Below are positions 1 through 64,000 of a stretch of 64,000 nucleotides of DNA, one piece after another. Source of the DNA: Flexilinea flocculi (lineage in GTDB: Bacteria > Chloroflexota > Anaerolineae > Anaerolineales > Anaerolineaceae); the NCBI RefSeq assembly GCF_001192795.1, contig NZ_DF968181.1:921101-985100 (forward strand), given 5' to 3'. Numbering within the stretch: the stretch's first letter is position 1; every line of letters begins with the position of its first letter. The notes beneath the pieces were generated by a model. That model worked only from the letters and a program-made list of their open reading frames with translations. It had not been told where the DNA came from and ran no database searches. A program made the translations under genes and the position numbers.

Positions 1-1
1 A

Positions 2-2026
2 AGATTTCTGTTTACGGTTTTAACAATTTTTTTTATTCCGGCTTTGTTTGGAATTCTTAATAAAACAGGATGTTTCATTTTGTTTTGGCAAAATGATGAC
101 CTTTCCGCAATTCAGTACGAGTCCGGATATGCATATTATGCGAGAATACCCAATGAGAATGCTGTGAAGCTTGACCTTCCGATTTATCTTATTGAAGATA
201 ACGTGCTGATTGATACACCGGTACTTGCGGTCAATCAGGATCTTGTCAAGGATATTAAGGAAATCGGGAAAGGACTATATCAGCTTCTTCCGAATAACAA
301 CATCATTTTCTCTTCGATTGACCATTCCGACCCAGCCAGTGGTGTACATGCTTATTCTGTTTTGTCTCCGGTTGTGATTCGCATGCGATATTTATTGCCT
401 GTTTTAGCAATTGTTCTGCTGCTGATGATGACCGCCGGCTTGATGGGTTTGGCAGCAAAAATCAGAAAGGATGTTGTATCTCTTCAATGTTTTAAGAGCT
501 GTTTGAAGAATTTTGCCGGTTTCATCAGCATACTGATCCTTTTAATGTTGGTGTTGCCCTGGAAGAGCTTTTTTGTTCCGCCTGTGTTCCCGTTGACAAA
601 GTCATTTTGGATCATGCCGTTAATACAGCGAAATGCAGTCATGTTTTTGCTTTTGGGATTTTCTGTTCTGTATTTGTATTACTCAAAGAGAAAATCAAAA
701 TGGATCGCGTTGCTCATGGGATTGATTCTGGTAATCAATCTGGCTTACTATTTCATTCCGGAGCGGGATTATTATGGCGTGCGGACTGATTCAGCAGAAT
801 ATATTCAGTCTTATCATGCAGGTTCGATCCGAACTCCCGGTTACCCTCGATTTGTTGAAGATGTTATGACGCTGTTCTCCGGTTCTGACCTGGATTATTG
901 GCGGTCTGAGGAGGGATTGAAGGATCTTGCCAGGCGTGAAGAATTGCTTTTCAAGGATCATTCCGGGGATTCCAGAGGCTTGGTTCAAATTGTTCGAGCT
1001 CAGAAAGCAGTATTAGGTCTTTGTTTTCTCATTGCCACTGTGTTGTTGTGTTTTCTGATCCCGCCGCATTTTGTATTTTTGTTCGGCGAATTCGTTCTCG
1101 CGAATCAATTTTTAGGGGTTTATAACAATTATGTCATGTCTGAAGTGATTTCCCAGGCAGCCCTCTTGCTTTCCTGCGGCATCTTTTGCTTTCTGGTGGG
1201 CAAAAGAATGAAATGGTCATTCCCGTTCCTGGGCTTTTTTTGCGGTATTTCGATTATCATCCGACCGTCTAACATGTTCATTCTCGGATTATTATTGTTG
1301 GCTGCAATTCTTCTGTTTGTTCAGGATCGAAAAAAAGCTTTGTTACCCATCCTTGCCGGGATTGGAATTTGCGGATTTTTTATTCTTATACCGGCGGTGA
1401 ATATTTTCCGGCAGTATCATCAGGTAATTTTCATGCCGAATCAGGGATATGCGGCAATTGGACAGACACTGGCTGTCATGGATGAGACTGATCTGTCTCT
1501 GCCGAAAGATGAAGTTGCACGAGAATTCCTTACAGCCAGTTTCCAACAAATCCAAGCGATGAAATCAGAAGGAAAAGCGCTTACTCAGAACGATTATGTC
1601 TTTCATATTGCTTTGGAACAGGCGAAAAAACTGGGATTTGATCCGGTGACTGCCAATGTGCTTTTTGACCGTGTTTCAAGGGATCTGGTTTCTGTGCACA
1701 AAACGGAACTCCTGGCTGCATATCGAGACCAACTGCAGTTGGGATTGGAACGAACGCGACTGAGTCTTCCGCGGTTGCCTTATAGCTATCTGCTCGCTGT
1801 TTTCATCGTTATCTCACTATTTCGCTGTTCCCGCTATTCATTGACTGGATTTGTTTTGATATCGCTGCATAATCTTCATCTCATGATTTCTATCATGAAC
1901 CAACCGGAACGACGATATATCTGGAGTACGGAAATCTTTTTTCTGATGGGAGCAGCCTTGATTGTGTACAATGTGTTTCGATCGGAACAGCACCAAACAC
2001 ATCGTGTAAGACACAACAGCCAATAA
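2..2026 (+). CDS. Polytopic membrane protein, glycosyltransferase-like (5' end outside window)
   Basis: The frame is open to the left window edge, so the gene starts upstream and this is a 3' part of about 675 codons. The product has many hydrophobic segments and long soluble loops. One loop holds an RTPGYPRF stretch preceded by DYYGVRTDSAEY, the kind of motif seen in the first large loop of PMT/ArnT-type and other GT-C glycosyltransferases that use polyprenyl-linked sugars. The C-terminal region has further membrane helices and a basic tail. Family membership is inferred from topology and this loop only; no catalytic residue can be named. It converges on the FGE-like gene across a 75-base gap with no clear terminator. 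Confidence 0.6.
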   Translation, partial: RFLFTVLTIFFIPALFGILNKTGCFILFWQNDDLSAIQYESGYAYYARIPNENAVKLDLPIYLIEDNVLIDTPVLAVNQDLVKDIKEIGKGLYQLLPNNNIIFSSIDHSDPASGVHAYSVLSPVVIRMRYLLPVLAIVLLLMMTAGLMGLAAKIRKDVVSLQCFKSCLKNFAGFISILILLMLVLPWKSFFVPPVFPLTKSFWIMPLIQRNAVMFLLLGFSVLYLYYSKRKSKWIALLMGLILVINLAYYFIPERDYYGVRTDSAEYIQSYHAGSIRTPGYPRFVEDVMTLFSGSDLDYWRSEEGLKDLARREELLFKDHSGDSRGLVQIVRAQKAVLGLCFLIATVLLCFLIPPHFVFLFGEFVLANQFLGVYNNYVMSEVISQAALLLSCGIFCFLVGKRMKWSFPFLGFFCGISIIIRPSNMFILGLLLLAAILLFVQDRKKALLPILAGIGICGFFILIPAVNIFRQYHQVIFMPNQGYAAIGQTLAVMDETDLSLPKDEVAREFLTASFQQIQAMKSEGKALTQNDYVFHIALEQAKKLGFDPVTANVLFDRVSRDLVSVHKTELLAAYRDQLQLGLERTRLSLPRLPYSYLLAVFIVISLFRCSRYSLTGFVLISLHNLHLMISIMNQPERRYIWSTEIFFLMGAALIVYNVFRSEQHQTHRVRHNSQ

Positions 2027-2101
2027 TCATTACGATATATTGAATCTTGACTATAAGGAGATTCCGATTTTTTCCCGTTATTCAGCGGACAGATCTGCTT
2101 G

Positions 2102-2935
2102 TTAGTTTATTGGATAAACACAACGGAAGCCACGATTAAAGCCGGGTGAATTCTGCCCGTGCCATAGATGATTTCTGACTTCCATCGTCTGTGGAAAATC
2201 GCTGGAGCTGCCTCCTTTGAGGATCCGGTCTGCCACATCGGAAAGAATTGCGTCCTGATAAATTTTTTCCGGTATTCTTATGTCAATATAGGTCTCCCGA
2301 ATCAAAAAATCAAGTGTCCATTCCCGCACGTTTCCGCCCAAATCGAGAACACCAAATCGGCTGGCACCGTTGGGAAGCCAACCTGCCGGTGTTAATCCCT
2401 GGTAATATCCGTCATAATTTGCCTTATCGATCGATGGTTCCGAATTTCCCCAGGGATACAGATCTTTTTGTGCATAACCGGCGGCGAGGTTCCACTGCAT
2501 TTCTGTCGGAAGTCTTCCGCCTTGCGCTTCACAAAAAATCAGCGCTTCTTTCCAGGAAACGAACGTTACAGGCAGCCATTGATAGATTGGCGAATTGTAA
2601 TATTTCAGAAAATAATTGCGATAATGAGCCGGATTGCAGTTGCCGTCCGCGACACATTGATGATAGGCTTTGATGGTCACCGGAATTTGGTCAATCCAGA
2701 AATCTTCTTGTACGACGGTGCCCGCGGCAGGTATTTTAATCTCCAGATGAGAGCGATCATCAGAAAAACGATACGTTGTACTGTCGAGCTGCCTGGCGGC
2801 GATCCATGGAATGTAGGGGCGCAGCAACCGGTAGGGAGAAGTTTTAATCATGACTCCGAAAAAAAGGAGCAATGCGGCTGCAAAAAACAGGAATGACAGG
2901 GTGGTTATACGATCTGTTATCTTTTTCTTCATCAT
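2102..2935 (-). CDS. Membrane-anchored formylglycine-generating-enzyme (FGE/SUMF1) family protein
   Basis: About 277 residues with a short basic N-terminus, one membrane helix (about residues 8-28), then an extracytoplasmic FGE-sulfatase/C-type-lectin fold. The family hallmarks are visible: DQIPVTIKAY near the domain start, FVSWKEALIFCEAQGGRLPTE, WNLAAGY, YPWGNSEP, GVLDLGGNVREW, RILKGGSS and the terminal NRGFRCVY. True FGEs oxidise a sulfatase cysteine; many bacterial relatives have other or unknown roles, and I cannot confirm the copper-binding cysteine pair. The frame opens further upstream, but the ATG at 2935 fits best because it follows the stop of the upstream lipoprotein gene by about 10 bases and gives a normal membrane-anchor start. 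It probably shares a transcript with that gene. Confidence 0.75.
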   Translation of the reverse strand: MMKKKITDRITTLSFLFFAAALLLFFGVMIKTSPYRLLRPYIPWIAARQLDSTTYRFSDDRSHLEIKIPAAGTVVQEDFWIDQIPVTIKAYHQCVADGNCNPAHYRNYFLKYYNSPIYQWLPVTFVSWKEALIFCEAQGGRLPTEMQWNLAAGYAQKDLYPWGNSEPSIDKANYDGYYQGLTPAGWLPNGASRFGVLDLGGNVREWTLDFLIRETYIDIRIPEKIYQDAILSDVADRILKGGSSSDFPQTMEVRNHLWHGQNSPGFNRGFRCVYPIN

Positions 2936-2945
2936 CTGTGACAAA

Positions 2946-3536
2946 TCAATGCATAGTATCCAGTATATTTTGGACTGCATGGACGGTCTCCGCGGGGGTA
3001 TTGGCATCCAGTTCAATCAGGATGTTCTCTTTGCTCAGAACAGTATTGCCGTGTTCCGGATATAAGGCGGATTGCAGGTAAATCTTCGCATCATTAAGTG
3101 TTTCTTCCTTGGCAAAGATATACAATCTGCCAAAATGTTCATCCATGGAAGATTCAACGGTAAATTTCGTGGCTGAGGTGACCTGTTTCGCCAGTCCGTT
3201 GATTTCATCCTCACCCAGCTCAAAAAAATACTGGCGGATTTTCAGACCGCCTTCTGCAAGCGCTTTGTAGACTTGTTCTTTTGAAAAACGGGCAAATCCA
3301 ACCGGTGTCATCGTCGAAAATGGTACCGGAACGAATTGTGTCGGTCCGGGTGTTGCTGTGACGACGACGTATTCCTTCACAATGACAGTTTCAACCGTGA
3401 TGTTAATGCGCTGCAGCGCTGCCATTTCTTTGATTTTTGCAACAGTTGTCGCGTTGACATCTTCCTGCGTGTAAAAGCTCTTGCATCCTGCGCATAGATA
3501 TAAAATCACTAAGAATAAGAGAAGTTTTTTCCACAT
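2946..3536 (-). CDS. Predicted lipoprotein, unknown function
   Basis: A 196-residue protein starting MWKKLLLFLVILYLCAGC, a type II signal peptide with the lipobox cysteine at residue 18. The mature part begins with a helical stretch, followed by a Thr/Pro/Val-rich linker (about residues 55-80) and a mixed domain of about 110 residues that I do not recognise. It should be anchored to the outer face of the membrane. The stop codon lies just before the start of the FGE-like gene, so the pair is probably an operon. Orthologues would have to be found to assign a role. Confidence 0.7.
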   Translation of the reverse strand: MWKKLLLFLVILYLCAGCKSFYTQEDVNATTVAKIKEMAALQRINITVETVIVKEYVVVTATPGPTQFVPVPFSTMTPVGFARFSKEQVYKALAEGGLKIRQYFFELGEDEINGLAKQVTSATKFTVESSMDEHFGRLYIFAKEETLNDAKIYLQSALYPEHGNTVLSKENILIELDANTPAETVHAVQNILDTMH

Positions 3537-3826
3537 AAAGTCTCTCCATTATAGCTGAATAAGAACTCGAAATTTTCGAAAAACACTTTTGTCATACGCG
3601 ATCGGTTGATCGAATTGCTTTCAATCCATCCGGAAAAATCTCATGGTTTCTCAGTTCCGATCGGTGTATTGAAAACCGTGATACTGTAAATCAAATTATC
3701 CCATAAATCATACGATTCGCTCATCCAGAAAATTCGAGACAGCGATTCGAAAAGCGGGGGCCGGTGACGCGCGGTAAGTAATCCGAATTACAATTTCGCT
3801 GAATTTCTATGTAATCATATAATTTG

Positions 3827-3835
3827 TGGTATACT
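3827..3835 (+). promoter_or_regulatory. Extended -10 promoter of tRNA-His
   Basis: TGGTATACT lies 13 bases before the tRNA: an extended -10 (TGn) joined to a TATACT hexamer. No good -35 is visible 17 bases upstream, which is typical of extended -10 promoters. The preceding gap, 3537-3826, holds nothing else that I can support. Confidence 0.5.
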
Positions 3836-3848
3836 AATTGCGTTCTAT

Positions 3849-3921
3849 GGAGGCTATGGCTCAATGGCGGAGCATCTGACTGTGGATCAGAGGGTTGTGG
3901 GTTCGACCCCCACTAGCCTCC
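3849..3921 (+). tRNA. tRNA-His (GTG anticodon)
   Basis: The cloverleaf folds with an eight-pair acceptor stem (GGAGGCTA with TAGCCTCC). This includes the extra G-1:C73 pair diagnostic of tRNA-His. The anticodon loop is CTGTGGA with anticodon GTG, and the T arm contains GGTTCGACC. CCA is not encoded. The 3' half is the source of two decayed duplicates downstream. Confidence 0.95.
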
Positions 3922-3934
3922 CCTCGTAAAATGA

Positions 3935-3967
3935 AAATCCGAACTGGTAAAAGGTTCGGATTTTTTT
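3935..3967 (+). terminator. Rho-independent terminator after tRNA-His
   Basis: The hairpin AAATCCGAAC / GTTCGGATTT has a nine-base loop and is followed by a run of T. This terminator is duplicated together with the tRNA 3' half near 8.0 kb and partly near 5.9 kb. Confidence 0.85.
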
Positions 3968-4070
3968 ATTATATTGGATTTCAGGATGCAAACGGTGTGT
4001 TTGTAGGGTTTGAATCCAGTGTGTTAGGCTGACAATTTCTCACCACACGCAAATGGTCAGTTATGCCTGT

Positions 4071-4325
4071 TTAAAGATCCATGGCAGTTTCATCCAGCAG
4101 AAATTGTTCGATTCCAATATAGAGGATGCCCTGTTCATCATGCCATGGTATTATGTCATCCCTGACAACGACAATCTTTTTAAACGAATCTGGTATCCGA
4201 TTCAGAGAGTTTGTTTCCTGTTTTCTTTTTTCTTCGTCAGCAACTGTCAATGCAGATTGGCATATGATATTGCTACAGATTTTAGATTTGAGCCATTCGG
4301 AAGCTAAAAATGCGGATTGCCGCAC
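4071..4325 (-). pseudogene. C-terminal remnant of an AAA ATPase with DUF4143-like end
   Basis: The minus-strand frame ends with a stretch containing ALTVADEEKRKQE, then IPDSFKKIVVVRD and GIEQFLLDE. This resembles the extreme C-terminus of the widespread ATP-binding AAA/DUF4143 proteins. Nothing resembling the Walker A or B parts is present upstream, and the region before about 4290 reads as unrelated sequence, so only about 70 codons of tail survive. The assignment comes from family recall, not a search. It lies inside the decayed tract downstream of tRNA-His, with other broken accessory genes. Confidence 0.45.
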
Positions 4326-4468
4326 TTTTCGTTTGTATTTACGATACCGCTGCAGAAAAACTGAAAGAATTTGCTGTATTAAAATTTCCTTGGTATACCA
4401 TTAATAAATTCGTAACCCGTCATTTTTAACTCAATACTGACCCGTTACGAAAATGAAACAGTGTAGAA

Positions 4469-5242
4469 ATGAAAAACTATTTTGATACCCTTAATATCGA
4501 CGACTTCTATCAAAAATTCGCAAAAGCCAATTCAGTCACAAAAAATGATTTGAAGCAATACTTTACTGCAGAGAATCCAGATCTGACAATCCAGGGCTTT
4601 CGCAGGATTCTCTATGGATTGGAAAAACAAGGAGTAATTTATTCTTCCGGAAGCGCCGTCTACTCAATCCAACCTATCTCCTCTCTCCCCTTAAAGATTA
4701 AGAAAAGATTCACCCCCGTTCCTTCTCTCATAGCTGAGAAGGTTATTGAAGCATTCAAAGACCAATTTCCATACTCGAATTGCATCTTTTGAGAAACCAG
4801 AATACTTCATGACATGATGACTCATCAGCCCCGAACAAATATGATCATCGTTGAAACCGATAAAGACTCAGAGAGCGCAGTATTTAACCACTTTTTCAAT
4901 CTTGGCATCAGACCGACATTCCTTAATCCAGATTCCACGACAATCGATCGATATGTCAGAGCTCAGGATGAACCCATCTTTGTGTCAAAGATAATCTCAC
5001 AGTCCCCTAAAAGGCAAAAAGGAAGTCCCATAAGCTATGCAAAACTCGAAAAAATCCTTGTAGATATTCGGGTGGATGAGAGTAAGTTTTCCGTGTACCA
5101 GGGGCAGGAATTAAGTTCTATTTTTGAGAATGCATTTGACACTTTTATCATAAACCAGGACTCCATGCTGCGATACGCCGGCAGACGAACTGCACAAGAT
5201 AAATTGAAGTGGTTCGTCCTACAAGACCCATCTGAATCTTAG
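4469..5242 (+). pseudogene. AbiEi-like (DUF6577-type) antitoxin gene interrupted by in-frame TGA
   Basis: Two adjacent open stretches, 4469-4792 and 4814-5242, are in the same frame, separated by a TGA at 4790-4792 and seven sense codons. Read through, they give one protein of about 257 residues. It has an N-terminal winged-helix part (about residues 1-75, with NSVTKNDLKQYF and RRILYGLEKQGVIY) and a C-terminal domain containing MTHQP, SYAKLEKILVDIRVDE and NQDSMLRYAGRR. That layout matches the antitoxin half of AbiE-like type IV toxin-antitoxin pairs of the DUF6577 kind. The stop falls in the conserved segment after NCIF, where I recall a Trp codon in relatives, so a TGG to TGA change would explain it. 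The toxin remnant follows 21 bases downstream. Confidence 0.6.
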
Positions 5243-5263
5243 AGTTTACTGGGGGAATTCAAT

Positions 5264-5680
5264 GTGATTACGCCTCGCACTCATACGAAGGAATGGATTG
5301 AAAACCTCGAGGGAAAATTCGATGTTGGATTGGCCGAGAGAATGATTATGGCATTCATTCTTAATGGTGGGAATACGAGGATATAACAATAATCAAAGCG
5401 AATACAAAGAATTAGAAAAAAGTATACAAAGTCTACGCAGCTATATTTATGAAGGGCCTTTTCTCCGGAAAATGCAATTGTGGCTGGCACAAAAGAAGCA
5501 TATCTTGCAGCTCTTACGCTCACTCATACATCCGCTATTAACCGATTCGACAGAAACATTAACCTTACTTCCTTCCATATCGATGCCCGAAATGATTTGC
5601 AGCGTTTGGAGAGGTTAAAGAAATCATCGATTGAGGCTTTTTATTATTATTTTCAGGCTATCGAATTGCTCAGCAAATAA
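5264..5680 (+). pseudogene. Remnant of AbiEii-like nucleotidyltransferase toxin, internally deleted and frameshifted
   Basis: A GTG start at 5264, preceded by GGGGGA, opens VITPRTHTKEWIENLEG..., the usual beginning of the nucleotidyltransferase toxin partner in such pairs. After about 33 residues (MIMAFIL) the frame runs into unrelated codons and a stop at 5384. The C-terminal part reappears in another frame (KSIQSLRSYIYEG), shifts again, and continues as SPENAIVAGTKEAYLAALTLTHTSAI to the stop at 5680. The middle, which would hold the nucleotidyltransferase motif and most of the roughly 250-300-residue family length, is missing. The gene must be non-functional. Identification rests on its position behind the antitoxin and on the terminal sequences. 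Confidence 0.5.
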
Positions 5681-5866
5681 CGCCATGAATTCATTATTAG
5701 ATTTTTAACTGATGCAGTAATAGCTGTTTATATTGTATCGATCAGCGATTCGCATTATTGATAGGATACCTGGTTGTTGTGTTTTATTTGCAAAGTGCAA
5801 CAACTCAACAATAAGTTTTCTCAGCTCAATTCCTACTATTTCCATTTCAGGAATTAACAAAGACAG

Positions 5867-5920
5867 CGGGTTGTGGGTTCGACCACCATTAGTCTCCCTC
5901 GTAAAATGAAAATCCGGATT
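5867..5920 (+). repeat. Decayed copy of tRNA-His 3' end (T arm, acceptor and start of terminator)
   Basis: GCGGGTTGTGGGTTCGACC and the following bases match the tRNA-His T arm and acceptor end. The match continues past the tRNA into CTCGTAAAATGAAAATCCG, the left arm of its terminator, with point differences. It can be read as an old attachment-site duplication or as a remnant of a tRNA duplication. Confidence 0.75.
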
Positions 5921-6065
5921 GGAATACTTATCAATAATGGATCGAGAAAATTGTTCAAATAATATTGAATAATGTTATACTTTCCTATTGCAATACATTG
6001 CGTTCTGCTTTGTAAAAAATAAGAACAACAAATCGTTTTTGACAAACTCTCATCGGAGAACAGAT

Positions 6066-7595
6066 ATGAAAAAAATATTGCTGTCTATCGTTCTGTTAAT
6101 TGGCATATTGCTTTCCTGTGGATTCCAGACAACCCAGGAATTGGAACGGAAATCCGGCGGTTACACGGAATCAGAATTGGTCGCATCCGGTCGAGTTGGA
6201 GTAGAGGGATCCGATGGAACACTGTTTTTCTCCGGTTTCTACAAAGCTCCAAACGGGAATTACATTCCACTAAACGACAATGCGCTTATGGGGCAGACAA
6301 TCCAACCAACATCGAATCCGACCAAAGCGGAGAACAAAAAGGAATCGGCAGTATCTGACTCAACGAATCAACAGGGATTGGTTGAAGCAGAAGATAAAAA
6401 AGATATCCAGGTTGTCCCATTGGCAGAAGCATTAGAAACTGCCGGATTGGTACAAATGGAAACGGAATATGCGACAGAGATACTGATCTATACGATCAGG
6501 GAACGAAGCAACAACTCAAAGGATCTCGAAGCAGTAAATAGCGAGGAAGGGAAAAAAAGAATCGAAACATTTTTGGCCGGAATTGACCGGATGAAAAATG
6601 CAGAAAACTCGGAATTGAAGGGGCAGGAAATTGCCGGAATAAGTCTGTATTTTAGTGATGATACCAATAAAGATGGAGTAGTTGGTTTTTCTCCAGCATT
6701 TTTAGTCAAAGATCAACAGACCGGAGAGTTGAAGCCCTATGCTTTTAGCCAAGATAGTTTAGAGAATGAAACCAAGAGTCCGAATATTATTGATTTGAGT
6801 GATAATGGAAACGGTTTTGAACTTGAGTGTATGGAAATCAAAGGTGAACCAACTTTTATCAGAAAATTAGATGGAGAAGCGGAACAGTTTTTGACAAAAG
6901 AAGGTGATTGGAAAAAATACATAAGTGAAGCAAATTTAAAAAAATTTAAAAAATTTGCTGAAGCTGATTGTAGTAATTGGCGAAATCCATGTACGGTGGT
7001 AACTGCTAATGATTTTGTTAATGGTAAATTCTTGGAATGGATAAAAATAAGTTCACCTCGTTTTACCCATAAAGTATATAAAGATGGAAATTTTGTTATG
7101 AATGGAACCCGAATACAGCTTGGACTTGGTTCGGAGATTGATACTTGGGAAAAAAGACAGGCGATTTTGGATGATTTTGACCAAATACCGATTAGGTCGG
7201 TTGGTCATTATAAGATTAATGATTGTACGGTTGAAGGTGAATGTGGATATAATTACGTTGATCCGATACAGATTTATAATTCATCAGATGGAACTACAGG
7301 TTTTATATTTTTATTCCAAAAAGTAGGATCTTCAACTGTTTCTAACGATAGAAGATGGATGTTTGAAGAAACGGATTATAATGTACCGATTGTTGGTTTA
7401 GTTCATAATGTTACAGGTTATAAATTTCCTGTAGGGATAAGTTTGTGGTATGATGCTTTTGCTAATCAATATGATGAAAATATGAAACTGGTGAAAGAGT
7501 GGATTGAAAAAGATAAAGTACCAAGTTTATTAGAACATAGATTGTTAAAACCAAATGTTGAAACAAACCCAGAAGTTTTAAAATACATCTACTAA
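6066..7595 (+). CDS. Predicted lipoprotein with composition break
   Basis: The frame opens at 5988, but the ATG at 6066 gives a clean lipoprotein start: MKKILLSIVLLIGILLSCG with the lipobox cysteine at residue 18. About 509 residues. The first part (to about residue 110) is a polar Thr/Glu/Lys/Gln-rich stalk. A DDTNKDGVVG stretch follows, which looks like a calcium-binding loop of the dockerin/EF-hand kind. The rest is not recognisable to me. From about 6780 to the stop the gene is visibly richer in A and T at third positions than its first 700 bases. A TATACT hexamer at 5974-5979 may be its promoter. It is the only long intact gene of the tRNA-His tract. Confidence 0.65.
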   Translation: MKKILLSIVLLIGILLSCGFQTTQELERKSGGYTESELVASGRVGVEGSDGTLFFSGFYKAPNGNYIPLNDNALMGQTIQPTSNPTKAENKKESAVSDSTNQQGLVEAEDKKDIQVVPLAEALETAGLVQMETEYATEILIYTIRERSNNSKDLEAVNSEEGKKRIETFLAGIDRMKNAENSELKGQEIAGISLYFSDDTNKDGVVGFSPAFLVKDQQTGELKPYAFSQDSLENETKSPNIIDLSDNGNGFELECMEIKGEPTFIRKLDGEAEQFLTKEGDWKKYISEANLKKFKKFAEADCSNWRNPCTVVTANDFVNGKFLEWIKISSPRFTHKVYKDGNFVMNGTRIQLGLGSEIDTWEKRQAILDDFDQIPIRSVGHYKINDCTVEGECGYNYVDPIQIYNSSDGTTGFIFLFQKVGSSTVSNDRRWMFEETDYNVPIVGLVHNVTGYKFPVGISLWYDAFANQYDENMKLVKEWIEKDKVPSLLEHRLLKPNVETNPEVLKYIY

Positions 7596-7631
7596 AATAG
7601 TAATCACTCTTATTTTGTGGTTAAATGAATT

Positions 7632-7835
7632 GTGAGATTAAGGCGGTTTTTGTTAATGTTGTTTATTATGATATTTATTGGTATCTTTGAATTTGGTGGC
7701 CGGCAACATCTTTTGATGAGGGATATGATCAATAATAAAACAGATAATGAAAGAGTGGAATTGGAAAAAATGATTTTTGGTAATAAAGAAGAAAACGTCT
7801 CGGGAGGAATAATTATTGGCGTAAACTATGAGTAA
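7632..7835 (+). CDS. Small AT-rich ORF with one hydrophobic segment, doubtful
   Basis: Sixty-seven codons from a GTG, with a basic start (RLRRF), a hydrophobic stretch (about residues 6-20) and a polar tail. There is no clear ribosome-binding site, and I recognise no family. It shares the AT-rich composition of the 3' part of the preceding lipoprotein gene. It could be a fragment of a larger lost gene or chance. Confidence 0.25.
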   Translation: MRLRRFLLMLFIMIFIGIFEFGGRQHLLMRDMINNKTDNERVELEKMIFGNKEENVSGGIIIGVNYE

Positions 7836-7973
7836 ATATGTGTGGTGTTTACTGAGGTTTACACGATTATCTTCTTTAGAATTAATTGAATTATTTGACA
7901 ATATTTAGGGATTCTATTCGATCAGTTATACATATTTAATACATATTTCTTATTTGATTGCTGTACCTTATTT

Positions 7974-8060
7974 CTGTGGATCAGAGGGTTGTGGGTTCGA
8001 CCACCACTTAAATAACGCGTAAAATTAAAATCTGAACTGGTAAACGGTTCGTTTTTTTTA
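7974..8060 (+). repeat. Second decayed copy of tRNA-His 3' half plus terminator
   Basis: CTGTGGATCAGAGGGTTGTG begins at the anticodon loop of tRNA-His and continues through the T arm (GGTTCGACCACCAC). The acceptor end is degraded. The match resumes as CGTAAAATTAAAATCTGAAC and GGTTCGTTTTTTTT, the copied terminator. It marks the right edge of the decayed tract; rtcB follows about 140 bases later. Confidence 0.8.
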
Positions 8061-8202
8061 ATTCTTTGAATGTAAGTCACTTAACGATTCGTTTGGAAAG
8101 TCTCATACTCCCTTTTATAGCCCTTTTATAGTGATAAAGCATACTCTGCAAGAGCACGATCGCAACGGAAATCAAAAATCATATGGTTGTTCACATAATC
8201 AC

Positions 8203-9339
8203 TTATCCCTTGATATTTGCCAGCGGCTGCAGCGTCGTGAGAATCCTGACCAGGTCGGTCTGGTTGGCCATGACGACATCGATCGGTTTGTAAGCCCCAG
8301 GCGCTTCCTCCAGTTCACTTTGTTTTTGCGGTTTTCCGATGATTCCGCCCATTTTCTTTTGCTCTTCATCCAGGTTCAGATGGCGGATTGCCTCTCTTCT
8401 GCCAAGTCTTCTTCCGGCTCCATGGGAGGAGGACAGGAAACTTTCTGCATTCCCCAATCCCTCCGTGATATAACTCCGCGTCCCCATGGAACCCGGAATG
8501 ATACCCGTCATGCCGGCTGCTGCCTTGATCGCTCCTTTGCGATGGACAATGACCTCTCTGCCGAAGTGGATTTCTTTGCTCGCATAATTATGTTGAACAT
8601 GAATCATTTCTTCCGGAAAATGGGATTTTCCTATGATTTGAATGATGCGCTCCATCATCAATTTTCTGTTGGCGCGGGAAAACTCCAGCGCATAATTCAT
8701 GGCAGTGAAATAATTCATACCCTCTTTTGAATCCAGCGGAAGAAAAGACAAATCCCGATCCGGGATATCCTGATGATATTTCTCGCAGAATTTGACTGCT
8801 TTTTGATGAAAATCCGTGGCGGTTTTGAGACCGAAATTTCTGCTGCCGGAATGGATCATGATCCAGATAAACCCATCGTCGCCTTGCTGGATTTCGATGA
8901 AATGGTTTCCCCCGCCTAAAGTGCCCAACTGGTATTTGGCGTTGTCCAATTCTTTTTGGATGATTTCAATATCCGGAGCACGCTGAAATCCTTCCCAGGA
9001 TTGCTTTTCTTTGTGATGCGTGAAGCCGAGCGGGATGACATTTTTGAATTCAATCACAAGTCTTCGCAAATCTGTTTCAGGGATTTCCCGGATATCGGAT
9101 TTGACAGCTGTCATTCCGCAGCCGATATCCACTCCAACCGCGTTAGGAACGATGACCTCCCGTGTCGCCATCACACCGCCGATCGGCATCCCATAACCCA
9201 CGTGAGCGTCAGGCATAATCGCAATATGCTTATAAGCATATTGCAGATTTGCCAGGTTCCTTGCCTGTTTGAGGACTTCGCCGTCAATGTCATCCAGCCA
9301 GAATTTGATCGGAATTCTTTCGGTGGATAGGATTTTCAT
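8203..9339 (-). CDS. rtcB: RNA-splicing ligase RtcB
   Basis: About 378 residues from MKILSTERIPIKFW. RtcB is a GTP- and Mn-dependent ligase that joins 3'-phosphate (or 2',3'-cyclic phosphate) RNA ends to 5'-hydroxyl ends in RNA repair. Diagnostic motifs appear in order: DAHVGYGMPIGGVMA, GVDIGCGM with the metal-binding Cys, GGGNHFIEIQ, MIHSGSRNFG, VQHNYAS and the guanylylated-His motif SSSHGAGR near the end. The frame extends 16 codons upstream to an ATG at 9387, and neither start has a strong Shine-Dalgarno; I prefer 9339 because the protein family begins there. There is no rtcA, archease or rtcR next to it. It is a single-gene unit just beyond the decayed tRNA-His tract. Confidence 0.92.
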   Translation of the reverse strand: MKILSTERIPIKFWLDDIDGEVLKQARNLANLQYAYKHIAIMPDAHVGYGMPIGGVMATREVIVPNAVGVDIGCGMTAVKSDIREIPETDLRRLVIEFKNVIPLGFTHHKEKQSWEGFQRAPDIEIIQKELDNAKYQLGTLGGGNHFIEIQQGDDGFIWIMIHSGSRNFGLKTATDFHQKAVKFCEKYHQDIPDRDLSFLPLDSKEGMNYFTAMNYALEFSRANRKLMMERIIQIIGKSHFPEEMIHVQHNYASKEIHFGREVIVHRKGAIKAAAGMTGIIPGSMGTRSYITEGLGNAESFLSSSHGAGRRLGRREAIRHLNLDEEQKKMGGIIGKPQKQSELEEAPGAYKPIDVVMANQTDLVRILTTLQPLANIKG

Positions 9340-9408
9340 CTTGTTTGTGTGTTTTGAACCATGAAGATGGTTACTCTTTAGTCCCATATTAACGAAGAAT
9401 AATCGATC

Positions 9409-9900
9409 CTATTCGGATGAGCTTTTCTCAGAGGGTCGGATAAATTTTACATAACCCAGGAATAACGAGATAATCAAACCAACCGTCACGACAATGAACC
9501 GGAAGATGTTGTCCTCTGTACCAAAACCGCGCATGACACTATAGATCAGCGTCAGCAGACCTCCCAGGAGCAGACCATCCGCGATAATCAGGATTTTTTT
9601 GAAGAAGGTCAGACTGGCAATCACGATGATGATCGATGCTACCAGCGAGAAAATGGATACGTTGCGGTTATAGCGCTGGGATTTTTCCCGATAAAATTTT
9701 TCTTCTTTGTCAAAAGTTTCGGCGTCTTTTTTGAATTCTTCATACTCGGCGGCGTTTTTGGCAGTTTCGGGCGAGCAATATTTCAGCGTTACCGGCGGCT
9801 CTGGATATTTAGGCCCCGGATAGAATGCAGCAATGCCCACACCGACAAATACTGCCAGAAAGATTCCAATAAGAAAAGTATAGATCAGCTTCAGTATCAT
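9409..9900 (-). CDS. Small membrane protein with three or four TM segments, unknown
   Basis: 163 residues. The ATG at 9900 is chosen because AGGAGG lies five bases before it; an upstream in-frame ATG at 9924 lacks a site. One membrane helix (about residues 1-23) is followed by a charged Glu/Lys-rich loop likely to form a coiled coil (about 45-75). Three more hydrophobic segments follow (about 80-100, 102-122, 132-152), then an acidic-serine tail. I recognise no domain. It lies 69 bases upstream of rtcB on the same strand and might share a transcript with it. Confidence 0.65.
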   Translation of the reverse strand: MILKLIYTFLIGIFLAVFVGVGIAAFYPGPKYPEPPVTLKYCSPETAKNAAEYEEFKKDAETFDKEEKFYREKSQRYNRNVSIFSLVASIIIVIASLTFFKKILIIADGLLLGGLLTLIYSVMRGFGTEDNIFRFIVVTVGLIISLFLGYVKFIRPSEKSSSE

Positions 9901-10122
9901 AATTCCTCCTGAAATTTGGATCATAAGTGTTGATTCTCTTTAATATTACAGGGTTTGACAGCGGTTTTCAAACCGGCAATTCGAAAGTTAAAACCAGCAC
10001 ATCTGAAAAAAGTTTCTTTCCATATCTGGAATCGCCGGATTTGAATCACAAATTTTTTGGAGTACATCAACTATAATTGGAATAGGGATCAAGTCATCGA
10101 TGAGATTATTTTGGAGGTAACA

Positions 10123-10647
10123 ATGATGGGTAAAAGAATTATTTTCATGATCATGACGGTCTTGACCGCGGCACTGCTGCTTTCTGCCTGTCAAACCCGC
10201 ATCAGCGACAGCGGGTACAGCTTAAAATCGGTGGGCAGCAACATTGACGATGCCATCTATATTCTCAACGTGACTATGCTGGGCGATCCGCTCAGCAACA
10301 CGAGCACCAGCGGAGAAGGACAAAGCCGGCAGTTCAGCGATATTTATGGATATGGAAACATGCGCATCTGGCAGGAGGGCAAAGGACTGGTTTCGGTTCA
10401 TGTCAACAGCATCAATCCAAGTTTGGCTTATATTGAACCGGGGATGGACATCGTCCTGAAGACGACCGATTTGAAAATCATGGCCATTCAGGAAGGGTAT
10501 CGATTTGAAGTCAAATGCCGGAATGATTATGAGCCGGTTGCTTCCTTGAAGGACAATGAAATGTCTTCTGCCCGGTATGATACGCATGAACTGGATTTTT
10601 GCAGGATGACGAATCCGAAGATTGTTTATGAGGGAATTGAAAAATAG
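10123..10647 (+). CDS. Predicted lipoprotein, unknown function
   Basis: The start ATGATGGGTAAA at 10123/10126 has TTGGAGG upstream at good spacing; the frame opens earlier but without a site. The signal peptide MMGKRIIFMIMTVLTAALLLSAC ends in a lipobox cysteine at residue 23. The mature domain of about 150 residues is mostly beta-like and ends with the segment VKCRNDYEPVASL and a C-terminal patch. It is unrecognised. Its stop is four bases before folB, so the two are co-transcribed, but a functional link is not evident. Confidence 0.7.
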   Translation: MMGKRIIFMIMTVLTAALLLSACQTRISDSGYSLKSVGSNIDDAIYILNVTMLGDPLSNTSTSGEGQSRQFSDIYGYGNMRIWQEGKGLVSVHVNSINPSLAYIEPGMDIVLKTTDLKIMAIQEGYRFEVKCRNDYEPVASLKDNEMSSARYDTHELDFCRMTNPKIVYEGIEK

Positions 10648-10650
10648 CAC

Positions 10651-11001
10651 ATGGATAAAATTCTGATTTGTGATTTATTGACACGCGGTGTCATTGGCTT
10701 ATCTGAAAAGGAACGCTCCAGACCTCAGGATATTCTGGTCAATGTGGAGATGGAAACGGACATCCGCGACGCTGCGGTATCCGATTCCATCGAAGATTGT
10801 GTGGATTACAGCGAAATGGTAAAAGCAATCTTCTCACTTGTGGAAAGAAATGAACGATGTACGCTGGAAGCGCTGACGACGGATATCGCCTGCCTGTGCC
10901 TGGATCATCCGCGCGTTGTGTCGGTCACAGTCCGAACCGAGAAAACTTCTGCCGTGCGATTTGTGAAATCTGTCGGAGTGGAAATTACACGAAGTAAGTA
11001 A
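10651..11001 (+). CDS. folB: Dihydroneopterin aldolase FolB
   Basis: 116 residues, the normal family length. The enzyme cleaves 7,8-dihydroneopterin to 6-hydroxymethyl-dihydropterin and glycolaldehyde in folate synthesis. Conserved features: the LSEKER segment with the substrate-site Glu near residues 19-21, CVDYSEM with the conserved Tyr at 53, TLEALTTDIA with the pterin-anchoring Glu at 73, and VRTEKTSAVRF with the catalytic Lys at 98. The close VGVEITR end is also typical. No other folate gene is adjacent; it sits in the same transcript as the preceding lipoprotein gene. Confidence 0.9.
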   Translation: MDKILICDLLTRGVIGLSEKERSRPQDILVNVEMETDIRDAAVSDSIEDCVDYSEMVKAIFSLVERNERCTLEALTTDIACLCLDHPRVVSVTVRTEKTSAVRFVKSVGVEITRSK

Positions 11002-11078
11002 TATTTTTACAGGATGATAAAACTGTCCGATGAAAAGACTTTGACAGTTCGTTTCGACCTGACATTCCAGAAGAAGCC

Positions 11079-11207
11079 AGTGATTCGAAATATCGATTTA
11101 CTATTTGAATCAATCGGGAAAAACTTGTTGTTGTGATTTTGTTGCGCTTCGCGAAGCGCAACAAAATCACAACAACAAAGATTTTTAACCATATTTCGCA
11201 TTGCTGA
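11079..11207. repeat. Dispersed TTCGAA-bordered palindromic element, copy 1
   Basis: The left border GTGATTCGAAATAT and right border ATATTTCGCATTGCTG are inverted relatives. Between them, 11125-11178 is a perfect 54-base palindrome with 27-base arms and no loop, centred on GCTTCGCGAAGC. The left spacer contains ATCAATCGGGAAAAA, shared with copy 2 at 20.98 kb. It lies between two plus-strand genes. Confidence 0.85.
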
Positions 11208-11233
11208 GAAGAAACCAATTCTCATTTTTTCGA

Positions 11234-11239
11234 TACAAT
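11234..11239 (+). promoter_or_regulatory. Candidate -10 box (TACAAT) before the NBR1-Ig lipoprotein operon
   Basis: TACAAT lies 22 bases before the ATG at 11262, just outside the right border of repeat copy 1. No convincing -35 is seen at standard spacing, so support is modest. Confidence 0.35.
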
Positions 11240-11261
11240 TATCATATCGGAAATTTACTTC

Positions 11262-11951
11262 ATGATAAAAAATAAAAACTTGAAACGATATATTCTATGC
11301 TTTCTACTGGCAGCGCTGTTATCAGGATGCACTGCTATCGGGAATCCGATAACAGTCCGTACGCCGGATCTGGATGCAACGCTTTATTGGATGGTGGACG
11401 ATGCTGTCTCCCGTGTTTCGACGCAGATCGTGCATGAGCTGGATATGCGCTTTGATCAACTGCTGACAACCACTACTGAAGTCAAAAAATATTCTCAAAC
11501 TGTGGCAATAACTCCGGATTTGGCCGGAATTACATCGGTACCATCCGGTTTGATGACCGCTCGGGCGGGAGAAATGTCCACGTTGTTTCCGTGTGTGGAT
11601 GAGTTGAAATTTGTCGCGGATATCACCATTCCAGATAAAACGACTGTTCAGGCAGGCAAACCATTTACAAAAACATGGAAAATCAGGAATAACGGCACCT
11701 GCACCTGGACCGATTCCTATAAACTGGTTTTCTCAAAAGGTGATCAGATGACTGATAAGAAAGAAATAAATCTTCCGGAAGGAACGATTGTTCTTCCTGA
11801 TGATACAATTGAAATATCCGTTTACATGACAGCTCCAAAAGAGAAAGGATCTTATGCCAGTTTTTGGCTGATGAAGAGTCCGGATCAAAAACTTTTTGGA
11901 GCAGGGACGAACCGTGATCAAGCAATTTGGGTAAAGGTGGAAGTCAAATGA
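11262..11951 (+). CDS. Lipoprotein with NBR1-type (N_BRCA1_IG) Ig-like domain
   Basis: 229 residues. The signal peptide ends LLSGC with lipobox Cys at about residue 21. Residues about 25-100 are a helical/linker part, and the rest is an Ig-like domain of the next-to-BRCA1 type. Its hallmark reads KTWKIRNNGTCTWTDSYKLV, followed by LPDDTIEISVYMTAP and a strand with SFWLMKS. In eukaryotic NBR1 this domain mediates protein contacts in selective autophagy; in Chloroflexota it is common in exported proteins with unknown partners. The stop overlaps the ATG of the next gene (ATGA), so the two lipoproteins are translationally coupled. Confidence 0.8.
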   Translation: MIKNKNLKRYILCFLLAALLSGCTAIGNPITVRTPDLDATLYWMVDDAVSRVSTQIVHELDMRFDQLLTTTTEVKKYSQTVAITPDLAGITSVPSGLMTARAGEMSTLFPCVDELKFVADITIPDKTTVQAGKPFTKTWKIRNNGTCTWTDSYKLVFSKGDQMTDKKEINLPEGTIVLPDDTIEISVYMTAPKEKGSYASFWLMKSPDQKLFGAGTNRDQAIWVKVEVK

Positions 11952-13141
11952 AAAAACTAATCTTCTGGTTCATTTTTATTACTGTGATTGTATCTGGATG
12001 CACCGGAAATATTCCGGTACAGATCGACATAAACGCAACTGTTGAGTCAGCGGTTTCTTCTGCGTTAGCTGCCAACAAAGATTTTGTCCGTCAGGAAATT
12101 TTGGATTACTCTCAAAATGTTCAAAATACTCAAATTGCCAGCCAAATTGACCAAAAGATCAATAATGCAATATCCGAATTAAAGCTTGCTGATGTGAATT
12201 TGCCTATGGAACAACTGACTGTCACACCGACACTTTCGATTTCATCGAATTCAAAAGACGGTTGTACCAACCGGTTTGAATATGTATCTGATGTTACGTT
12301 TCCGGATGGATCGATGACGCTGCCCTACACGACGTTTACAAAATCATGGTATATACAAAATACCGGTACTTGTACCTGGAACTCAAAATATAAAGTTGTG
12401 TACTATTCGGGGGACAATGTCGGCACAGCGAAATCTTTCCCGCTGTTCACTTCAGATAAGATCGCAAAACCAGGGGAATCCATCATCGCTTCTGTCAAAC
12501 TGTATGCCGGTGAAGGGCATAACAATGATTACACAACCTATTGGTCATTACAGAGCGACGACGGCGAAATTTTTAATGGCGGTACTGCGCAGAATATTCC
12601 GCTTTCTTCCGTTTTTCATGTCGGATCACAATATAATTTCTATGATAATCTCAGTGGGGCAATTTGTTCGGATAATACCGGTTATTTTTACTGCGGCTCA
12701 TCGGATAAAACTTCGGGACGTGGTGTTGCCTTTTATGAAAGCAATCCTACTGTTGAAAGTAATTATGCCGGACAACCGGCAATCATTATAGCTCCTCCGT
12801 TGATTGATGGAGGAAAAACCAGCGTTACTTTTGGACCTGTGCGGGTACCCAGAGGCACATGGCTGCGATCATCCATCTCCTGCAGGCCGAATGCGCCCTT
12901 ATGCAACGCAAAAGTAAGGTTATATGTTCAAGTGGAAGGGCTTACACCGCAGATTGTAACCGAATCACAGGAATTTAATGACGGCTTTGTCACAGAATGG
13001 AATGTCCAACTGAGTGATTACGGTTATCATGACCAGGATTTGACGTATACTTTCGAAGTAGAAGCGATCGGCGGGGCTGACAAGGATGATGAAATTGTAT
13101 TTCAGGTACCACGATTGACGGATAAAGCGCCGATTTTGTAA
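11948..13141 (+). CDS. Lipoprotein with NBR1-type Ig-like domain and C-terminal beta domain
   Basis: About 397 residues from the ATG at 11948, which overlaps the preceding stop by four bases. The signal peptide MKKLIFWFIFITVIVSGC gives lipobox Cys at 18. A helical stalk follows (about 25-75), then an Ig-like domain with KSWYIQNTGTCTWNSKYKVV, a close paralogue of the neighbour's domain. The C-terminal 180 residues form a separate domain with several cysteines (AICSDNTGYFYCGSS, SCRPNAPLCNAKVRLYV), probably beta-rich and disulfide-bonded. The pair looks like a duplication followed by addition of the C-terminal module. The CAP-LysM gene follows nine bases later. Confidence 0.8.
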   Translation: MKKLIFWFIFITVIVSGCTGNIPVQIDINATVESAVSSALAANKDFVRQEILDYSQNVQNTQIASQIDQKINNAISELKLADVNLPMEQLTVTPTLSISSNSKDGCTNRFEYVSDVTFPDGSMTLPYTTFTKSWYIQNTGTCTWNSKYKVVYYSGDNVGTAKSFPLFTSDKIAKPGESIIASVKLYAGEGHNNDYTTYWSLQSDDGEIFNGGTAQNIPLSSVFHVGSQYNFYDNLSGAICSDNTGYFYCGSSDKTSGRGVAFYESNPTVESNYAGQPAIIIAPPLIDGGKTSVTFGPVRVPRGTWLRSSISCRPNAPLCNAKVRLYVQVEGLTPQIVTESQEFNDGFVTEWNVQLSDYGYHDQDLTYTFEVEAIGGADKDDEIVFQVPRLTDKAPIL

Positions 13142-13150
13142 CAGCATAGC

Positions 13151-14380
13151 ATGATTTTTCACAAACGTTTTTTGATTTTTTTGATCGGATTATTCAGCCT
13201 GAACTTTTTTGTTCAGGCTGTTGCTTGTATCCCAGGCAACATTTTATCAGTACGCGCAGCTCCCAATACAGTTACGGCTGGCGACCTGATCAACCTGATT
13301 AATGGCATGCGGACGGCAAACGGTCTGGGAGCATTGGCAGTTGATTCCAGTTTGATGGCATGCGCTCAAAATACTGCGGATACAATGGCGCAATACGGAA
13401 TGTTCGGGCATATCGGTGATGTCAGCGGCAGGGTTTCGACATTTGGCTACAACAATGGCAATAAAGCTTTTGCGACGGAGAATTTCATGATTGGTCCGAC
13501 AACATTGGCGAATATTCAATCGAATTGGTCAGATGCCGACCACATGATTCCAGTAACCAGCGCATCGTATTGCCATATCGGAGCTGGCGTTTCAGCAGAG
13601 GTGAATGGGAAAGTGTATTATGTGATTCAGGCAGCTTATCCTGGAAATGTGGCAGGCTGTGGCTTTTCTTCAGCCGGATCGAAAACGACTTCAACCGGTT
13701 CTTCTTCCGGATCCATTCCGAATCAGAATGTTATCGATGCCTCGCAAATTATCAAAAGCATTAAGATTGCAACAGCGGATGCGAATGGCGATATTTATCA
13801 TATTGTTGAAAACGGACAGACTTTGTGGGGAATTGCATCAGCTTATCAAGTATCCGAGGATGAGATTGCTGCCTGGAACAACCTTTCTGATAAAGCTTCT
13901 TTAAGACTCGGACAAAAATTGTTAATACCCAAAGGCGATTCTTTCCAAAAAACACCAACCATTGCGGCGACAATTCTGCCAACGATGGATGGCAATCATG
14001 AATTCCGTCATGTGATTGTCGAGGGGGATACGCTGTCTTCTATCGCAAAATTATGGAAGACAACCATCAACGAAATCATACAAAAGAATGGTTTGAAAGA
14101 GGATTCTACCTTGCAATTAGGATGGAAGTTGCTCATTCCTGTTACACCAACGGTCACACCGACTGTAACGAGTACATATCCAGCGACTCAGACGCTTTTG
14201 CCAACGGAAACGGCACAACCTTCGCTGACTCCGGCATTTCAACCGATTGTTCCAGAGATTGAAAAAAATCATCGTCCACAAGCATCGCTCAGAACCTATC
14301 TTATTCTGAGCGCCTTCAGTTTATTTTTCCTGGGTGTCATATTTGTTTTCATACGGTTGATGAATCAGAAGAAAAGCTAG
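13151..14380 (+). CDS. Secreted CAP (SCP/PR-1) domain protein with two LysM repeats and C-terminal membrane anchor
   Basis: 409 residues. Signal peptide (about 1-36). CAP domain (about 45-175) with LINLINGMRTANGLGAL, a GHIGDVSGR helix and an ENFMIG motif. LysM 1 (about 217-262) reads YHIVENGQTLWGIASAYQVS and ends LRLGQKLLIP; LysM 2 (about 285-330) reads HVIVEGDTLSSIAKLW and ends LQLGWKLLIP. A Thr/Pro-rich linker (about 335-375) leads to one membrane helix and the basic tail RLMNQKKS. LysM modules bind N-acetylglucosamine polymers, so the protein probably sits at the cell wall, anchored at its C-terminus. It is the last gene of the operon with the two NBR1-Ig lipoproteins. Confidence 0.88.
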   Translation: MIFHKRFLIFLIGLFSLNFFVQAVACIPGNILSVRAAPNTVTAGDLINLINGMRTANGLGALAVDSSLMACAQNTADTMAQYGMFGHIGDVSGRVSTFGYNNGNKAFATENFMIGPTTLANIQSNWSDADHMIPVTSASYCHIGAGVSAEVNGKVYYVIQAAYPGNVAGCGFSSAGSKTTSTGSSSGSIPNQNVIDASQIIKSIKIATADANGDIYHIVENGQTLWGIASAYQVSEDEIAAWNNLSDKASLRLGQKLLIPKGDSFQKTPTIAATILPTMDGNHEFRHVIVEGDTLSSIAKLWKTTINEIIQKNGLKEDSTLQLGWKLLIPVTPTVTPTVTSTYPATQTLLPTETAQPSLTPAFQPIVPEIEKNHRPQASLRTYLILSAFSLFFLGVIFVFIRLMNQKKS

Positions 14381-14388
14381 AGGTATCC

Positions 14389-14443
14389 TTATAAAAATAA
14401 CAAAAACCGGATCTTCAAGATCCGGTTTTTGTTATTTTTATAA
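14389..14443. terminator. Bidirectional terminator with 26-bp perfect arms
   Basis: A perfect inverted repeat with 26-base arms around a TCA loop, core AAAAACCGGATCT / AGATCCGGTTTTT. It sits between the convergent CAP-LysM and citrate synthase genes and gives T-rich tracts in both directions. Confidence 0.92.
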
Positions 14444-14451
14444 CTACAGAT

Positions 14452-15759
14452 TTAATTTTGTTCAGAAATCATCGATTCCAGCATTCTGGTTGTCAGCGCT
14501 TTTGGCCGTTCAATCGGTTTATTGACAGCACGGGCGAATACCACGTGAGAAGTAATTCCCAACATCCGGCTCAAGCCAAAAAGAACGGTGTAGTAATCAG
14601 TTTCCGTAACGCCAAAATGATATTGCAAAGCGCCATTGAGAGCATCCACATTCGGCCACGGATTCTTTACTTTTCCGGTTTCCATCAGAATACCGGGAAC
14701 TACCTCAAAAACGGCCATAGCTGTGCGGAACAATTCATCATCCGGGAAATGGGCTTTCGCAAATTCCATTTCAGCAGTAAAGCGCGGATCAGTACAACGC
14801 AGAACCGCGTGACCGTATCCCGGAATCACTTTTCCATCCTCCAAAGTTTTTCTTGCATACTCTTCGATTTGTTCTTTGGATGGTATACCCTGGTAGAAGT
14901 GATATAGATCCAGCAGCCAGTTGCAGCATTCCTGATTGGCAAGACCATGTAAAGGACCGGCAAGACCATTTAATCCGGCTGAACAGGAAAGATAGATATC
15001 AGACAACGCTGAACCGACCAGATGCGCGGTATGTGCGCTGACATTGGCATTTTCATGATCCGCATGAAGGAGGATAAACAAGCGCATTAATTCACTGTAG
15101 AGCGGATCATCACCTTTGCCGATCATATGAGCAAAATTGGCTGCATAGTCCAATTTGGGATCCGGATCGATTTGTTGATTATTGCGGTATTTCTTGTTAT
15201 AAATGTACGCTGCAATTTGGGGCATCCTGGCAGTCAAGTCGATGCTGTCATCAAGTGTGGATTTCCAATAATCATTTTTCCCGACAGATTCGTGATAAGC
15301 TTTTGAAAATTTTGAATCACAGGACATCGATAAAACGCCGGCCGATAACATCGCCATGGCAGATCCGTCATCCGGAAATGAATCGATGATTTTGAATACA
15401 TAATCCGGTACTGTTGCCCGTTTTTTCCATTCTTCTTCAACTTCTTTTGCTTTTGATAAAGTGGGTAATTCATTATCCATCAGAAGATAATACAATCCGC
15501 CAACCATTGGATATTTCGAACCTGGAGCTTTGGGCAATAATTTCAAAATTTCATTGATAGAATAATCACGATATCGAATTCCATGGTCTGGATCGACGAA
15601 AGAAATATCGCTTACCTGAATCGGCACTCCTCGGATTCCGGAGTAAATTTGCTGGACTGTGACGTTGGAAATAACAAAATCGCCATATTCCTTAATCATC
15701 CGCGCAACACGTTCACGCCAAACCGATACATTGGCTTCAATTCTATCTTCGAGTATCAT
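14452..15759 (-). CDS. Citrate synthase, mitochondrial (type I) form
   Basis: 435 residues. It condenses oxaloacetate and acetyl-CoA to citrate. Active-site motifs are intact: GLAGPLHGLANQE with the first catalytic His, VIPGYGHAVLRCTDPRFT with the second, and the catalytic Asp region in KNPWPNVDALNGAL. The sequence around these motifs (LAGPLHGLANQE, PGYGHAVLR, KVKNPWPNVDA, YYTVLFGLSR, RPKALTTR) and the length near 435 are those of mitochondrial-type citrate synthase. They are not those of the shorter Gram-positive type or the NADH-regulated E. coli type. AGGAG precedes the ATG. Upstream lies an IclR-family gene on the same strand, 215 bases away, which may regulate it. Confidence 0.92.
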   Translation of the reverse strand: MILEDRIEANVSVWRERVARMIKEYGDFVISNVTVQQIYSGIRGVPIQVSDISFVDPDHGIRYRDYSINEILKLLPKAPGSKYPMVGGLYYLLMDNELPTLSKAKEVEEEWKKRATVPDYVFKIIDSFPDDGSAMAMLSAGVLSMSCDSKFSKAYHESVGKNDYWKSTLDDSIDLTARMPQIAAYIYNKKYRNNQQIDPDPKLDYAANFAHMIGKGDDPLYSELMRLFILLHADHENANVSAHTAHLVGSALSDIYLSCSAGLNGLAGPLHGLANQECCNWLLDLYHFYQGIPSKEQIEEYARKTLEDGKVIPGYGHAVLRCTDPRFTAEMEFAKAHFPDDELFRTAMAVFEVVPGILMETGKVKNPWPNVDALNGALQYHFGVTETDYYTVLFGLSRMLGITSHVVFARAVNKPIERPKALTTRMLESMISEQN

Positions 15760-15974
15760 TTTTTCTCCTATGTTCAGATTTGATATAGGTTAATCCGAAC
15801 AATATCGTATAAATTATTTTTTGCAGCGTATCTGGTAATTGCAGTGAAAATGATTGATCAACAGGTTCTTCCTGAATTCTCTGACGATTTCCGCTGCTAC
15901 CTCAGCAATTCAAAAAAAGGTCTTGCTTTTTGAATCACTGTTGTGATCTGTTCATCGAAGTTGCTTTACAACAA

Positions 15975-16754
15975 TCAGCCTAAATTATTCTGAGCATATC
16001 CCAAATCATGAGATATCTCCAGCATATATTTTCGTAGCAACCCTGCGTATTCATGCAGTTTTTCCTCATCCTGAAAGCGTTGCGAAGGACCGGAAATCGA
16101 GACTGATCCAATCGGGCAGCCTTTATCGTTGAATACCGGGCTGGCTATGCCGGAAGCTTCAGACAGCCATTCTCCATGACTGATTGCATAACCCGTCTGA
16201 CGAACGATTTCCAATTGTTGTCGAATTTGTTCAATTTTATACTCGGACTGTTTGGGATCCATTTCATCCGCTGCCACTTTAAGAATTCTTTCGATTTCTG
16301 ATTTTTCCATGAAAGCAAGAATGGCACGCCCTCCTGAACCGGCATACAGTTTTAAACGTTGACCAATCATTTCGACAATTCTGACATTTTGGCGGCTTTC
16401 AAGCCGTTCAATACAGATTCGTTCGTTTCCTTCGACGACATAGAGACTTACAGTCTCGTTCGTTTCATCCAGAATTTTTTTCATATACGGTAATGCAAAT
16501 ACGCTGAGATCCGATGTTGAATTGTAGATCCCCGCCCATCGAATAACGCGCCCGCCAAGACTATAAGTCCGACTCTCAGGATTTTGTATCAGTACGCCTT
16601 CATTTCGGAGAGAGGACAATAAACGCCCTGAGGCGCTGCTGGAGATCCCCAGCAGTCGGGCTGCTTCCCGGACTCCTAATTCTGGTTGTTTAATCGAAAA
16701 ACAATCCAGGAGTGAAAAAATACGATTAATATGACTGTCTTGGCCTGTTTTCAT
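15975..16754 (-). CDS. IclR-family transcriptional regulator
   Basis: 259 residues. N-terminal winged helix (about 8-65) with GVREAARLLGISSSASGRLLSSL as the recognition region (split here by eye). It is followed by the IclR effector domain (about 80-250), with RLKLYAGSGGRAILAFM and YAISHGEWLSEASGIASPVF, the usual ligand-pocket segments. Such proteins sense small carboxylates or aromatic acids. The effector is unknown, but the next gene is citrate synthase, so a central-carbon metabolite is a reasonable guess. Two palindromes directly upstream of the start are candidate autoregulatory operators. Confidence 0.88.
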   Translation of the reverse strand: MKTGQDSHINRIFSLLDCFSIKQPELGVREAARLLGISSSASGRLLSSLRNEGVLIQNPESRTYSLGGRVIRWAGIYNSTSDLSVFALPYMKKILDETNETVSLYVVEGNERICIERLESRQNVRIVEMIGQRLKLYAGSGGRAILAFMEKSEIERILKVAADEMDPKQSEYKIEQIRQQLEIVRQTGYAISHGEWLSEASGIASPVFNDKGCPIGSVSISGPSQRFQDEEKLHEYAGLLRKYMLEISHDLGYAQNNLG

Positions 16755-16766
16755 CGATCCTTAACT

Positions 16767-16783
16767 GTCCCTTTATAAGGGAC
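16767..16783. promoter_or_regulatory. Candidate IclR operator GTCCCTTTATAAGGGAC
   Basis: A perfect 17-base inverted repeat (7-base arms, TAT centre) 13 bases upstream of the IclR start. The half-site GTCCC occurs again at 16787-16791. Its size and position fit a dimer site for autoregulation. Confidence 0.6.
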
Positions 16784-16793
16784 GCTGTCCCGT

Positions 16794-16813
16794 ATAATAA
16801 TACATATTATTAT
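16794..16813. promoter_or_regulatory. Second palindrome upstream of the IclR gene
   Basis: ATAATAAT-ACAT-ATTATTAT is a perfect inverted repeat with 8-base arms, 10 bases from the first palindrome. Being AT-only it may equally contain the -10 region of the IclR promoter. Confidence 0.4.
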
Positions 16814-16932
16814 AACTGAGATTTATTAATATACAAGATACTATTCAGAAATTGATGATGAAATTGGTGACGCTTTTCTGATGAATTGAACTGCACCGAT
16901 AAAAATTGGTTTTTTCGATTATCCGTAATTAT

Positions 16933-16972
16933 TATAAAGACAGACTTATTGATAGATAAGTCTGTCTTTATA
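16933..16972 (-). terminator. Terminator after the ABC exporter/TSCPD operon
   Basis: Seventeen-base perfect arms (core AAAGACAGACTTAT / ATAAGTCTGTCTTT) around a six-base loop, about 60 bases past the stop of the TSCPD gene. The T tract is short. Confidence 0.75.
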
Positions 16973-17034
16973 AAGAGAATTCAATATTTCGTTATTCAAA
17001 ATTTTCGGATTCTTGAGAATTGATCATTGGCTAA

Positions 17035-17286
17035 TCAACCCTCGATTTTCACTGATTTCAAGGCTTTGCTCAATTGATCCGGACAGGATGTCGGTTTCCC
17101 GTCACAGCTGATGCCTTCCAGTTTATGGATTACATCATCCAGAATCATACCTTCCACTAATCGTCCGATGCCGGTTAAATTTCCGTCACACCCGCAGATA
17201 AATTTTACATTATGTACGGTGTTATCAATGACGTCAAACTCAATCAACCGTGAACATGTTCCTTTCGTTTTATAACTGTAATGCAT
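17035..17286 (-). CDS. TSCPD domain protein (TIGR03905-like)
   Basis: 83 residues containing GTCSRLIEFDVID, FICGCDGNLTGIGRLVEGM and a terminal PTSCPDQLSKAL, the motif that names the TSCPD domain. The domain also occurs at the C-terminus of some B12-dependent ribonucleotide reductases. The free-standing short form is common in anaerobes and its role is unknown. The gene begins inside the last codons of the ABC exporter subunit (17-base overlap), so it is co-transcribed and probably translationally coupled. Confidence 0.85.
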   Translation of the reverse strand: MHYSYKTKGTCSRLIEFDVIDNTVHNVKFICGCDGNLTGIGRLVEGMILDDVIHKLEGISCDGKPTSCPDQLSKALKSVKIEG

Positions 17287-19078
17287 AGTCCTTTTCCTTT
17301 TCCTGACGGAATTGTTGTGTATAGAGATGATAATATTTCCCTTTTTGTTTTAATAACCCGTTATGGGTTCCTTCTTCAATAATTCTTCCATCTTCGATGA
17401 CGATAATTCTGTCAGCTCGTTTGATCGTGGAAAGGCGGTGGGCAATGATAAAGCTGGTCCGTCCTTTCATTAATTGCTCCATACCCTTCTGTATTAAATT
17501 CTCCGTTATTGTATCGACTGAACTGGTTGCTTCATCCATGATGAACAATTCCGGATTGGCTAATATGGCTCTTGCCAGACTGATCAACTGTTTCTGGCCA
17601 ACGGAAAGCAAATTTCCATTTTCTCCAACTTGTTCATCATATCCGTTGGGCAGCCTCTGAATAAATTCATCCGCTCCGGCAGCTTTCGCTGCTTCGTGCA
17701 GTTGATCATCGGAGGCATTCAGATTTCCATACTGCAAATTTTCGCGGATCGTACCTGAAAACAGATGTGGTACCTGCAGAACCATCCCGATCCGCGATTG
17801 AATACTTTCCATTTTATACGTTTTATAATCATTTCCGTTAATTCGTATGACACCTTTTTTTGGTTCATAGAATCTGCACAGGAGATTCACTATGGTCGAT
17901 TTCCCACCACCGGTTGATCCGACTAACGCGATAACCTCACCCTGCCTGACCTTTAAAGAGAAATCTTCCAGAACAGGCGTTCCATCGCCGTCATCGTAAT
18001 AAAAACTGACATGATCAAATTCAATATCACCGGCGATGCTTTCCGGTTCGTATGCATCCGCTGAATCTCTGATTACAGGTTCTGTGTCCAATAGCGTAAA
18101 AATTCGTTCGCCGGAAGCAATGGATTGCTGCATTTCGCCGTAAACTCTGGCAAGATCTTGAACTGGCCACAGCATGGAAGTGACATAATTGATAAATGCT
18201 TGAATTCCGCCTATTGTGATCATTCCAGAATCAATTTTCTTCTGACTGAGTAAAATGATGGATGCCAGAGCAACTGCGGAAAGGATTTGAATACACGGGA
18301 GGAAGAGCGCATTTAGGCGGGCTGCGCGATATGCAGATTGGAACATCGGAGAGGTTAACTCGTTGAATTCGCGCAAATTTTCCTGCTCGCGCAGCAATCC
18401 TTTAATAACACGTATTCCCGATATATTCTCATTATATGATCCGGTCACTTTTGAATTTAATCGCCGGACATTGCGATATTCTTTCAAGATTCTTAATCGA
18501 AACTGCCATGCTGTGACGATCATGATCGGTGTAATGGCAAGGACGATCAACGCCATCTGCCAGTTTATCGCCAGCATGAAACCGAGAGAGACCAGAATAT
18601 TGACAATTGCGAAAGACGAATCGACCAATCCCCAAGTGACCAGGTCGGATATGCGATAACTGTCTGAATTGACACGGGACATGATCCAACCGACTGGCGT
18701 GACGGAAAAGTAGGATAATGATAATTTTTGTAAATGCGTGAACATTTTTTGCCGCAGATCATACCAGATTCGTTCGCCAATCATCCCTGCGATATAAACA
18801 AATCCAAATACGCTGACTGCCTGAACGAGGATAGTCAAACCATAATATCGCACAATCCGCACGGCTTCGGATTTGCTGCCAGTAAGAATTGCCTGGTCTA
18901 TCAAGAATTTATTAAGAATGACCTGGATGGAGTCCATCAGGGTCGTGAGCAGTGTGAAGCAAATAAAGGCGAAAAACCAATTGCGATACGGAATTGCAAA
19001 CTGAAAAATCCGTTTAATAATATTGCGGTCAATTTTCCCCTGGAAATCTTCTTCATCAAAAAAATCTTCAGTCACAGC
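17270..19078 (-). CDS. ABC exporter subunit (canonical half of a heterodimer)
   Basis: About 602 residues from a GTG at 19078, preceded by AAGGAG at seven bases and overlapping the upstream stop (GTGACTGA); an ATG at 19105 is an alternative. Six TM helices (about residues 30-320), then the nucleotide-binding domain: Walker A GSTGGGKST, Q loop VLQVPH, signature LSVGQKQ, Walker B LFIMDEATSSVD with the catalytic Glu, and the H-loop IAHRLST. In heterodimeric exporters such as TM287/288 the partner with normal Glu carries a divergent signature, and the LSVGQ here fits. It should pair with the gene just upstream to export lipids or drugs; substrate unknown. Confidence 0.9.
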   Translation of the reverse strand, partial: AVTEDFFDEEDFQGKIDRNIIKRIFQFAIPYRNWFFAFICFTLLTTLMDSIQVILNKFLIDQAILTGSKSEAVRIVRYYGLTILVQAVSVFGFVYIAGMIGERIWYDLRQKMFTHLQKLSLSYFSVTPVGWIMSRVNSDSYRISDLVTWGLVDSSFAIVNILVSLGFMLAINWQMALIVLAITPIMIVTAWQFRLRILKEYRNVRRLNSKVTGSYNENISGIRVIKGLLREQENLREFNELTSPMFQSAYRAARLNALFLPCIQILSAVALASIILLSQKKIDSGMITIGGIQAFINYVTSMLWPVQDLARVYGEMQQSIASGERIFTLLDTEPVIRDSADAYEPESIAGDIEFDHVSFYYDDGDGTPVLEDFSLKVRQGEVIALVGSTGGGKSTIVNLLCRFYEPKKGVIRINGNDYKTYKMESIQSRIGMVLQVPHLFSGTIRENLQYGNLNASDDQLHEAAKAAGADEFIQRLPNGYDEQVGENGNLLSVGQKQLISLARAILANPELFIMDEATSSVDTITENLIQKGMEQLMKGRTSFIIAHRLSTIKRADRIIVIEDGRIIEEGTHNGLLKQKGKYYHLYTQQFRQEKEKDYALQL

Positions 19079-20879
19079 ACATCTCCTTCTCCAATTCTTC
19101 TTCAATTCTTGTCTGAATTTTGAAGATTTTCTGATAAAGCCCTTCCTGGTTTATAAGATCCTGATGCGTTCCGGATTGGATGATTCTGCCTTTGTCCATG
19201 ACTAAAATTAAATCCGCTTCCTGTATGGTTTGAATTCGATGAGCGATAATAAAAGTTGTTCGATTCCGCATTAAGTTCTTAAGTGCACTCTGAATATCTG
19301 ATTCTGTGTCTGCATCCACAGAGGATGTGGCATCATCCATAATTAAAATGCGCGGATTTTTCAGCAGTGTCCGTGCAATTGCAATCCTTTGTTTCTGCCC
19401 TCCGGAAAGTGTAACTCCGCGTTCTCCGACCATTGTGTTATACCCTTTCTTGAAAGAAAGAATATTTTCGTGAATGGATGCAGCTTTTGCTGCTTCTTCA
19501 ATTTCTGACTGCGATTTTTTTTCGCTGACGCCATACGCGATATTTTCACCGATTGTACGGGAGAACAGGAATGGCTCCTGTTCAACAATCCCGATATGTT
19601 TCCGTAGATAACTGCGAGGAAGCTCGTTTAGCTCAATTTCATCTAACTTAATACTGCCGGAAGTGTATTCATAAAATCGCGGAAGCAAGTTCATCAGTGT
19701 GGATTTTCCGGAACCGGTTGATCCGATGATGGCAACTACTTGCCCTGGCATAACGGAGAACGAAATATCTTTTAGGATTTCTTCCTCATTTTGATAGGCA
19801 AAACAAACGTGATCCAGTGTGATATAGCCCTTTGGATCCTTTTGCGGAAGGTAGCTGCCTTTGTCCAAAGGCTCCTGATCTTCTTTAAAAATATCCATCA
19901 CGCGCTGAAAACTGATCAGGGCACGTGACATGTGGACAATAATTCTGCCCATATTTCGGATTGGCCAGATGATCCAGATAATCAGTGAAAGAAATGCGAC
20001 GAAATTTCCAACCGAAATTTTCCCATCAATCGCGAAGAAAGCGCCAATGATGAAACTGATAGCCATCTGTGCTCCGCATAACAGGTCAGTCGATGGCCAG
20101 AAAAATGCTTCCATTCGCAGCAGCCGTTTGCCTAATTGATATTTTTTCCAGTTTTCCTGTTCGTATTTCCGAATTTCAAATTCCTGGCGCGCAAATGCTT
20201 TGACAACTCTGACACCAGTAAGGTTTTCTTGCAGCAAGGATGAAATCACAGCATCCTGATTTTGATACGCATCGTATTTTTTTGAAATATTTCGAAAAAA
20301 GCCAACCGCTACCAGGAAAACCAGCGGAACGATGATTAATGTCGAAAAAGCCAATGTTGGGTGAATGCGATAAATCGCTGTAAAGTTGATGATAAAAAGA
20401 AATAGAATTCTACCGATTCCAATGGCTTCTTCAGAAAAGAATCGACGGATCGCATCCACGTCAGAAGTCGATCGCTGGATAAGATCCCCTGTGTCAACTT
20501 TTGCATGATATGCAAATGACAGTCTCTGAATATGGTTAAACAAATTATTACGAATTCGAAGGGCTATGCGTTCCGCTGTGTAGTTAGCCGTACTATTTGC
20601 AAAATATGAAAACATTCCTTCCAAAACTGCCAGCAGAAGCAAACCTGCAGCAATGACTGCAATTGGAAAAGTGCGAATCTTCAGAATCAACCAGTTATCA
20701 ATAAACCAGGAAAGCAGTAAATAGACACTGGTTTTGCAGACGGTTGAAAGTCCCTGGGAAAGGATTGCAAAAAGATAGCGCACACGGTATCCGCTCATGC
20801 AGTACCATAAATTCACGAGCTTTCTTTTTGATCTGGCTGATGTCAAATCGTAATCGATGATTTTTTCAGAGCTTTTCAA
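19068..20879 (-). CDS. ABC exporter subunit (degenerate-site half of a heterodimer)
   Basis: 603 residues with six TM helices (about 35-325) and a C-terminal ATPase domain. Walker A is GSTGSGKST, the Q loop region is IVEQEPF, the signature is the standard LSGGQKQ, and the H-loop is IAHRIQT. Walker B ends LIMDDATSSVD, with Asp replacing the catalytic Glu. That substitution is the mark of the subunit carrying the degenerate ATP site in heterodimeric exporters of the TM287/288, BmrCD and TmrAB type. First gene of a three-gene unit with its partner and the TSCPD protein. Confidence 0.9.
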   Translation of the reverse strand: MKSSEKIIDYDLTSARSKRKLVNLWYCMSGYRVRYLFAILSQGLSTVCKTSVYLLLSWFIDNWLILKIRTFPIAVIAAGLLLLAVLEGMFSYFANSTANYTAERIALRIRNNLFNHIQRLSFAYHAKVDTGDLIQRSTSDVDAIRRFFSEEAIGIGRILFLFIINFTAIYRIHPTLAFSTLIIVPLVFLVAVGFFRNISKKYDAYQNQDAVISSLLQENLTGVRVVKAFARQEFEIRKYEQENWKKYQLGKRLLRMEAFFWPSTDLLCGAQMAISFIIGAFFAIDGKISVGNFVAFLSLIIWIIWPIRNMGRIIVHMSRALISFQRVMDIFKEDQEPLDKGSYLPQKDPKGYITLDHVCFAYQNEEEILKDISFSVMPGQVVAIIGSTGSGKSTLMNLLPRFYEYTSGSIKLDEIELNELPRSYLRKHIGIVEQEPFLFSRTIGENIAYGVSEKKSQSEIEEAAKAASIHENILSFKKGYNTMVGERGVTLSGGQKQRIAIARTLLKNPRILIMDDATSSVDADTESDIQSALKNLMRNRTTFIIAHRIQTIQEADLILVMDKGRIIQSGTHQDLINQEGLYQKIFKIQTRIEEELEKEMCCD

Positions 20880-20946
20880 GCGAATACCTCTTATCTCATA
20901 TAAATTGATGTTTCCAGAACAGAAAATTATACAATACTTCTTTGTG

Positions 20947-21072
20947 GCAGCGATTCGAAGTATAGCTTGATGTTCGCATCAATCGGGAAAAATTAGATAT
21001 CGTGATGTTTTTTGCGCAAAGCGCAAAAAACATCACGATAACAAAGAATCATCCCCATACTTCGAATTGTTG
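20947..21072. repeat. Dispersed TTCGAA-bordered palindromic element, copy 2
   Basis: The borders GCAGCGATTCGAAGTAT and CATACTTCGAATTGTTG are near-perfect inverted repeats. The internal hairpin 20998-21040 has perfect 20-base arms (TATCGTGATGTTTTTTGCGC and its complement) and an AAA loop. The left spacer shares ATCAATCGGGAAAAA with copy 1. Confidence 0.9.
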
Positions 21073-21098
21073 TCTTTAGATACTAAGTTCGATAAATA

Positions 21099-21134
21099 AA
21101 ATGAGACCGGTACAACAGCACCGGTCTCAAAAAA
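21099..21134 (-). terminator. Terminator of hppA
   Basis: TGAGACCGGT / ACCGGTCTCA with an eight-base loop, followed on the minus strand by a T-rich tract, just past the pyrophosphatase stop. Confidence 0.85.
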
Positions 21135-21150
21135 TTGAATCGAATTGTGT

Positions 21151-23214
21151 TTAGAAGAGATGCAGCTTTGCAATAACCGGTGCGAATGTTGATGCAACAA
21201 GCGACATCACGGTGATTAATGTATTTAAGGAAGGACCGGCTGTATCTTTGAACGGATCTCCTACGGTGTCGCCGATAACAGCGGCTTTATGAGCTTCAGA
21301 ACCTTTTCCGCCAAACATACCTGTTTCGACGTATTTCTTCGAATTATCCCACAAACCGCCTGCGTTGGACATGAAGAGAGCAAAGATGACGCCGGTAATG
21401 ATCGCGCCGGCTAAAAATCCGGTCAGACCTTTTGGACCGAGCAATCCTCCGACCAGCAATGGCATAATAATCGCGATGGCTGCAGGAAGAATCAATGATT
21501 TCAATGCTCCGGAAGATGCTAAAGCGATGCAGCGATTGTAATTCGGAAGGACTGTTCCCTTCAGAATTCCAGGCTCTGCTCTGAATTGTGAACGAATTTC
21601 TTCAATCATTTTGAAAGCATTCTTTGTCACGGAAAGCATTGTCAAAGCGCTGAAAAGCGGAGGACACATTGCGCCCAGGAATATTCCGGCGAGAATCAAA
21701 GGATCCAGAATGGAAATATCCGCGGCAGAGAATGATCCGCCAAGAGGTTTGACTGCCATATTCACTTCGCTGACAAAAGCTGCGAACAATGCCAGAACGG
21801 TTAATGCGGCGGCTGCGACTGCAAAACCTTTTGTAATGGCTTTTGCCGTATTGCCTGCAGAATCGAGCACATCTGCACGATCGATGACTTCCTGATCCAT
21901 ACCGGACATTTCTGCGATACCGCGGGCGTTATCCACAATCGGGCCATAAGCATCGGCTGAGACGATCATACCCGAAACGGAAAGCATTCCTACTGCAGAA
22001 ATACCGACTGCGTAAATACTCAGGTCAAAGTTGCTTTGTCCACCGCAGACGAAGAAAGAAATAACCATGGCGATCACAATTCCAACAATGGATGGAACGA
22101 TCGAAATCAAGCCGTAACTGAAACCGCTAATAATTGTAATTGCTGCGCCTGATCCGGAATATTCAGCAGTCTTTTTGACTGGTGAAAACTCATCCGAAGT
22201 AAAGAATTCAGTCGTTTGACCAATAATGACACCGACGGAAGTACCGACCAGAATCGCCCAAATCAGCCGATTATCAATTTCGGGGATCAGGAAGATAACG
22301 ATCGCCATAAATACTGCAAAAGCGCCGCAAGTGATGAATGTTCCCATGTTAAGGGATTTCCCAGGTTTGCCACCTTCACCAACTTTGACAAGGTAAACGC
22401 CAATCAAGGATGCAATGATACCAAGTGCGCACAGGAGTAATGGAAGGACGATATAGTGAACTTTTCCCATTGAAGCACCGAGCAGCATGGCTGCAACCGC
22501 TGAAGCAACATAGCTGTCGAAAATATCGGCGCCCATTCCGGCGACGTCACCCACATTATCTCCCACATTGTCTGCGACAACGGCCGGATTTCGGGGATCA
22601 TCTTCTGGAATACCAACTTCTACTTTTCCAACCAGGTCGGCTGCAATGTCTGCTGTCTTTGTGTAGATACCGCCGCCGGCTTTTGCAAGTAATGCCAGAG
22701 AGGAAGCTCCAAGGGAGAATGCAAGAACGAACTGCGGATTATTGGTGAGCAGATAAACCGAGCACATACCGATTGTGGCAACGCCGACTACTGCAAAACC
22801 CATGACGGCTCCACCACGGAAAGCGATATTGAAAGCTTTTGGAAGGCTGATACCGGATGCGACGGCTGAACGTACATTGGCCTGGACAGCAACTTCCATT
22901 CCAAGGTATCCTGCAAGAGCAGAGCAAACAGAACCGATCAGGTAACAGATTGCTGTCTGAATTCCTCGGCCGCTGCCGTCAATGGTATAAACGACTGCCA
23001 GAATTACTGCCATAATAACAGCGACAATCACTAAAGCTGTGTAAAGTTTTTTCAGATATTCGCGGGCACCGGCATGGATCCAGCCAGCAACTTCTCTGGA
23101 TCGATCAGTACCGTCATCCTGTTTCTTTACCCAGAAGAACAACCACAAACCTACTGCAAGAGAAACGATGCCGCAGGCTAAACCAAAAATTAACCATCCA
23201 GTAGTATTACTCAT
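21151..23214 (-). CDS. hppA: Membrane-bound proton-translocating pyrophosphatase
   Basis: 687 residues, about 16 TM helices. It hydrolyses pyrophosphate and pumps cations across the membrane. The active-site run includes AADLVGKVE (about 191-199), [20 protein letters not shown] (about 204-223) and the C-terminal DNSKKYVE and [11 protein letters not shown] segments. The determinant region reads GNTAKAIT (454-461). Lys at 458 and Thr at 461 correspond to the K+-independent signature (Lys-460/Thr-463 in the usual numbering), whereas K+-dependent and Na+-pumping forms have Ala and Gly/Ala. I therefore infer a K+-independent H+ pump. Single-gene unit with its own terminator. Confidence 0.93.
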
Positions 23215-24024
23215 TACTACGCTCCTAATATGATTGTGATGGATTCTGAAAATACAACAATCAGAGATCCTGGGGGGGATTTAGACTGTCATTGAATTAA
23301 TTGCAGGACCGGCTGATAATTGTCTAACAACAAATACAATGCAAACAGCCCAAATTAACCAGTCTATATTTTATCCTGTTTTCTCGTTTTCATGTATGGA
23401 TTATTTAAAAACAATACAGTACTAAGATAACCCAAAAGAAATTATTATTATCATGGATTACAGCATATACAGCAATTCAAAATATGAAAATTGTGAGAAA
23501 CAAATATGTATTGTCCTAAAAAAGACTTTAACTTTAATAAATGATGTTTTATATGAAATTATTGGAAAGCAAGGCAAATGGTTTAGATGAAACCCGTTTT
23601 TGTTATTACCCTGTAGAGGCGAGTCCGTTGGGGGAACGCAATCTCATAACACATACGAGAATCGGTTGCTCATCGGGCTGACACCCTCCTCGCAATGACA
23701 GATCAATCCATGAATGACTTATCTTATAAATCTTTGGCACAAAGCACAAAAATCAACACAACAACCAATGTTTTTTTGCATCATTCGAATTGCTTGCCCA
23801 TCTTTCGAATTACTGAAAATTGAATAAAAAAATAAAGAATTTCCTTTATAATAAGAAAATGTAGTAATTCGAAAAAAGCGGAGTTCATATATCAAATTTG
23901 TTAACATCATGCTTCGCGCAAAAACAACTCAATAACAATCAATTCTTCTCATATTTCGAATCGCTAAAGTGCAGCAGGGCATGTATTGCTGCCGGTTAAA
24001 ATCTCGATCTAACAAGGAATTTTC
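23215..24024. other. 810-base gene-free stretch with repeat fragments
   Basis: No coding potential that I trust. It contains a segment at about 23605-23700 related to one at 52.2-52.4 kb (both include CATCGGGCT and CCTCCTCGCAATG). It also holds two partial copies of the TTCGAA-bordered element, at about 23724-23815 (degenerate) and 23863-23966. Confidence 0.7.
23863..23966. repeat. Dispersed TTCGAA-bordered element, copy 3 (partly decayed)
   Basis: Left border GTAGTAATTCGAA and right border CATATTTCGAATCGCT; the centre has GCTTCGCGCAAAAACAAC, but the hairpin arms are no longer fully complementary. A further damaged copy precedes it (about 23724-23815), with TCGAATTGCTTG and TTTCGAATTACTG. 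Confidence 0.7.
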
Positions 24025-24540
24025 ATGGAAATTGAAATTCTTCGCTTTCCAACGGATGTTGACTGGGCGCGTTGCTTGTTTTTGGCGCGCGTTACACAAG
24101 GAAAAGACGGTATGATTACACCCTCTGAAGAGTGGAAAAGGAAAATCATATCGGCTGAACATTCTCCAATTCGAACGTTAATGTACACAATTGCGATGTG
24201 GCAAATCCCTTATTTTGCCAGTGTTCATTTTGTGAGACATAAGTTCGGTGTTGAACATTATGTAAAGAGCCAACGTGTGAATCCAAATCGCGGAGAGGAT
24301 CGACAGGATTCGCCGGTCAATCATGTAATGGATCTGAATGCACAAGCTTTAATCAATATCAGCCGTAAACGGCTTTGTTACAAAGCTGATCCAAAAACTC
24401 GCGAAATCATGGAAGAAATCGCTTCTGAAATTCTTAAAGTTAATCCTGTTATGCACGATTTTATGGTACCCGATTGTGTTTATCGCGGCGCTTGCCATGA
24501 ATTCCAATCTTGCGGTTATTTTGAAAAGAGGACGCAATGA
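24025..24540 (+). CDS. ThyX-like protein (small, divergent FAD-dependent thymidylate synthase family)
   Basis: 171 residues. ThyX converts dUMP to dTMP with methylene-tetrahydrofolate, FAD and NADPH. Typical pieces are AEHSPIRTLMYT and SVHFVRHKFGVEHYVKSQR, but the classical RHRX7SXR motif is altered: Lys replaces the third-position Arg and eight residues precede Ser-Gln-Arg. The chain also lacks the usual C-terminal 50 or so residues. It matches a compact subfamily I recall from Firmicutes and phages, with the shared ALINISRKRLC and CVYRGACHEFQSCG segments. Whether it makes dTMP is unproven. It overlaps the dcd start by four bases (ATGA), which supports a role in dTMP supply. Confidence 0.75.
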   Translation: MEIEILRFPTDVDWARCLFLARVTQGKDGMITPSEEWKRKIISAEHSPIRTLMYTIAMWQIPYFASVHFVRHKFGVEHYVKSQRVNPNRGEDRQDSPVNHVMDLNAQALINISRKRLCYKADPKTREIMEEIASEILKVNPVMHDFMVPDCVYRGACHEFQSCGYFEKRTQ

Positions 24541-25109
24541 GCGTTATATGTGATATTGGAATATTGCAAATGATCGATGAAGGATTAGTTGATTTTAGCC
24601 GCTCTGAAATTGATCCAATTACATTGCGATCGCAAGTAAATCCCAACACTATGGATCTGTCACTTGGACAATTTGTGCGTTGGCCACGGAATTCTCAAAA
24701 TCCGGTCGTTTTTGGAAAACCTTATGCTGCTGATGAATTCTGGGAACTGCGGAAAATTGATCCTCAACACGGTATATTATTGGAACCAGGGGATATTTTT
24801 CTGGGATGCTCACGAGAATTTCTGCGAATTCCCAGAGATGTGTGCGGACAAGTGTTTACAAAATCCAGTTTAGGCCGTGTTTTTATCAATCACATGATGG
24901 CAGGGGTGATCGATGCCGGTTTCGAAGGAACAATTACGCTTGAACTTAAAAATGAAGGAAAGCACAGCATCATTCTTCCCTATGGAGCAAGAGTCGTTCA
25001 AATTCAATTTAACCGACTTGAGATGATTCCCGAGAGAGATTATTCGCAAAGGATTAATCGCTATCAAGGGCAGATTCAACCGGAACCAGCACGAGAGGAA
25101 CGATTATAG
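24537..25109 (+). CDS. dcd: dCTP deaminase (Dcd/DUT superfamily)
   Basis: 190 residues, close to the 193 of E. coli Dcd. It deaminates dCTP to dUTP, and some relatives also hydrolyse dUTP to dUMP. Key features: NPNTMDLSLG near residue 35, EPGDIFLGCSREFLRIP, the trimer/active-site motif FTKSSLGRVFI, AGVIDAGFEGTITLELKN with the catalytic Glu, and LPYGARVVQIQF. It is translationally coupled to the ThyX-like gene. Together they give a route dCTP to dUTP/dUMP to dTMP. Whether it is the mono- or bifunctional type cannot be decided by eye. Confidence 0.88.
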   Translation: MSVICDIGILQMIDEGLVDFSRSEIDPITLRSQVNPNTMDLSLGQFVRWPRNSQNPVVFGKPYAADEFWELRKIDPQHGILLEPGDIFLGCSREFLRIPRDVCGQVFTKSSLGRVFINHMMAGVIDAGFEGTITLELKNEGKHSIILPYGARVVQIQFNRLEMIPERDYSQRINRYQGQIQPEPAREERL

Positions 25110-25210
25110 TCACTTGAATTCAAGGTCATTCTTTTGAAATTTGGAAAAACCTTTGCAAAAAGAAAGAAATATGTTTTTTCATTTTTTTTGTTAAGCATAA
25201 TAATTACACA

Positions 25211-25236
25211 AGAATCAATGATTCTTCGCTTTTTTT
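25211..25236 (+). terminator. Weak terminator candidate after dcd
   Basis: AAGAATC-AAT-GATTCTT is followed by CGCTTTTTTTG. The stem is short and it lies 100 bases past the stop, so support is modest. It is just ahead of the surface-protein gene. Confidence 0.4.
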
Positions 25237-25273
25237 GAAAAAGAAAAATTCTTCTCAACGAAAGGGGAAAATA

Positions 25274-28200
25274 ATGAGACGATCTGACAAAAAAACTTTG
25301 TTTTGGACACTTTTGTTGATTGTGATTACAGTTTTCTCCTTAGTGTTTATCGATGCTGCAGGATATGCGGCTGATCCTGGATCTGATGCAATTGTTGACA
25401 ATTTTCTGACTGTCAATCTTCAATTAAACTCACCTGATCCTGTTAACTTCTCCGGAAAAACCGGCGATGATGTGCTGTTATTGCTTTCGGCTTCCCTTTC
25501 AGAGACTACGATCGGTTCCGCAAGTTCGGCTACTGTTAAAATTTACGTGGATGAAAATGAGATCCAAATGCCGACTTTGGCAAGCGGGAAAATGTTTTCT
25601 AACGGATCAGAAATACTATTAAAAACCGATCCGGAATCCGGTGTTCGATATATCACATTTGATATTCAGGCTGGCGAATCGGTCAATGCACAAATCTTTT
25701 TTACTGTTCCAAACGGAATATCTCGAAATGGTATTTCTGCCACTTTATCGACTTTTGCATATGATGCTGCAGGAAATGAAATTACAGATGCTTCTAATGT
25801 AAACATTACAAGAAAAGTTGTCATGACGTGGAATGCAATTCATCAATGGGATCCGGTTGAAGAATCTGTTTCTCATTCAATTTTGAAAATGAATGCTTCT
25901 CAGAAATTACCAGAGGCAATAACCTATTCGATTCATGCGGCTTCCTTAAATACTGTCGAATCCGGTATTATTTTTACGAAACATTGGTCAATCGAAAATA
26001 TTCTTACATTTCCACAGGGTATTTCACTGCCGGATGGAGAGGCTTCAACGAAGGACGGTATATATTTTCTGGCGGAATTACCATTTATTGAAACAAATTG
26101 TTCCGATGCCAGTTTTGAACTCACCGATTCCAGGCACCTGGTTGTCCAATGCGATATGCAAAATCTGTCGTTGAATGCCGAAAACAATAAACAGGAAATT
26201 TCGAATCCGGATATTAAAATGATTTTGTATACAGAACGATTAGGACTGGATCCTGATTCTTTTCAGGCGGATCAGCCAACTATAATCCGCAGCGATGTCC
26301 GTTTCCTGGAAACATCCTTTTTCGATGTAGAAACAGTGAGCTCAGTTTTTCAGGAAACTGAGATTCCAGAGCCCGCTCCAGATTTCCAGATCACGAAAAG
26401 TGCCAGCCTTTACGATAGTCAAAAAGAACCTTATTCACCGGATGTTCAAACAGTCGTTCTGCATGATTTCATTCGATATGATATCGTTGTGGAAAACAAG
26501 GGCGCCATAGCCGGTACGGTGGATGTGGTTGATTCAATCCCGTTTTATACCGTTTTTTCAAAATTTGAAGAAGGAGATTCAATTGGCAAACTGCTGACGG
26601 ATGGTGATCAATCCCTCAATGTAGTCTGGTCTGATCAGACGTTTGCTGCAGGAGAAATCCGACATTTTATTTTCTATGTTCAAGTAACACAACAGGGATC
26701 GAATCTCGCGCAGGTTGATAATTTCGCTTATGTGATAACCGATTCCGATGAGAAATTACGATCGAATACTGTTTCGCATAAATTTGCCCAGGTTGAACCC
26801 GATATCCGTCTCAATAAAAAAGCAATCGATCAAGAGGGGAAAGAGATTTCATCGATCCATGAAAGTCAAATTCCCTCGCTCTTTTCTTATCAGATCGAAA
26901 TCCATAATTTCGGAGTTGAGGATGCCGTCAACCGGAAAGTGGCTGATCCACTTCCGGATTGTTTCGATTTCGTCAGTGCAGATAAAGCTTATTGGATGAA
27001 TTTGAATGGAGAGAAGGTTTTCATTGGGAGTGATCCTGTTTATGATTCTTTGACTCATACAGTAATTTGGGAAAACCTGAATATCCCAGGATCTCGTTCT
27101 GGCACAAATATTGTCAATCTGATAGTGCAGGTTCACTTGAAAAATGACGATTTTTTGCAGGATGGTTCGGTCGTAAATAATGAAGCAATCATTTATGACG
27201 ATACGAATGAAGAGGACAGAACCACATCCGAGGTCATTTACAAAGTTAATCCAATTGGTTTCGAAAATCAGGACGGTCAGAATCCTGGAAACCAGAATCA
27301 AAAATTATCACTTTCTCTTCAAAAAAGCGTTTTAGCGATTGGCACGATTAATGAAGAAAATCAGCAATTGGAAAACTTTAAAAGCAGCTTGTTTCAATAT
27401 CAATCCGGTGTTGACGACGGTATCCTCTTCGATGTTTTCCTGTGGAATGACACAGAAAGCACGAAGCTTCTTCCCGTTGATCTGCTGATTGATTGGCTGC
27501 CGGAAGGTTTCCAATACCGAGGGATCACACGGGTAACAGATTCAAAAATTGGCGCTGATTCCGTTACAACCAATGCGGAGTCGGAACCGAATTATCCGGT
27601 ACAATCTGAGAAAGCTTTTTCCCGAATCTCAGCGGTCATCCATGCCGATTATCGTGTTGAAGAAAGAGCGATCTTGTTTTCTGTACAAGGTTTATCTGGC
27701 GAAAAGGTATTCCTGGAACCTGGGCAATGTATTGAATTTGGAATCATTTGCCAGATTGAAAAGGAACAGGCGAATAATCTGTCATCTCAAAACCATATTG
27801 CCTTCGGGTTCAATCCGACTCAAGATGGTTCTTTATTTCCAGAAATTTCAGATCAGGCTGTATTTATAATTACAAGAGATTCATTGCCTTCCAACATCAG
27901 TGAAAATGCTAAAAAATTATCTATCGCAGAATCAAGCCTTTATGCTGAAGTCTCAGGAAATTCCGATCTGATCTGGTATGAAACTTCCGTTTCGGTCGCG
28001 CCGGCTATGATTCTGCCCGGTGTGAAAAAAGAAGCGATCATGCAGCGACATGGTGGCAGCGCAGCCTCTTTCGTGGAAGAAACAGAAATTGGCAATGATC
28101 GTCAGATTGAAGCACAGGCTGATGTGCAGTGGAAAATTACAATATCCAATTTTGCAACACATCAGAATTTAATGAATCTGCCGATTGAAAATTATGTTGT

Positions 28201-30148
28201 CAAGGATATTATCCCGGTTCCATATTCAATTCCAACCGTTTCAGAAAATTACCCCGGCGGATTCATCCCTATATTTTCTCTTTTTGATTCATCCGGATCC
28301 TTAGTCAAATCGATTATCATCCCGGAGTCAGCTCAAACGGTTACGTATCGTACCGTTGTTGAAGAGGCCGGCAGTGAAACTTTATCACTTCAAGTTCCTA
28401 CGATCCAATGGATGCTGAATGGTGATGATTACGAAATTCCTGATGGATATTATGCGGAAATCTCTTTTTGGACAATCTATCATAGCCCTGTTCAGGAAAC
28501 TGGCAGTTTTACAAATACCGTTGAAATTACTTTTTCACAGGAATTCAATAAAAATCATGTAAACATTGGGACCGTTCTTGCGGATGGGAAGACAATTTCT
28601 GCCTTTGACACAGTCTTTTTCCGGGGCGCTTATCAGTCTTTTTCGTACATGATGGTGACAGACCTTTCTGAAATGAATTCAGGCAGCGGGTATGGGTATG
28701 ACGCCGAGCATAATGCGATTGAGACAAAAGGACCGGGCGCTCCTATTGAATATACGATGAATATTTCGAACAGCAGTTCGAGAGAATTCAAAAATCTGGT
28801 TGTGATCAATAAATTACCGGCGGCTGGAGATTTCGGCAACATCAATCTGCAAAGCCGTCGCGGCAGCGACTTCTCAGTCCTGATGGATGTAACAAATCCA
28901 GTTACGGTTTCGGTAATTGATGCTGTTGACACAGGTTCAAAACCGATTGTGACGATTGATCCGTCTCATTTCCGTGTTGAATTTACAGCAAACACTGCGT
29001 TTACCAAATCGGAGTGGAGCGGACAAGACAGCCACAATTTCCATGCCGATTACGATCCAAACCGCGATACCGGTTTTCGTATTGTATTTGACGAGAGTGT
29101 AAGATTACAAGAACGGCAAAGCCTGATGATTCAATATCATGCAATCATTGGGGATGATGCCCGGTCAGGAGAAACAGCCTGGAATACATTCGGTTATGCT
29201 TATCAGGAAATTTCCGATCAAATTGTGTACGTTCCGGAACCGACAAAGGTGGGCGTCCGAATCAGCCAGCAGGCTGCTGTTTCATATGGCAGAATTCGAA
29301 TAGAGAAGACTGATCAAAATGGTTCTGCATTGGCTGGCGCCAGTTTTACAATCTATTCTGATTTTCGGTTAGCGAATCCTATGGAGACAATCACTACAGA
29401 TCCTGATGGATTTGCCTTATCGAATTTATTGCCGTTGGGAACATATTGGGTGCGGGAAACCGCAGCGCCCAATGGATACATTGGGTCAAATCGGATTTGG
29501 ACTGTGGAATTGTCTATGCCAGATCAAACGGTGCTTGTCAATGGACGACCGATCCATAATTATCCCATTCAGCCTACACAGCCGCAGCCGATTACAACGC
29601 CACCCAATCTGCCTACACCAACCTCAGGATTTGATATTCCATTTCTTCCGGAAACAGGATTCCCCGCAAACCGAAAAGCGCCATTAAGTGAGCAACCTGC
29701 AGGTCTCCTTTATAAAACAACCGGATTTACACTGGAAATTCCGATTCTTAACGTAACAACCGATATCGTATCAATTCCGATAAATGAAGGAAAATGGGAA
29801 GTCAAATGGCTGGGAAATCAAGCAGGTTTGTTCAACGGAAGTGAGATTCGAGAAAATGAGCCGATTTATATTGCAGCTCATAATCATCTAAATACGGCTG
29901 AAATCGGACCTTTCCTGTTGATCAAAGATTTGAAGGAGAATGATCGAATTTTTATTACCGATCGTGAGGGAATTATGCGGCAATATTCGGTTTTTGAAAA
30001 CTTGCTGGTTGAACCTGATGCATTTTCCAAAGTTAAAGAAGTTGCTGAATCCTGTAAAGGATCTTTAATCCTGGTTACATGTGAACAGGAAATGGAATCA
30101 GGCGGGTATGCATATCGCAGAGTTGTATTTGCACAGCCAGTCGGATAA
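25274..30148 (+). CDS. Giant surface protein with DUF11-like repeats, SpaA-like domain, LPETG motif and its own C-terminal sortase domain
   Basis: 1624 residues from the ATG at 25274 (AAAGGGG six bases before it; an upstream in-frame start at 25235 lacks a site). Signal peptide about 1-34. Several beta-sandwich modules of the DUF11/adhesin type follow, e.g. FIRYDIVVENKG, FSYQIEIHNFG, IEYTMNISNSSS. A SpaA-like Cna-B domain (about 1339-1432) has RIRIEKTDQNG and LPLGTYWVRETAAPNGYI. A Pro/Thr/Gln linker leads to FLPETGFP (LPETG at 1458-1462, DNA 29645-29659). The last 145 residues form a sortase fold: IYIAAHNH (His about 1536), LILVTCE (Cys about 1603) and YAYRRVVF (Arg about 1615-1616). No hydrophobic anchor or basic tail follows LPETG; the sortase domain takes that place. 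Related architectures seem to occur in other Anaerolineae, from memory. Confidence 0.85.
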   Translation: MRRSDKKTLFWTLLLIVITVFSLVFIDAAGYAADPGSDAIVDNFLTVNLQLNSPDPVNFSGKTGDDVLLLLSASLSETTIGSASSATVKIYVDENEIQMPTLASGKMFSNGSEILLKTDPESGVRYITFDIQAGESVNAQIFFTVPNGISRNGISATLSTFAYDAAGNEITDASNVNITRKVVMTWNAIHQWDPVEESVSHSILKMNASQKLPEAITYSIHAASLNTVESGIIFTKHWSIENILTFPQGISLPDGEASTKDGIYFLAELPFIETNCSDASFELTDSRHLVVQCDMQNLSLNAENNKQEISNPDIKMILYTERLGLDPDSFQADQPTIIRSDVRFLETSFFDVETVSSVFQETEIPEPAPDFQITKSASLYDSQKEPYSPDVQTVVLHDFIRYDIVVENKGAIAGTVDVVDSIPFYTVFSKFEEGDSIGKLLTDGDQSLNVVWSDQTFAAGEIRHFIFYVQVTQQGSNLAQVDNFAYVITDSDEKLRSNTVSHKFAQVEPDIRLNKKAIDQEGKEISSIHESQIPSLFSYQIEIHNFGVEDAVNRKVADPLPDCFDFVSADKAYWMNLNGEKVFIGSDPVYDSLTHTVIWENLNIPGSRSGTNIVNLIVQVHLKNDDFLQDGSVVNNEAIIYDDTNEEDRTTSEVIYKVNPIGFENQDGQNPGNQNQKLSLSLQKSVLAIGTINEENQQLENFKSSLFQYQSGVDDGILFDVFLWNDTESTKLLPVDLLIDWLPEGFQYRGITRVTDSKIGADSVTTNAESEPNYPVQSEKAFSRISAVIHADYRVEERAILFSVQGLSGEKVFLEPGQCIEFGIICQIEKEQANNLSSQNHIAFGFNPTQDGSLFPEISDQAVFIITRDSLPSNISENAKKLSIAESSLYAEVSGNSDLIWYETSVSVAPAMILPGVKKEAIMQRHGGSAASFVEETEIGNDRQIEAQADVQWKITISNFATHQNLMNLPIENYVVKDIIPVPYSIPTVSENYPGGFIPIFSLFDSSGSLVKSIIIPESAQTVTYRTVVEEAGSETLSLQVPTIQWMLNGDDYEIPDGYYAEISFWTIYHSPVQETGSFTNTVEITFSQEFNKNHVNIGTVLADGKTISAFDTVFFRGAYQSFSYMMVTDLSEMNSGSGYGYDAEHNAIETKGPGAPIEYTMNISNSSSREFKNLVVINKLPAAGDFGNINLQSRRGSDFSVLMDVTNPVTVSVIDAVDTGSKPIVTIDPSHFRVEFTANTAFTKSEWSGQDSHNFHADYDPNRDTGFRIVFDESVRLQERQSLMIQYHAIIGDDARSGETAWNTFGYAYQEISDQIVYVPEPTKVGVRISQQAAVSYGRIRIEKTDQNGSALAGASFTIYSDFRLANPMETITTDPDGFALSNLLPLGTYWVRETAAPNGYIGSNRIWTVELSMPDQTVLVNGRPIHNYPIQPTQPQPITTPPNLPTPTSGFDIPFLPETGFPANRKAPLSEQPAGLLYKTTGFTLEIPILNVTTDIVSIPINEGKWEVKWLGNQAGLFNGSEIRENEPIYIAAHNHLNTAEIGPFLLIKDLKENDRIFITDREGIMRQYSVFENLLVEPDAFSKVKEVAESCKGSLILVTCEQEMESGGYAYRRVVFAQPVG

Positions 30149-30266
30149 ACAACTTCCGTTTCTTTCTCAGCGATACAACATATAGTCTTGATCATCAGTT
30201 ATCAGGATGTGTTGTTATACGAAGTATAAAAAAAGCAACTTATATTATTATTTTGTCTCTTTAAAA

Positions 30267-30308
30267 CAACAATTCGAAATATGAAAAAATCGATATTTCG
30301 AATTGCTG
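30267..30308. repeat. Dispersed TTCGAA-bordered element, minimal copy 4
   Basis: CAATTCGAAATAT (30270-30282) and its exact complement ATATTTCGAATTG (30293-30305) stand 10 bases apart with no central hairpin: the borders alone. A separate TTATACGAAGTATAA palindrome lies about 45 bases upstream. Confidence 0.8.
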
Positions 30309-30338
30309 CTTTTATTAAATCTGTCGATTTTTGATCTG

Positions 30339-32126
30339 TTAAATCTTCCGAGCAACCTCATCTTTGCATAATGCGACAAATTCATTGATCTTCATGGGAC
30401 CTGGATTCTCACCGGATCGTTTTCGAAGAGCCACTTCACCGTTCTCCATCTCCTTATCACCAATCACTAACATGTAAGGAACTTTTTGCTTTTGAGCGTC
30501 CCGAATTTTTGCGTTCATCCTGTCTGATCGGGAATCGACATGCACTCGGATTCCTTCCCGTTTCAGTTGTGCAGCGACTTCGTTTGCATAATCGACGTGT
30601 CGATCTGCGATCGGGATCAATTCAGCCTGAATTGGCGCCAGCCAGCTCGGGAATGCACCACCGTAATGTTCAATCAGAACACCGAAGAATCGTTCCAGAC
30701 TGCCCAGTAACGCACGGTGAATCATATACGGGCGGTTTGGTTGTCCATCTTCACCGATGTAATTAATGTCAAAACGTTCCGGTTCATTGAAATCAAATTG
30801 AATCGTTGAAAGCTGCCATTCGCGGCCGATTGCATCATTCACTTTAAAATCAATCTTCGGACCATAGAAGGCGCCGCCACCTGCATCTACTTCATACGGC
30901 AGATTGTGGCGTTTCAAGGAGGCTTCCAAGGCTGCTTCCGCGGCTGCCCAGCGCTCGGGATCGCCCACTGATTTTTCTGGTTTTGTGCTCAGGTATGCCT
31001 GAATCTGCTGGAATCCAAATGAGTGAAGCATGTGGAGTGAAAATTCAACCGTAAAATCAATTTCTCCCGGCATTTGGTCCGGTCTGCAAAAATGATGGGC
31101 ATCATCCTGTGTGAAACCGCGCACGCGTGTTAATCCGTGCAGGACTCCGCTGCGTTCATACCGATAAACCGTACCTTCTTCCGCATAGCGAATTGGCAGA
31201 TCCCTGTAGGATCGAGTATTGCTCTTATATATATAAAGATGGAATGGGCAGTTCATCGGTTTAATGTAATATTTCGTCCCTTCAATATCAATCGGGGAAT
31301 ACATATTTTCATTGTAGAACCCTAAATGTCCTGATGTCTCCCATAATTGTGATTTCCCGATATGAGGTGTAAAAACGAAATCGTAACCCCATTTTTCATG
31401 TTCCTCACTCCAAAAGTTTTCGATCAATTTGCGAATTTTTGCTCCTTTGGGATGCCAAAGGATCAGCCCTTGTCCGACTTCTTCGCTGATACTGAACAGA
31501 TCCAGTTCTTTCCCGAGCTTTCTGTGATCGCGTTTCTTGGCTTCCTCAAGTTTCCACAGATATTCTTTTAATTCTTCCGGTTTTTCAAAGGCTGTTCCAT
31601 AGATTCGCTGCAGCATCGGGCGTTTTTCGTCTCCGCGCCAGTATGCGCCGGACACGTTCATTAATTTGATCGCCTTCGGATTAATTTCACCAGTATTGGC
31701 AACGTGAGGACCACGGCAGAGATCCACAAAATTGTTCTGATAATAAAGACTGATTTCCGGCTTTTCGTCAGTTGGATTGCCATCCTCGTCCAGTCCGCCT
31801 TTTTCCAGCCCTTCGATTAATTCCAGTTTGTAAGGCTGGTCTGCAAAAACGCTTTTAGCTTCTGCTGCTGTTACGGCTTTACGGGTGAAATCGAATTTTC
31901 CTTTAATGATTTCTTTCATCCGATTTTCAATTTCATCCAGGTCCTCCGGTGTAAGGGTTCTTGGAAGATCAAAATCGTAATAAAAGCCATCAGCAATTGC
32001 CGGGCCAATCGCAACTTTTCCATTGGGAAATTTTTCCAGGACGGCTTCAGCCATGACATGAGCGGCGGAATGCCGGATCTTGTAAAGCTCAGAAGCCTCG
32101 TACTCTGCATTATGTTTTGCTGCCAT
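30339..32126 (-). CDS. thrS: Threonyl-tRNA synthetase, form without TGS domain
   Basis: 595 residues from the second of two adjacent ATGs (32126), which is at better distance from GGAGG than the first (32129). Class II synthetase charging tRNA-Thr. The N-terminus begins directly at the editing (N2) domain, IRHSAAHVMAEAVLEKFPN, with the HxxxH-type site; the usual N-terminal TGS domain of about 60 residues is absent. The catalytic core has MNCPFHLYIYKS, RYAEEGTVYRYERSG and RVRGFTQDDAHHFC; the anticodon-binding domain starts near PSWLAPIQAELIP. Expression is controlled by the T-box leader directly upstream. Confidence 0.95.
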   Translation of the reverse strand: MAAKHNAEYEASELYKIRHSAAHVMAEAVLEKFPNGKVAIGPAIADGFYYDFDLPRTLTPEDLDEIENRMKEIIKGKFDFTRKAVTAAEAKSVFADQPYKLELIEGLEKGGLDEDGNPTDEKPEISLYYQNNFVDLCRGPHVANTGEINPKAIKLMNVSGAYWRGDEKRPMLQRIYGTAFEKPEELKEYLWKLEEAKKRDHRKLGKELDLFSISEEVGQGLILWHPKGAKIRKLIENFWSEEHEKWGYDFVFTPHIGKSQLWETSGHLGFYNENMYSPIDIEGTKYYIKPMNCPFHLYIYKSNTRSYRDLPIRYAEEGTVYRYERSGVLHGLTRVRGFTQDDAHHFCRPDQMPGEIDFTVEFSLHMLHSFGFQQIQAYLSTKPEKSVGDPERWAAAEAALEASLKRHNLPYEVDAGGGAFYGPKIDFKVNDAIGREWQLSTIQFDFNEPERFDINYIGEDGQPNRPYMIHRALLGSLERFFGVLIEHYGGAFPSWLAPIQAELIPIADRHVDYANEVAAQLKREGIRVHVDSRSDRMNAKIRDAQKQKVPYMLVIGDKEMENGEVALRKRSGENPGPMKINEFVALCKDEVARKI

Positions 32127-32140
32127 CATTCCTCCAAATA

Positions 32141-32386
32141 AAAATAGCCTCGCTCCATGTTACTGGGGCGAGGCTTAAAATATCTCGTGGTTCCACCCAG
32201 ATTGATAACTCAAAAAATGAGATATCCACTCTGCAGATCGATATCGGGATGCTTGTCCGGCGCCTTATTGTTTCGGCTGCAGCTCACGGGTGGTTTTCAT
32301 CAGATTTTCGGTCGGATTCTCACTACTTCATCCAGCTCTCTGTGCGAAATTTCCTGACGCTTTGTCCCGATCATCGCTTATTGGTT
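32141..32386 (-). promoter_or_regulatory. T-box riboswitch leader of thrS
   Basis: On the minus strand the leader contains the T-box GGGTGGAACCACG (32186-32198), which pairs with the acceptor end of uncharged tRNA. A terminator hairpin follows at about 32141-32177 (AGCCTCGCCCC / GGAGCGAGGCT, then TATTTTTA). The upstream part has stem I-like pieces, GCGATGATCGGGACAAAGCG and AGTAGTGAGAA. I could not fix the specifier codon with certainty; an ACC triplet is present. Expected action: uncharged tRNA-Thr favours antitermination. Confidence 0.9.
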
Positions 32387-32389
32387 TTG

Positions 32390-32417
32390 ATTATACTTGA
32401 TTCGATAAAAAATTCAA
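32390..32417 (-). promoter_or_regulatory. Promoter of the thrS T-box transcript
   Basis: On the minus strand TTGAAT (-35) and TATAAT (-10) are separated by 16 bases and directly precede the T-box leader. Confidence 0.75.
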
Positions 32418-32432
32418 GGTTGTAACATCTTC

Positions 32433-32508
32433 TGCAGTAATTCGAAATTTGGATAAAATTTTGATTAAAGAACGATAATGAATTCTCTTTCTATTTCGAA
32501 TTACTGCA
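32433..32508. repeat. Dispersed TTCGAA-bordered element, short copy 5
   Basis: TGCAGTAATTCGAAAT (32433-32448) and its exact complement ATTTCGAATTACTGCA (32493-32508) give 16-base perfect terminal inverted repeats. The 44-base AT-rich interior has no strong hairpin. Confidence 0.88.
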
Positions 32509-32584
32509 TCTTTTCCAGCATTCTTTCTCTTGTATTGAATGGCTGGTTTATTTTTTTATGATTTCGAACCCCAATCTTTGGCCG

Positions 32585-34516
32585 CTAAATATCCAGATTG
32601 CGGACTTCATGTGCATGTGTCTGAATGAATCGGGTTCGGGGCGGAACTTCCTGACCCATGAGCATATCAAATGTTTTTGATGCAGTAGCTGAGTCTTCAA
32701 CCGTTACCTGAAGCAGTGTGCGGAATTCCGGATTCATGGTTGTATCCCAGAGCTGTTCCGCATTCATTTCGCCCAGACCTTTGTAACGTTGGATCGCTGC
32801 TTTTTCTGCACCGGCGCCAAGTTTTTTCAGTAGCGCGTCCCTTTCGTCATCTGAATAAGCATATTGAACATTCGAGCGGTATGCGATTCGATAGAGGGGC
32901 GGTTGTGCAATAAAAACATGCCCTTCTTCAATCAATGCCGGCATATAGCGGAAGAAAAAAGTTAAGAGGAGCGTCCGAATATGAGCACCATCGACATCAG
33001 CATCGGTCATGATAATAATTCTGCCATAACGGAGACCTTTAATATTGAAATTTTCTCCAATACCGCAGCCGATCGCGGACACCATGGCTTTAATTTCATT
33101 GTTCGCCAGCATTTTATCTAAACGAGCACGTTCTGTGTTCAGAATTTTTCCTCGCAGAGGTAAAATCGCCTGGAAGCTGCGATCACGGCCTTGTTTTGCG
33201 GAACCGCCTGCGGAATCACCTTCAACGATGTACATTTCTGTCTTTTCAGGATTCCGTCCAGAGCAATCTGCAAGTTTTCCCGGCAGTGTCATGCTTTCCA
33301 AAGCAGATTTTCGGATGACTAAATCGCGGGCTTTTTTCGCTGCATCTCTTGCTCGGGAGGATGTCAGACACTTGCTGACAATCGCTTTCCCGGCTGCGGG
33401 ATTGTTTTCCAGAAAATCCTTAAAACTTTCTCCAACGACCTGCTGAACGTATGTTGCTACTTCTGTGTTCATCAGTTTGACTTTCGTCTGACTTTCGAAT
33501 TGTGGATCCGGATGCTTTACACTCACCACAGCCGTCAAACCTTCTCTGGTGTCATCACCGGAAAAATTCGGATCAGATTCTTTCAGCAGATTGGCGCTGC
33601 GAGCATAATCATTAATCACTCTTGTGATCGCAGTTCGAAGACCAGTCATATGGGATCCGCCGTCAATGGTATTGATCGTATTTGCAAAGGAATAAACGGT
33701 CTCGTTATAAACGTCAGTGTATTGAAGAGCGAATTCAATTCCGATGTTCTCGATTTCCTTATCAGCGTGAACAATCGCATGCAACGGTTCTTTGTCTTTA
33801 TTCAAATAATGAACAAAGGAGGTGATCCCGCCTTGAAAGTAAAACGTCATTTCTTTGTTTGTCCGCTCATCTAAAAGGTGAATCTTCGTCTTTTTCGTAA
33901 CAAACGCCATTTCACGGAAACGGTTTACCAGTGTTTCATAGCGATAACCAGTCTCTTCTTTAAAGATACTTTGATCAAATCGAAAAGTAATTTCTGTGCC
34001 TGTTTTGTCTTCAGGACAATCACCGATGATTTGAACACGCGCTTCGGGTTTTCCACAACGGTAGCGTTGAAAATATACTTTCCCATCACGATAGACGCGT
34101 GCTTCCAGCCATTCTGACAGGGCGTTCACAGCCGATGATCCGACCCCATGCAGACCCCCCGATACTTTGTAAGAGGATGTGGATCCGCCGAATTTTCCGC
34201 CCGCATGAAGCGTTGTCAAAACAACTTCAAGCGCAGATATTTTCATCGTTGGATGGATATCTACTGGAATACCGCGTCCATTATCCAGAACGGTCACACT
34301 ATGATCTTCATGCAGCGTAATATCGATTTGGGTACAAAAACCGGCTAATGCTTCGTCTACAGCATTGTCGACTACTTCATAAACCAGATGATGCAGTGCT
34401 TTTGAGTCAGTTCCTCCCACATACATACCCGGTCGTTTCCGTACTGCTTCCAGTCCATCAAGGACTTGTATGTTTGATGCGTCGTAGTGAGAAGATGCAT
34501 TCGTATTTTCAGTCAT
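32585..34516 (-). CDS. gyrB: DNA gyrase subunit B
   Basis: 643 residues. It supplies the ATPase and TOPRIM halves of type IIA topoisomerase. The GHKL ATPase motifs are clear: [28 protein letters not shown] and [14 protein letters not shown]. The TOPRIM part has [32 protein letters not shown] and [13 protein letters not shown], and the [12 protein letters not shown] end is gyrase/ParE-like. The absence of a large E. coli-type insert fits the shorter bacterial form. GyrB versus ParE cannot be settled without the partner subunit, which is not in this window. The start overlaps the stop of the upstream membrane protein gene by four bases. Confidence 0.93.
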
Positions 34517-35511
34517 TTTCGGAAAAATCCTTTTTTAATGATTTCTGCATTTTCGACCAGCCATTTCAAATTTTGCTGATAAAGTATAAAACTGGCGCAG
34601 ATAAGAGCCGTTGAAATAAACGCGTGTCCAAAAATTCCAATGAGCAGCAGCCAGGAATCTGAGGATGGTATTGTCCAGATCAGGTTGAGCCCCTGAAAGA
34701 GAATTACGCATGCGATAATAAAGAAGCTCGTTGGGCCGGATAACCATCGGGACATACGCCAGCTTAGTTTTATTGCATCCATAAGCCTAAAGTCGCTTAA
34801 GAGGATCGCATGCGGTGTAAAGAATAAGGGGATGATAAGCCAAGCTAAACCCAAAAACAGAATCAACGAGATGACTTGTGCAACAGAAATTGAAATAAAT
34901 GCTAATAATGTAAAAAGACATGAAACCGGCAGTAATAACACGAGCCCTGCCGCAAAAAGGGCAAGAAGCATTAACACAATATTCGATGCATTTTTTAGAA
35001 ATTTTCGGAAGGTCAGTTTTCCGCGTGAATACGCACAGGTTTGTCCGATGATTGAATAATAAAAAATTCCTAAAACCAACCCGATGATTCCTAATATGAT
35101 GACCAGAATTAATCCTGTGAAAAATGAGTTAATTTCAATGGTTCTCATTCCCGGGAGCGGACTCCCTGGTAAAATCATTCCACCAAACAAAGCCGGAATG
35201 CTGAAAGGAATCGATCCCAGCATGCTCGTCAGATTCAAATCCCGGATGAGCAATACCATGGAATCATACAGCGAGCCTATCTGCATACTCAGTTCCTGAG
35301 GTGCATTCTTATTGAGTTCGGTGAAGATTGCATCGATTTCATTATGGAAAAGCTCATAAATCCTGAGTCTTGGTCCTAGCCAGATTAGCAAATCTATCAT
35401 GACCGGCAAGACCAGCAGATATAAGTTTTCAGCTGTTTTATTAAATCCTTCGCCTAACACTCTGGTTATGCTTGGAAAGCTTATTTTAATGAATTTTTCG
35501 TTTGTTGACAT
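34513..35511 (-). CDS. Polytopic membrane protein upstream of gyrB
   Basis: 332 residues with about six hydrophobic segments (near 30-45, 95-115, 130-155, 180-235, 255-275, 285-310). A cytoplasmic stretch reads [17 protein letters not shown], and another [17 protein letters not shown]. This layout, with an amphipathic '[12 protein letters not shown]' helix between membrane spans, is seen in uncharacterised DUF975/GPDP-membrane-domain-like proteins. AAGGAG precedes the ATG. ATGA overlap with gyrB implies translational coupling; the reason is unknown. Confidence 0.7.
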
Positions 35512-35664
35512 AACTCCTTAATTTTACCACAGGCGTTATTTCCTGAGTCTGAAGAGTGATCCCAAAGAAATTATACTTAATTTCGATAAAATAACTCATA
35601 AAATTTTCTGATTTCGTAGCAGGATACGTTTGTTCGAAACAAAAAATTAACATTTGAAAAAGGG

Positions 35665-35750
35665 AAGACAAATTGATGTTGTGTTGTTTTTGCGCTTAGC
35701 GCAAAAACAACACAACATCAAAAAGCATTTCTCATATTTCGAATTACTGA
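35665..35750. repeat. Dispersed TTCGAA-bordered element, copy 6
   Basis: The hairpin 35673-35721 has perfect 23-base arms (left arm TTGATGTTGTGTTGTTTTTG then CGC) and a TTA loop. The right border CTCATATTTCGAATTACTGA follows at 35731-35750. The left border is eroded. This copy sits between divergent genes, so it cannot simply be a terminator. Confidence 0.85.
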
Positions 35751-35771
35751 TTCTGTCATTCATTTGTTCGA

Positions 35772-35777
35772 TATAAT
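35772..35777 (+). promoter_or_regulatory. -10 box TATAAT very close to a start codon
   Basis: TATAAT ends only seven bases before the ATG at 35785, so transcription would begin at or next to the start codon, suggesting a leaderless mRNA. Confidence 0.45.
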
Positions 35778-35784
35778 ACAAATT

Positions 35785-36597
35785 ATGGAAAATCGGAAGA
35801 TTCAGAATGAGATTACAACCCTGACGGGGATCTTATTAATGGTTTATGTGTTGACGATCTTTATTGATCGGAGCATTGTAATCTTCCCGATTCGAATATC
35901 TGGATTTTCTCTGGATATCAATTGGAAGATGATTGACATTGTTGCTCCGGCAGCAGGATTGTTGAGCAGCTTAGGCTTGTTGCAAATTATTCATGAAAGA
36001 GGCTCTTTCATGAATAAAGAGTTACTCGTTCATGGCATTATTCCTTTTACATCCGCTTTTTCTCTTGGTGTAGTGTTGAGAAATACAACTGTCGGATTTA
36101 GCTGGTGGATGATGTTGTTTTTTGGGGGATTATTATTATTTCTGGTTTTTACAGCAGAGACGATCATGGTTGATCCAAATGATTCTCGAAGAGTCATTGC
36201 AGAAATCGTTCTGACTGGATTGGCTTATTCAACTTTTTTGATTACTTCCATCGCTGTTCGCGTCAATTTGTCCCGCCTAATTCTTGAGCTTCCAGTCCTT
36301 GCATTGGTTGCATTTCTGATTGCGTTGCGTTTATTATTTCTTCGAATTTCCGGAGTGAAACAGGAAAAATGGGCTATCTGGGTCGCAATTTTCGTGATCC
36401 AAACTGCAACTGCATTCCATTACTGGCCAATAAATTCCTTATCCTATAGCGTTTTGATGTTTCTTTGTTTCTATGTGCTGGTTAATAGTATGATTCTGGT
36501 GTCAAGAGGTTATTCAAATTCGGAAATAAAAAAGAAGCAAATCATCCCGCTGGTTATATTGTTCCTCTTATGGATTTTAACTGAAACCGTAAATTAA
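35785..36597 (+). CDS. Polytopic membrane protein, unknown
   Basis: 270 residues from the ATG at 35785 (the frame opens at 35764 with no site). Eight hydrophobic segments run through the protein, with short charged loops and few conserved-looking polar residues in the membrane. No family is recognised. There is no Shine-Dalgarno sequence, which agrees with the close -10 box and a possible leaderless transcript. It stands alone between two repeat copies. Confidence 0.65.
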   Translation: MENRKIQNEITTLTGILLMVYVLTIFIDRSIVIFPIRISGFSLDINWKMIDIVAPAAGLLSSLGLLQIIHERGSFMNKELLVHGIIPFTSAFSLGVVLRNTTVGFSWWMMLFFGGLLLFLVFTAETIMVDPNDSRRVIAEIVLTGLAYSTFLITSIAVRVNLSRLILELPVLALVAFLIALRLLFLRISGVKQEKWAIWVAIFVIQTATAFHYWPINSLSYSVLMFLCFYVLVNSMILVSRGYSNSEIKKKQIIPLVILFLLWILTETVN

Positions 36598-36598
36598 C

Positions 36599-36720
36599 CA
36601 GTAAATTCGATTTTTGGAAAAAAATGTGTTGATGATTTGCGCGAAGCACAAAAACATCAACACAATAATACGTTTCTTCTCACTTCTCCATAAGCATTTA
36701 CAAAATTTGAATTGTTGAAA
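36599..36720. repeat. Dispersed TTCGAA-bordered element, copy 7
   Basis: Left border CCAGTAAATTCGATTTTTGG, right border CAAAATTTGAATTGTTG. The hairpin 36625-36664 (TGTGTTGATG...CATCAACACA around GCGCGAAGC) has a few mismatches in the inner arm. Confidence 0.7.
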
Positions 36721-36741
36721 TGCTCTCTGCCGGTTTGTTAA

Positions 36742-36777
36742 AAAAGGAAGCCGGCTTAAAAATTACCGGCTTCTTTC
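36742..36777. terminator. Bidirectional terminator
   Basis: GAAGCCGG / CCGGCTTC with an 11-base loop and A/T tracts on both sides, between the plus-strand membrane protein and the minus-strand MBL-fold gene. Confidence 0.85.
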
Positions 36778-37773
36778 TTAGAATTCATCATCTTCGTCAA
36801 AGTCTTCGTCTTCATCATAGAAATCATCCGGTTCTTCGTGATCAAGATCGTTATCCGGAGTATATTCTTCATCAAAGTTCAGATCATCGAAATCATCTTC
36901 CAGCGGTTCTTCTTCATATTCATCATCGGATTTCGGCAGTCCTTCTTCGGAAGCGACTTGTTTAAACATCCATACTAAGTTTCGCTTATGTAGCTGTTCT
37001 GCGAGACCTGCAAGATAAACTCTGCTTTTCCCGCAGGATTCGATGGTGATATTGTTCAAGAATTCTGCCGGATTCCTTTTTTTGATTGCTTTTTGAGCTA
37101 CTTCATGCAGATTTTCAATATAGTTCACGTTTTCCTGTATTGCATCATCTATTTCACCTCGCAAGATGATGTCGCCATGTCCCTGGATGATATTTTCAAG
37201 TCCCATGGAACCAATCTTTTTCATAAATGCAAGCGTGTCTTTATAACGACCATCTGTCAACTGCGGTACTGGTAAAAACGCATCTCCTGCAAAAAGGACA
37301 CGATCTTCCTCAACAAATACTGAAATACCATCTTCTGTGTGGCCAGGGGTTAAGAAGATAATCAAATTCTTTTTTCCGACTTTCAGCGTCAATTCTCCAT
37401 AGGAAAAAGTCAGATGGGGAAGGATGATTTTAGAATTCTGAAATGCCGGATTCTGTTTTTTTGTAGATTCAAGTTCTTCAATTCCCTGATTTCGCATGAA
37501 TTCCGCACATTTTGTGTGGGCAATAATCGTAGCGCCAGGGAAAAAGCAATTTCCCCAGGTATGATCAGAATGGGAATGTGTGTTAATCAAATATCGGACA
37601 GGTAAGCCGATTTCTTCTGTAATGAACTTTTGTATTGCCTGAGATTCTTCGGGAACAGCCAGTGTATCAACAACGATTGCCCATTGGGGACCCACAATGA
37701 CTCCGGCTGTAACTTGCGCATAAACATCACTTTGAAACCAGTAAATATTTTCAGAGACTCGCTCTCGCTGCAT
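36778..37773 (-). CDS. Metallo-beta-lactamase-fold hydrolase with acidic C-terminal tail
   Basis: 331 residues. The MBL core (about 1-225) carries the binuclear-metal motif THSHSDH (about 64-70), an FLTPGHTEDG histidine motif, the bridging Asp in LFAGDAFLP, and the final IIQGHGD histidine. A helical part follows (about 225-275). The last 55 residues are almost entirely Asp, Glu, Tyr and Phe (e.g. DDEYEEEPLEDDFDDLNFDE). Substrate unknown; the class includes glyoxalase II, lactonase and nuclease-like enzymes. The acidic tail is unlike standard family members and may bind cations or basic proteins. Confidence 0.85.
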   Translation of the reverse strand: MQRERVSENIYWFQSDVYAQVTAGVIVGPQWAIVVDTLAVPEESQAIQKFITEEIGLPVRYLINTHSHSDHTWGNCFFPGATIIAHTKCAEFMRNQGIEELESTKKQNPAFQNSKIILPHLTFSYGELTLKVGKKNLIIFLTPGHTEDGISVFVEEDRVLFAGDAFLPVPQLTDGRYKDTLAFMKKIGSMGLENIIQGHGDIILRGEIDDAIQENVNYIENLHEVAQKAIKKRNPAEFLNNITIESCGKSRVYLAGLAEQLHKRNLVWMFKQVASEEGLPKSDDEYEEEPLEDDFDDLNFDEEYTPDNDLDHEEPDDFYDEDEDFDEDDEF

Positions 37774-38125
37774 AACTCTTTAGATCCTCTCGTCAAAGAA
37801 CGCAATCGCCATAAAAGTATATAAAAATACTTGAATATAGAATAGCATAATCAAAATAAAAAGTCAAAATCCGTAAAAAAAATCTTCGAAAAACTGGCAT
37901 AATCTCAGCATAAAAATTCAATATTTCGAAAATTCTTTTTGCATAATTGTCCAGTAAAACAAACGCAAAAAAGTTTACCATTTATTTTAGGAAAAATCGT
38001 AAATTTACAATTATCTGATGATTCGGAAATTCGATTAATTGATAGATTCCTTCGGATACTTTATTTCTTTTTTTTGGGAATCCTAACGGAATTGGATGGT
38101 ATTCGATATTTAGGAAAAAGTTCAA
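37774..38125. other. AT-rich gap without recognised gene
   Basis: About 350 bases upstream of the MBL gene. It contains short ORFs on both strands with no ribosome-binding sites or recognisable sequence, and a TATTTCGAAAATTC stretch that weakly recalls the element border. Nothing else that I can support. Confidence 0.5.
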
Positions 38126-38157
38126 ATAAAAAAACATCCTGATGAGGGATGTTTTTT
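38126..38157 (-). terminator. Terminator after tRNA-Glu
   Basis: On the minus strand AAAAAACATCC / GGATGTTTTTT with a seven-base loop and a T tract, directly behind the tRNA. Confidence 0.88.
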
Positions 38158-38158
38158 G

Positions 38159-38231
38159 CACCTCCAAAGAGATTCGAACTCTTGTTTTAACCTTGAAAGG
38201 GTTGTGTCCTAGTCCCCTAGACGATGGAGGC
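38159..38231 (-). tRNA. tRNA-Glu (TTC anticodon)
   Basis: On the minus strand the acceptor GCCTCCA pairs with TGGAGGT (the first pair is G:T). The D arm is CGTCTAGGGGACTAGGAC, the anticodon loop CTTTCAA has anticodon TTC, and the T arm holds GAGTTCGAATCTC. The order TCGTCTAGGGG...AGGAC is typical of bacterial tRNA-Glu. CCA is not encoded. Confidence 0.93.
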
Positions 38232-38318
38232 TCTTTATTGTTTAACGGAGAGAATTTTAGCAGGATAATTCTGTTCCGTCAAGGTAATTATGATTAAGTC
38301 AATAATACGAAATAAAAC

Positions 38319-38415
38319 CGTGAATTGACAAAGTAAATGCAACTTGGGAAGATGAAAAAGGGAAATCCAGGTTGCACTAAGTCTGACAAAGAGAAGGTTG
38401 CATTTACTTTGTTAA
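38319..38415. repeat. Second repeat family: 19-bp inverted repeats AAAGTAAATGCAAC
   Basis: TTGACAAAGTAAATGCAAC (38325-38343) and GTTGCATTTACTTTGTTAA (38397-38415) are inverted repeats with one mismatch. A 23-base stretch including the left one (38319-38341) occurs exactly, in reverse complement, at 54081-54103. Inside is a further GGTTGCACTAA copy. It could be a MITE-like or insertion-sequence-end remnant. Confidence 0.75.
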
Positions 38416-38465
38416 CTCATTTTGTTTGAATCGTGTGAACTGAACTCCTGAAATTGCTGAAGCTC

Positions 38466-39167
38466 TCATTTTTCATTGCGAGCGGCTTGTTGTACTTGAT
38501 GGATAATCAGCATAAATTCAGCTTTCATCGGACCAATTTTCTGAATCAGCTCATCACATGCCCCTGTCAATATCCATTCGTTAGGCAGCGTCAGGTTGAG
38601 GGTCAGCGTGATCCGCTGATTTTTCCCGAACACTTTGCTGATATCAGAAAGCAGATTGGTTAATCGGTATGGCGTATCCATGAGAATAATCGGCATGCGC
38701 ATTTGCTTATAATTTTTCAATTGCCGCAGGCGCTCCTCTGGATCACGGGGAAGGAATCCTCCAAAAACAAAATTTTTCATATGCAGGGGAGTTACAGAAA
38801 TTGCGGTAGTTAAAGCTGAAACACCGGGAATCGGAATGATTGTAAAACCGGCATCGATAACTGCCTCGATCAGCAAATGACCCGGATCAGAAAAGAGCGG
38901 AGTCCCGCAATCCGAAACTAACGCCAGATTTTGCCCTTGAGCCAGACGGATCAGTATGTTTTCGATCTGACCAGATTCATTATGCTCGTTCAGAGCGATA
39001 ATTTCTTTTTCTTCAATCCCGTTTTTCTTGAGTAATTTGCTTCCGTTGCGAAATTCTTCGCAGATCAGCGCATCCACTGTTTTCAGCGTTTTAATGGCAC
39101 GGAGTGTAATATCATCGGGATTTCCAATGGGCGTGGAAACAATATAGAGTGCATTTTTCGTATTCAT
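38466..39167 (-). CDS. rsmI: 16S rRNA (cytidine-1402-2'-O)-methyltransferase
   Basis: 233 residues. RsmI methylates the ribose of C1402 in the ribosomal P site with SAM. Family motifs: LYIVSTPIGNPDDITLRA at the start, CEEFRNGSKLL, ALVSDCGTPLFSDPG, IPIPGVSALTTAIS, and FGGFLPRDPEERLRQL. It is shorter than the roughly 280-residue E. coli enzyme because the C-terminal extension is missing. Position 2 of the usual SDAGTP motif is Cys here. Single-gene unit on the minus strand, flanked by repeat elements. Confidence 0.9.
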   Translation of the reverse strand: MNTKNALYIVSTPIGNPDDITLRAIKTLKTVDALICEEFRNGSKLLKKNGIEEKEIIALNEHNESGQIENILIRLAQGQNLALVSDCGTPLFSDPGHLLIEAVIDAGFTIIPIPGVSALTTAISVTPLHMKNFVFGGFLPRDPEERLRQLKNYKQMRMPIILMDTPYRLTNLLSDISKVFGKNQRITLTLNLTLPNEWILTGACDELIQKIGPMKAEFMLIIHQVQQAARNEK

Positions 39168-39212
39168 GATGTAATTCTATCATTTTCATGTTCATATAAT
39201 TGTCTGAATCAG

Positions 39213-39333
39213 CAACTCAAAATAGAGACATGCTTATCGAATTGATAGAAGATATAAGTCATTGTTATGTTTATACGTAAAGCGCAAAAACACCACTGCA
39301 ACACAAATTCTTTTTACAATTTGAATCGTTAAT
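39213..39333. repeat. Dispersed TTCGAA-bordered element, degenerate copy 8
   Basis: Left border AATCAGCAACTCAAAATAG and right border CAATTTGAATCGTTAATC are eroded; the centre retains CGTAAAGCGCAAAAACACC. Placed here by position and partial matches only. Confidence 0.5.
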
Positions 39334-39351
39334 CTTGTTCAAGGCGGATGA

Positions 39352-39357
39352 TAAAAT
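39352..39357 (+). promoter_or_regulatory. -10-like TAAAAT close to the murJ start
   Basis: TAAAAT ends six bases before the ATG at 39364, which would give a leaderless transcript, as at 35785. No Shine-Dalgarno is visible. Confidence 0.35.
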
Positions 39358-39363
39358 AATGGA

Positions 39364-40986
39364 ATGAAAGCATCCTCATTAACAAAAACTGCATTATTGC
39401 TCTTCTTCTGTTTTGGTATTGATAAGATTACTGCGATTATCCGGCAGTTAATTATTGCCAGACAGTTTGGTTTGTCATCTGAATTGGACGTCTTCAATAT
39501 TGCGAATAATCTTCCCGATATGCTTTTTATCCTCATCAGTGGCGGAGCGATGTCCCTGGTATTGATTCCTGTCATGACGGAAGTCATCATCAAAGATGGA
39601 AGAATGGCAGCTTGGCGGTTATTCTCATCTGTGGCAAATCTGGCTTTCCTTTGTTCCCTTTTTTTTGCAGTAATTATTGCGATCCTGGCAGAACCTATTG
39701 TGGCATCAGAAATTGGTATTGCCCCGGGATTCAGTGCAGAACAGAAAAGGACTGTGGCTGAATTGATGCGCATGAATCTGATTGCCACCATGATTTTTTC
39801 GATCAGCGGATTAATCATGGGCGGATTGCAAGCGAATAAACATTTTTTAATGCCGGCGCTCGCGCCCATTCTATATAATATAGGACAAATTTTTGGCGCA
39901 TTGATACTGGCACCATCGAAACCCTATTGGATCGGGAGTTTTCGCTTGCCTTGTTTAGGAATGGGCGTACACGGACTGGCAACCGGCGTAATTTTAGGCG
40001 CTTTACTGCACCTCCTGATTCAGATTCCAGCGCTGATTCGATTCCAATTTCGCTGGTCTCCGGTGATTGCTTTTCATGACGAATCCGTCCGAAAACTTTT
40101 ACGAATCATGGGACCGAGAATTCTATCGGTTTTTTTTGTCCAACTTATTTTTATTGTGCGGGATAATCTTGCTTCGCGTCTTTCCACTGGTGCTGTTACA
40201 GCGCTCAGTTATGGGTATATGTTCCAACAGCTTCCCGAGACATTGATTGGTACTGTTCTCGGTACGGCAATCCTTCCGACACTGTCGGTTTTCATTTCAA
40301 AAGGCGAGAGAGCAAACTATGAAACGACAATTCAGAAGGCATGCCAATTATGTATCGGTTTATCCTTTGGCAGTGCGGTGATATTGGGAATCGGATTGCA
40401 ACCGTTGATCCAATTCGCTTTTCATTTCGATACTGCACAGACTTCTTTACTTATGTGGACGCTGCGCGGTTTTCTTCTCGGTTTGGCGGGGCATTGTCTG
40501 CTGGAAACGGTGAATCGGGCTTTCTATGCCCAGCAGGAAGCGCTGCTGCCACTGATTGGAACATTTTTAAACCTTGTTCTTTATATTCTGATCGGATCGA
40601 TGCTCTTTCGGCGCTTGGATGCTCCCGGAATCAGTCTGACGGATTCCATTGCATTTACGCTGCAATCAGTATTTCTTTTATGCTTGCTGAAAATGCCGCC
40701 CGAGACTCGGCTGCGTTGGGTACAAAGTCGAGGACGATTTTGGCGCTGGATCCAAGGAGAGCGTTCTGCTCATTCTATCCAAATGGCAGCAAAGGTGATT
40801 TTTGGAAATACGATTCTTCGATCCGGAATTGGGGCTTTATTCAGCGGATTTGTCTGTTATATGCTGATGAGCAGTCATATTGAGAATCTGAATATTCTGG
40901 TAAAATCAGTATTTGGAATGACGCTGGCGATCATTATTTATATTCCATTTATCTTACCGGAAATAAAAATACTACGTCACTTTTAG
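39364..40986 (+). CDS. murJ: Lipid II flippase MurJ/MviN family
   Basis: 540 residues with about 14 hydrophobic segments. MOP-superfamily transporter that moves lipid-linked peptidoglycan precursors across the membrane. The start FFCFGIDKITAIIRQLIIARQFGLSSELDVFNIANNLPD (split by eye) matches the MviN N-terminus, and FQQLPETLIGTVLGTAILPTLS is the conserved central motif seen across the family. The downstream helices include FLLGLAGHCLLETVNRAFYA, also typical. Single-gene unit; no other cell-wall genes are adjacent. Presence of a flippase fits a walled cell, in line with the LysM protein at 13.2 kb. Confidence 0.9.
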   Translation: MKASSLTKTALLLFFCFGIDKITAIIRQLIIARQFGLSSELDVFNIANNLPDMLFILISGGAMSLVLIPVMTEVIIKDGRMAAWRLFSSVANLAFLCSLFFAVIIAILAEPIVASEIGIAPGFSAEQKRTVAELMRMNLIATMIFSISGLIMGGLQANKHFLMPALAPILYNIGQIFGALILAPSKPYWIGSFRLPCLGMGVHGLATGVILGALLHLLIQIPALIRFQFRWSPVIAFHDESVRKLLRIMGPRILSVFFVQLIFIVRDNLASRLSTGAVTALSYGYMFQQLPETLIGTVLGTAILPTLSVFISKGERANYETTIQKACQLCIGLSFGSAVILGIGLQPLIQFAFHFDTAQTSLLMWTLRGFLLGLAGHCLLETVNRAFYAQQEALLPLIGTFLNLVLYILIGSMLFRRLDAPGISLTDSIAFTLQSVFLLCLLKMPPETRLRWVQSRGRFWRWIQGERSAHSIQMAAKVIFGNTILRSGIGALFSGFVCYMLMSSHIENLNILVKSVFGMTLAIIIYIPFILPEIKILRHF

Positions 40987-41007
40987 AACAAAGGATGATC
41001 AAAGAAT

Positions 41008-41130
41008 ACAGCGATTCGAAATATGAAAAAGATACTTGTTGCTTATTGGGCTTTGCGCAAAACATATAATTAAAAGAACAACAAATTCCTTTCTTTATTC
41101 GAATAGTCAATCCATATTTCAAATTGCTGT
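41008..41130. repeat. Dispersed TTCGAA-bordered element, copy 9
   Basis: Left border ACAGCGATTCGAAATATGA and right border CCATATTTCAAATTGCTGT are clear inverted repeats. The centre has GGCTTTGCGCAAAAC, with arms partly lost. An extra TTATTCGAATAGTCAA site lies inside the right half. Confidence 0.8.
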
Positions 41131-41162
41131 CAAGAAAACTGTTAGTCATTTTGGAGCAAATC

Positions 41163-42389
41163 ATGAATCAAAATAATCCGAACAATCCGGGCGGTGAATT
41201 CAATCAGGGAAATCCAAGTCCGATGAATCCATACGGCGGATATCCTCAAGTACCGAATCAAAATTTTCCACAACAGCCTGGATTCCCTCCTGGACAGCCG
41301 CAAGGATTTCCTCCGATGGGGCAATCTCCTGCCGGAAAAAACCAGGCAAAAGGTCAAAAGAACACAGCGCCAAAAAAAATGAAACCACGAAAACCGAGCA
41401 ACGCTGGATGGGTTTGGCTCGGTATATTGATTATGTTAGTGATGATCGTCGGAGGCGCAATTCTGGGCTACAATACGGCGATTCGGGAACGAAAATCTGC
41501 CTTTAATAAGATGTCGGTGCAAGCCGCATCCGAACAATATCAATTTGCTTTAACTGATATTATTAACGGAAAACTGGAAAATGCAAAAACCAGGCTGGAA
41601 TATGTACTGAGCGTCGATCCGAATTATCCGGGTGCAACCGAAAAATATACGGAATTAGTCATCCAGTTATACCCGAAAGAGACTCCAACTCCATTTTATA
41701 CAGCTACTCCTGCCCCATCCGCCACACCGGACACACGCGGTGAGGAAGAAATGTATAATACAATCACCGCCAATATGGCTGCTTCTGAATGGGAGACGGC
41801 AATCCGGAATATGGATGCTCTCAGAGATAAAAACCTTGAATACCGATCGATGGAGATTGACGGGCTGTATTATATTGCGCTACGCAATTGGGGCATCAAT
41901 CTGATTAACCAGGGATACCTCGAATCGGGAATTTACAAAATCACATTAGCTGAAGCGTTTGGACCGATCGACAGCGTGGCGAACAATCAGCGTATCGCCG
42001 CCCGTAGTTATCTGGCCGGTGCAGGCTTCTGGGAGATCAACTGGGCGAAAGCGCTTGAATACTACAGTAATGCTTATCTGAATGCGCCGAATATGTACGA
42101 CCAATCCTCCGGATATACTGCCCAGCAGCGTTATGCTGAAGCTTCTTTTGAATATGCTAATCAGTTGGTGGCATCCTCCGATTTTTGCGGTTCGATCACC
42201 TATTATGATCAGGGATATTCCATCGGTGCCAATGATGCGATTGCACCGACAGCAACCGCTGCTTATCTGGCTTGTTACCCCCCGGCTGCGACCAGTGCTC
42301 CTGATGTTCCTTCGGACATTGCTCCGACAATGCCGCTTGAGCTTTCAACGGAAACTCCGTTTGTCGAACCTACTCCGCTGGGTAAATAA
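41163..42389 (+). CDS. Membrane protein with Pro/Gln/Gly-rich N-terminus and TPR-like C-terminal domain
   Basis: 408 residues from the ATG at 41163, which has TTGGAGC upstream; the frame opens at 41124. Residues 1-60 are low-complexity (Asn, Pro, Gly, Gln; FPPGQPQGFPP). A basic stretch (KKMKPRKPS) follows, then one membrane helix (about 78-100). The remaining 300 residues are alpha-helical with repeated pairs resembling TPRs (YQFALTDIINGKLENAKTRL, KALEYYSNAYLNAP), separated by Pro/Thr linkers. The basic residues before the helix put the low-complexity part inside and the TPR part outside. Role unknown; a scaffold is plausible. Confidence 0.75.
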   Translation: MNQNNPNNPGGEFNQGNPSPMNPYGGYPQVPNQNFPQQPGFPPGQPQGFPPMGQSPAGKNQAKGQKNTAPKKMKPRKPSNAGWVWLGILIMLVMIVGGAILGYNTAIRERKSAFNKMSVQAASEQYQFALTDIINGKLENAKTRLEYVLSVDPNYPGATEKYTELVIQLYPKETPTPFYTATPAPSATPDTRGEEEMYNTITANMAASEWETAIRNMDALRDKNLEYRSMEIDGLYYIALRNWGINLINQGYLESGIYKITLAEAFGPIDSVANNQRIAARSYLAGAGFWEINWAKALEYYSNAYLNAPNMYDQSSGYTAQQRYAEASFEYANQLVASSDFCGSITYYDQGYSIGANDAIAPTATAAYLACYPPAATSAPDVPSDIAPTMPLELSTETPFVEPTPLGK

Positions 42390-42414
42390 GACTGATTTAT
42401 TTATTGAGATAAGA

Positions 42415-42446
42415 AAAAAAAGGAGCTTTTCATGGCTCCTTTTTTT
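42415..42446. terminator. Bidirectional terminator
   Basis: AAAAAAAGGAGC / GCTCCTTTTTTT with an eight-base loop, between the TPR-like gene and convergent rimO. Confidence 0.9.
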
Positions 42447-42469
42447 TATAAACTTTTATAAGAAATAAA

Positions 42470-43783
42470 CTACAGTCGAGTTCCCATTAAATCATATTCC
42501 ATGGCGTTATGAATCATGACCGGAACAATACTCCCGACCTCAGCGAATCCTTCAACCAGGACAACCCCGTCAATTTCCGGCGCATCCCGATAACTTCGGC
42601 CGACCATGAAACGATCGTCCTGCCTGCCTTCAATCAGGACATCCATCTTCTTTCCGATGAAAGAGCGATTGACCTTATGAGAAATTTCCTGCTGGTGGCG
42701 CATAAGCAAATCAACGCGTTGCGTTTTAATTTCTTCCGGAACGGTATCTCCATAGGCTGCACTGGAAGTACCTTCCTCCAGATAATAAGGAAAAACACCG
42801 ACGCGATCAAATTTCATCTCAGTCAGAAAATCATAGAGCGACATAAACTCTTCGTCGGTTTCTTCGGGGAATCCGGCGATAAAGGTAGAGCGGATTGCGA
42901 TTCCGGGGATTCGCTCCCGCATTTTGCAAATGGTTTCTCTGACCCAGCCCATATCATCCGGCCGGTGCATTCGTTTTAATACTGCCGGATGCGCATGCTG
43001 CAGCGGAATGTCCAAATATGGAAGAACAGTTGGATTGGAAGCCATCAGATCGATGAGCCGATCGGTAACAAATCCTGGAAACGCGTATAAAATTCTAAGC
43101 CAGTTGATTTCCGGAGCAGCCTGCAAGATTTTTTCAATTAATCCTGGCAGCGCATCCTTTTCTCCCCGATCCTGCCCATAAGCCGTAGTATCCTGTGCAA
43201 TCAGAATCAATTCCCGCATGCCCATATTTTGAAGCAATTCGGCATCCTTCAAGATTTCCTCAACAGGGCGGCTTTTCCAATTGCCTTTAATTAATGGAAT
43301 TGAACAAAAGGCACATCGACGGCTGCAGCCATCCGCGATCTTCAGATACGCGCTGGCACCATTAACAGCATACTGGCTAAAATTTTGCGCAATATTCTTC
43401 GTCATCATCGGACTTGGCGGGTTGACTCGTTTCTTCAGACTATCAATCAACGTCATAATATCTGTAATGTGGCGAGTGCCTAAAATACCATCCACTTTTG
43501 GACAGGATGACATGATCTGATCACTGAATCGTTCTGCCATACATCCTGCTGCAATCAAGTATTGTCCGCTCTTTTTAATGTCCGACAACTGCTGCAGCGT
43601 TTGAATTGCTTCGTCTCTGGCAGGCTTGATAAAACCGCATGTATTTACAATCAATACTTCAGCCTGTTTCGGATTGTCCGTGAAAGAATATCCGGCTTGA
43701 ACTAACCTGACTCCCATTGAAGTAGAGTCGACTGTATTTTTTGCACATCCAAGTGAAACTAAATGAAAGGAGTTTTTCTTCAT
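42470..43783 (-). CDS. rimO: Ribosomal protein S12 methylthiotransferase RimO
   Basis: 437 residues, the normal length. Radical-SAM enzyme that adds a methylthio group to an Asp of ribosomal protein S12. N-terminal MTTase domain with SLGCAKNTVDS and VNTCGFIKPARDEA (cluster-binding cysteines). Radical SAM core with the CxxxCxxC motif CSRRCAFCSIP near residue 155 and LIAQDTTAYGQD. C-terminal TRAM domain with GKKMDVLIEGRQDDRFMVGRS. The IAQDTT motif and FIKPARDEA favour RimO over MiaB. It starts nine bases after the RodZ-like gene stops, so the two form an operon. Confidence 0.93.
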   Translation of the reverse strand: MKKNSFHLVSLGCAKNTVDSTSMGVRLVQAGYSFTDNPKQAEVLIVNTCGFIKPARDEAIQTLQQLSDIKKSGQYLIAAGCMAERFSDQIMSSCPKVDGILGTRHITDIMTLIDSLKKRVNPPSPMMTKNIAQNFSQYAVNGASAYLKIADGCSRRCAFCSIPLIKGNWKSRPVEEILKDAELLQNMGMRELILIAQDTTAYGQDRGEKDALPGLIEKILQAAPEINWLRILYAFPGFVTDRLIDLMASNPTVLPYLDIPLQHAHPAVLKRMHRPDDMGWVRETICKMRERIPGIAIRSTFIAGFPEETDEEFMSLYDFLTEMKFDRVGVFPYYLEEGTSSAAYGDTVPEEIKTQRVDLLMRHQQEISHKVNRSFIGKKMDVLIEGRQDDRFMVGRSYRDAPEIDGVVLVEGFAEVGSIVPVMIHNAMEYDLMGTRL

Positions 43784-43792
43784 TGCGTCCTG

Positions 43793-45130
43793 TTATGGAA
43801 TATAAGGTGTGATGGTGACGGTGGGTGTTTGGGTCGCCGGTTGGGACGTATAGGTTGGCTCAAATGTCGCTGTTGGAGTAGGACTGTTCAACGGAGTCGG
43901 TGTAACCGGAGGCAATCCGGCGGAAAACTGTAAAGTCAGATTTTCACCGATTTCACCCATGATACCCAATCGTTGCTGATTGTAGGTGATACTGATCGCG
44001 GCAGCATTGCCTGTAGTAATTTCAATGAGCTCACTGGCATCAAAGGGATAAGAATTACCGGGGAGCGTCCTACCTTTAAACACTTCTTTTCCGTCAGTTT
44101 TGACTTTTAAAAATGAGCACTGATTTGCATCAATGCGGACTTGAATTGCACCTGTCAGCAATTCTTCTCCTTCCGGTGTGGCGCCTGTTTCGACTTCTGC
44201 GGTTAGCGCCGCATTGATCATCGGTGTCTCACTGACTATCGGAGATGGGGTCATGATTTCGTTTTCCTCTTGTTTTAACTGTTCGATAAATTCGCTGCGA
44301 AAATCAGGTGTGTTGATAACATTTTTTGAACGATATTCGGAAATGGTTATTGCACTGTAGATAATAATCGCTGCCATTCCTGCCAATACGGTTAAGCCAA
44401 CAAATAAATCCGGTGTGAGAAATTGTTTTAGCTTGCCGACCTTTTTTACAGGTTTTTGGTGCGGACCAGTTTTCCTTTCTTTGAAACCTGGCAGTGTTTC
44501 TTTCTTTTTTTCTGAAAGCTGCTGAATTGCTTCAGCGAAGCGGAGCATTATATCATCGACATTCAGATTTAAAAAAGAGGCGTAATTATGCAGCATTCCT
44601 CTTGCTTGCACTGATGAAGGAAGTTCCTCAAAACTGCCTTCTTCCATCTTTTTGAGATAGTAAGTTCTGACTAAAGTATGAAGTTCTGCATCATCAAAAG
44701 TCAGACGAAGGCTCTCTCTTCGGTTCCGAAGTTCTGATCCGATTTCCTTGAAAACAGCGTTTTCTGTTTTGGGTAATTCAGGTTCATCTCTGTTTTCTAT
44801 TTCTGGCGGATTTAGATTTCCGGGCTTTTTTTCGGGTTTTCTGGGTTGTGTATGTTCAATTTCTGCGGGTATTGCATTTTGTTCTAACGGAAAGGGTGTG
44901 TCGGGATGATCCCATGCTTTCAGAATCGCATCGGTATCAAACCCGAGAAAATCGGAATACATTCTGACAAAACCGCGTCCCTGTACTGAAGATGGCAGAA
45001 TTTCCGGTCTTCCGTTTTCTATTGCCTGAAGATAGGTGCTCCTTATATGAAGCTCTTCCGATACTTGCGTCAGGCTGATATTTTTTTCTTCACGTTTTTT
45101 CCTTAATTCTCTTCCAACGTAAATTGACAT
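43793..45130 (-). CDS. RodZ-like protein with two HTH_25 domains
   Basis: 445 residues. First helix-turn-helix (about 3-68): ELRKKREEKNISLTQVSEEL and LPSSVQGRGFVRMYSDFLGF. A Pro/Glu linker follows, then a second copy of the domain (about 130-198): ELRNRRESLRLTFDDAEL and LPSSVQARGMLHNYASFLNL. A basic region, one membrane helix (about 242-264), an acidic periplasmic stretch and a DUF4115-like beta domain (about 325-410, IQVRIDANQCSFLKVKTDG) come next, then a Thr/Pro-rich tail. RodZ links MreB filaments to the cell-wall machine; standard RodZ has one HTH. The duplicated cytoplasmic domain is unusual. Operon with rimO. Confidence 0.85.
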   Translation of the reverse strand: MSIYVGRELRKKREEKNISLTQVSEELHIRSTYLQAIENGRPEILPSSVQGRGFVRMYSDFLGFDTDAILKAWDHPDTPFPLEQNAIPAEIEHTQPRKPEKKPGNLNPPEIENRDEPELPKTENAVFKEIGSELRNRRESLRLTFDDAELHTLVRTYYLKKMEEGSFEELPSSVQARGMLHNYASFLNLNVDDIMLRFAEAIQQLSEKKKETLPGFKERKTGPHQKPVKKVGKLKQFLTPDLFVGLTVLAGMAAIIIYSAITISEYRSKNVINTPDFRSEFIEQLKQEENEIMTPSPIVSETPMINAALTAEVETGATPEGEELLTGAIQVRIDANQCSFLKVKTDGKEVFKGRTLPGNSYPFDASELIEITTGNAAAISITYNQQRLGIMGEIGENLTLQFSAGLPPVTPTPLNSPTPTATFEPTYTSQPATQTPTVTITPYIP

Positions 45131-45151
45131 AATGGAGTAATTATAAATGAA

Positions 45152-45181
45152 AAAAGATCAGTCTTTTGTGACTGATCTTTT
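45152..45181 (-). terminator. Terminator after rplI
   Basis: AAAAGATCAGTC / GACTGATCTTTT, perfect 12-base arms with a six-base loop, between rplI and the RodZ-like gene. Confidence 0.88.
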
Positions 45182-45331
45182 CAACAGTATCTAAAAAAGA
45201 GAGGAACTTGTTTTTAATATGTTTTAAAACCAGGAAGAATTTCCCTCTTTATTTGAATGGCCGATCTGAATTTCGACTCGCTGTTTTTCAAAGGTGCCTG
45301 TACCAATGGAAAAATTTATTTTTTTGGATAT

Positions 45332-45811
45332 TTATGCTTCCGTTGTTTCTTCAACAACCGGTTTTTCACCTTCGCGATGCGTGATAACGGTGAAAGAAGG
45401 AATAACGTCAACGGTCAGACGGACGGAAACTTTATGTTCGCCTAAGGTTCGGATCGGTTGTGCGTCAATTTGACGTTTGTCAATTGTCGCGCCAATTTTC
45501 GCACTGATTGCGTCAGCAATCATCTGCGTGGTGATGGAACCATACAGTTTACCTGTCTCCCCAGCTTTGCATGGGAAAGCAATCCAAGAATTGCTGATTT
45601 TCTCAGATAAAGATTGCATTTCCGTATTTAACTGAGATCGGATCGAATCAGCTTGCTTCTTAATACTGTCGATTTGCTTAATTGCAGAAGGAGTTGCCAA
45701 TACAGCAAATTTTTGAGGTATTAAATAATTACGTCCATAACCGTCTGCTACTTTTTTGATGTCACCAGCATGCCCAAGCTTGTAAACATCTTGTAATAAT
45801 AAAACTTTCAT
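45332..45811 (-). CDS. rplI: Ribosomal protein L9
   Basis: 159 residues from MKVLLLQDVYKLGHAGDIKKVADGYGRNYLIP, split here as the well-known L9 start. The frame extends 19 codons upstream, but AAAGGG precedes the ATG at 45811 and the family begins there. The N-terminal domain (1-50) binds 23S rRNA, a long connecting helix follows (about 50-75), and the C-terminal domain ends with DVIPSFTVITH. It stands apart from the usual rpsF-ssb-rpsR cluster, with a terminator of its own. Confidence 0.93.
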   Translation of the reverse strand: MKVLLLQDVYKLGHAGDIKKVADGYGRNYLIPQKFAVLATPSAIKQIDSIKKQADSIRSQLNTEMQSLSEKISNSWIAFPCKAGETGKLYGSITTQMIADAISAKIGATIDKRQIDAQPIRTLGEHKVSVRLTVDVIPSFTVITHREGEKPVVEETTEA

Positions 45812-45919
45812 TTTTTCAAGCCCTTTCAAGCAATTTAAATAGTATTTTGGCGAAGGGTACAACGCCAATGTTTTTTATTTTATCAGGAATTTCATAGGGG
45901 GTCAAATACTCTCGGCCTT

Positions 45920-46092
45920 CCCCATTTGAAATATGGATTTACTTTTCAAAGTACTGTTTTACTCATATTTCAAACAGGGATGGCTGATACGTGAAGTTAC
46001 CGATCTGATCTTGTGATAATACATGAAACAAAAAACAACACAGCAATTCTTCCTTTTTATTCGAAAAACGGTTAAAAATCTGAATTGCTGAT
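45920..46092. repeat. Dispersed TTCGAA-bordered element, composite degenerate copy 10
   Basis: Contains CCATTTGAAATATGG, CATATTTCAAACAGG, AAAAAACAACACAGCAATTC and the end CTGAATTGCTGATTCC. It looks like overlapping fragments of one or two copies. It separates rplI from the ATP synthase operon. Confidence 0.55.
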
Positions 46093-46113
46093 TCCTGAAT
46101 TCGAAAATACACA

Positions 46114-46119
46114 TATAAT
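46114..46119 (+). promoter_or_regulatory. Candidate -10 of the atp operon (TATAAT)
   Basis: A perfect TATAAT 175 bases before atpA and directly ahead of the small ORF. The -35 is not convincing (ATTCCT at 17 bases). Confidence 0.5.
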
Positions 46120-46138
46120 AAACGTATTGGATGATTTG

Positions 46139-46282
46139 GTGAGAATCAATTATAATGCGCATAGGCAAATAAAAAGACTTTTTTTAGACGATACTATCGA
46201 TAAATGGATAGAAATCACCAAAAAAATTCATGAGCAGGCGATGCAAGAAACATCCAATAATTTTGAAGTGGTATTTATTTGA
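46139..46282 (+). CDS. Small ORF preceding atpA, unknown
   Basis: About 47 codons from a GTG (a TTG at 46127 is an alternative); the frame is open from 46085, but that start lies inside the repeat element. The product is helical and charged (RQIKRLFLDDTIDKWIEITKKIHEQ). Its stop is six bases before atpA. In standard operons the delta subunit gene is directly upstream of atpA, but this is far too short and shows no delta motif. It may act as a leader peptide or be a leftover. Confidence 0.4.
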   Translation: MRINYNAHRQIKRLFLDDTIDKWIEITKKIHEQAMQETSNNFEVVFI

Positions 46283-46288
46283 GGAGCT

Positions 46289-47953
46289 ATGGATGAATTT
46301 AAAATCAACGATCTAACATCCGATTTGATTAATAAAATCGAAAAATTTAAAAGTGAACTCGAAGTTGAAGAAATTGGAATTGTTTTGGAAGTTGGTGATG
46401 GAATTGCCCGTGTCAGTGGATTAGCTACGGTTAAAAGTCAAGAACTCATTGAGTTTGAAAACGGTGCTATCGGGATTGCTTTTAACCTTGAAGCGGAAAC
46501 AGTCGGAGCAATCGTTCTGGGTGATTATTTTTCAATCAAAGAAGGATCCATTGTCAGAAAATTAAATCGAATTGCCTCCATTCCTGTAGGTAATCTTTTT
46601 CTGGGACGCGTCATCAATCCTTTAGGGGAACCAATCGACGGGAAAGGACCCATTAAAAATTCTGGTTTCCGTCCGTTAGAAAGAATTGCACCGGATATTT
46701 ATGAGCGATCGGATGTGGATACACCACTGCTAACAGGCATTAAAGCAATTGATTCAATGATTCCGATTGGCAGAGGTCAACGGGAATTGATTATCGGCGA
46801 CCGCCAGACCGGAAAAACTGCTATTGCGATTGACACGATTATCAATCAGAAAGATAAGGATGTTTTCTGTATCTACGTGGCAATCGGTCAAAAAAAATCC
46901 ACTGTCGCGCAAATCATTGCAAAACTTGAAGAAAAAAATGCGATGAAGCATACGATCGTGATCGTAGCGGGTGCAGATGAAAATGCTTCTCTGCAGTATA
47001 TAGCTCCTTATGCCGGGTGCGCTATGGCAGAAGAATTTATGGAGACCGGGCGTGATGCATTGGTAATTTACGATGATCTTACCAAACATGCCTGGGCGTA
47101 TCGTCAAATATCATTATTAATGCGGAGACCTCCCGGCAGAGAGGCATATCCTGGCGATCTCTTTTATCTTCATTCAAGACTGTTGGAACGGTCAGCGAAA
47201 TTGGATCGCAAATATGTGCTGGTTCCATCTTCTTTTGAAAAGAGCAGGGCTTCAATCTCTGATGCAATTGACGGGATCGTCTATCAAGGGCCGATGGCAA
47301 TCCATGATATCCGTGCTGCTTTGGAAACGCATCCGAATAAAGAGTCGATTAAGATCTGTCAAGTTGAGAAAACGGGAGGAAGCTCTACAGCACTTCCGAT
47401 TATTGAAACGTTATTAGGTGATGTTTCTGCATATGTTCCAACGAATGTCATTTCAATCACTGATGGACAAATATACCTGGAAAGCGGATTATTTAATGCT
47501 GGAATTCGGCCGGCAGTCAATGTCGGAATATCTGTCTCACGCGTCGGCGGAGCTGCACAGTCAAAAGCGATGAAAAAAATTGCAGGCGGATTACGGCTGG
47601 ATATGGCTGCCTATCATGAGATTGCTTCATTTGCACAATTTGGATCTGATTTGGATAAGTTAACCAAGAAACAACTGGAACGCGGGGAGATTTTACAAGA
47701 GTTGTTGAAACAGCCGCAATACGCTCCTTTTACTGCCGGTGATGAATTCTTATCCATCTACGCAGGGACACATGGCTTTTTGGATGGTATTCCTTCCAAG
47801 CGCGTCTCAGATTGGGAAAAGGCATTTTTAGAATTTATGAAAATCTATTATCCAAAAATAGGTGCGGAGATTGAACAAAAGGGAATCCTGACTGAAGAAA
47901 ATGAAGCTTCCTTGCAGAAAGCGATCCAGCATTTTCAATCGACCTGGGAATAA
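46289..47953 (+). CDS. atpA: F1 ATP synthase subunit alpha
   Basis: 554 residues, longer than the usual 500-510, with an extended C-terminal tail. Non-catalytic nucleotide-binding subunit of F1. N-terminal [14 protein letters not shown], Walker [16 protein letters not shown] (about 170-184), [20 protein letters not shown], the alpha-type [24 protein letters not shown] (split by eye), and [19 protein letters not shown] with the arginine finger. GAGGAG precedes the ATG. First gene of the run alpha-gamma-beta-epsilon. Confidence 0.95.
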
Positions 47954-47962
47954 CGGAGAATT

Positions 47963-50277
<2,315 letters not shown>

Positions 50278-50291
50278 AATAGAAGGATCCT

Positions 50292-50735
50292 ATGTCAATT
50301 CGCTGCAGAATAGTTTCACGTTATGGTATCGTGTATGATGGAAATGCAGATGCGGTCATGCTCCCAACCATTCATGGACAAGTTGGCATTCTTCCACATC
50401 ATATTCGGATGTATACCAAAATGACAAACGGTATCATCACCGTAAAAGTAGGGGATCAGACGAAAGAATTTACTGCAACCGGCGGTTTCGTTCAGGTAAC
50501 GACTGATGAAATACGAATTTTAGCGGACGCATCTGAAGTGGTGGATGAGATCGATCTCGAGCGCGCGGAAGCTGCCAGGAACCGTGCATTGGAAGCAATG
50601 AAGCAAGCTCCTACCAAAGAGTCTCCAGATTTTTTGAAAGCAATGATGTTATTCAGAAAGTCGAGCTTGAGGATCAAGGCTGCAAAAAGATTTAAACAGA
50701 AAAATCCGGTCGCTTTTTCCGATAAACGGAAATAG
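50292..50735 (+). CDS. atpC: F1 ATP synthase subunit epsilon
   Basis: 147 residues. N-terminal beta sandwich with GNADAVMLPTIHGQVGILPHHI and the FTATGGFVQVTTDEIRILADA segment (both split by eye), then the two-helix C-terminal domain (about 85-140). GAAGGATCC precedes the ATG. Last gene of the F1 cluster. Genes for a, c, b and delta are not in this window. Confidence 0.9.
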   Translation: MSIRCRIVSRYGIVYDGNADAVMLPTIHGQVGILPHHIRMYTKMTNGIITVKVGDQTKEFTATGGFVQVTTDEIRILADASEVVDEIDLERAEAARNRALEAMKQAPTKESPDFLKAMMLFRKSSLRIKAAKRFKQKNPVAFSDKRK

Positions 50736-50754
50736 TTTACCGATCCGATGAATC

Positions 50755-50875
50755 ATTGCAATTCGAAATACAGGAAGAATTGTTCGTTAAAGAATTTTTA
50801 TACGAAGCATAAAATAAACTTCAACGAACTTTTCTCTTTTCTAAAAAAGCTTTTTCCTCATTTCGAATTATTGGA
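50755..50875. repeat. Dispersed TTCGAA-bordered element, copy 11
   Basis: Left border ATTGCAATTCGAAATA, right border CATTTCGAATTATTGG. The central hairpin is built on TTTTATACGAAGCATAAAA with outer arms GTTCGTT / AACGAAC, so its core differs from the GCGC type. Confidence 0.82.
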
Positions 50876-50930
50876 TGAATAATAGTATGTATGATGTGAA
50901 AATTTTAGAGGACAGGATTTCCAGAAAAGT

Positions 50931-51938
50931 ATGCCGCTTTTTTCAAGAGAGATAGGAATCGATTTAGGAACATTAAATCTGGTGATTGCCGAAGGACGTC
51001 AATTGCTGTTGCAGGAACCGACCATTGCAGCCATCATTGTTGAAGAGATGAAGATGGTGGAATGGGGTCAGGCAGCAAAAGACATGGTAGGCCGTGTTCC
51101 AGAATCAATCGAAGTTGTTCGTCCGTTGCGAAATGGTGTCATCGCAGAATATGAAATTACAGAGAATTTACTGCGTTTTTCTATTCAAAAAGTATGCGGA
51201 TCGATGCTGGTTTTCAGACCACGAATCCTGATTACCATTCCATGCGGCATAACCAGTGTCGAACGCAGAGCGGTTCATGAAGTTGGTCTTGGTACGAACA
51301 GCCGAGACGTGATGTTAATGGAGCAGCCTTTGGCTGCGGCTATTGGTGTAGATTTACCGATATCAACACCCTCAGGAAATATGATCATCAGTCTGGGCGG
51401 GGGATTAACACAGGCTGCTGTATTGGCTATGAACGGTATCGTAACATCGGAAACTTCACAGACTGCCGGTTTGAAACTGGATGAAGCAATTCAACAGTAT
51501 GTCAGAAAGAAATTCGGCGTCATTATTGGTCAACCTACTGCGGAACAAATTAAAATTCGAATCGGATCTGCTGTTCAGGTGGATCAGATTCAGACGATGG
51601 AAGTTCAGGGACAGGATCAGGTTTCCGGTCTGCCGAAACCGGTTGTGATCACCACGGATGATGTGATTGACGCATTGCAAGACTGCCTTTCTGAAATCTC
51701 CGGCACTGCGCGGAAAGTGCTTGAAAAGACACCTCCCGAATTGATTTCTGATATTATCGATCGCGGGGTAGCTTTATGCGGCGGGACTTCACTTTTAAGA
51801 GGCATCGATAAATACCTTACGAAAACGCTTGGGATTCCAGCTTATATGGTCGATGAGCCAACAATTTGCACTGCACTTGGAGCAGCAAAGGTTGTTTCCA
51901 TGCGAGAAGTTTACAAAAGATCAATTTTACTGGGGTGA
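50931..51938 (+). CDS. MreB-like actin-family protein
   Basis: 335 residues, normal MreB length. Actin-fold ATPase: phosphate-1 loop IGIDLGTLNLVI (usual DLGTANT), QEPTIAAI, VVRPLRNGVIAEYE, the ERRAVHEVG and LMEQPLAAAIG motifs, then phosphate-2 MIISLGGGLTQAAV, where canonical MreB has DIGGGTT. IVTSETSQTAGLKLDEAI and AEQIKIRIGSA follow, and the adenosine motif ALCGGTSLLRGID. Loss of the Asp in the phosphate-2 loop suggests weak or altered ATP hydrolysis. It stands alone, not in an mreBCD operon. Its likely partner is the RodZ-like protein at 43.8 kb. Confidence 0.85.
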   Translation: MPLFSREIGIDLGTLNLVIAEGRQLLLQEPTIAAIIVEEMKMVEWGQAAKDMVGRVPESIEVVRPLRNGVIAEYEITENLLRFSIQKVCGSMLVFRPRILITIPCGITSVERRAVHEVGLGTNSRDVMLMEQPLAAAIGVDLPISTPSGNMIISLGGGLTQAAVLAMNGIVTSETSQTAGLKLDEAIQQYVRKKFGVIIGQPTAEQIKIRIGSAVQVDQIQTMEVQGQDQVSGLPKPVVITTDDVIDALQDCLSEISGTARKVLEKTPPELISDIIDRGVALCGGTSLLRGIDKYLTKTLGIPAYMVDEPTICTALGAAKVVSMREVYKRSILLG

Positions 51939-51945
51939 TCCGGTA

Positions 51946-52064
51946 ATTTGAAATTTCGAAAACCATCAAATAAAAAATATAAAATGTTGTTATGTTGTCT
52001 TTAAGCTCCACGCAAAAACAACATAACAACAAATAAATCTTTCCAAAATTCGAATTCCTTGGGA
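51946..52064. repeat. Dispersed TTCGAA-bordered element, copy 12
   Basis: Left TAATTTGAAATTTCGAAAAC, right CAAAATTCGAATTCC. Outer hairpin arms TGTTGTTATGTTGT (51985-51998) and ACAACATAACAACA (52018-52031) are perfect; the inner part (CTTTAAGCTCCACGC) is no longer paired. Confidence 0.8.
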
Positions 52065-52224
52065 TGATCAGTTTTGTTTTTATCAAAGACCGTATTACAT
52101 TATAGAACCTGTTTTTCTCACATTCGTGTCCTGGAATCCCAAATTTGAGCTTAGAAAGGGGTTGTTGTTTTAAGTGAGAAAATCAGCTGTCTTCCTCGTA
52201 ATAACAGATTACCATCCGACTCTT

Positions 52225-52370
52225 CACAGCGGTGAGAATCCTGTCATTGTTCTTACCCCGTGGGGCTTGGCAATCTCCCTGCTTCATAGTGTAAAGATTG
52301 CCATACGAAAAGAGATTGCTTCATCGGGCTTATGCCCTCCTCGCAATGGCAAATTATCCTTGTGTGTACT
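52225..52370. repeat. Third repeat family: segment with GGCAATCTC and CCTCCTCGCAATGG
   Basis: Contains GGCAATCTCCCTGC, AGATTGCC and AGAGATTGCTTCATCGGGCT, then CCTCCTCGCAATGGCA. It is related to 23605-23700. Similar tracts around GAGATTGCTTC...TCGCAATGA are seen in many bacterial genomes, from memory. The 610-base gap from mreB to rex otherwise holds repeat copy 12 and a terminator. Confidence 0.65.
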
Positions 52371-52474
52371 CACGAGTATCTCGATGTAGTGCCCGGAAAC
52401 CTCCAAATTCGAATGTGAAAAGGACAATTTTCAACAAGTGAGTAACTCATGGGGAAACCAGTTTATTACTAATC

Positions 52475-52510
52475 AAAGACCGGATTACTTTATAGAGTAA
52501 TCCGGTCTTT
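52475..52510. terminator. Terminator of the peptidase-rex operon
   Basis: AAAGACCGGATTACT / AGTAATCCGGTCTTT, perfect 15-base arms with a six-base loop. An imperfect copy of its left half (CAAAGACCGTATTACATTAT) occurs near 52085. Confidence 0.88.
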
Positions 52511-52549
52511 CTAATAATGGTAACTAAGTACGGAAATATTTGTTTCGAA

Positions 52550-53164
52550 TTAGAGATAGTATGTCATATGTTGAAGAGAAACTAATGGATCAGAGTATTC
52601 GACTCTAATCTCCGGCGGCAGAGACAGAATTGCAGGGGCGTAGTTAAGAATTGCCTGAATTCCATCTGCAACCAATTCCTCAGCAATTTTTTGCGCATTC
52701 TCAGCAGGAACTGCAAGCATTGCAATTTTAATCTGGTTGTCTTTGATGATTTTCTTGATATCCTTGATATCTTCGACTGTGCATTTCTCAAATCTTTCGC
52801 CGATGACATCGGGGTTACAGTCGACTGCAGCTTTTACATGGAACCGATTTGCAGAAAACCCGGGATAATTTAGAATTGCACGGCCGATTTTTCCGACACC
52901 GACTAACAATATCCCCCAATCTTGATCGATATTCAGAATGTTCTGCAACCGTTCAATCAGGAAGTCAATGTTATAACCGGTACCTTGTTTGCCAAATTCG
53001 CCGAATTGCGAAAGATCTTTCCGGATCTGTGCAGCAGAAAAGCCAAGCAATTCACCCAGTTCTTTTGAATTTGTTGTCGTGTGATTTTCACGTAATATCT
53101 TCAGTGCGCGAAGATATCTTGGCAATCTGCCAACAATGACATCGGGAATTTGTGTTTTTATCAT
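52550..53164 (-). CDS. rex: Redox-sensing transcriptional repressor Rex
   Basis: 204 residues. N-terminal winged helix (about 5-75) with IPDVIVGRLPRYLRAL and SAAQIRKDLSQFGEFG, which are highly conserved in Rex. Then a Rossmann domain with the NADH-binding GVGKIGRAIL motif and the C-terminal swapped helix. Rex senses NADH/NAD+ and represses fermentation and anaerobic energy genes when the ratio is low. Likely targets here cannot be named without a site search for TTGTGAN(4-9)-type operators. Seven bases separate it from the upstream peptidase gene. Confidence 0.95.
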   Translation of the reverse strand: MIKTQIPDVIVGRLPRYLRALKILRENHTTTNSKELGELLGFSAAQIRKDLSQFGEFGKQGTGYNIDFLIERLQNILNIDQDWGILLVGVGKIGRAILNYPGFSANRFHVKAAVDCNPDVIGERFEKCTVEDIKDIKKIIKDNQIKIAMLAVPAENAQKIAEELVADGIQAILNYAPAILSLPPEIRVEYSDPLVSLQHMTYYL

Positions 53165-53171
53165 ATTATTT

Positions 53172-53876
53172 CTATCTGCGTCTATTGCTTCTGTTTAGTA
53201 TGCTTGCATAATATAGAACACTCATGATTGCCTGTATCGCTGCAGCGATATAAGTCAGGGCAGCGGCTTGTAATACTTCTGAAACGCCTTCCTGTTCATC
53301 CTGATACAGCAATCCGGTGTTTGAAATCCATTCTTTTGCGCGATTACTGGCATTGAATTCTACGGGCAACGTGATTACAGCGAAAACAGCAGTTAATCCA
53401 AAGATAAATAATCCGATATAGGCGATTACCAATCCAAAATGCCCTAATAATCCTGAAAAAATCATCCCGACCATAAAAAGTATGGGACCCAACATGCTGC
53501 CGATATTTACTACCGGAACAATATTTGTTCTCAGACTCAGCCATTTATAACTGTCTGCGTGCTGGTAAGCGTGTCCGGATTCATGGCATGCAACACCAAC
53601 CGCTGCAATGCTGTTGGAACTGTAGACACCTTCACTAAGCCGCAGAACCTGATTCATCGGGTCATAATGATCTGTCAATGTCCCAGCAACTCTTTCGATT
53701 GTGACATTGGATAGTCCGTGATAATCCAGCATCTTTCTTGCTGCTTCGGCGCCTGTTAATCCGGTTTTTGTTCTGATTTGTGAATATTTACTATAAGCAT
53801 TTTTAACTTTGAATTGAGCCCAAAGAGAAAGAATTAATGGAATAATTGCATACAAAAAATAATTTGACGTGTACAT
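53172..53876 (-). CDS. Membrane zinc metallopeptidase, YugP family
   Basis: 234 residues. N-terminal membrane helix (about 3-20), then a soluble part with GLTGAEAARKMLDYHGL, and the zinc-site motif ACHESGHAYQHAD (HExxH-type, about residues 97-109). Two central hydrophobic segments (about 120-165) and a terminal helix follow. YugP/PF04298 proteins are neutral zinc peptidases of unknown substrate, common in Firmicutes. The gene shares a transcript with rex. Confidence 0.88.
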   Translation of the reverse strand: MYTSNYFLYAIIPLILSLWAQFKVKNAYSKYSQIRTKTGLTGAEAARKMLDYHGLSNVTIERVAGTLTDHYDPMNQVLRLSEGVYSSNSIAAVGVACHESGHAYQHADSYKWLSLRTNIVPVVNIGSMLGPILFMVGMIFSGLLGHFGLVIAYIGLFIFGLTAVFAVITLPVEFNASNRAKEWISNTGLLYQDEQEGVSEVLQAAALTYIAAAIQAIMSVLYYASILNRSNRRR

Positions 53877-54139
53877 TTTTTTTTATGCCTCCATTTCATA
53901 ATTATACAGGAAATCATTTGAAAGAATAAAAAATATTTATTGAACAATTGAATTGACGAATCAGCAATTTGAATTAATAAGAGGATTAAGTGATGTTATT
54001 CTATTGTTGATCGAGGATAAAAGACCACATAATCGGAAGTCGCCAAAGCGGATGTAGCCTGCCTACAGATATTTTTCGATTGCATTTACTTTGTCAATTC
54101 ACGCACTCACACTTCAACCATTCAATTGCTGGATGTTCC
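53877..54139. other. Gap between the peptidase and ffh, with repeat fragments
   Basis: Divergent gap. It contains CAATTTGAATTAATAAG and CAATTGCTGGATG, weak traces of the TTCGAA element, and at 54081-54103 an exact inverted copy of the 23-base family-two repeat from 38319-38341. No gene is visible. Confidence 0.6.
54081..54103. repeat. Second copy of the 23-base repeat TGCATTTACTTTGTCAATTC-ACG
   Basis: Identical in reverse complement to 38319-38341, almost 16 kb away. It lies 37 bases upstream of the ffh promoter. Confidence 0.8.
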
Positions 54140-54168
54140 TTTACATATTTTATAATCTACGCTAAAAT
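54140..54168 (+). promoter_or_regulatory. Promoter of the ffh operon
   Basis: TTTACA and TAAAAT are separated by 17 bases and lie 65 bases before the ffh ATG. It is one of the clearest sigma-70 type promoters in the window. Confidence 0.7.
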
Positions 54169-54232
54169 ATGTCTGGCTTTCTATTGATGGAAGTCATTTT
54201 TTTGTATGGTTCAATGAGGTTTATCAAAATCA

Positions 54233-55555
54233 ATGTTTGAAAATCTGACAGAACGACTGAACAAAGTATTCGCAGGATTAACTCGACGCGGAAAATTGAG
54301 CGCTGAGGATGTTGATGTTGCGATGCGTGAAGTCCGTATCGCATTATTAGAAGCGGATGTCCATTATTCAGTTGTGAAGAGTTTTGTTGCTAATGTCAAA
54401 GAACGGGCAGTAGGTGTAGAAGTTTCGGAAGCATTGAATCCCGGACAGCAGGTCATTAAGATTGTCCATGAGGAATTGATTAAGACCTTGGGACCTTCGG
54501 AACGATTAAATCTGACCGGCGAAAAACCGCGTGTGGTTATGTTTGTCGGCTTGCAAGGATCCGGAAAAACAACACAGACTGCGAAAGTAGCAAAATTTTT
54601 GCGCGGTCAGGGAGAAAGAATTTTACTGGTAGCGGCTGATCCCTATCGGCCTGCAGCGGTTAAGCAGCTTCAAACGTTGGGGCAGCGAATTGATGTAGAA
54701 GTTTTTTATCAGGAAGGAATCGCACCTCCGGAATTATGCAAACGAGCCTTTGTCTATGCTCAAAAAGGCGGTTTCAGTGTCATGATGATTGACACAGCCG
54801 GACGATCGCAATTAGACCAGGCATTGATGGATGAACTTGGAGCAATTCAAAAAATCGTTCATCCGGTTGAAATTTTGCTGGTCGTCGATTCCATGATCGG
54901 TCAGGAAGCGCTTCATGTAGCTGAAGGCTTCCGGGACACAGTGAAAATCACCGGGCTCATCCTTTCAAAAATGGATGGCGATTCCAGAGGCGGAGCAGCA
55001 ATTTCCATTCGAAGTGTCACTGGAGTTCCGATAAAATTTCTGGGCACGGGAGAAGGAATTGATGCATTAGAATCTTATGATCCGTCACGATTATCCTCCC
55101 GAATTTTGGGAATGGGTGATATCATTGGATTAATTGAGCGAGCTGAAGCTGCGTTTGATGAAAAGAAATCGATGCAGCAAGCCGGCAAGATGCTTTCAGG
55201 TCATTTTTCGTTGGAAGATTTTGCAGATCAATTAAAACAAGTACGAAAAATGGGTCCGATGCGACAAATTTTGGAGATGCTTCCGGGCAATCTTGGAAAA
55301 GTTGCCAAACAAGTGGATCCAAATGAAGCTGAGAAAAGTCTAAAAATGACCGAAGCAATTTTAAGCTCTATGACTGCAAAAGAACGGCTGAACCCCGATC
55401 TTCTCAATGCAAGCCGGAAGCGGCGGATTGCTAGCGGCTCCGGGACTGAAGTACAGGATGTGAATAAACTTTTGAAACAATATCGTGATGCTCAAAAGAT
55501 GATGAAAACACTGCAAAAAACAGGTGGAAGGGGTCTTTCCAATCTGTTCCGCTGA
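54233..55555 (+). CDS. ffh: Signal recognition particle protein Ffh
   Basis: 440 residues. GTPase that targets nascent membrane proteins together with 4.5S RNA and FtsY. N domain (about 1-90, ENLTERLNKVFAGLTRRGKL), G1 GLQGSGKTTQTAK, RPAAVKQLQTLG, G3 DTAGR, G4 LSKMDGDSRGG, then the Met-rich M domain (about 320-440) with GHFSLEDFADQLKQVRKMGP and the RNA-binding ERLNPDLLNASRKRRIASGSG stretch (split by eye). First gene of ffh-rpsP-khpA-rimM-dprA. Confidence 0.95.
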   Translation: MFENLTERLNKVFAGLTRRGKLSAEDVDVAMREVRIALLEADVHYSVVKSFVANVKERAVGVEVSEALNPGQQVIKIVHEELIKTLGPSERLNLTGEKPRVVMFVGLQGSGKTTQTAKVAKFLRGQGERILLVAADPYRPAAVKQLQTLGQRIDVEVFYQEGIAPPELCKRAFVYAQKGGFSVMMIDTAGRSQLDQALMDELGAIQKIVHPVEILLVVDSMIGQEALHVAEGFRDTVKITGLILSKMDGDSRGGAAISIRSVTGVPIKFLGTGEGIDALESYDPSRLSSRILGMGDIIGLIERAEAAFDEKKSMQQAGKMLSGHFSLEDFADQLKQVRKMGPMRQILEMLPGNLGKVAKQVDPNEAEKSLKMTEAILSSMTAKERLNPDLLNASRKRRIASGSGTEVQDVNKLLKQYRDAQKMMKTLQKTGGRGLSNLFR

Positions 55556-55670
55556 TTTTAATATCTCTGATGAATTAAGACCCATACGCATCCTTCAGCG
55601 TAACCCTCATCAATAGAGAAAAGTCAGCGAATCAACTCAACATAAAGAAGGAACAGGAGAAAAATTAAAA

Positions 55671-56024
55671 ATGGTTCGTATTCGCTTACGACGTAATGGA
55701 CTGAAAAACCAAATAACCTATCGTATTATCGCAGCAGATAAGGAGAGCCCGCGGGATGGTCGTTTTCTTGAAATTCTGGGAAGCTACAATCCACGGACTG
55801 AACCTTTTACTTTTGATGTGAAAGAAGACAGAATTTTTGATTGGCTGAGCAAAGGTGCTCAACCCAGCGAATCTGTTGAAAAACTCTTCAAAAGCGTTGG
55901 TTTATTGGATCGATTCGAACGGTTCAAAAAGGGTGAATCCCTTGAAACACTGCTGGCTGAAGCAAAAACAAGTTATGAACAGCGGGCTGTAAATCCTCGT
56001 ACTCATATCGCTGCTCATAAATAG
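55671..56024 (+). CDS. rpsP: Ribosomal protein S16
   Basis: 117 residues starting MVRIRLRRNGLKNQITYRII, with ADKESPRDGRFLEILGSYNP, the S16 core, and a charged C-terminal extension that makes it longer than the usual 80-90 residues. CAGGAG is upstream. Stop and khpA start nearly touch, so the genes are coupled. Confidence 0.93.
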   Translation: MVRIRLRRNGLKNQITYRIIAADKESPRDGRFLEILGSYNPRTEPFTFDVKEDRIFDWLSKGAQPSESVEKLFKSVGLLDRFERFKKGESLETLLAEAKTSYEQRAVNPRTHIAAHK

Positions 56025-56026
56025 TG

Positions 56027-56323
56027 ATGCATCAAAAAGAAGGTGCTCCATTGCAAAAACATGTTTCCGGCAAAAGTGATTATGTAAAAGATCTTGTTGA
56101 ATATATTGCACTTTCGCTGGTGGATGATCCGAGCAGTGTTCAGGTTTCACAGGAAAGAAATGGAAACCGGATCCGTTTGGAACTGCACGTTGCGAAAGAA
56201 GATATGGGCAGGATTATCGGAAAAGGTGGCCGGGTAGCAAATGCTATTCGCGTTCTTCTTCGCGTTACCTCTGCCAGAGATGGACGACAAGTCACGCTGG
56301 ACGTGGTTGAGCCAAATTCATAG
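56027..56323 (+). CDS. khpA: KH-domain RNA-binding protein KhpA (YlqC family)
   Basis: About 98 residues from the ATG at 56027; a TTG at 56052 with AGAAGG upstream would give the more usual length of about 90. The KH domain holds YVKDLVEYIALSLVDDP and the GxxG loop in GRIIGKGGRVANAIRVLL. KhpA, often with KhpB/EloR, binds RNA and affects cell division and wall synthesis in Firmicutes. Its place between rpsP and rimM is the standard one. Confidence 0.9.
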   Translation: MHQKEGAPLQKHVSGKSDYVKDLVEYIALSLVDDPSSVQVSQERNGNRIRLELHVAKEDMGRIIGKGGRVANAIRVLLRVTSARDGRQVTLDVVEPNS

Positions 56324-56332
56324 TCGAAGAAG

Positions 56333-56899
56333 ATGTCTCCATCGATCGAATGTGATGTAAACAAACAGGATGATAATTCTGAAGGCTCGTCAGTTAAAGA
56401 CGAGCCTTGTTTCATTTGTATCGGTAAGATTCATCGTACTCACGGAGTTCAGGGAGAGGTCGTTTTTCTTCCGATGACCGATTTTCCTGAAAGGATACGT
56501 CGTGGAAAAAAAGTTTTAATCGGCGAAGAACACATTCCTGCTGTCGTTAAATCCGTGCGTGAAAAGCCCCCTTTTTTACTGATTCGTTTTGACCAATATT
56601 CTGATGAAACTCAGATCGAGTGGGCAAAAAACAAGTTCGTTTATGTCTCCATCCATGACTTACCGAATTTACCTGATGGAGAGTATTATTTCCATCAGTT
56701 GATCGGTTTGGATGTAGTGTCTCCTGAAAATAATCACATTGGAATACTTCGCGACATTTTAGAAACGGGAGCGAATGATGTCTATGTTATCCAATGTGAA
56801 AACGGAAAAGAAGAGTTGGTTCCGGCAATTCCGCAATTTGTACAAGAAATCCTGATTGAAGAGAAGAAAATTGTTATAAAAATGCCTGAGTGGATATAG
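56333..56899 (+). CDS. rimM: 16S rRNA processing protein RimM
   Basis: 188 residues. Assembly factor of the 30S head that binds S19. N-terminal beta barrel with CIGKIHRTHGVQGEVVF, then the PRC-barrel with DGEYYFHQLIGLDVVS and ILETGANDVYVI, the typical linker motif. The first 20 residues are a polar extension without a match. It follows khpA by nine bases. trmD and rplS, its usual neighbours, are not present; dprA follows instead. Confidence 0.92.
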   Translation: MSPSIECDVNKQDDNSEGSSVKDEPCFICIGKIHRTHGVQGEVVFLPMTDFPERIRRGKKVLIGEEHIPAVVKSVREKPPFLLIRFDQYSDETQIEWAKNKFVYVSIHDLPNLPDGEYYFHQLIGLDVVSPENNHIGILRDILETGANDVYVIQCENGKEELVPAIPQFVQEILIEEKKIVIKMPEWI

Positions 56900-56906
56900 G
56901 AAGATT

Positions 56907-58010
56907 TTGGCAGAAGAGCTGCAATTTTGGGTCGCATTTAATCACGTCAATGGTATCGGAGCGGTCCGGTTTCGGCAATTGTTGCAAAAATTTGGAACAC
57001 TGGAGAAAGCGTGGTCTGCATCATCTATTGAACTGCGATTGATTGGAATCCAGGAAAAGAGTATCCAATTTTTCGAAAAATTTCGTGATCAGACAGATCC
57101 CGAGAAACTTTTTCAGTCCATTATTGGTAAAGGAATTTCTGTTATTTCTTGGAATGATGAGAATTATCCATCGCTCCTGAAACAAATTTCTGCTCCTCCG
57201 CCAATCCTTTATTACAAAGGAATTTTGCCTGATCCTCAGGCAAAATATATCGCTGTGGTGGGTACACGGAGAATGACGAGTTATGGACGGGAAATGGCAA
57301 GAGAGATCAGCAGTTTCTTAGCAGCCCATCAAGTGGTGATCGTTTCCGGATTGGCACGCGGAATTGATGGTATCGCTCATCAAGCTGCACTGGATGTCGG
57401 AGGGTGTACTGTCGCTGTTTTGGGATGCGGAGTGGATAAAATCTATCCTCCTGAGCACCGCATCATGGCAGAAAAAATCACTGCTAACGGAGCAATTCTC
57501 AGTGATTATCCGCCTGGGACACCTCCGGACAGGATAAATTTTCCACCCAGAAACCGTATCATTTCCGGAATGGCAGGGGGTTGTATTATTGTTGAAGCCG
57601 GTGAAAAATCCGGATCACTTATTACAGCTCGGTTTGCCGCAGAACAAGGCAGAGAAGTTTTTGTTATACCGGGGAATTTTAACGCTCCTCAATCACAAGG
57701 TTCAAATCGGTTGATTCGCGATGGTGCAAGACCGCTCTGTGATAAGGAAGAATTACTGGAGTTTATTCAATCCTGGCATTGTTCAAATCCCGTTTCCATG
57801 ATAAAACCAGTACAAATGTCATTTGAAGATCCACAGGAAAGAGAAATATTGTCACTTATCGAATTGGAGGCGCTCCATATTGATGAGATATCTCGAAAAA
57901 CAGCTTTGCAGCCTGGAAGAATTGCTTCAATCATGATGATGCTGGAATTAAAAGGATTCGTAATCGAAGTCGCCCCGCAAACCTATCAAAAAAATCATTC
58001 GATATTTTAA
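56907..58010 (+). CDS. dprA: DNA processing protein DprA
   Basis: 367 residues from a TTG start (TAGGAAG upstream). DprA loads RecA onto incoming single-stranded DNA in transformation. N-terminal SAM-like helix-hairpin-helix (about 1-60, FNHVNGIGAVRFRQLL), then the Rossmann-like core with IAVVGTRRMTSYGREMA, VSGLARGIDGIAHQAAL, CGVDKIYPPEH and FVIPGNFNAPQSQGSNRLI. A C-terminal winged helix (about 305-360) follows. It suggests that the species could be transformable, though other competence genes are not in view. Confidence 0.92.
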   Translation: MAEELQFWVAFNHVNGIGAVRFRQLLQKFGTLEKAWSASSIELRLIGIQEKSIQFFEKFRDQTDPEKLFQSIIGKGISVISWNDENYPSLLKQISAPPPILYYKGILPDPQAKYIAVVGTRRMTSYGREMAREISSFLAAHQVVIVSGLARGIDGIAHQAALDVGGCTVAVLGCGVDKIYPPEHRIMAEKITANGAILSDYPPGTPPDRINFPPRNRIISGMAGGCIIVEAGEKSGSLITARFAAEQGREVFVIPGNFNAPQSQGSNRLIRDGARPLCDKEELLEFIQSWHCSNPVSMIKPVQMSFEDPQEREILSLIELEALHIDEISRKTALQPGRIASIMMMLELKGFVIEVAPQTYQKNHSIF

Positions 58011-58049
58011 TAAACTCCTGCCGAGCATCTTGAATCTTGGTGAAAACGG

Positions 58050-58170
58050 ACAACAATTCGGAATTGGGGAATGTTGTTTGAGAGAAGGGAGAAAATTCAT
58101 TTTGTGTTGTATCCACGTAGAGAGGTATATACAAACAATATGAATGATTCTTTCCCATATTGCAAATTGA
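58050..58170. repeat. Dispersed TTCGAA-bordered element, degenerate copy 13
   Basis: Left CAACAATTCGGAATTGGGG and right CCCATATTGCAAATTGAT recall the borders. The centre (CCACGTAGAGAGGTATATAC) has lost its hairpin. Weak evidence alone. Confidence 0.45.
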
Positions 58171-58235
58171 TAGAAGAAAAATAAAGAATTCTCTCTATAT
58201 TTTATCTATTGTTTTTTGTTCTGAAGATTTGCTGA

Positions 58236-58241
58236 TACAAT
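58236..58241 (+). promoter_or_regulatory. -10 box TACAAT of the GDP-mannose pyrophosphorylase gene
   Basis: TACAAT 23 bases before the ATG, with TTTTGT 16 bases upstream as a poor -35. Confidence 0.45.
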
Positions 58242-58264
58242 ACTGAAAACTATCGAAAAGAGAT

Positions 58265-59374
58265 ATGGCAATGGATATTCAAGAAAAAAATGAATTTTTC
58301 GCTGTTATCATGGCAGGCGGGGGAGGAACACGGCTTTGGCCCTGGTCACGGAAAGAAAAACCGAAGCAAATGTTAAAGATTTTCGGTGAAAAAACCATGT
58401 TTGAATTAACATTGGACCGTCTGGAAGGCCTAATTGATGCTGATCATATTCTTGTTGTGACAACGAATGAACAGGCTGAAAAATTGAAAGAATTATCGGA
58501 TAAGATTCCGCTGGAAAACTATCTGATTGAACCAATTCCACGCGGAACTGCTTCTGTGATCGGTCTGGCAGCTATCCATTTGGAAAAACGGACAAAAAAT
58601 TCTGTTATGGCAGTATTAACAGCCGACCATATTATTCAGAATGTCCCATATTTTCAACAGTTGCTTCATTTTGGCTTCAATGCGGCTGAAGACGATTATT
58701 TGGTTACTTTGGGAATAAAACCGACCTTCCCTTCAACAGGTATGGGCTATATTGAGCAGGGAAATAAAATTCCGGCGAATTTCCCGCATGACCTTTTCGA
58801 AGTAAAACGTTTCACTGAAAAGCCGGATCAAAAAACGGCTGACTGTTTTTATGAGTCCGGGAAATATGCCTGGAATTCCGGTATGTTCTTATGGAAAACC
58901 AGCAGAGTATTGGAGGAAATATCACTTCACATACCGGATTTGTTTGGACAATTGACCAGGATCAGCCAAGCGATGGATTCAGGAACGTATGAAACTGCAA
59001 TGAAAGAGGTATGGTCAACGATTCAGCCGGTTACGATTGATTACGGGATCATGGAAAAAGCAAAACGAGTTGTTGTCCTTCCCGCAAATTCGCTGGGATG
59101 GAGCGACATAGGTTCCTGGGATTCCATTTATGATGTGCTTCCTCAGGATTCAAACGGAAATATCACGATCAATTGCAGGTCTCATTATATAGATTCTGAG
59201 GGAACTTTAACCTGTTCTGATAATTCAGAAAAAATGATTGTTGCTGTCGGGTTGAAAAACGTTGTCATTGTTGAGACGGATCATGCTGTTCTGGTTTGTC
59301 CGAAAGAGAAAACTCAGACAGTCAGAGATATTGTCGCATTTCTAAAAGAAAATCATCTGGATAACTATTTGTAG
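58265..59374 (+). CDS. Mannose-1-phosphate guanylyltransferase
   Basis: 369 residues. It makes GDP-mannose from mannose-1-phosphate and GTP for glycans. The nucleotidyltransferase signature is MAGGGGTRLWPWSRKEKPKQ, followed by LIEPIPRGTASVIGLAA, LTADHII, ERFTEKP-like VKRFTEKPDQKTA and KYAWNSGMFLWK. The fold ends near residue 290 with SLGWSDIGSWDSIYDV. It lacks the isomerase domain of the long ManC type. Eight bases before topA, so probably co-transcribed. The mannose may feed the polyprenyl-dependent glycosyltransferases that the window hints at. Confidence 0.92.
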   Translation: MAMDIQEKNEFFAVIMAGGGGTRLWPWSRKEKPKQMLKIFGEKTMFELTLDRLEGLIDADHILVVTTNEQAEKLKELSDKIPLENYLIEPIPRGTASVIGLAAIHLEKRTKNSVMAVLTADHIIQNVPYFQQLLHFGFNAAEDDYLVTLGIKPTFPSTGMGYIEQGNKIPANFPHDLFEVKRFTEKPDQKTADCFYESGKYAWNSGMFLWKTSRVLEEISLHIPDLFGQLTRISQAMDSGTYETAMKEVWSTIQPVTIDYGIMEKAKRVVVLPANSLGWSDIGSWDSIYDVLPQDSNGNITINCRSHYIDSEGTLTCSDNSEKMIVAVGLKNVVIVETDHAVLVCPKEKTQTVRDIVAFLKENHLDNYL

Positions 59375-59382
59375 GAGAACGC

Positions 59383-61791
59383 TTGGAAGCATATTGTCTG
59401 AAATGCAAACAAAAAAGAGAAATTGAAAAACCTTCCGCAGAATATACATCAAACGGAATTCCTGTAACAAAAGGCCTCTGCAGTGTGTGTGGTTCAAAAC
59501 TGAGTTTATTGGGCTATTCAACCGCTCATGATGGAGTTCCTAAACCAGATTCTGCGACTGCATCAGTTCCACAGAAGGCGATCAGTAAAGATCCAAAAAA
59601 GAGAACGGCAGCAACCAGATCCGGCGGCAAAAAAAGTGTAAAAACTCAAAATACTACGACTTTGAAAGAAGAAAAACCTGTTAAATCAGGACTATCAGAC
59701 CAGAAACTTGTCATTGTTGAATCTCCTGCTAAAGCGAAAACAGTGGGACGATTTTTAGGACGCGGATATGCTGTTAGAGCTTCTATCGGACATGTTCGCG
59801 ATCTAAAAAAATCTACATTATCTGTTTCAGTGGAAAATAATTTTGAACCTGAATATCGCGTTCCCAATGAAAAAAGGCAGTTAGTTAAAGAATTAACTGA
59901 ACTGGCAAAAAAGTCGAAAAAAATCTACCTTGCAACCGACCCTGATCGCGAAGGGGAGGCAATTGCCTGGCATCTGTTGGAATCAGCGGCGATTGATCCT
60001 GAACGGGTCGATCGTGTTGTTTTCCATGAAATAACTCAACCGGCAATTAAAGCGGCATTTGACAATCCAAGGTCCATTGATATGAACCTCGTTGATGCAC
60101 AACAGGCAAGGAGAATTCTGGATCGTCTGGTTGGCTATAAATTGAGTCCGCTTCTTTGGGCAAAAGTACAAGGTCATCTTTCTGCAGGCCGCGTTCAATC
60201 TGTTGCAGTTCGTCTCATTGTTGATCGTGAACGTGAAATTGAGAATTTCAAACCGAAAGAATATTGGACGATTACTGTGGAGTTGCAGCCAGAAGGAGTG
60301 AAGGGCACCTTTTTCTCACGTCTGCAAAAAATCAACGGACAAGATCCTGAATTGGGTGATGAAAGTATTGTTCAGACACATCTTGAAAATCTGAAAAAAG
60401 CAGCTTTTTTTATACAGAGTATTAAAAAAGGTACGCGCCGAAGGAAGCCTTCCGCTCCATTTACGACATCTACACTGCAACAGGAAGCATCAAAGAGGCT
60501 CGGGTTTACTGCCAATCGAACAATGGCGCTTGCTCAACAGCTTTATGAGGGCGTAGATATCGGATCAGAAGGCAGCACCGGATTAATTACCTACATGCGA
60601 ACCGATTCGACAAACATTTCAGAAATTGCTCAAAAAGATGCGCGCGCGTTTATTGTTAACCGCTTTGGTTCTTCTTTTGCCCCTGGCAAAATACCGCAAT
60701 ATAAGACGAAATCAAAGGGTGCGCAGGAAGCCCATGAAGCGATCCGACCGACGGATGTCAATCGGACTCCGGATCGGATGAAAGAATTTTTAGGAAGAGA
60801 TCAATTCCGTTTGTATCAGCTGATCTGGCAGCGGTTTTTAGCTTCCCAAATGGAAGATGCGGTTTATGATACGATTTCGATCGATGTGGCTGCAAATTAC
60901 CAAAATCAATACTTGTTCCGGTCTTCTGGTTCAAAACTCCAATTCCAGGGTTTTTTGGTGTTATATGAAGAAAGTCAGGATGAGGATTTTAAATTCGACG
61001 AAATGGAGAACACAAAATTTCCTGAAGGATTGTTTGAAGGACAACGGCAGAAATGTCTGCAGTATATTCCGGAACAGCACTTCACGCAGCCGCCTGCCCG
61101 ATACACTGAAGCGACATTAGTGAAGACGCTGGAAGAGAATGGAATCGGGAGGCCATCCACTTATGCCTCCATTCTTTCGACTATTCAAACAAGAGGATAT
61201 GTCAGCCGGGAATCAAAAAGATTATTTCCTACAGAAATTGGCATTATCGTCAATGATCTGCTGGTAAAGGGTTTTTCTTCCATTGTCGATGTGAAATTCA
61301 CTTCTTTTTTGGAAGAAGAGTTGGACAAGGTTGCTGAAGGTGAGAAAGACTGGCGCAAGGTTGTCGGGGAATTTTATTCCGAGTTTGAACCGGCGCTGAA
61401 CCAGGCAAATGCCGAGCTGCCAAAAACAAAACCGGAACCGGAAAAAGTCGGACGTCCCTGCCCGGAATGCGGACGTGATTTAATTATTCGTCAGGGACGG
61501 TTTGGTAAATTTATATCCTGCAGCGGATTTCCAGGCTGTAAATATACAGAACCGATCATTCAGAATATCGGAATTCCATGTCCGATATGCGGAAAAGATA
61601 TTGTTGTCAGGCGTTCAAAGAATGGCAGGATATTTTATGGATGCTCTGCATACCCGGAATGTCAGTTTGTTTCCTGGAAAAAACCGGTCAAGACCAGATG
61701 CCCTGAATGCGGCGGCTTGATGGTGGAGATGAATAAAAATAAAATTCAGTGCGCTAATTGCAAACACGAGATCGAAAACCCGGAAGATTGA
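59383..61791 (+). CDS. topA: DNA topoisomerase I with extra N-terminal zinc ribbon
   Basis: 802 residues from a TTG at 59383 (AGGAG six bases upstream). An N-terminal zinc ribbon (Cys 5, 8, 33, 36; DUF5679-like) and a Lys/Ser/Thr-rich linker (about 50-105) precede the usual start. TOPRIM domain (about 107-220) with KLVIVESPAKAKTVGRFLG and the acidic DPDREGEAIAWHL motif. The active-site Tyr is in LITYMRTDSTNIS. Three C-terminal zinc-finger units follow: CPECGRDLIIR, CPICGKDIVVRR and CPECGGLMVEM. It relaxes negative supercoils. Confidence 0.94.
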   Translation: MEAYCLKCKQKREIEKPSAEYTSNGIPVTKGLCSVCGSKLSLLGYSTAHDGVPKPDSATASVPQKAISKDPKKRTAATRSGGKKSVKTQNTTTLKEEKPVKSGLSDQKLVIVESPAKAKTVGRFLGRGYAVRASIGHVRDLKKSTLSVSVENNFEPEYRVPNEKRQLVKELTELAKKSKKIYLATDPDREGEAIAWHLLESAAIDPERVDRVVFHEITQPAIKAAFDNPRSIDMNLVDAQQARRILDRLVGYKLSPLLWAKVQGHLSAGRVQSVAVRLIVDREREIENFKPKEYWTITVELQPEGVKGTFFSRLQKINGQDPELGDESIVQTHLENLKKAAFFIQSIKKGTRRRKPSAPFTTSTLQQEASKRLGFTANRTMALAQQLYEGVDIGSEGSTGLITYMRTDSTNISEIAQKDARAFIVNRFGSSFAPGKIPQYKTKSKGAQEAHEAIRPTDVNRTPDRMKEFLGRDQFRLYQLIWQRFLASQMEDAVYDTISIDVAANYQNQYLFRSSGSKLQFQGFLVLYEESQDEDFKFDEMENTKFPEGLFEGQRQKCLQYIPEQHFTQPPARYTEATLVKTLEENGIGRPSTYASILSTIQTRGYVSRESKRLFPTEIGIIVNDLLVKGFSSIVDVKFTSFLEEELDKVAEGEKDWRKVVGEFYSEFEPALNQANAELPKTKPEPEKVGRPCPECGRDLIIRQGRFGKFISCSGFPGCKYTEPIIQNIGIPCPICGKDIVVRRSKNGRIFYGCSAYPECQFVSWKKPVKTRCPECGGLMVEMNKNKIQCANCKHEIENPED

Positions 61792-61878
61792 GTTTGGAAG
61801 ATACAAGATTTATGGTGTCAATTATTTCCGGACATCATCAATCTTATTGTCTCCAACAGCCTGGTGGAGAAAGAAGAA

Positions 61879-61951
61879 GAACTTATGCTTTTCCGTGAAG
61901 CGGAAAAGCATAAGTTCTACAAATAAGCCTTTCCATATTTCGAATGACCAA
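61879..61951. repeat. Dispersed TTCGAA-bordered element, copy 14
   Basis: The hairpin 61879-61919 has perfect 18-base arms (AGAACTTATGCTTTTCCG and complement) and a five-base loop. The right border CCATATTTCGAATGACCA follows after 15 bases. The arm sequence is unlike any other copy, though still perfectly paired. Confidence 0.82.
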
Positions 61952-61955
61952 CGAA

Positions 61956-62213
61956 TTATTTAATCAACTCATACACAGAAAATTCTCGGTTATCATAGAC
62001 TAAATTTTTCTCAATACTGCATGTATCGATATTTTTTTGAGAAATCTGTCCACCGTAATTTTGGTTAGCCATTACTAAAAAATTCCCTTTCGATAGATCC
62101 CTGCAATTATCGATGGCAACTGCATTGCGATCCGTCATCAAATGCATCGCGCGTGGTTTGAAAAAGACAATAATACTGTCCTCAGGGGTGTTTTCCCGAA
62201 TAAAGTTGAACAT
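61956..62213 (-). pseudogene. C-terminal remnant of a membrane glycosyltransferase-like protein
   Basis: 85 codons: FIRENTPEDSIIVFFKPRAM, LMTDRNAVAIDNC, and a C-terminal FSVYELIK. This is like the soluble end of GT-C/PMT-type membrane proteins (a RENTPxDSxIxFFKPRA motif after the last helix, from memory). No upstream membrane part exists: the sequence before 62213 is AT-rich and non-coding. It is therefore a truncated remainder. The large membrane protein at the left edge is of a similar kind. Confidence 0.5.
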
Positions 62214-62363
62214 CGATGTGAATCATAATTATTGTTCACCATAGGCTTTTCCTCCGGAGCTTATGTAACAATTGTTTTTGAATCACCGAATCCACTTCAG
62301 AAGTATTTAATTTGATTCACATCTTCTTTGCTGAGGCAAAAAGGAGGAAAAATTGTTTCAGTG

Positions 62364-62369
62364 TATAAT
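62364..62369 (+). promoter_or_regulatory. TATAAT box before the last gene
   Basis: GTGTATAATAC lies 140 bases before the ATG at 62509. No convincing -35. The surrounding 62214-62508 shows no gene. Confidence 0.4.
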
Positions 62370-62508
62370 ACAAATTATTCATATCGATTATCATGAATGA
62401 TACTTTCTCATTGTGATGGGCTGCGAATTTATTAAATAGGGAAACCGTAAGATTGAACTATTTTCATTTTCTATTGACGAAAACAGAATTTGACGGATGG
62501 AGGCTCAA

Positions 62509-63930
62509 ATGAAAGAAAAGATCAAAAAGCTTGTTGTAACGAATCCCTTCTTGTCGGGAATCGTTGTCGGGATTATCTTCATCCTCCTCGTCATAGGCGT
62601 ACAAAAATTGCTTTCCGGAGGATCCGCTGGTAGTTTTGACGAAGTCGAACAGATTATTCGCGAGGATTATCTTCGGCTGGCAATTCGAGACAATATCAAT
62701 GATCCGGATGCTGCACGTGCGAACTGGCGATTTAATCAACTTGGAAAGGATGGAAGTTACCTTCTGGAACTTTTAAAGAAAGATCCGCTGACGGATCCGA
62801 TGGCTTTGTTGAACTTTTCATCGATTGTAACGATTTCATCCGCCAAATCGATGGAGACAGTTTCTGAAACTGTCTCCTCGCCCACCGCGATACCGAAAAA
62901 TGAGTCCGAAAAAAAGTCCGGTGGAATTCCCATCATCGGAATGATATTTTTTATACTTTTTGGACTAATTGTCCTTTGTCTGATTTTTTTATACAGCATT
63001 TCTGAAAATGGGAAAAAACTCTGGACAAAAATTCTTAATTTCCGGACGAAATATGATAAAGAACCGACATCCTGGGCAATCCGTGAAGATTCAAATTTTG
63101 ATATTGGCTCGATTATCAATCGATTCCCAGAAGAAACCGATTTATCATCCGAAGAAAATGAGATTTCCGATTTTCTTGATGAAACCGATTCAATGATTAC
63201 CGCTGAGTTCTCCAATCATCGTTTTAAAGAAATTACTGATGATGATGAAGAAACTGAAACAGACGTTCCTGAGAATGTGGTCTCGAATAAAGAACTGAAT
63301 ATCGAAGATCCTGAAACCAATGATGCTGAGATGGATGAAACGGATGAGATGGATGAAACAGAATCCGAAAATCAATCGGATGATGATGATTTGGCTGAGA
63401 TAAACGATGACAATGAGGAAGAAATGGAGGCTTCGGACACTATCCCGATTCCTGATCATCCAGAAACAGACATTTCAACACCGGAGAAAAATTTAAATGA
63501 ATCGCCGTTACTGATTCATTATCAGACTGTTTATAAACTTGGCGATGACCTTTTTGATGAAACCTTCTCGTTGGATGAACAAGATGATCGCTTCTTAGGA
63601 GAATGCGGGATCGGTATTGCGGAAACAATCAATAATACCGAGCCAAAAGCTGTGACTGCTTTTGAAATGTGGCTTTTTGATCGAGAAGATATTCACACTC
63701 CAACCCATTTTCTGCTCAGTGATTTTGCATATTCCAACGATGAAATTGTCTCGCGACTGAAGAATAAAGGCGGATTTGATAAGATTTCAGAGGGGAAAGA
63801 ATACCTCTTGGAATCTCAATCTCTGCAAATGACCGTTAAGATCAATGCAGTTGAATACGGTACGGAAAGCGCTGAGAAAAACAGTTATTTTACGAAAGTA
63901 TTGTTTGATGTTTGTGTAATAAAGAAATAA
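62509..63930 (+). CDS. Two-TM protein with acidic linker and conserved C-terminal domain, unknown
   Basis: 473 residues from the ATG at 62509, with GGAGG five bases before it; an ATG at 62497 is less well placed. N-terminal membrane helix (about 14-36), a short segment, second helix (about 142-165), then a basic stretch and a strongly acidic region (about 190-330, rich in Asp, Glu, Thr, Ser; e.g. NDAEMDETDEMDETESENQ). A compact C-terminal domain of about 140 residues follows, with IHYQTVYKLGDDLFDETFSL, then GECGIGIAET and FEMWLFDREDIHTPTHFLL. I recognise the domain from no named family; it looks like an Anaerolineae-specific protein. Confidence 0.75.
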   Translation: MKEKIKKLVVTNPFLSGIVVGIIFILLVIGVQKLLSGGSAGSFDEVEQIIREDYLRLAIRDNINDPDAARANWRFNQLGKDGSYLLELLKKDPLTDPMALLNFSSIVTISSAKSMETVSETVSSPTAIPKNESEKKSGGIPIIGMIFFILFGLIVLCLIFLYSISENGKKLWTKILNFRTKYDKEPTSWAIREDSNFDIGSIINRFPEETDLSSEENEISDFLDETDSMITAEFSNHRFKEITDDDEETETDVPENVVSNKELNIEDPETNDAEMDETDEMDETESENQSDDDDLAEINDDNEEEMEASDTIPIPDHPETDISTPEKNLNESPLLIHYQTVYKLGDDLFDETFSLDEQDDRFLGECGIGIAETINNTEPKAVTAFEMWLFDREDIHTPTHFLLSDFAYSNDEIVSRLKNKGGFDKISEGKEYLLESQSLQMTVKINAVEYGTESAEKNSYFTKVLFDVCVIKK

Positions 63931-64000
63931 AAAAAATTCCCGCTGTAATTCGTGCGATTCATTCTGAGCAACATTTTGAAAATATCGAATGTCATGCCGT

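Follow-up and report, generated by a model that had tools for sequence, protein, structure and literature searches.

The window, a 64,000-nucleotide stretch of the Flexilinea flocculi genome, contains on its forward strand a gene in which a surface protein, an LPETG motif and a sortase domain are fused (25274..30148, +). The open frame runs from an ATG at 25274 to a stop codon at 30148 and codes for 1,624 amino acids; a Shine-Dalgarno-like sequence, AAAGGGGA (25261..25268, +), is located 5 bases 5′ of the ATG. An N-terminal signal peptide (25274..25372, +), recognized in the sequence (RRSDKK, a hydrophobic core, ..AGYAA) and in a hydropathy scan, is followed by the passenger (25373..29287, +), a stalk with DUF11-type repeats that were matched by Pfam DUF11 in two stretches and by NCBIfam TIGR01451 in three. 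Next come a SpaA prealbumin-like domain (residues 1339–1422; 29288..29539, +; Pfam PF17802, E 8e-18), a Pro/Thr-rich spacer visible in the sequence (residues 1423–1457; 29540..29644, +) and the sorting motif LPETGF (residues 1458–1463; 29645..29662, +), whose predicted cleavage site is Thr1461/Gly1462. A linker of 23 residues (residues 1464–1486; 29663..29731, +), APGxVTxLPxQP-like in relatives, connects the motif to the sortase domain (residues 1487–1623; 29732..30142, +).

The sortase domain was detected with Pfam Sortase PF04203 (E 5e-13 for the whole protein and 1e-14 for the tail alone), with scores of 49–55 bits against a curated cut-off of 26.6. Its catalytic residues are His1536 in AAHNH (29879..29881, +), Cys1603 in LVTCE (30080..30082, +) and Arg1615 in YRRVV (30116..30118, +). 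The first-pass annotation had reported this combination of LPETG and sortase domain in one protein, with the SpaA domain ahead of the motif and the three catalytic residues in the same positions, and our analysis agrees; it had also placed Thr1461 exactly, but its motif span (1456–1463) started one residue early. The hydropathy scan of the whole protein supported another of its statements, that no membrane anchor follows the motif: the only hydrophobic segment was that of the signal peptide (residues 8–26), with none after LPETG and no membrane helix and basic tail directly behind LPETGF. The gene stands alone in the window, between upstream genes that we take, from reading their sequences, to be ThyX/Dcd-like and a convergent gene on the other side that is presumably threonyl-tRNA synthetase-like; no second sortase gene or pilin gene cluster was found among these neighbors.

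Predicted sortase fold and position of the motif

AlphaFold models were obtained for the tail of the window protein (21 sequences; pLDDT 88, pTM 0.86) and for a homologous tail with a deeper alignment, L049 (90 sequences; pLDDT 95.6, pTM 0.90). Compared with solved structures, both had a sortase fold (Foldseek E 6e-10 for the window tail; Z up to 16.3 and 17.7), as expected from the earlier reading. A sequence search of solved structures was topped by HIV-protease look-alikes (E 0.004 and worse), which we regard as chance matches, given that the fold comparison returned sortases at Z 16–18. Profile, catalytic residues and predicted fold place the domain in the sortase superfamily, but no cut-off of a named class was reached: NCBIfam scores were far too low for class F (25 bits vs 166), class C (25 vs 160) and class E (18 vs 160), and the structure comparison left classes A, C and E tied. 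Thus, the “class E/F-like sortase” of the first-pass annotation is right as to sortase, but its class label is insecure.

In the L049 model, pLDDT was 94 for the segment LPDTGFAPGV and 95 for the ten residues behind it, and no secondary structure was present there. Motif and linker are thus predicted to be ordered without secondary structure, which suggests that they are packed on the sortase domain. For the majority of class A and E sortases, structural alignments began at model residues 32–38 (about 32 in the L049 model), past the linker; for the majority of class C sortases, they began at about residues 4–12 (about 4–8 in the L049 model) and included the motif. If an ungapped reading is assumed, LP of LPxTG in the L049 model coincides with the lid DP of 3RBK, 2WTS and 4G1H and is shifted by one residue in 2W1J and 4G1J, and the window-tail model agrees within two residues; this correspondence is read from alignment ranges rather than coordinates, and such sortases were part of the AlphaFold training data. 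The published positions of the lid are at Asp49-Pro50-Tyr51 in 3RBK, at Asp58-Pro59-Trp60 in S. pneumoniae SrtC-1 and at Asp84-Phe86 in 4G1H. It has been reported that the class C lid is a pseudo-substrate, DP(W/F/Y), whose proline overlaps that of LPAT in SrtA (PMC3493515). The models suggest that the motif of the fusion proteins lies where class C sortases hold this pseudo-substrate lid.

Conservation of the motif and catalytic residues

The first-pass annotation had made its proposal depend on LPETG being conserved ahead of the domain. All 105 non-redundant homologous tails carried an LPxTGF-type motif, always in the equivalent position. Its first position was L in 88, I in 11 and M in 3 tails, P and G were invariant (105 each, zero entropy), T occurred in 102 (S in 3) and F in 103 (Y in 2), and position x was free (3.4 bits). 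The catalytic His and Cys were present in all 105 tails, and Arg was conserved in 103 of 104. So that the motif played no part in the selection of homologues, a profile restricted to the sortase core was also used; with it, the motif was found within 60 residues upstream in each of 113 fused cores and in none of 11 motif-free cores (0/11), mostly short free-standing sortases. Free-standing Chloroflexota sortases carry no LPxTGF motif. This distribution indicates that the pairing of LPETG and sortase is not due to chance. A motif would be free to drift if the sortase acted only elsewhere, and so would the catalytic residues if another sortase did the work; neither has drifted.

Two apparent exceptions were rejected. 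L071 is not a homologue without the motif: its passenger has been lost, the upstream frame stops and the sortase piece is separate. Similarly, intermediate-scoring sortases of families f67 and f70 have a different architecture and do not represent loss of the motif. In f67, fourteen to sixteen sortase-like matches per genome were seen in G305 and G339, several of them in a row on one G305 contig (C134, 11–27 kb).

The same module elsewhere in the Flexilinea flocculi genome

A search of the whole genome (3.5 Mb, 3 contigs) with the Pfam sortase profile gave 11 matches, which correspond to nine fusion genes, one of them represented by two pieces, and a single free-standing sortase, a membrane protein of 311 amino acids. 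The motifs ahead of the sortase in the nine fusions were LPETGF (twice), LPGTGF, IPDTGY, LPSTGF, LPCTGF, MPNTGF, LPPTGF and NPLTGF. These paralogues have no passenger in common: DUF11/PKD repeats (in a protein of 3,594 amino acids), a subtilase and Listeria-Bacteroides repeats were found, and several passengers had no known domain. The presence of unrelated passengers on the same module points to a common anchoring role. The subtilase, which bears an LPSTGF-sortase module (L014:5814–8177), illustrates that a passenger can be an enzyme.

The ninth fusion gene, that with NPLTGF, is interrupted by an insertion sequence (L018:6969–11871 and upstream; contig C2, about 594.8–600 kb). Two tandem, near-identical copies of this element, with a 518-amino acid frame, are present, and the C-terminus of the sortase lies beyond them (L011). 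Besides, long HCEEGxSPTxQSLF-like peptide repeats are located beside a fusion gene (L013:9559–12024); the repeat was also seen in L015 and L016 and resembles a dispersed intergenic repeat.

A profile search of the same genome with Gram_pos_anchor gave no match above the cut-off. A DNA pattern search revealed one conventional LPETGF protein that this profile had missed, so further conventional anchors may have escaped as well. It has 700 amino acids (P0006; L267:5216–7318; contig C1, 364.2–366.3 kb), an N-terminal membrane helix and a C-terminal end composed of LPETGF, a helix and RTKNRMK, and from its sequence it is a candidate substrate for a sortase acting in trans. Its gene is downstream of an apparent FtsA/PilM-like ATPase gene. 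The genome also encodes Mur ligases and penicillin-binding transpeptidases, which makes peptidoglycan a plausible acceptor for anchored proteins.

Distribution across Chloroflexota

The first-pass annotation had mentioned similar LPxTGF-sortase ends in other Anaerolineae. Of 201 Anaerolineales genomes surveyed, about half have the motif-linker-sortase module. The tail model was matched in 184 of these 201 genomes, with a best match below 1e-45 in 99, a level at which nearly all the cases listed have the complete motif-linker-sortase form. When 298 genomes from the class and 400 from the phylum were searched, matches over the full length of the model were essentially limited to this order; the rare exceptions came from other families within the class (G188 and G105). 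Outside the order, matches began about 25–30 residues later in the model and were mostly in short frames, and thus look like free-standing sortases. When named genomes were scanned, 79 loci were obtained, almost all from records labeled Chloroflexota or Anaerolineae; a single Acidithiobacillus record probably reflects wrong binning. The plasmids searched yielded one match only, also from Chloroflexota.

Across the order, the module is found on unrelated passengers, including DUF11 repeats, subtilase and an ice-binding domain, and repeat stalks reach 3,800 amino acids. Most relatives checked also have, like F. flocculi, a free membrane sortase. In G365 (97% complete, 1% contamination), the only Pfam sortase match was a complete fusion with, in order, a signal peptide, an ice-binding domain, a Thr-rich stalk, LPETGF and the sortase, which implies that this protein is processed either by itself or by something other than a Pfam-detectable sortase. 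Similarly, the fused domain was the only Pfam sortase found in G371 (89% complete). In four loci (L115, L153, L166 and L175), two fusion genes adjoin each other; in the first three, a large fusion (over 3,500 amino acids) is followed by one of 1,500–1,700 amino acids that ends in IPVTGF.

A proposed mechanism of self-anchoring

We consider it probable that the window gene encodes a one-gene self-anchoring surface protein, whose sortase domain cuts its own Thr-Gly bond and passes the passenger to an amine on the cell surface. Several observations favor this reading: the motif is conserved along with the catalytic residues, G365 has no other Pfam sortase, unrelated passengers share the module, the models suggest that the motif lies at the position of the class C lid, and engineered target-LPETG-sortase fusions react in this manner. 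In the proposed sequence of events, the fusion protein would be exported by Sec, and the C-terminal sortase domain would be the last part to fold, with the LPETG that immediately precedes it placed in the domain's own active-site groove. Cys1603 would then attack the Thr1461–Gly1462 bond of its own chain, leaving a passenger-Thr-thioester and a linker that now begins with a free Gly1462. The thioester would be resolved by a cell-surface amine, in the simplest case that of a peptidoglycan stem peptide or lipid II; peptidoglycan is probably the acceptor. At the end, the passenger would be bound covalently to the surface, and the sortase would be set free as a fragment of about 163 residues. The cut site, same-chain cleavage, the identity of the acceptor and anchoring rather than shedding are steps that we infer. 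A self-cleaving, self-anchoring system of this kind had been suggested in the first-pass annotation; self-cleavage with anchoring by a single gene is the best-supported reading, with cleavage and transfer as predicted steps. The same arrangement would allow cutting between neighboring molecules. In addition, the free membrane sortase of F. flocculi could act on the same motif, and a protein whose fused domain has no membrane anchor could diffuse off before transfer.

This last feature would also suit a timed release, in which the domain hydrolyzes its own LPETG with water, a free passenger is secreted and the domain acts as a self-removing chaperone or tag. Engineered SrtA-LPETG fusions do self-cleave. 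However, sortases are generally poor hydrolases, stalks of the length seen in this order fit surface display better than secretion, and a fully conserved LPxTG-type signal, instead of a simple protease site, fits transpeptidation; we therefore regard release as unlikely.

Polymerization, in which the LPETG of a neighboring molecule is cut in trans and joined to a subunit lysine to give a pilus-like covalent fiber, appears improbable. The SpaA and DUF11 modules do resemble pilin or adhesin parts, some relatives have side-by-side fusion genes and the structural similarity takes in pilus-type class C sortases, but neither the window protein nor any of 51 complete fusions had the YPK pilin motif. 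Moreover, paralogues of one genome share no passenger, G365 has a single fusion, the window gene stands by itself, and one passenger is a subtilase. Unrelated passengers on one module suggest a common acceptor rather than partner-specific polymerization. Accordingly, the self-polymerizing alternative put forward in the first-pass annotation was not upheld.

It is also very doubtful that a free-standing sortase anchors the protein while the fused domain ignores its own LPETG and serves, for example, other LPxTG proteins. Such a division of labor would accommodate the free membrane sortase and the conventional LPETGF protein of F. flocculi, but not the joint retention of motif and catalytic residues (105/105), nor G365 and G371, where no Pfam sortase other than the fused domain was found. 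Finally, a permanent lid, with LPETG never cut but inhibiting the active site of a sortase that is thereby regulated and attached to an adhesin, is highly improbable even though the models appear to put the segment where class C sortases carry their non-cleaved lid, because a pseudo-substrate lid of the DPW/F/Y kind avoids a cleavable motif, whereas the cleavable T-G form with a free x is kept here.

Comparison with known systems

In known sortase systems, enzyme and substrate are separate, and one membrane sortase serves many proteins; here, each fusion protein seems to carry its own single-use sortase. Conventional LPXTG wall-anchored proteins resemble the fusions in their signal peptide, long surface stalk and LPxTG near the C-terminus, but end in a membrane helix and basic tail where the fusions have a sortase domain, which in principle makes a separate sortase unnecessary. 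Class C sortases resemble the fused domain in its predicted sortase beta-barrel, and the segment ahead of the barrel, which matches their lids by alignment range, may lie over the active-site groove as they do. In the fusions, however, this segment is a real LPxTG joined to a passenger, N-terminal helices, membrane anchor and pilin cluster are absent, and the NCBIfam class C score is below its cut-off.

The nearest mechanism is that of STEPL (sortase-tag expressed protein ligation), an engineered chain of target protein, LPETG and sortase that frees the target and links it to a glycine nucleophile (PMC11561820). Similarly, the BISOP fusion, srtA-LPETG-target, self-cleaves (PMC2901362). Both unite substrate, LPETG and sortase in one chain, but they are engineered and based on sortase A, and BISOP has the reversed order; the Anaerolineales fusions are natural, have a conserved linker, have a sortase that is not a Firmicutes SrtA and occur on secreted proteins. 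The arrangement has thus been built artificially; we found no published account of a natural LPxTG-sortase fusion in the open-access literature, a weak indication of absence as most subscription papers lie outside that scope.

On balance, we lean toward viewing the fusions as a natural, order-wide class: a portable LPxTGF-linker-sortase cassette whose lid is its own cleavable signal, which replaces membrane anchor and separate sortase, is used once and then discarded; within the order, substrate and sortase would have been fused in two or three independent events. If so, it would explain how a major filamentous, hard-to-culture group of Chloroflexota attaches very large surface proteins, and would be one of few handles on covalent surface anchoring in this phylum. 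Nature would then have reached the same design as a biotechnology tool, and the module would also provide a ligation cassette that is self-contained and has its native linker.

A second type of fusion

In a tree of 68 sortase cores, fusions of the type described above (type 1) grouped together, apart from free-standing sortases and from a second type of fusion, with a weakly supported root. Type 1 as a single clade was rejected by a one-clade test (p 0.013), the broken member L071 being nested inside it. Type 2 fusions (L182, L184, L185, L189, L191 and L197) are likewise composed of a surface protein and a sortase in one chain and come from the same order, but they have a full conventional sorting signal and, between passenger and sortase, two membrane helices and a long stalk (passenger, LPGTG, two membrane helices, Pro-rich stalk, sortase), and they lie on separate branches of the sortase tree. 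This LPGTG architecture formed a starred group of its own (7 rows). Within Anaerolineales, substrate and sortase thus seem to have been fused on more than one occasion. A similar pair with IPVTGF, L186 and L187, was located elsewhere on the core tree.
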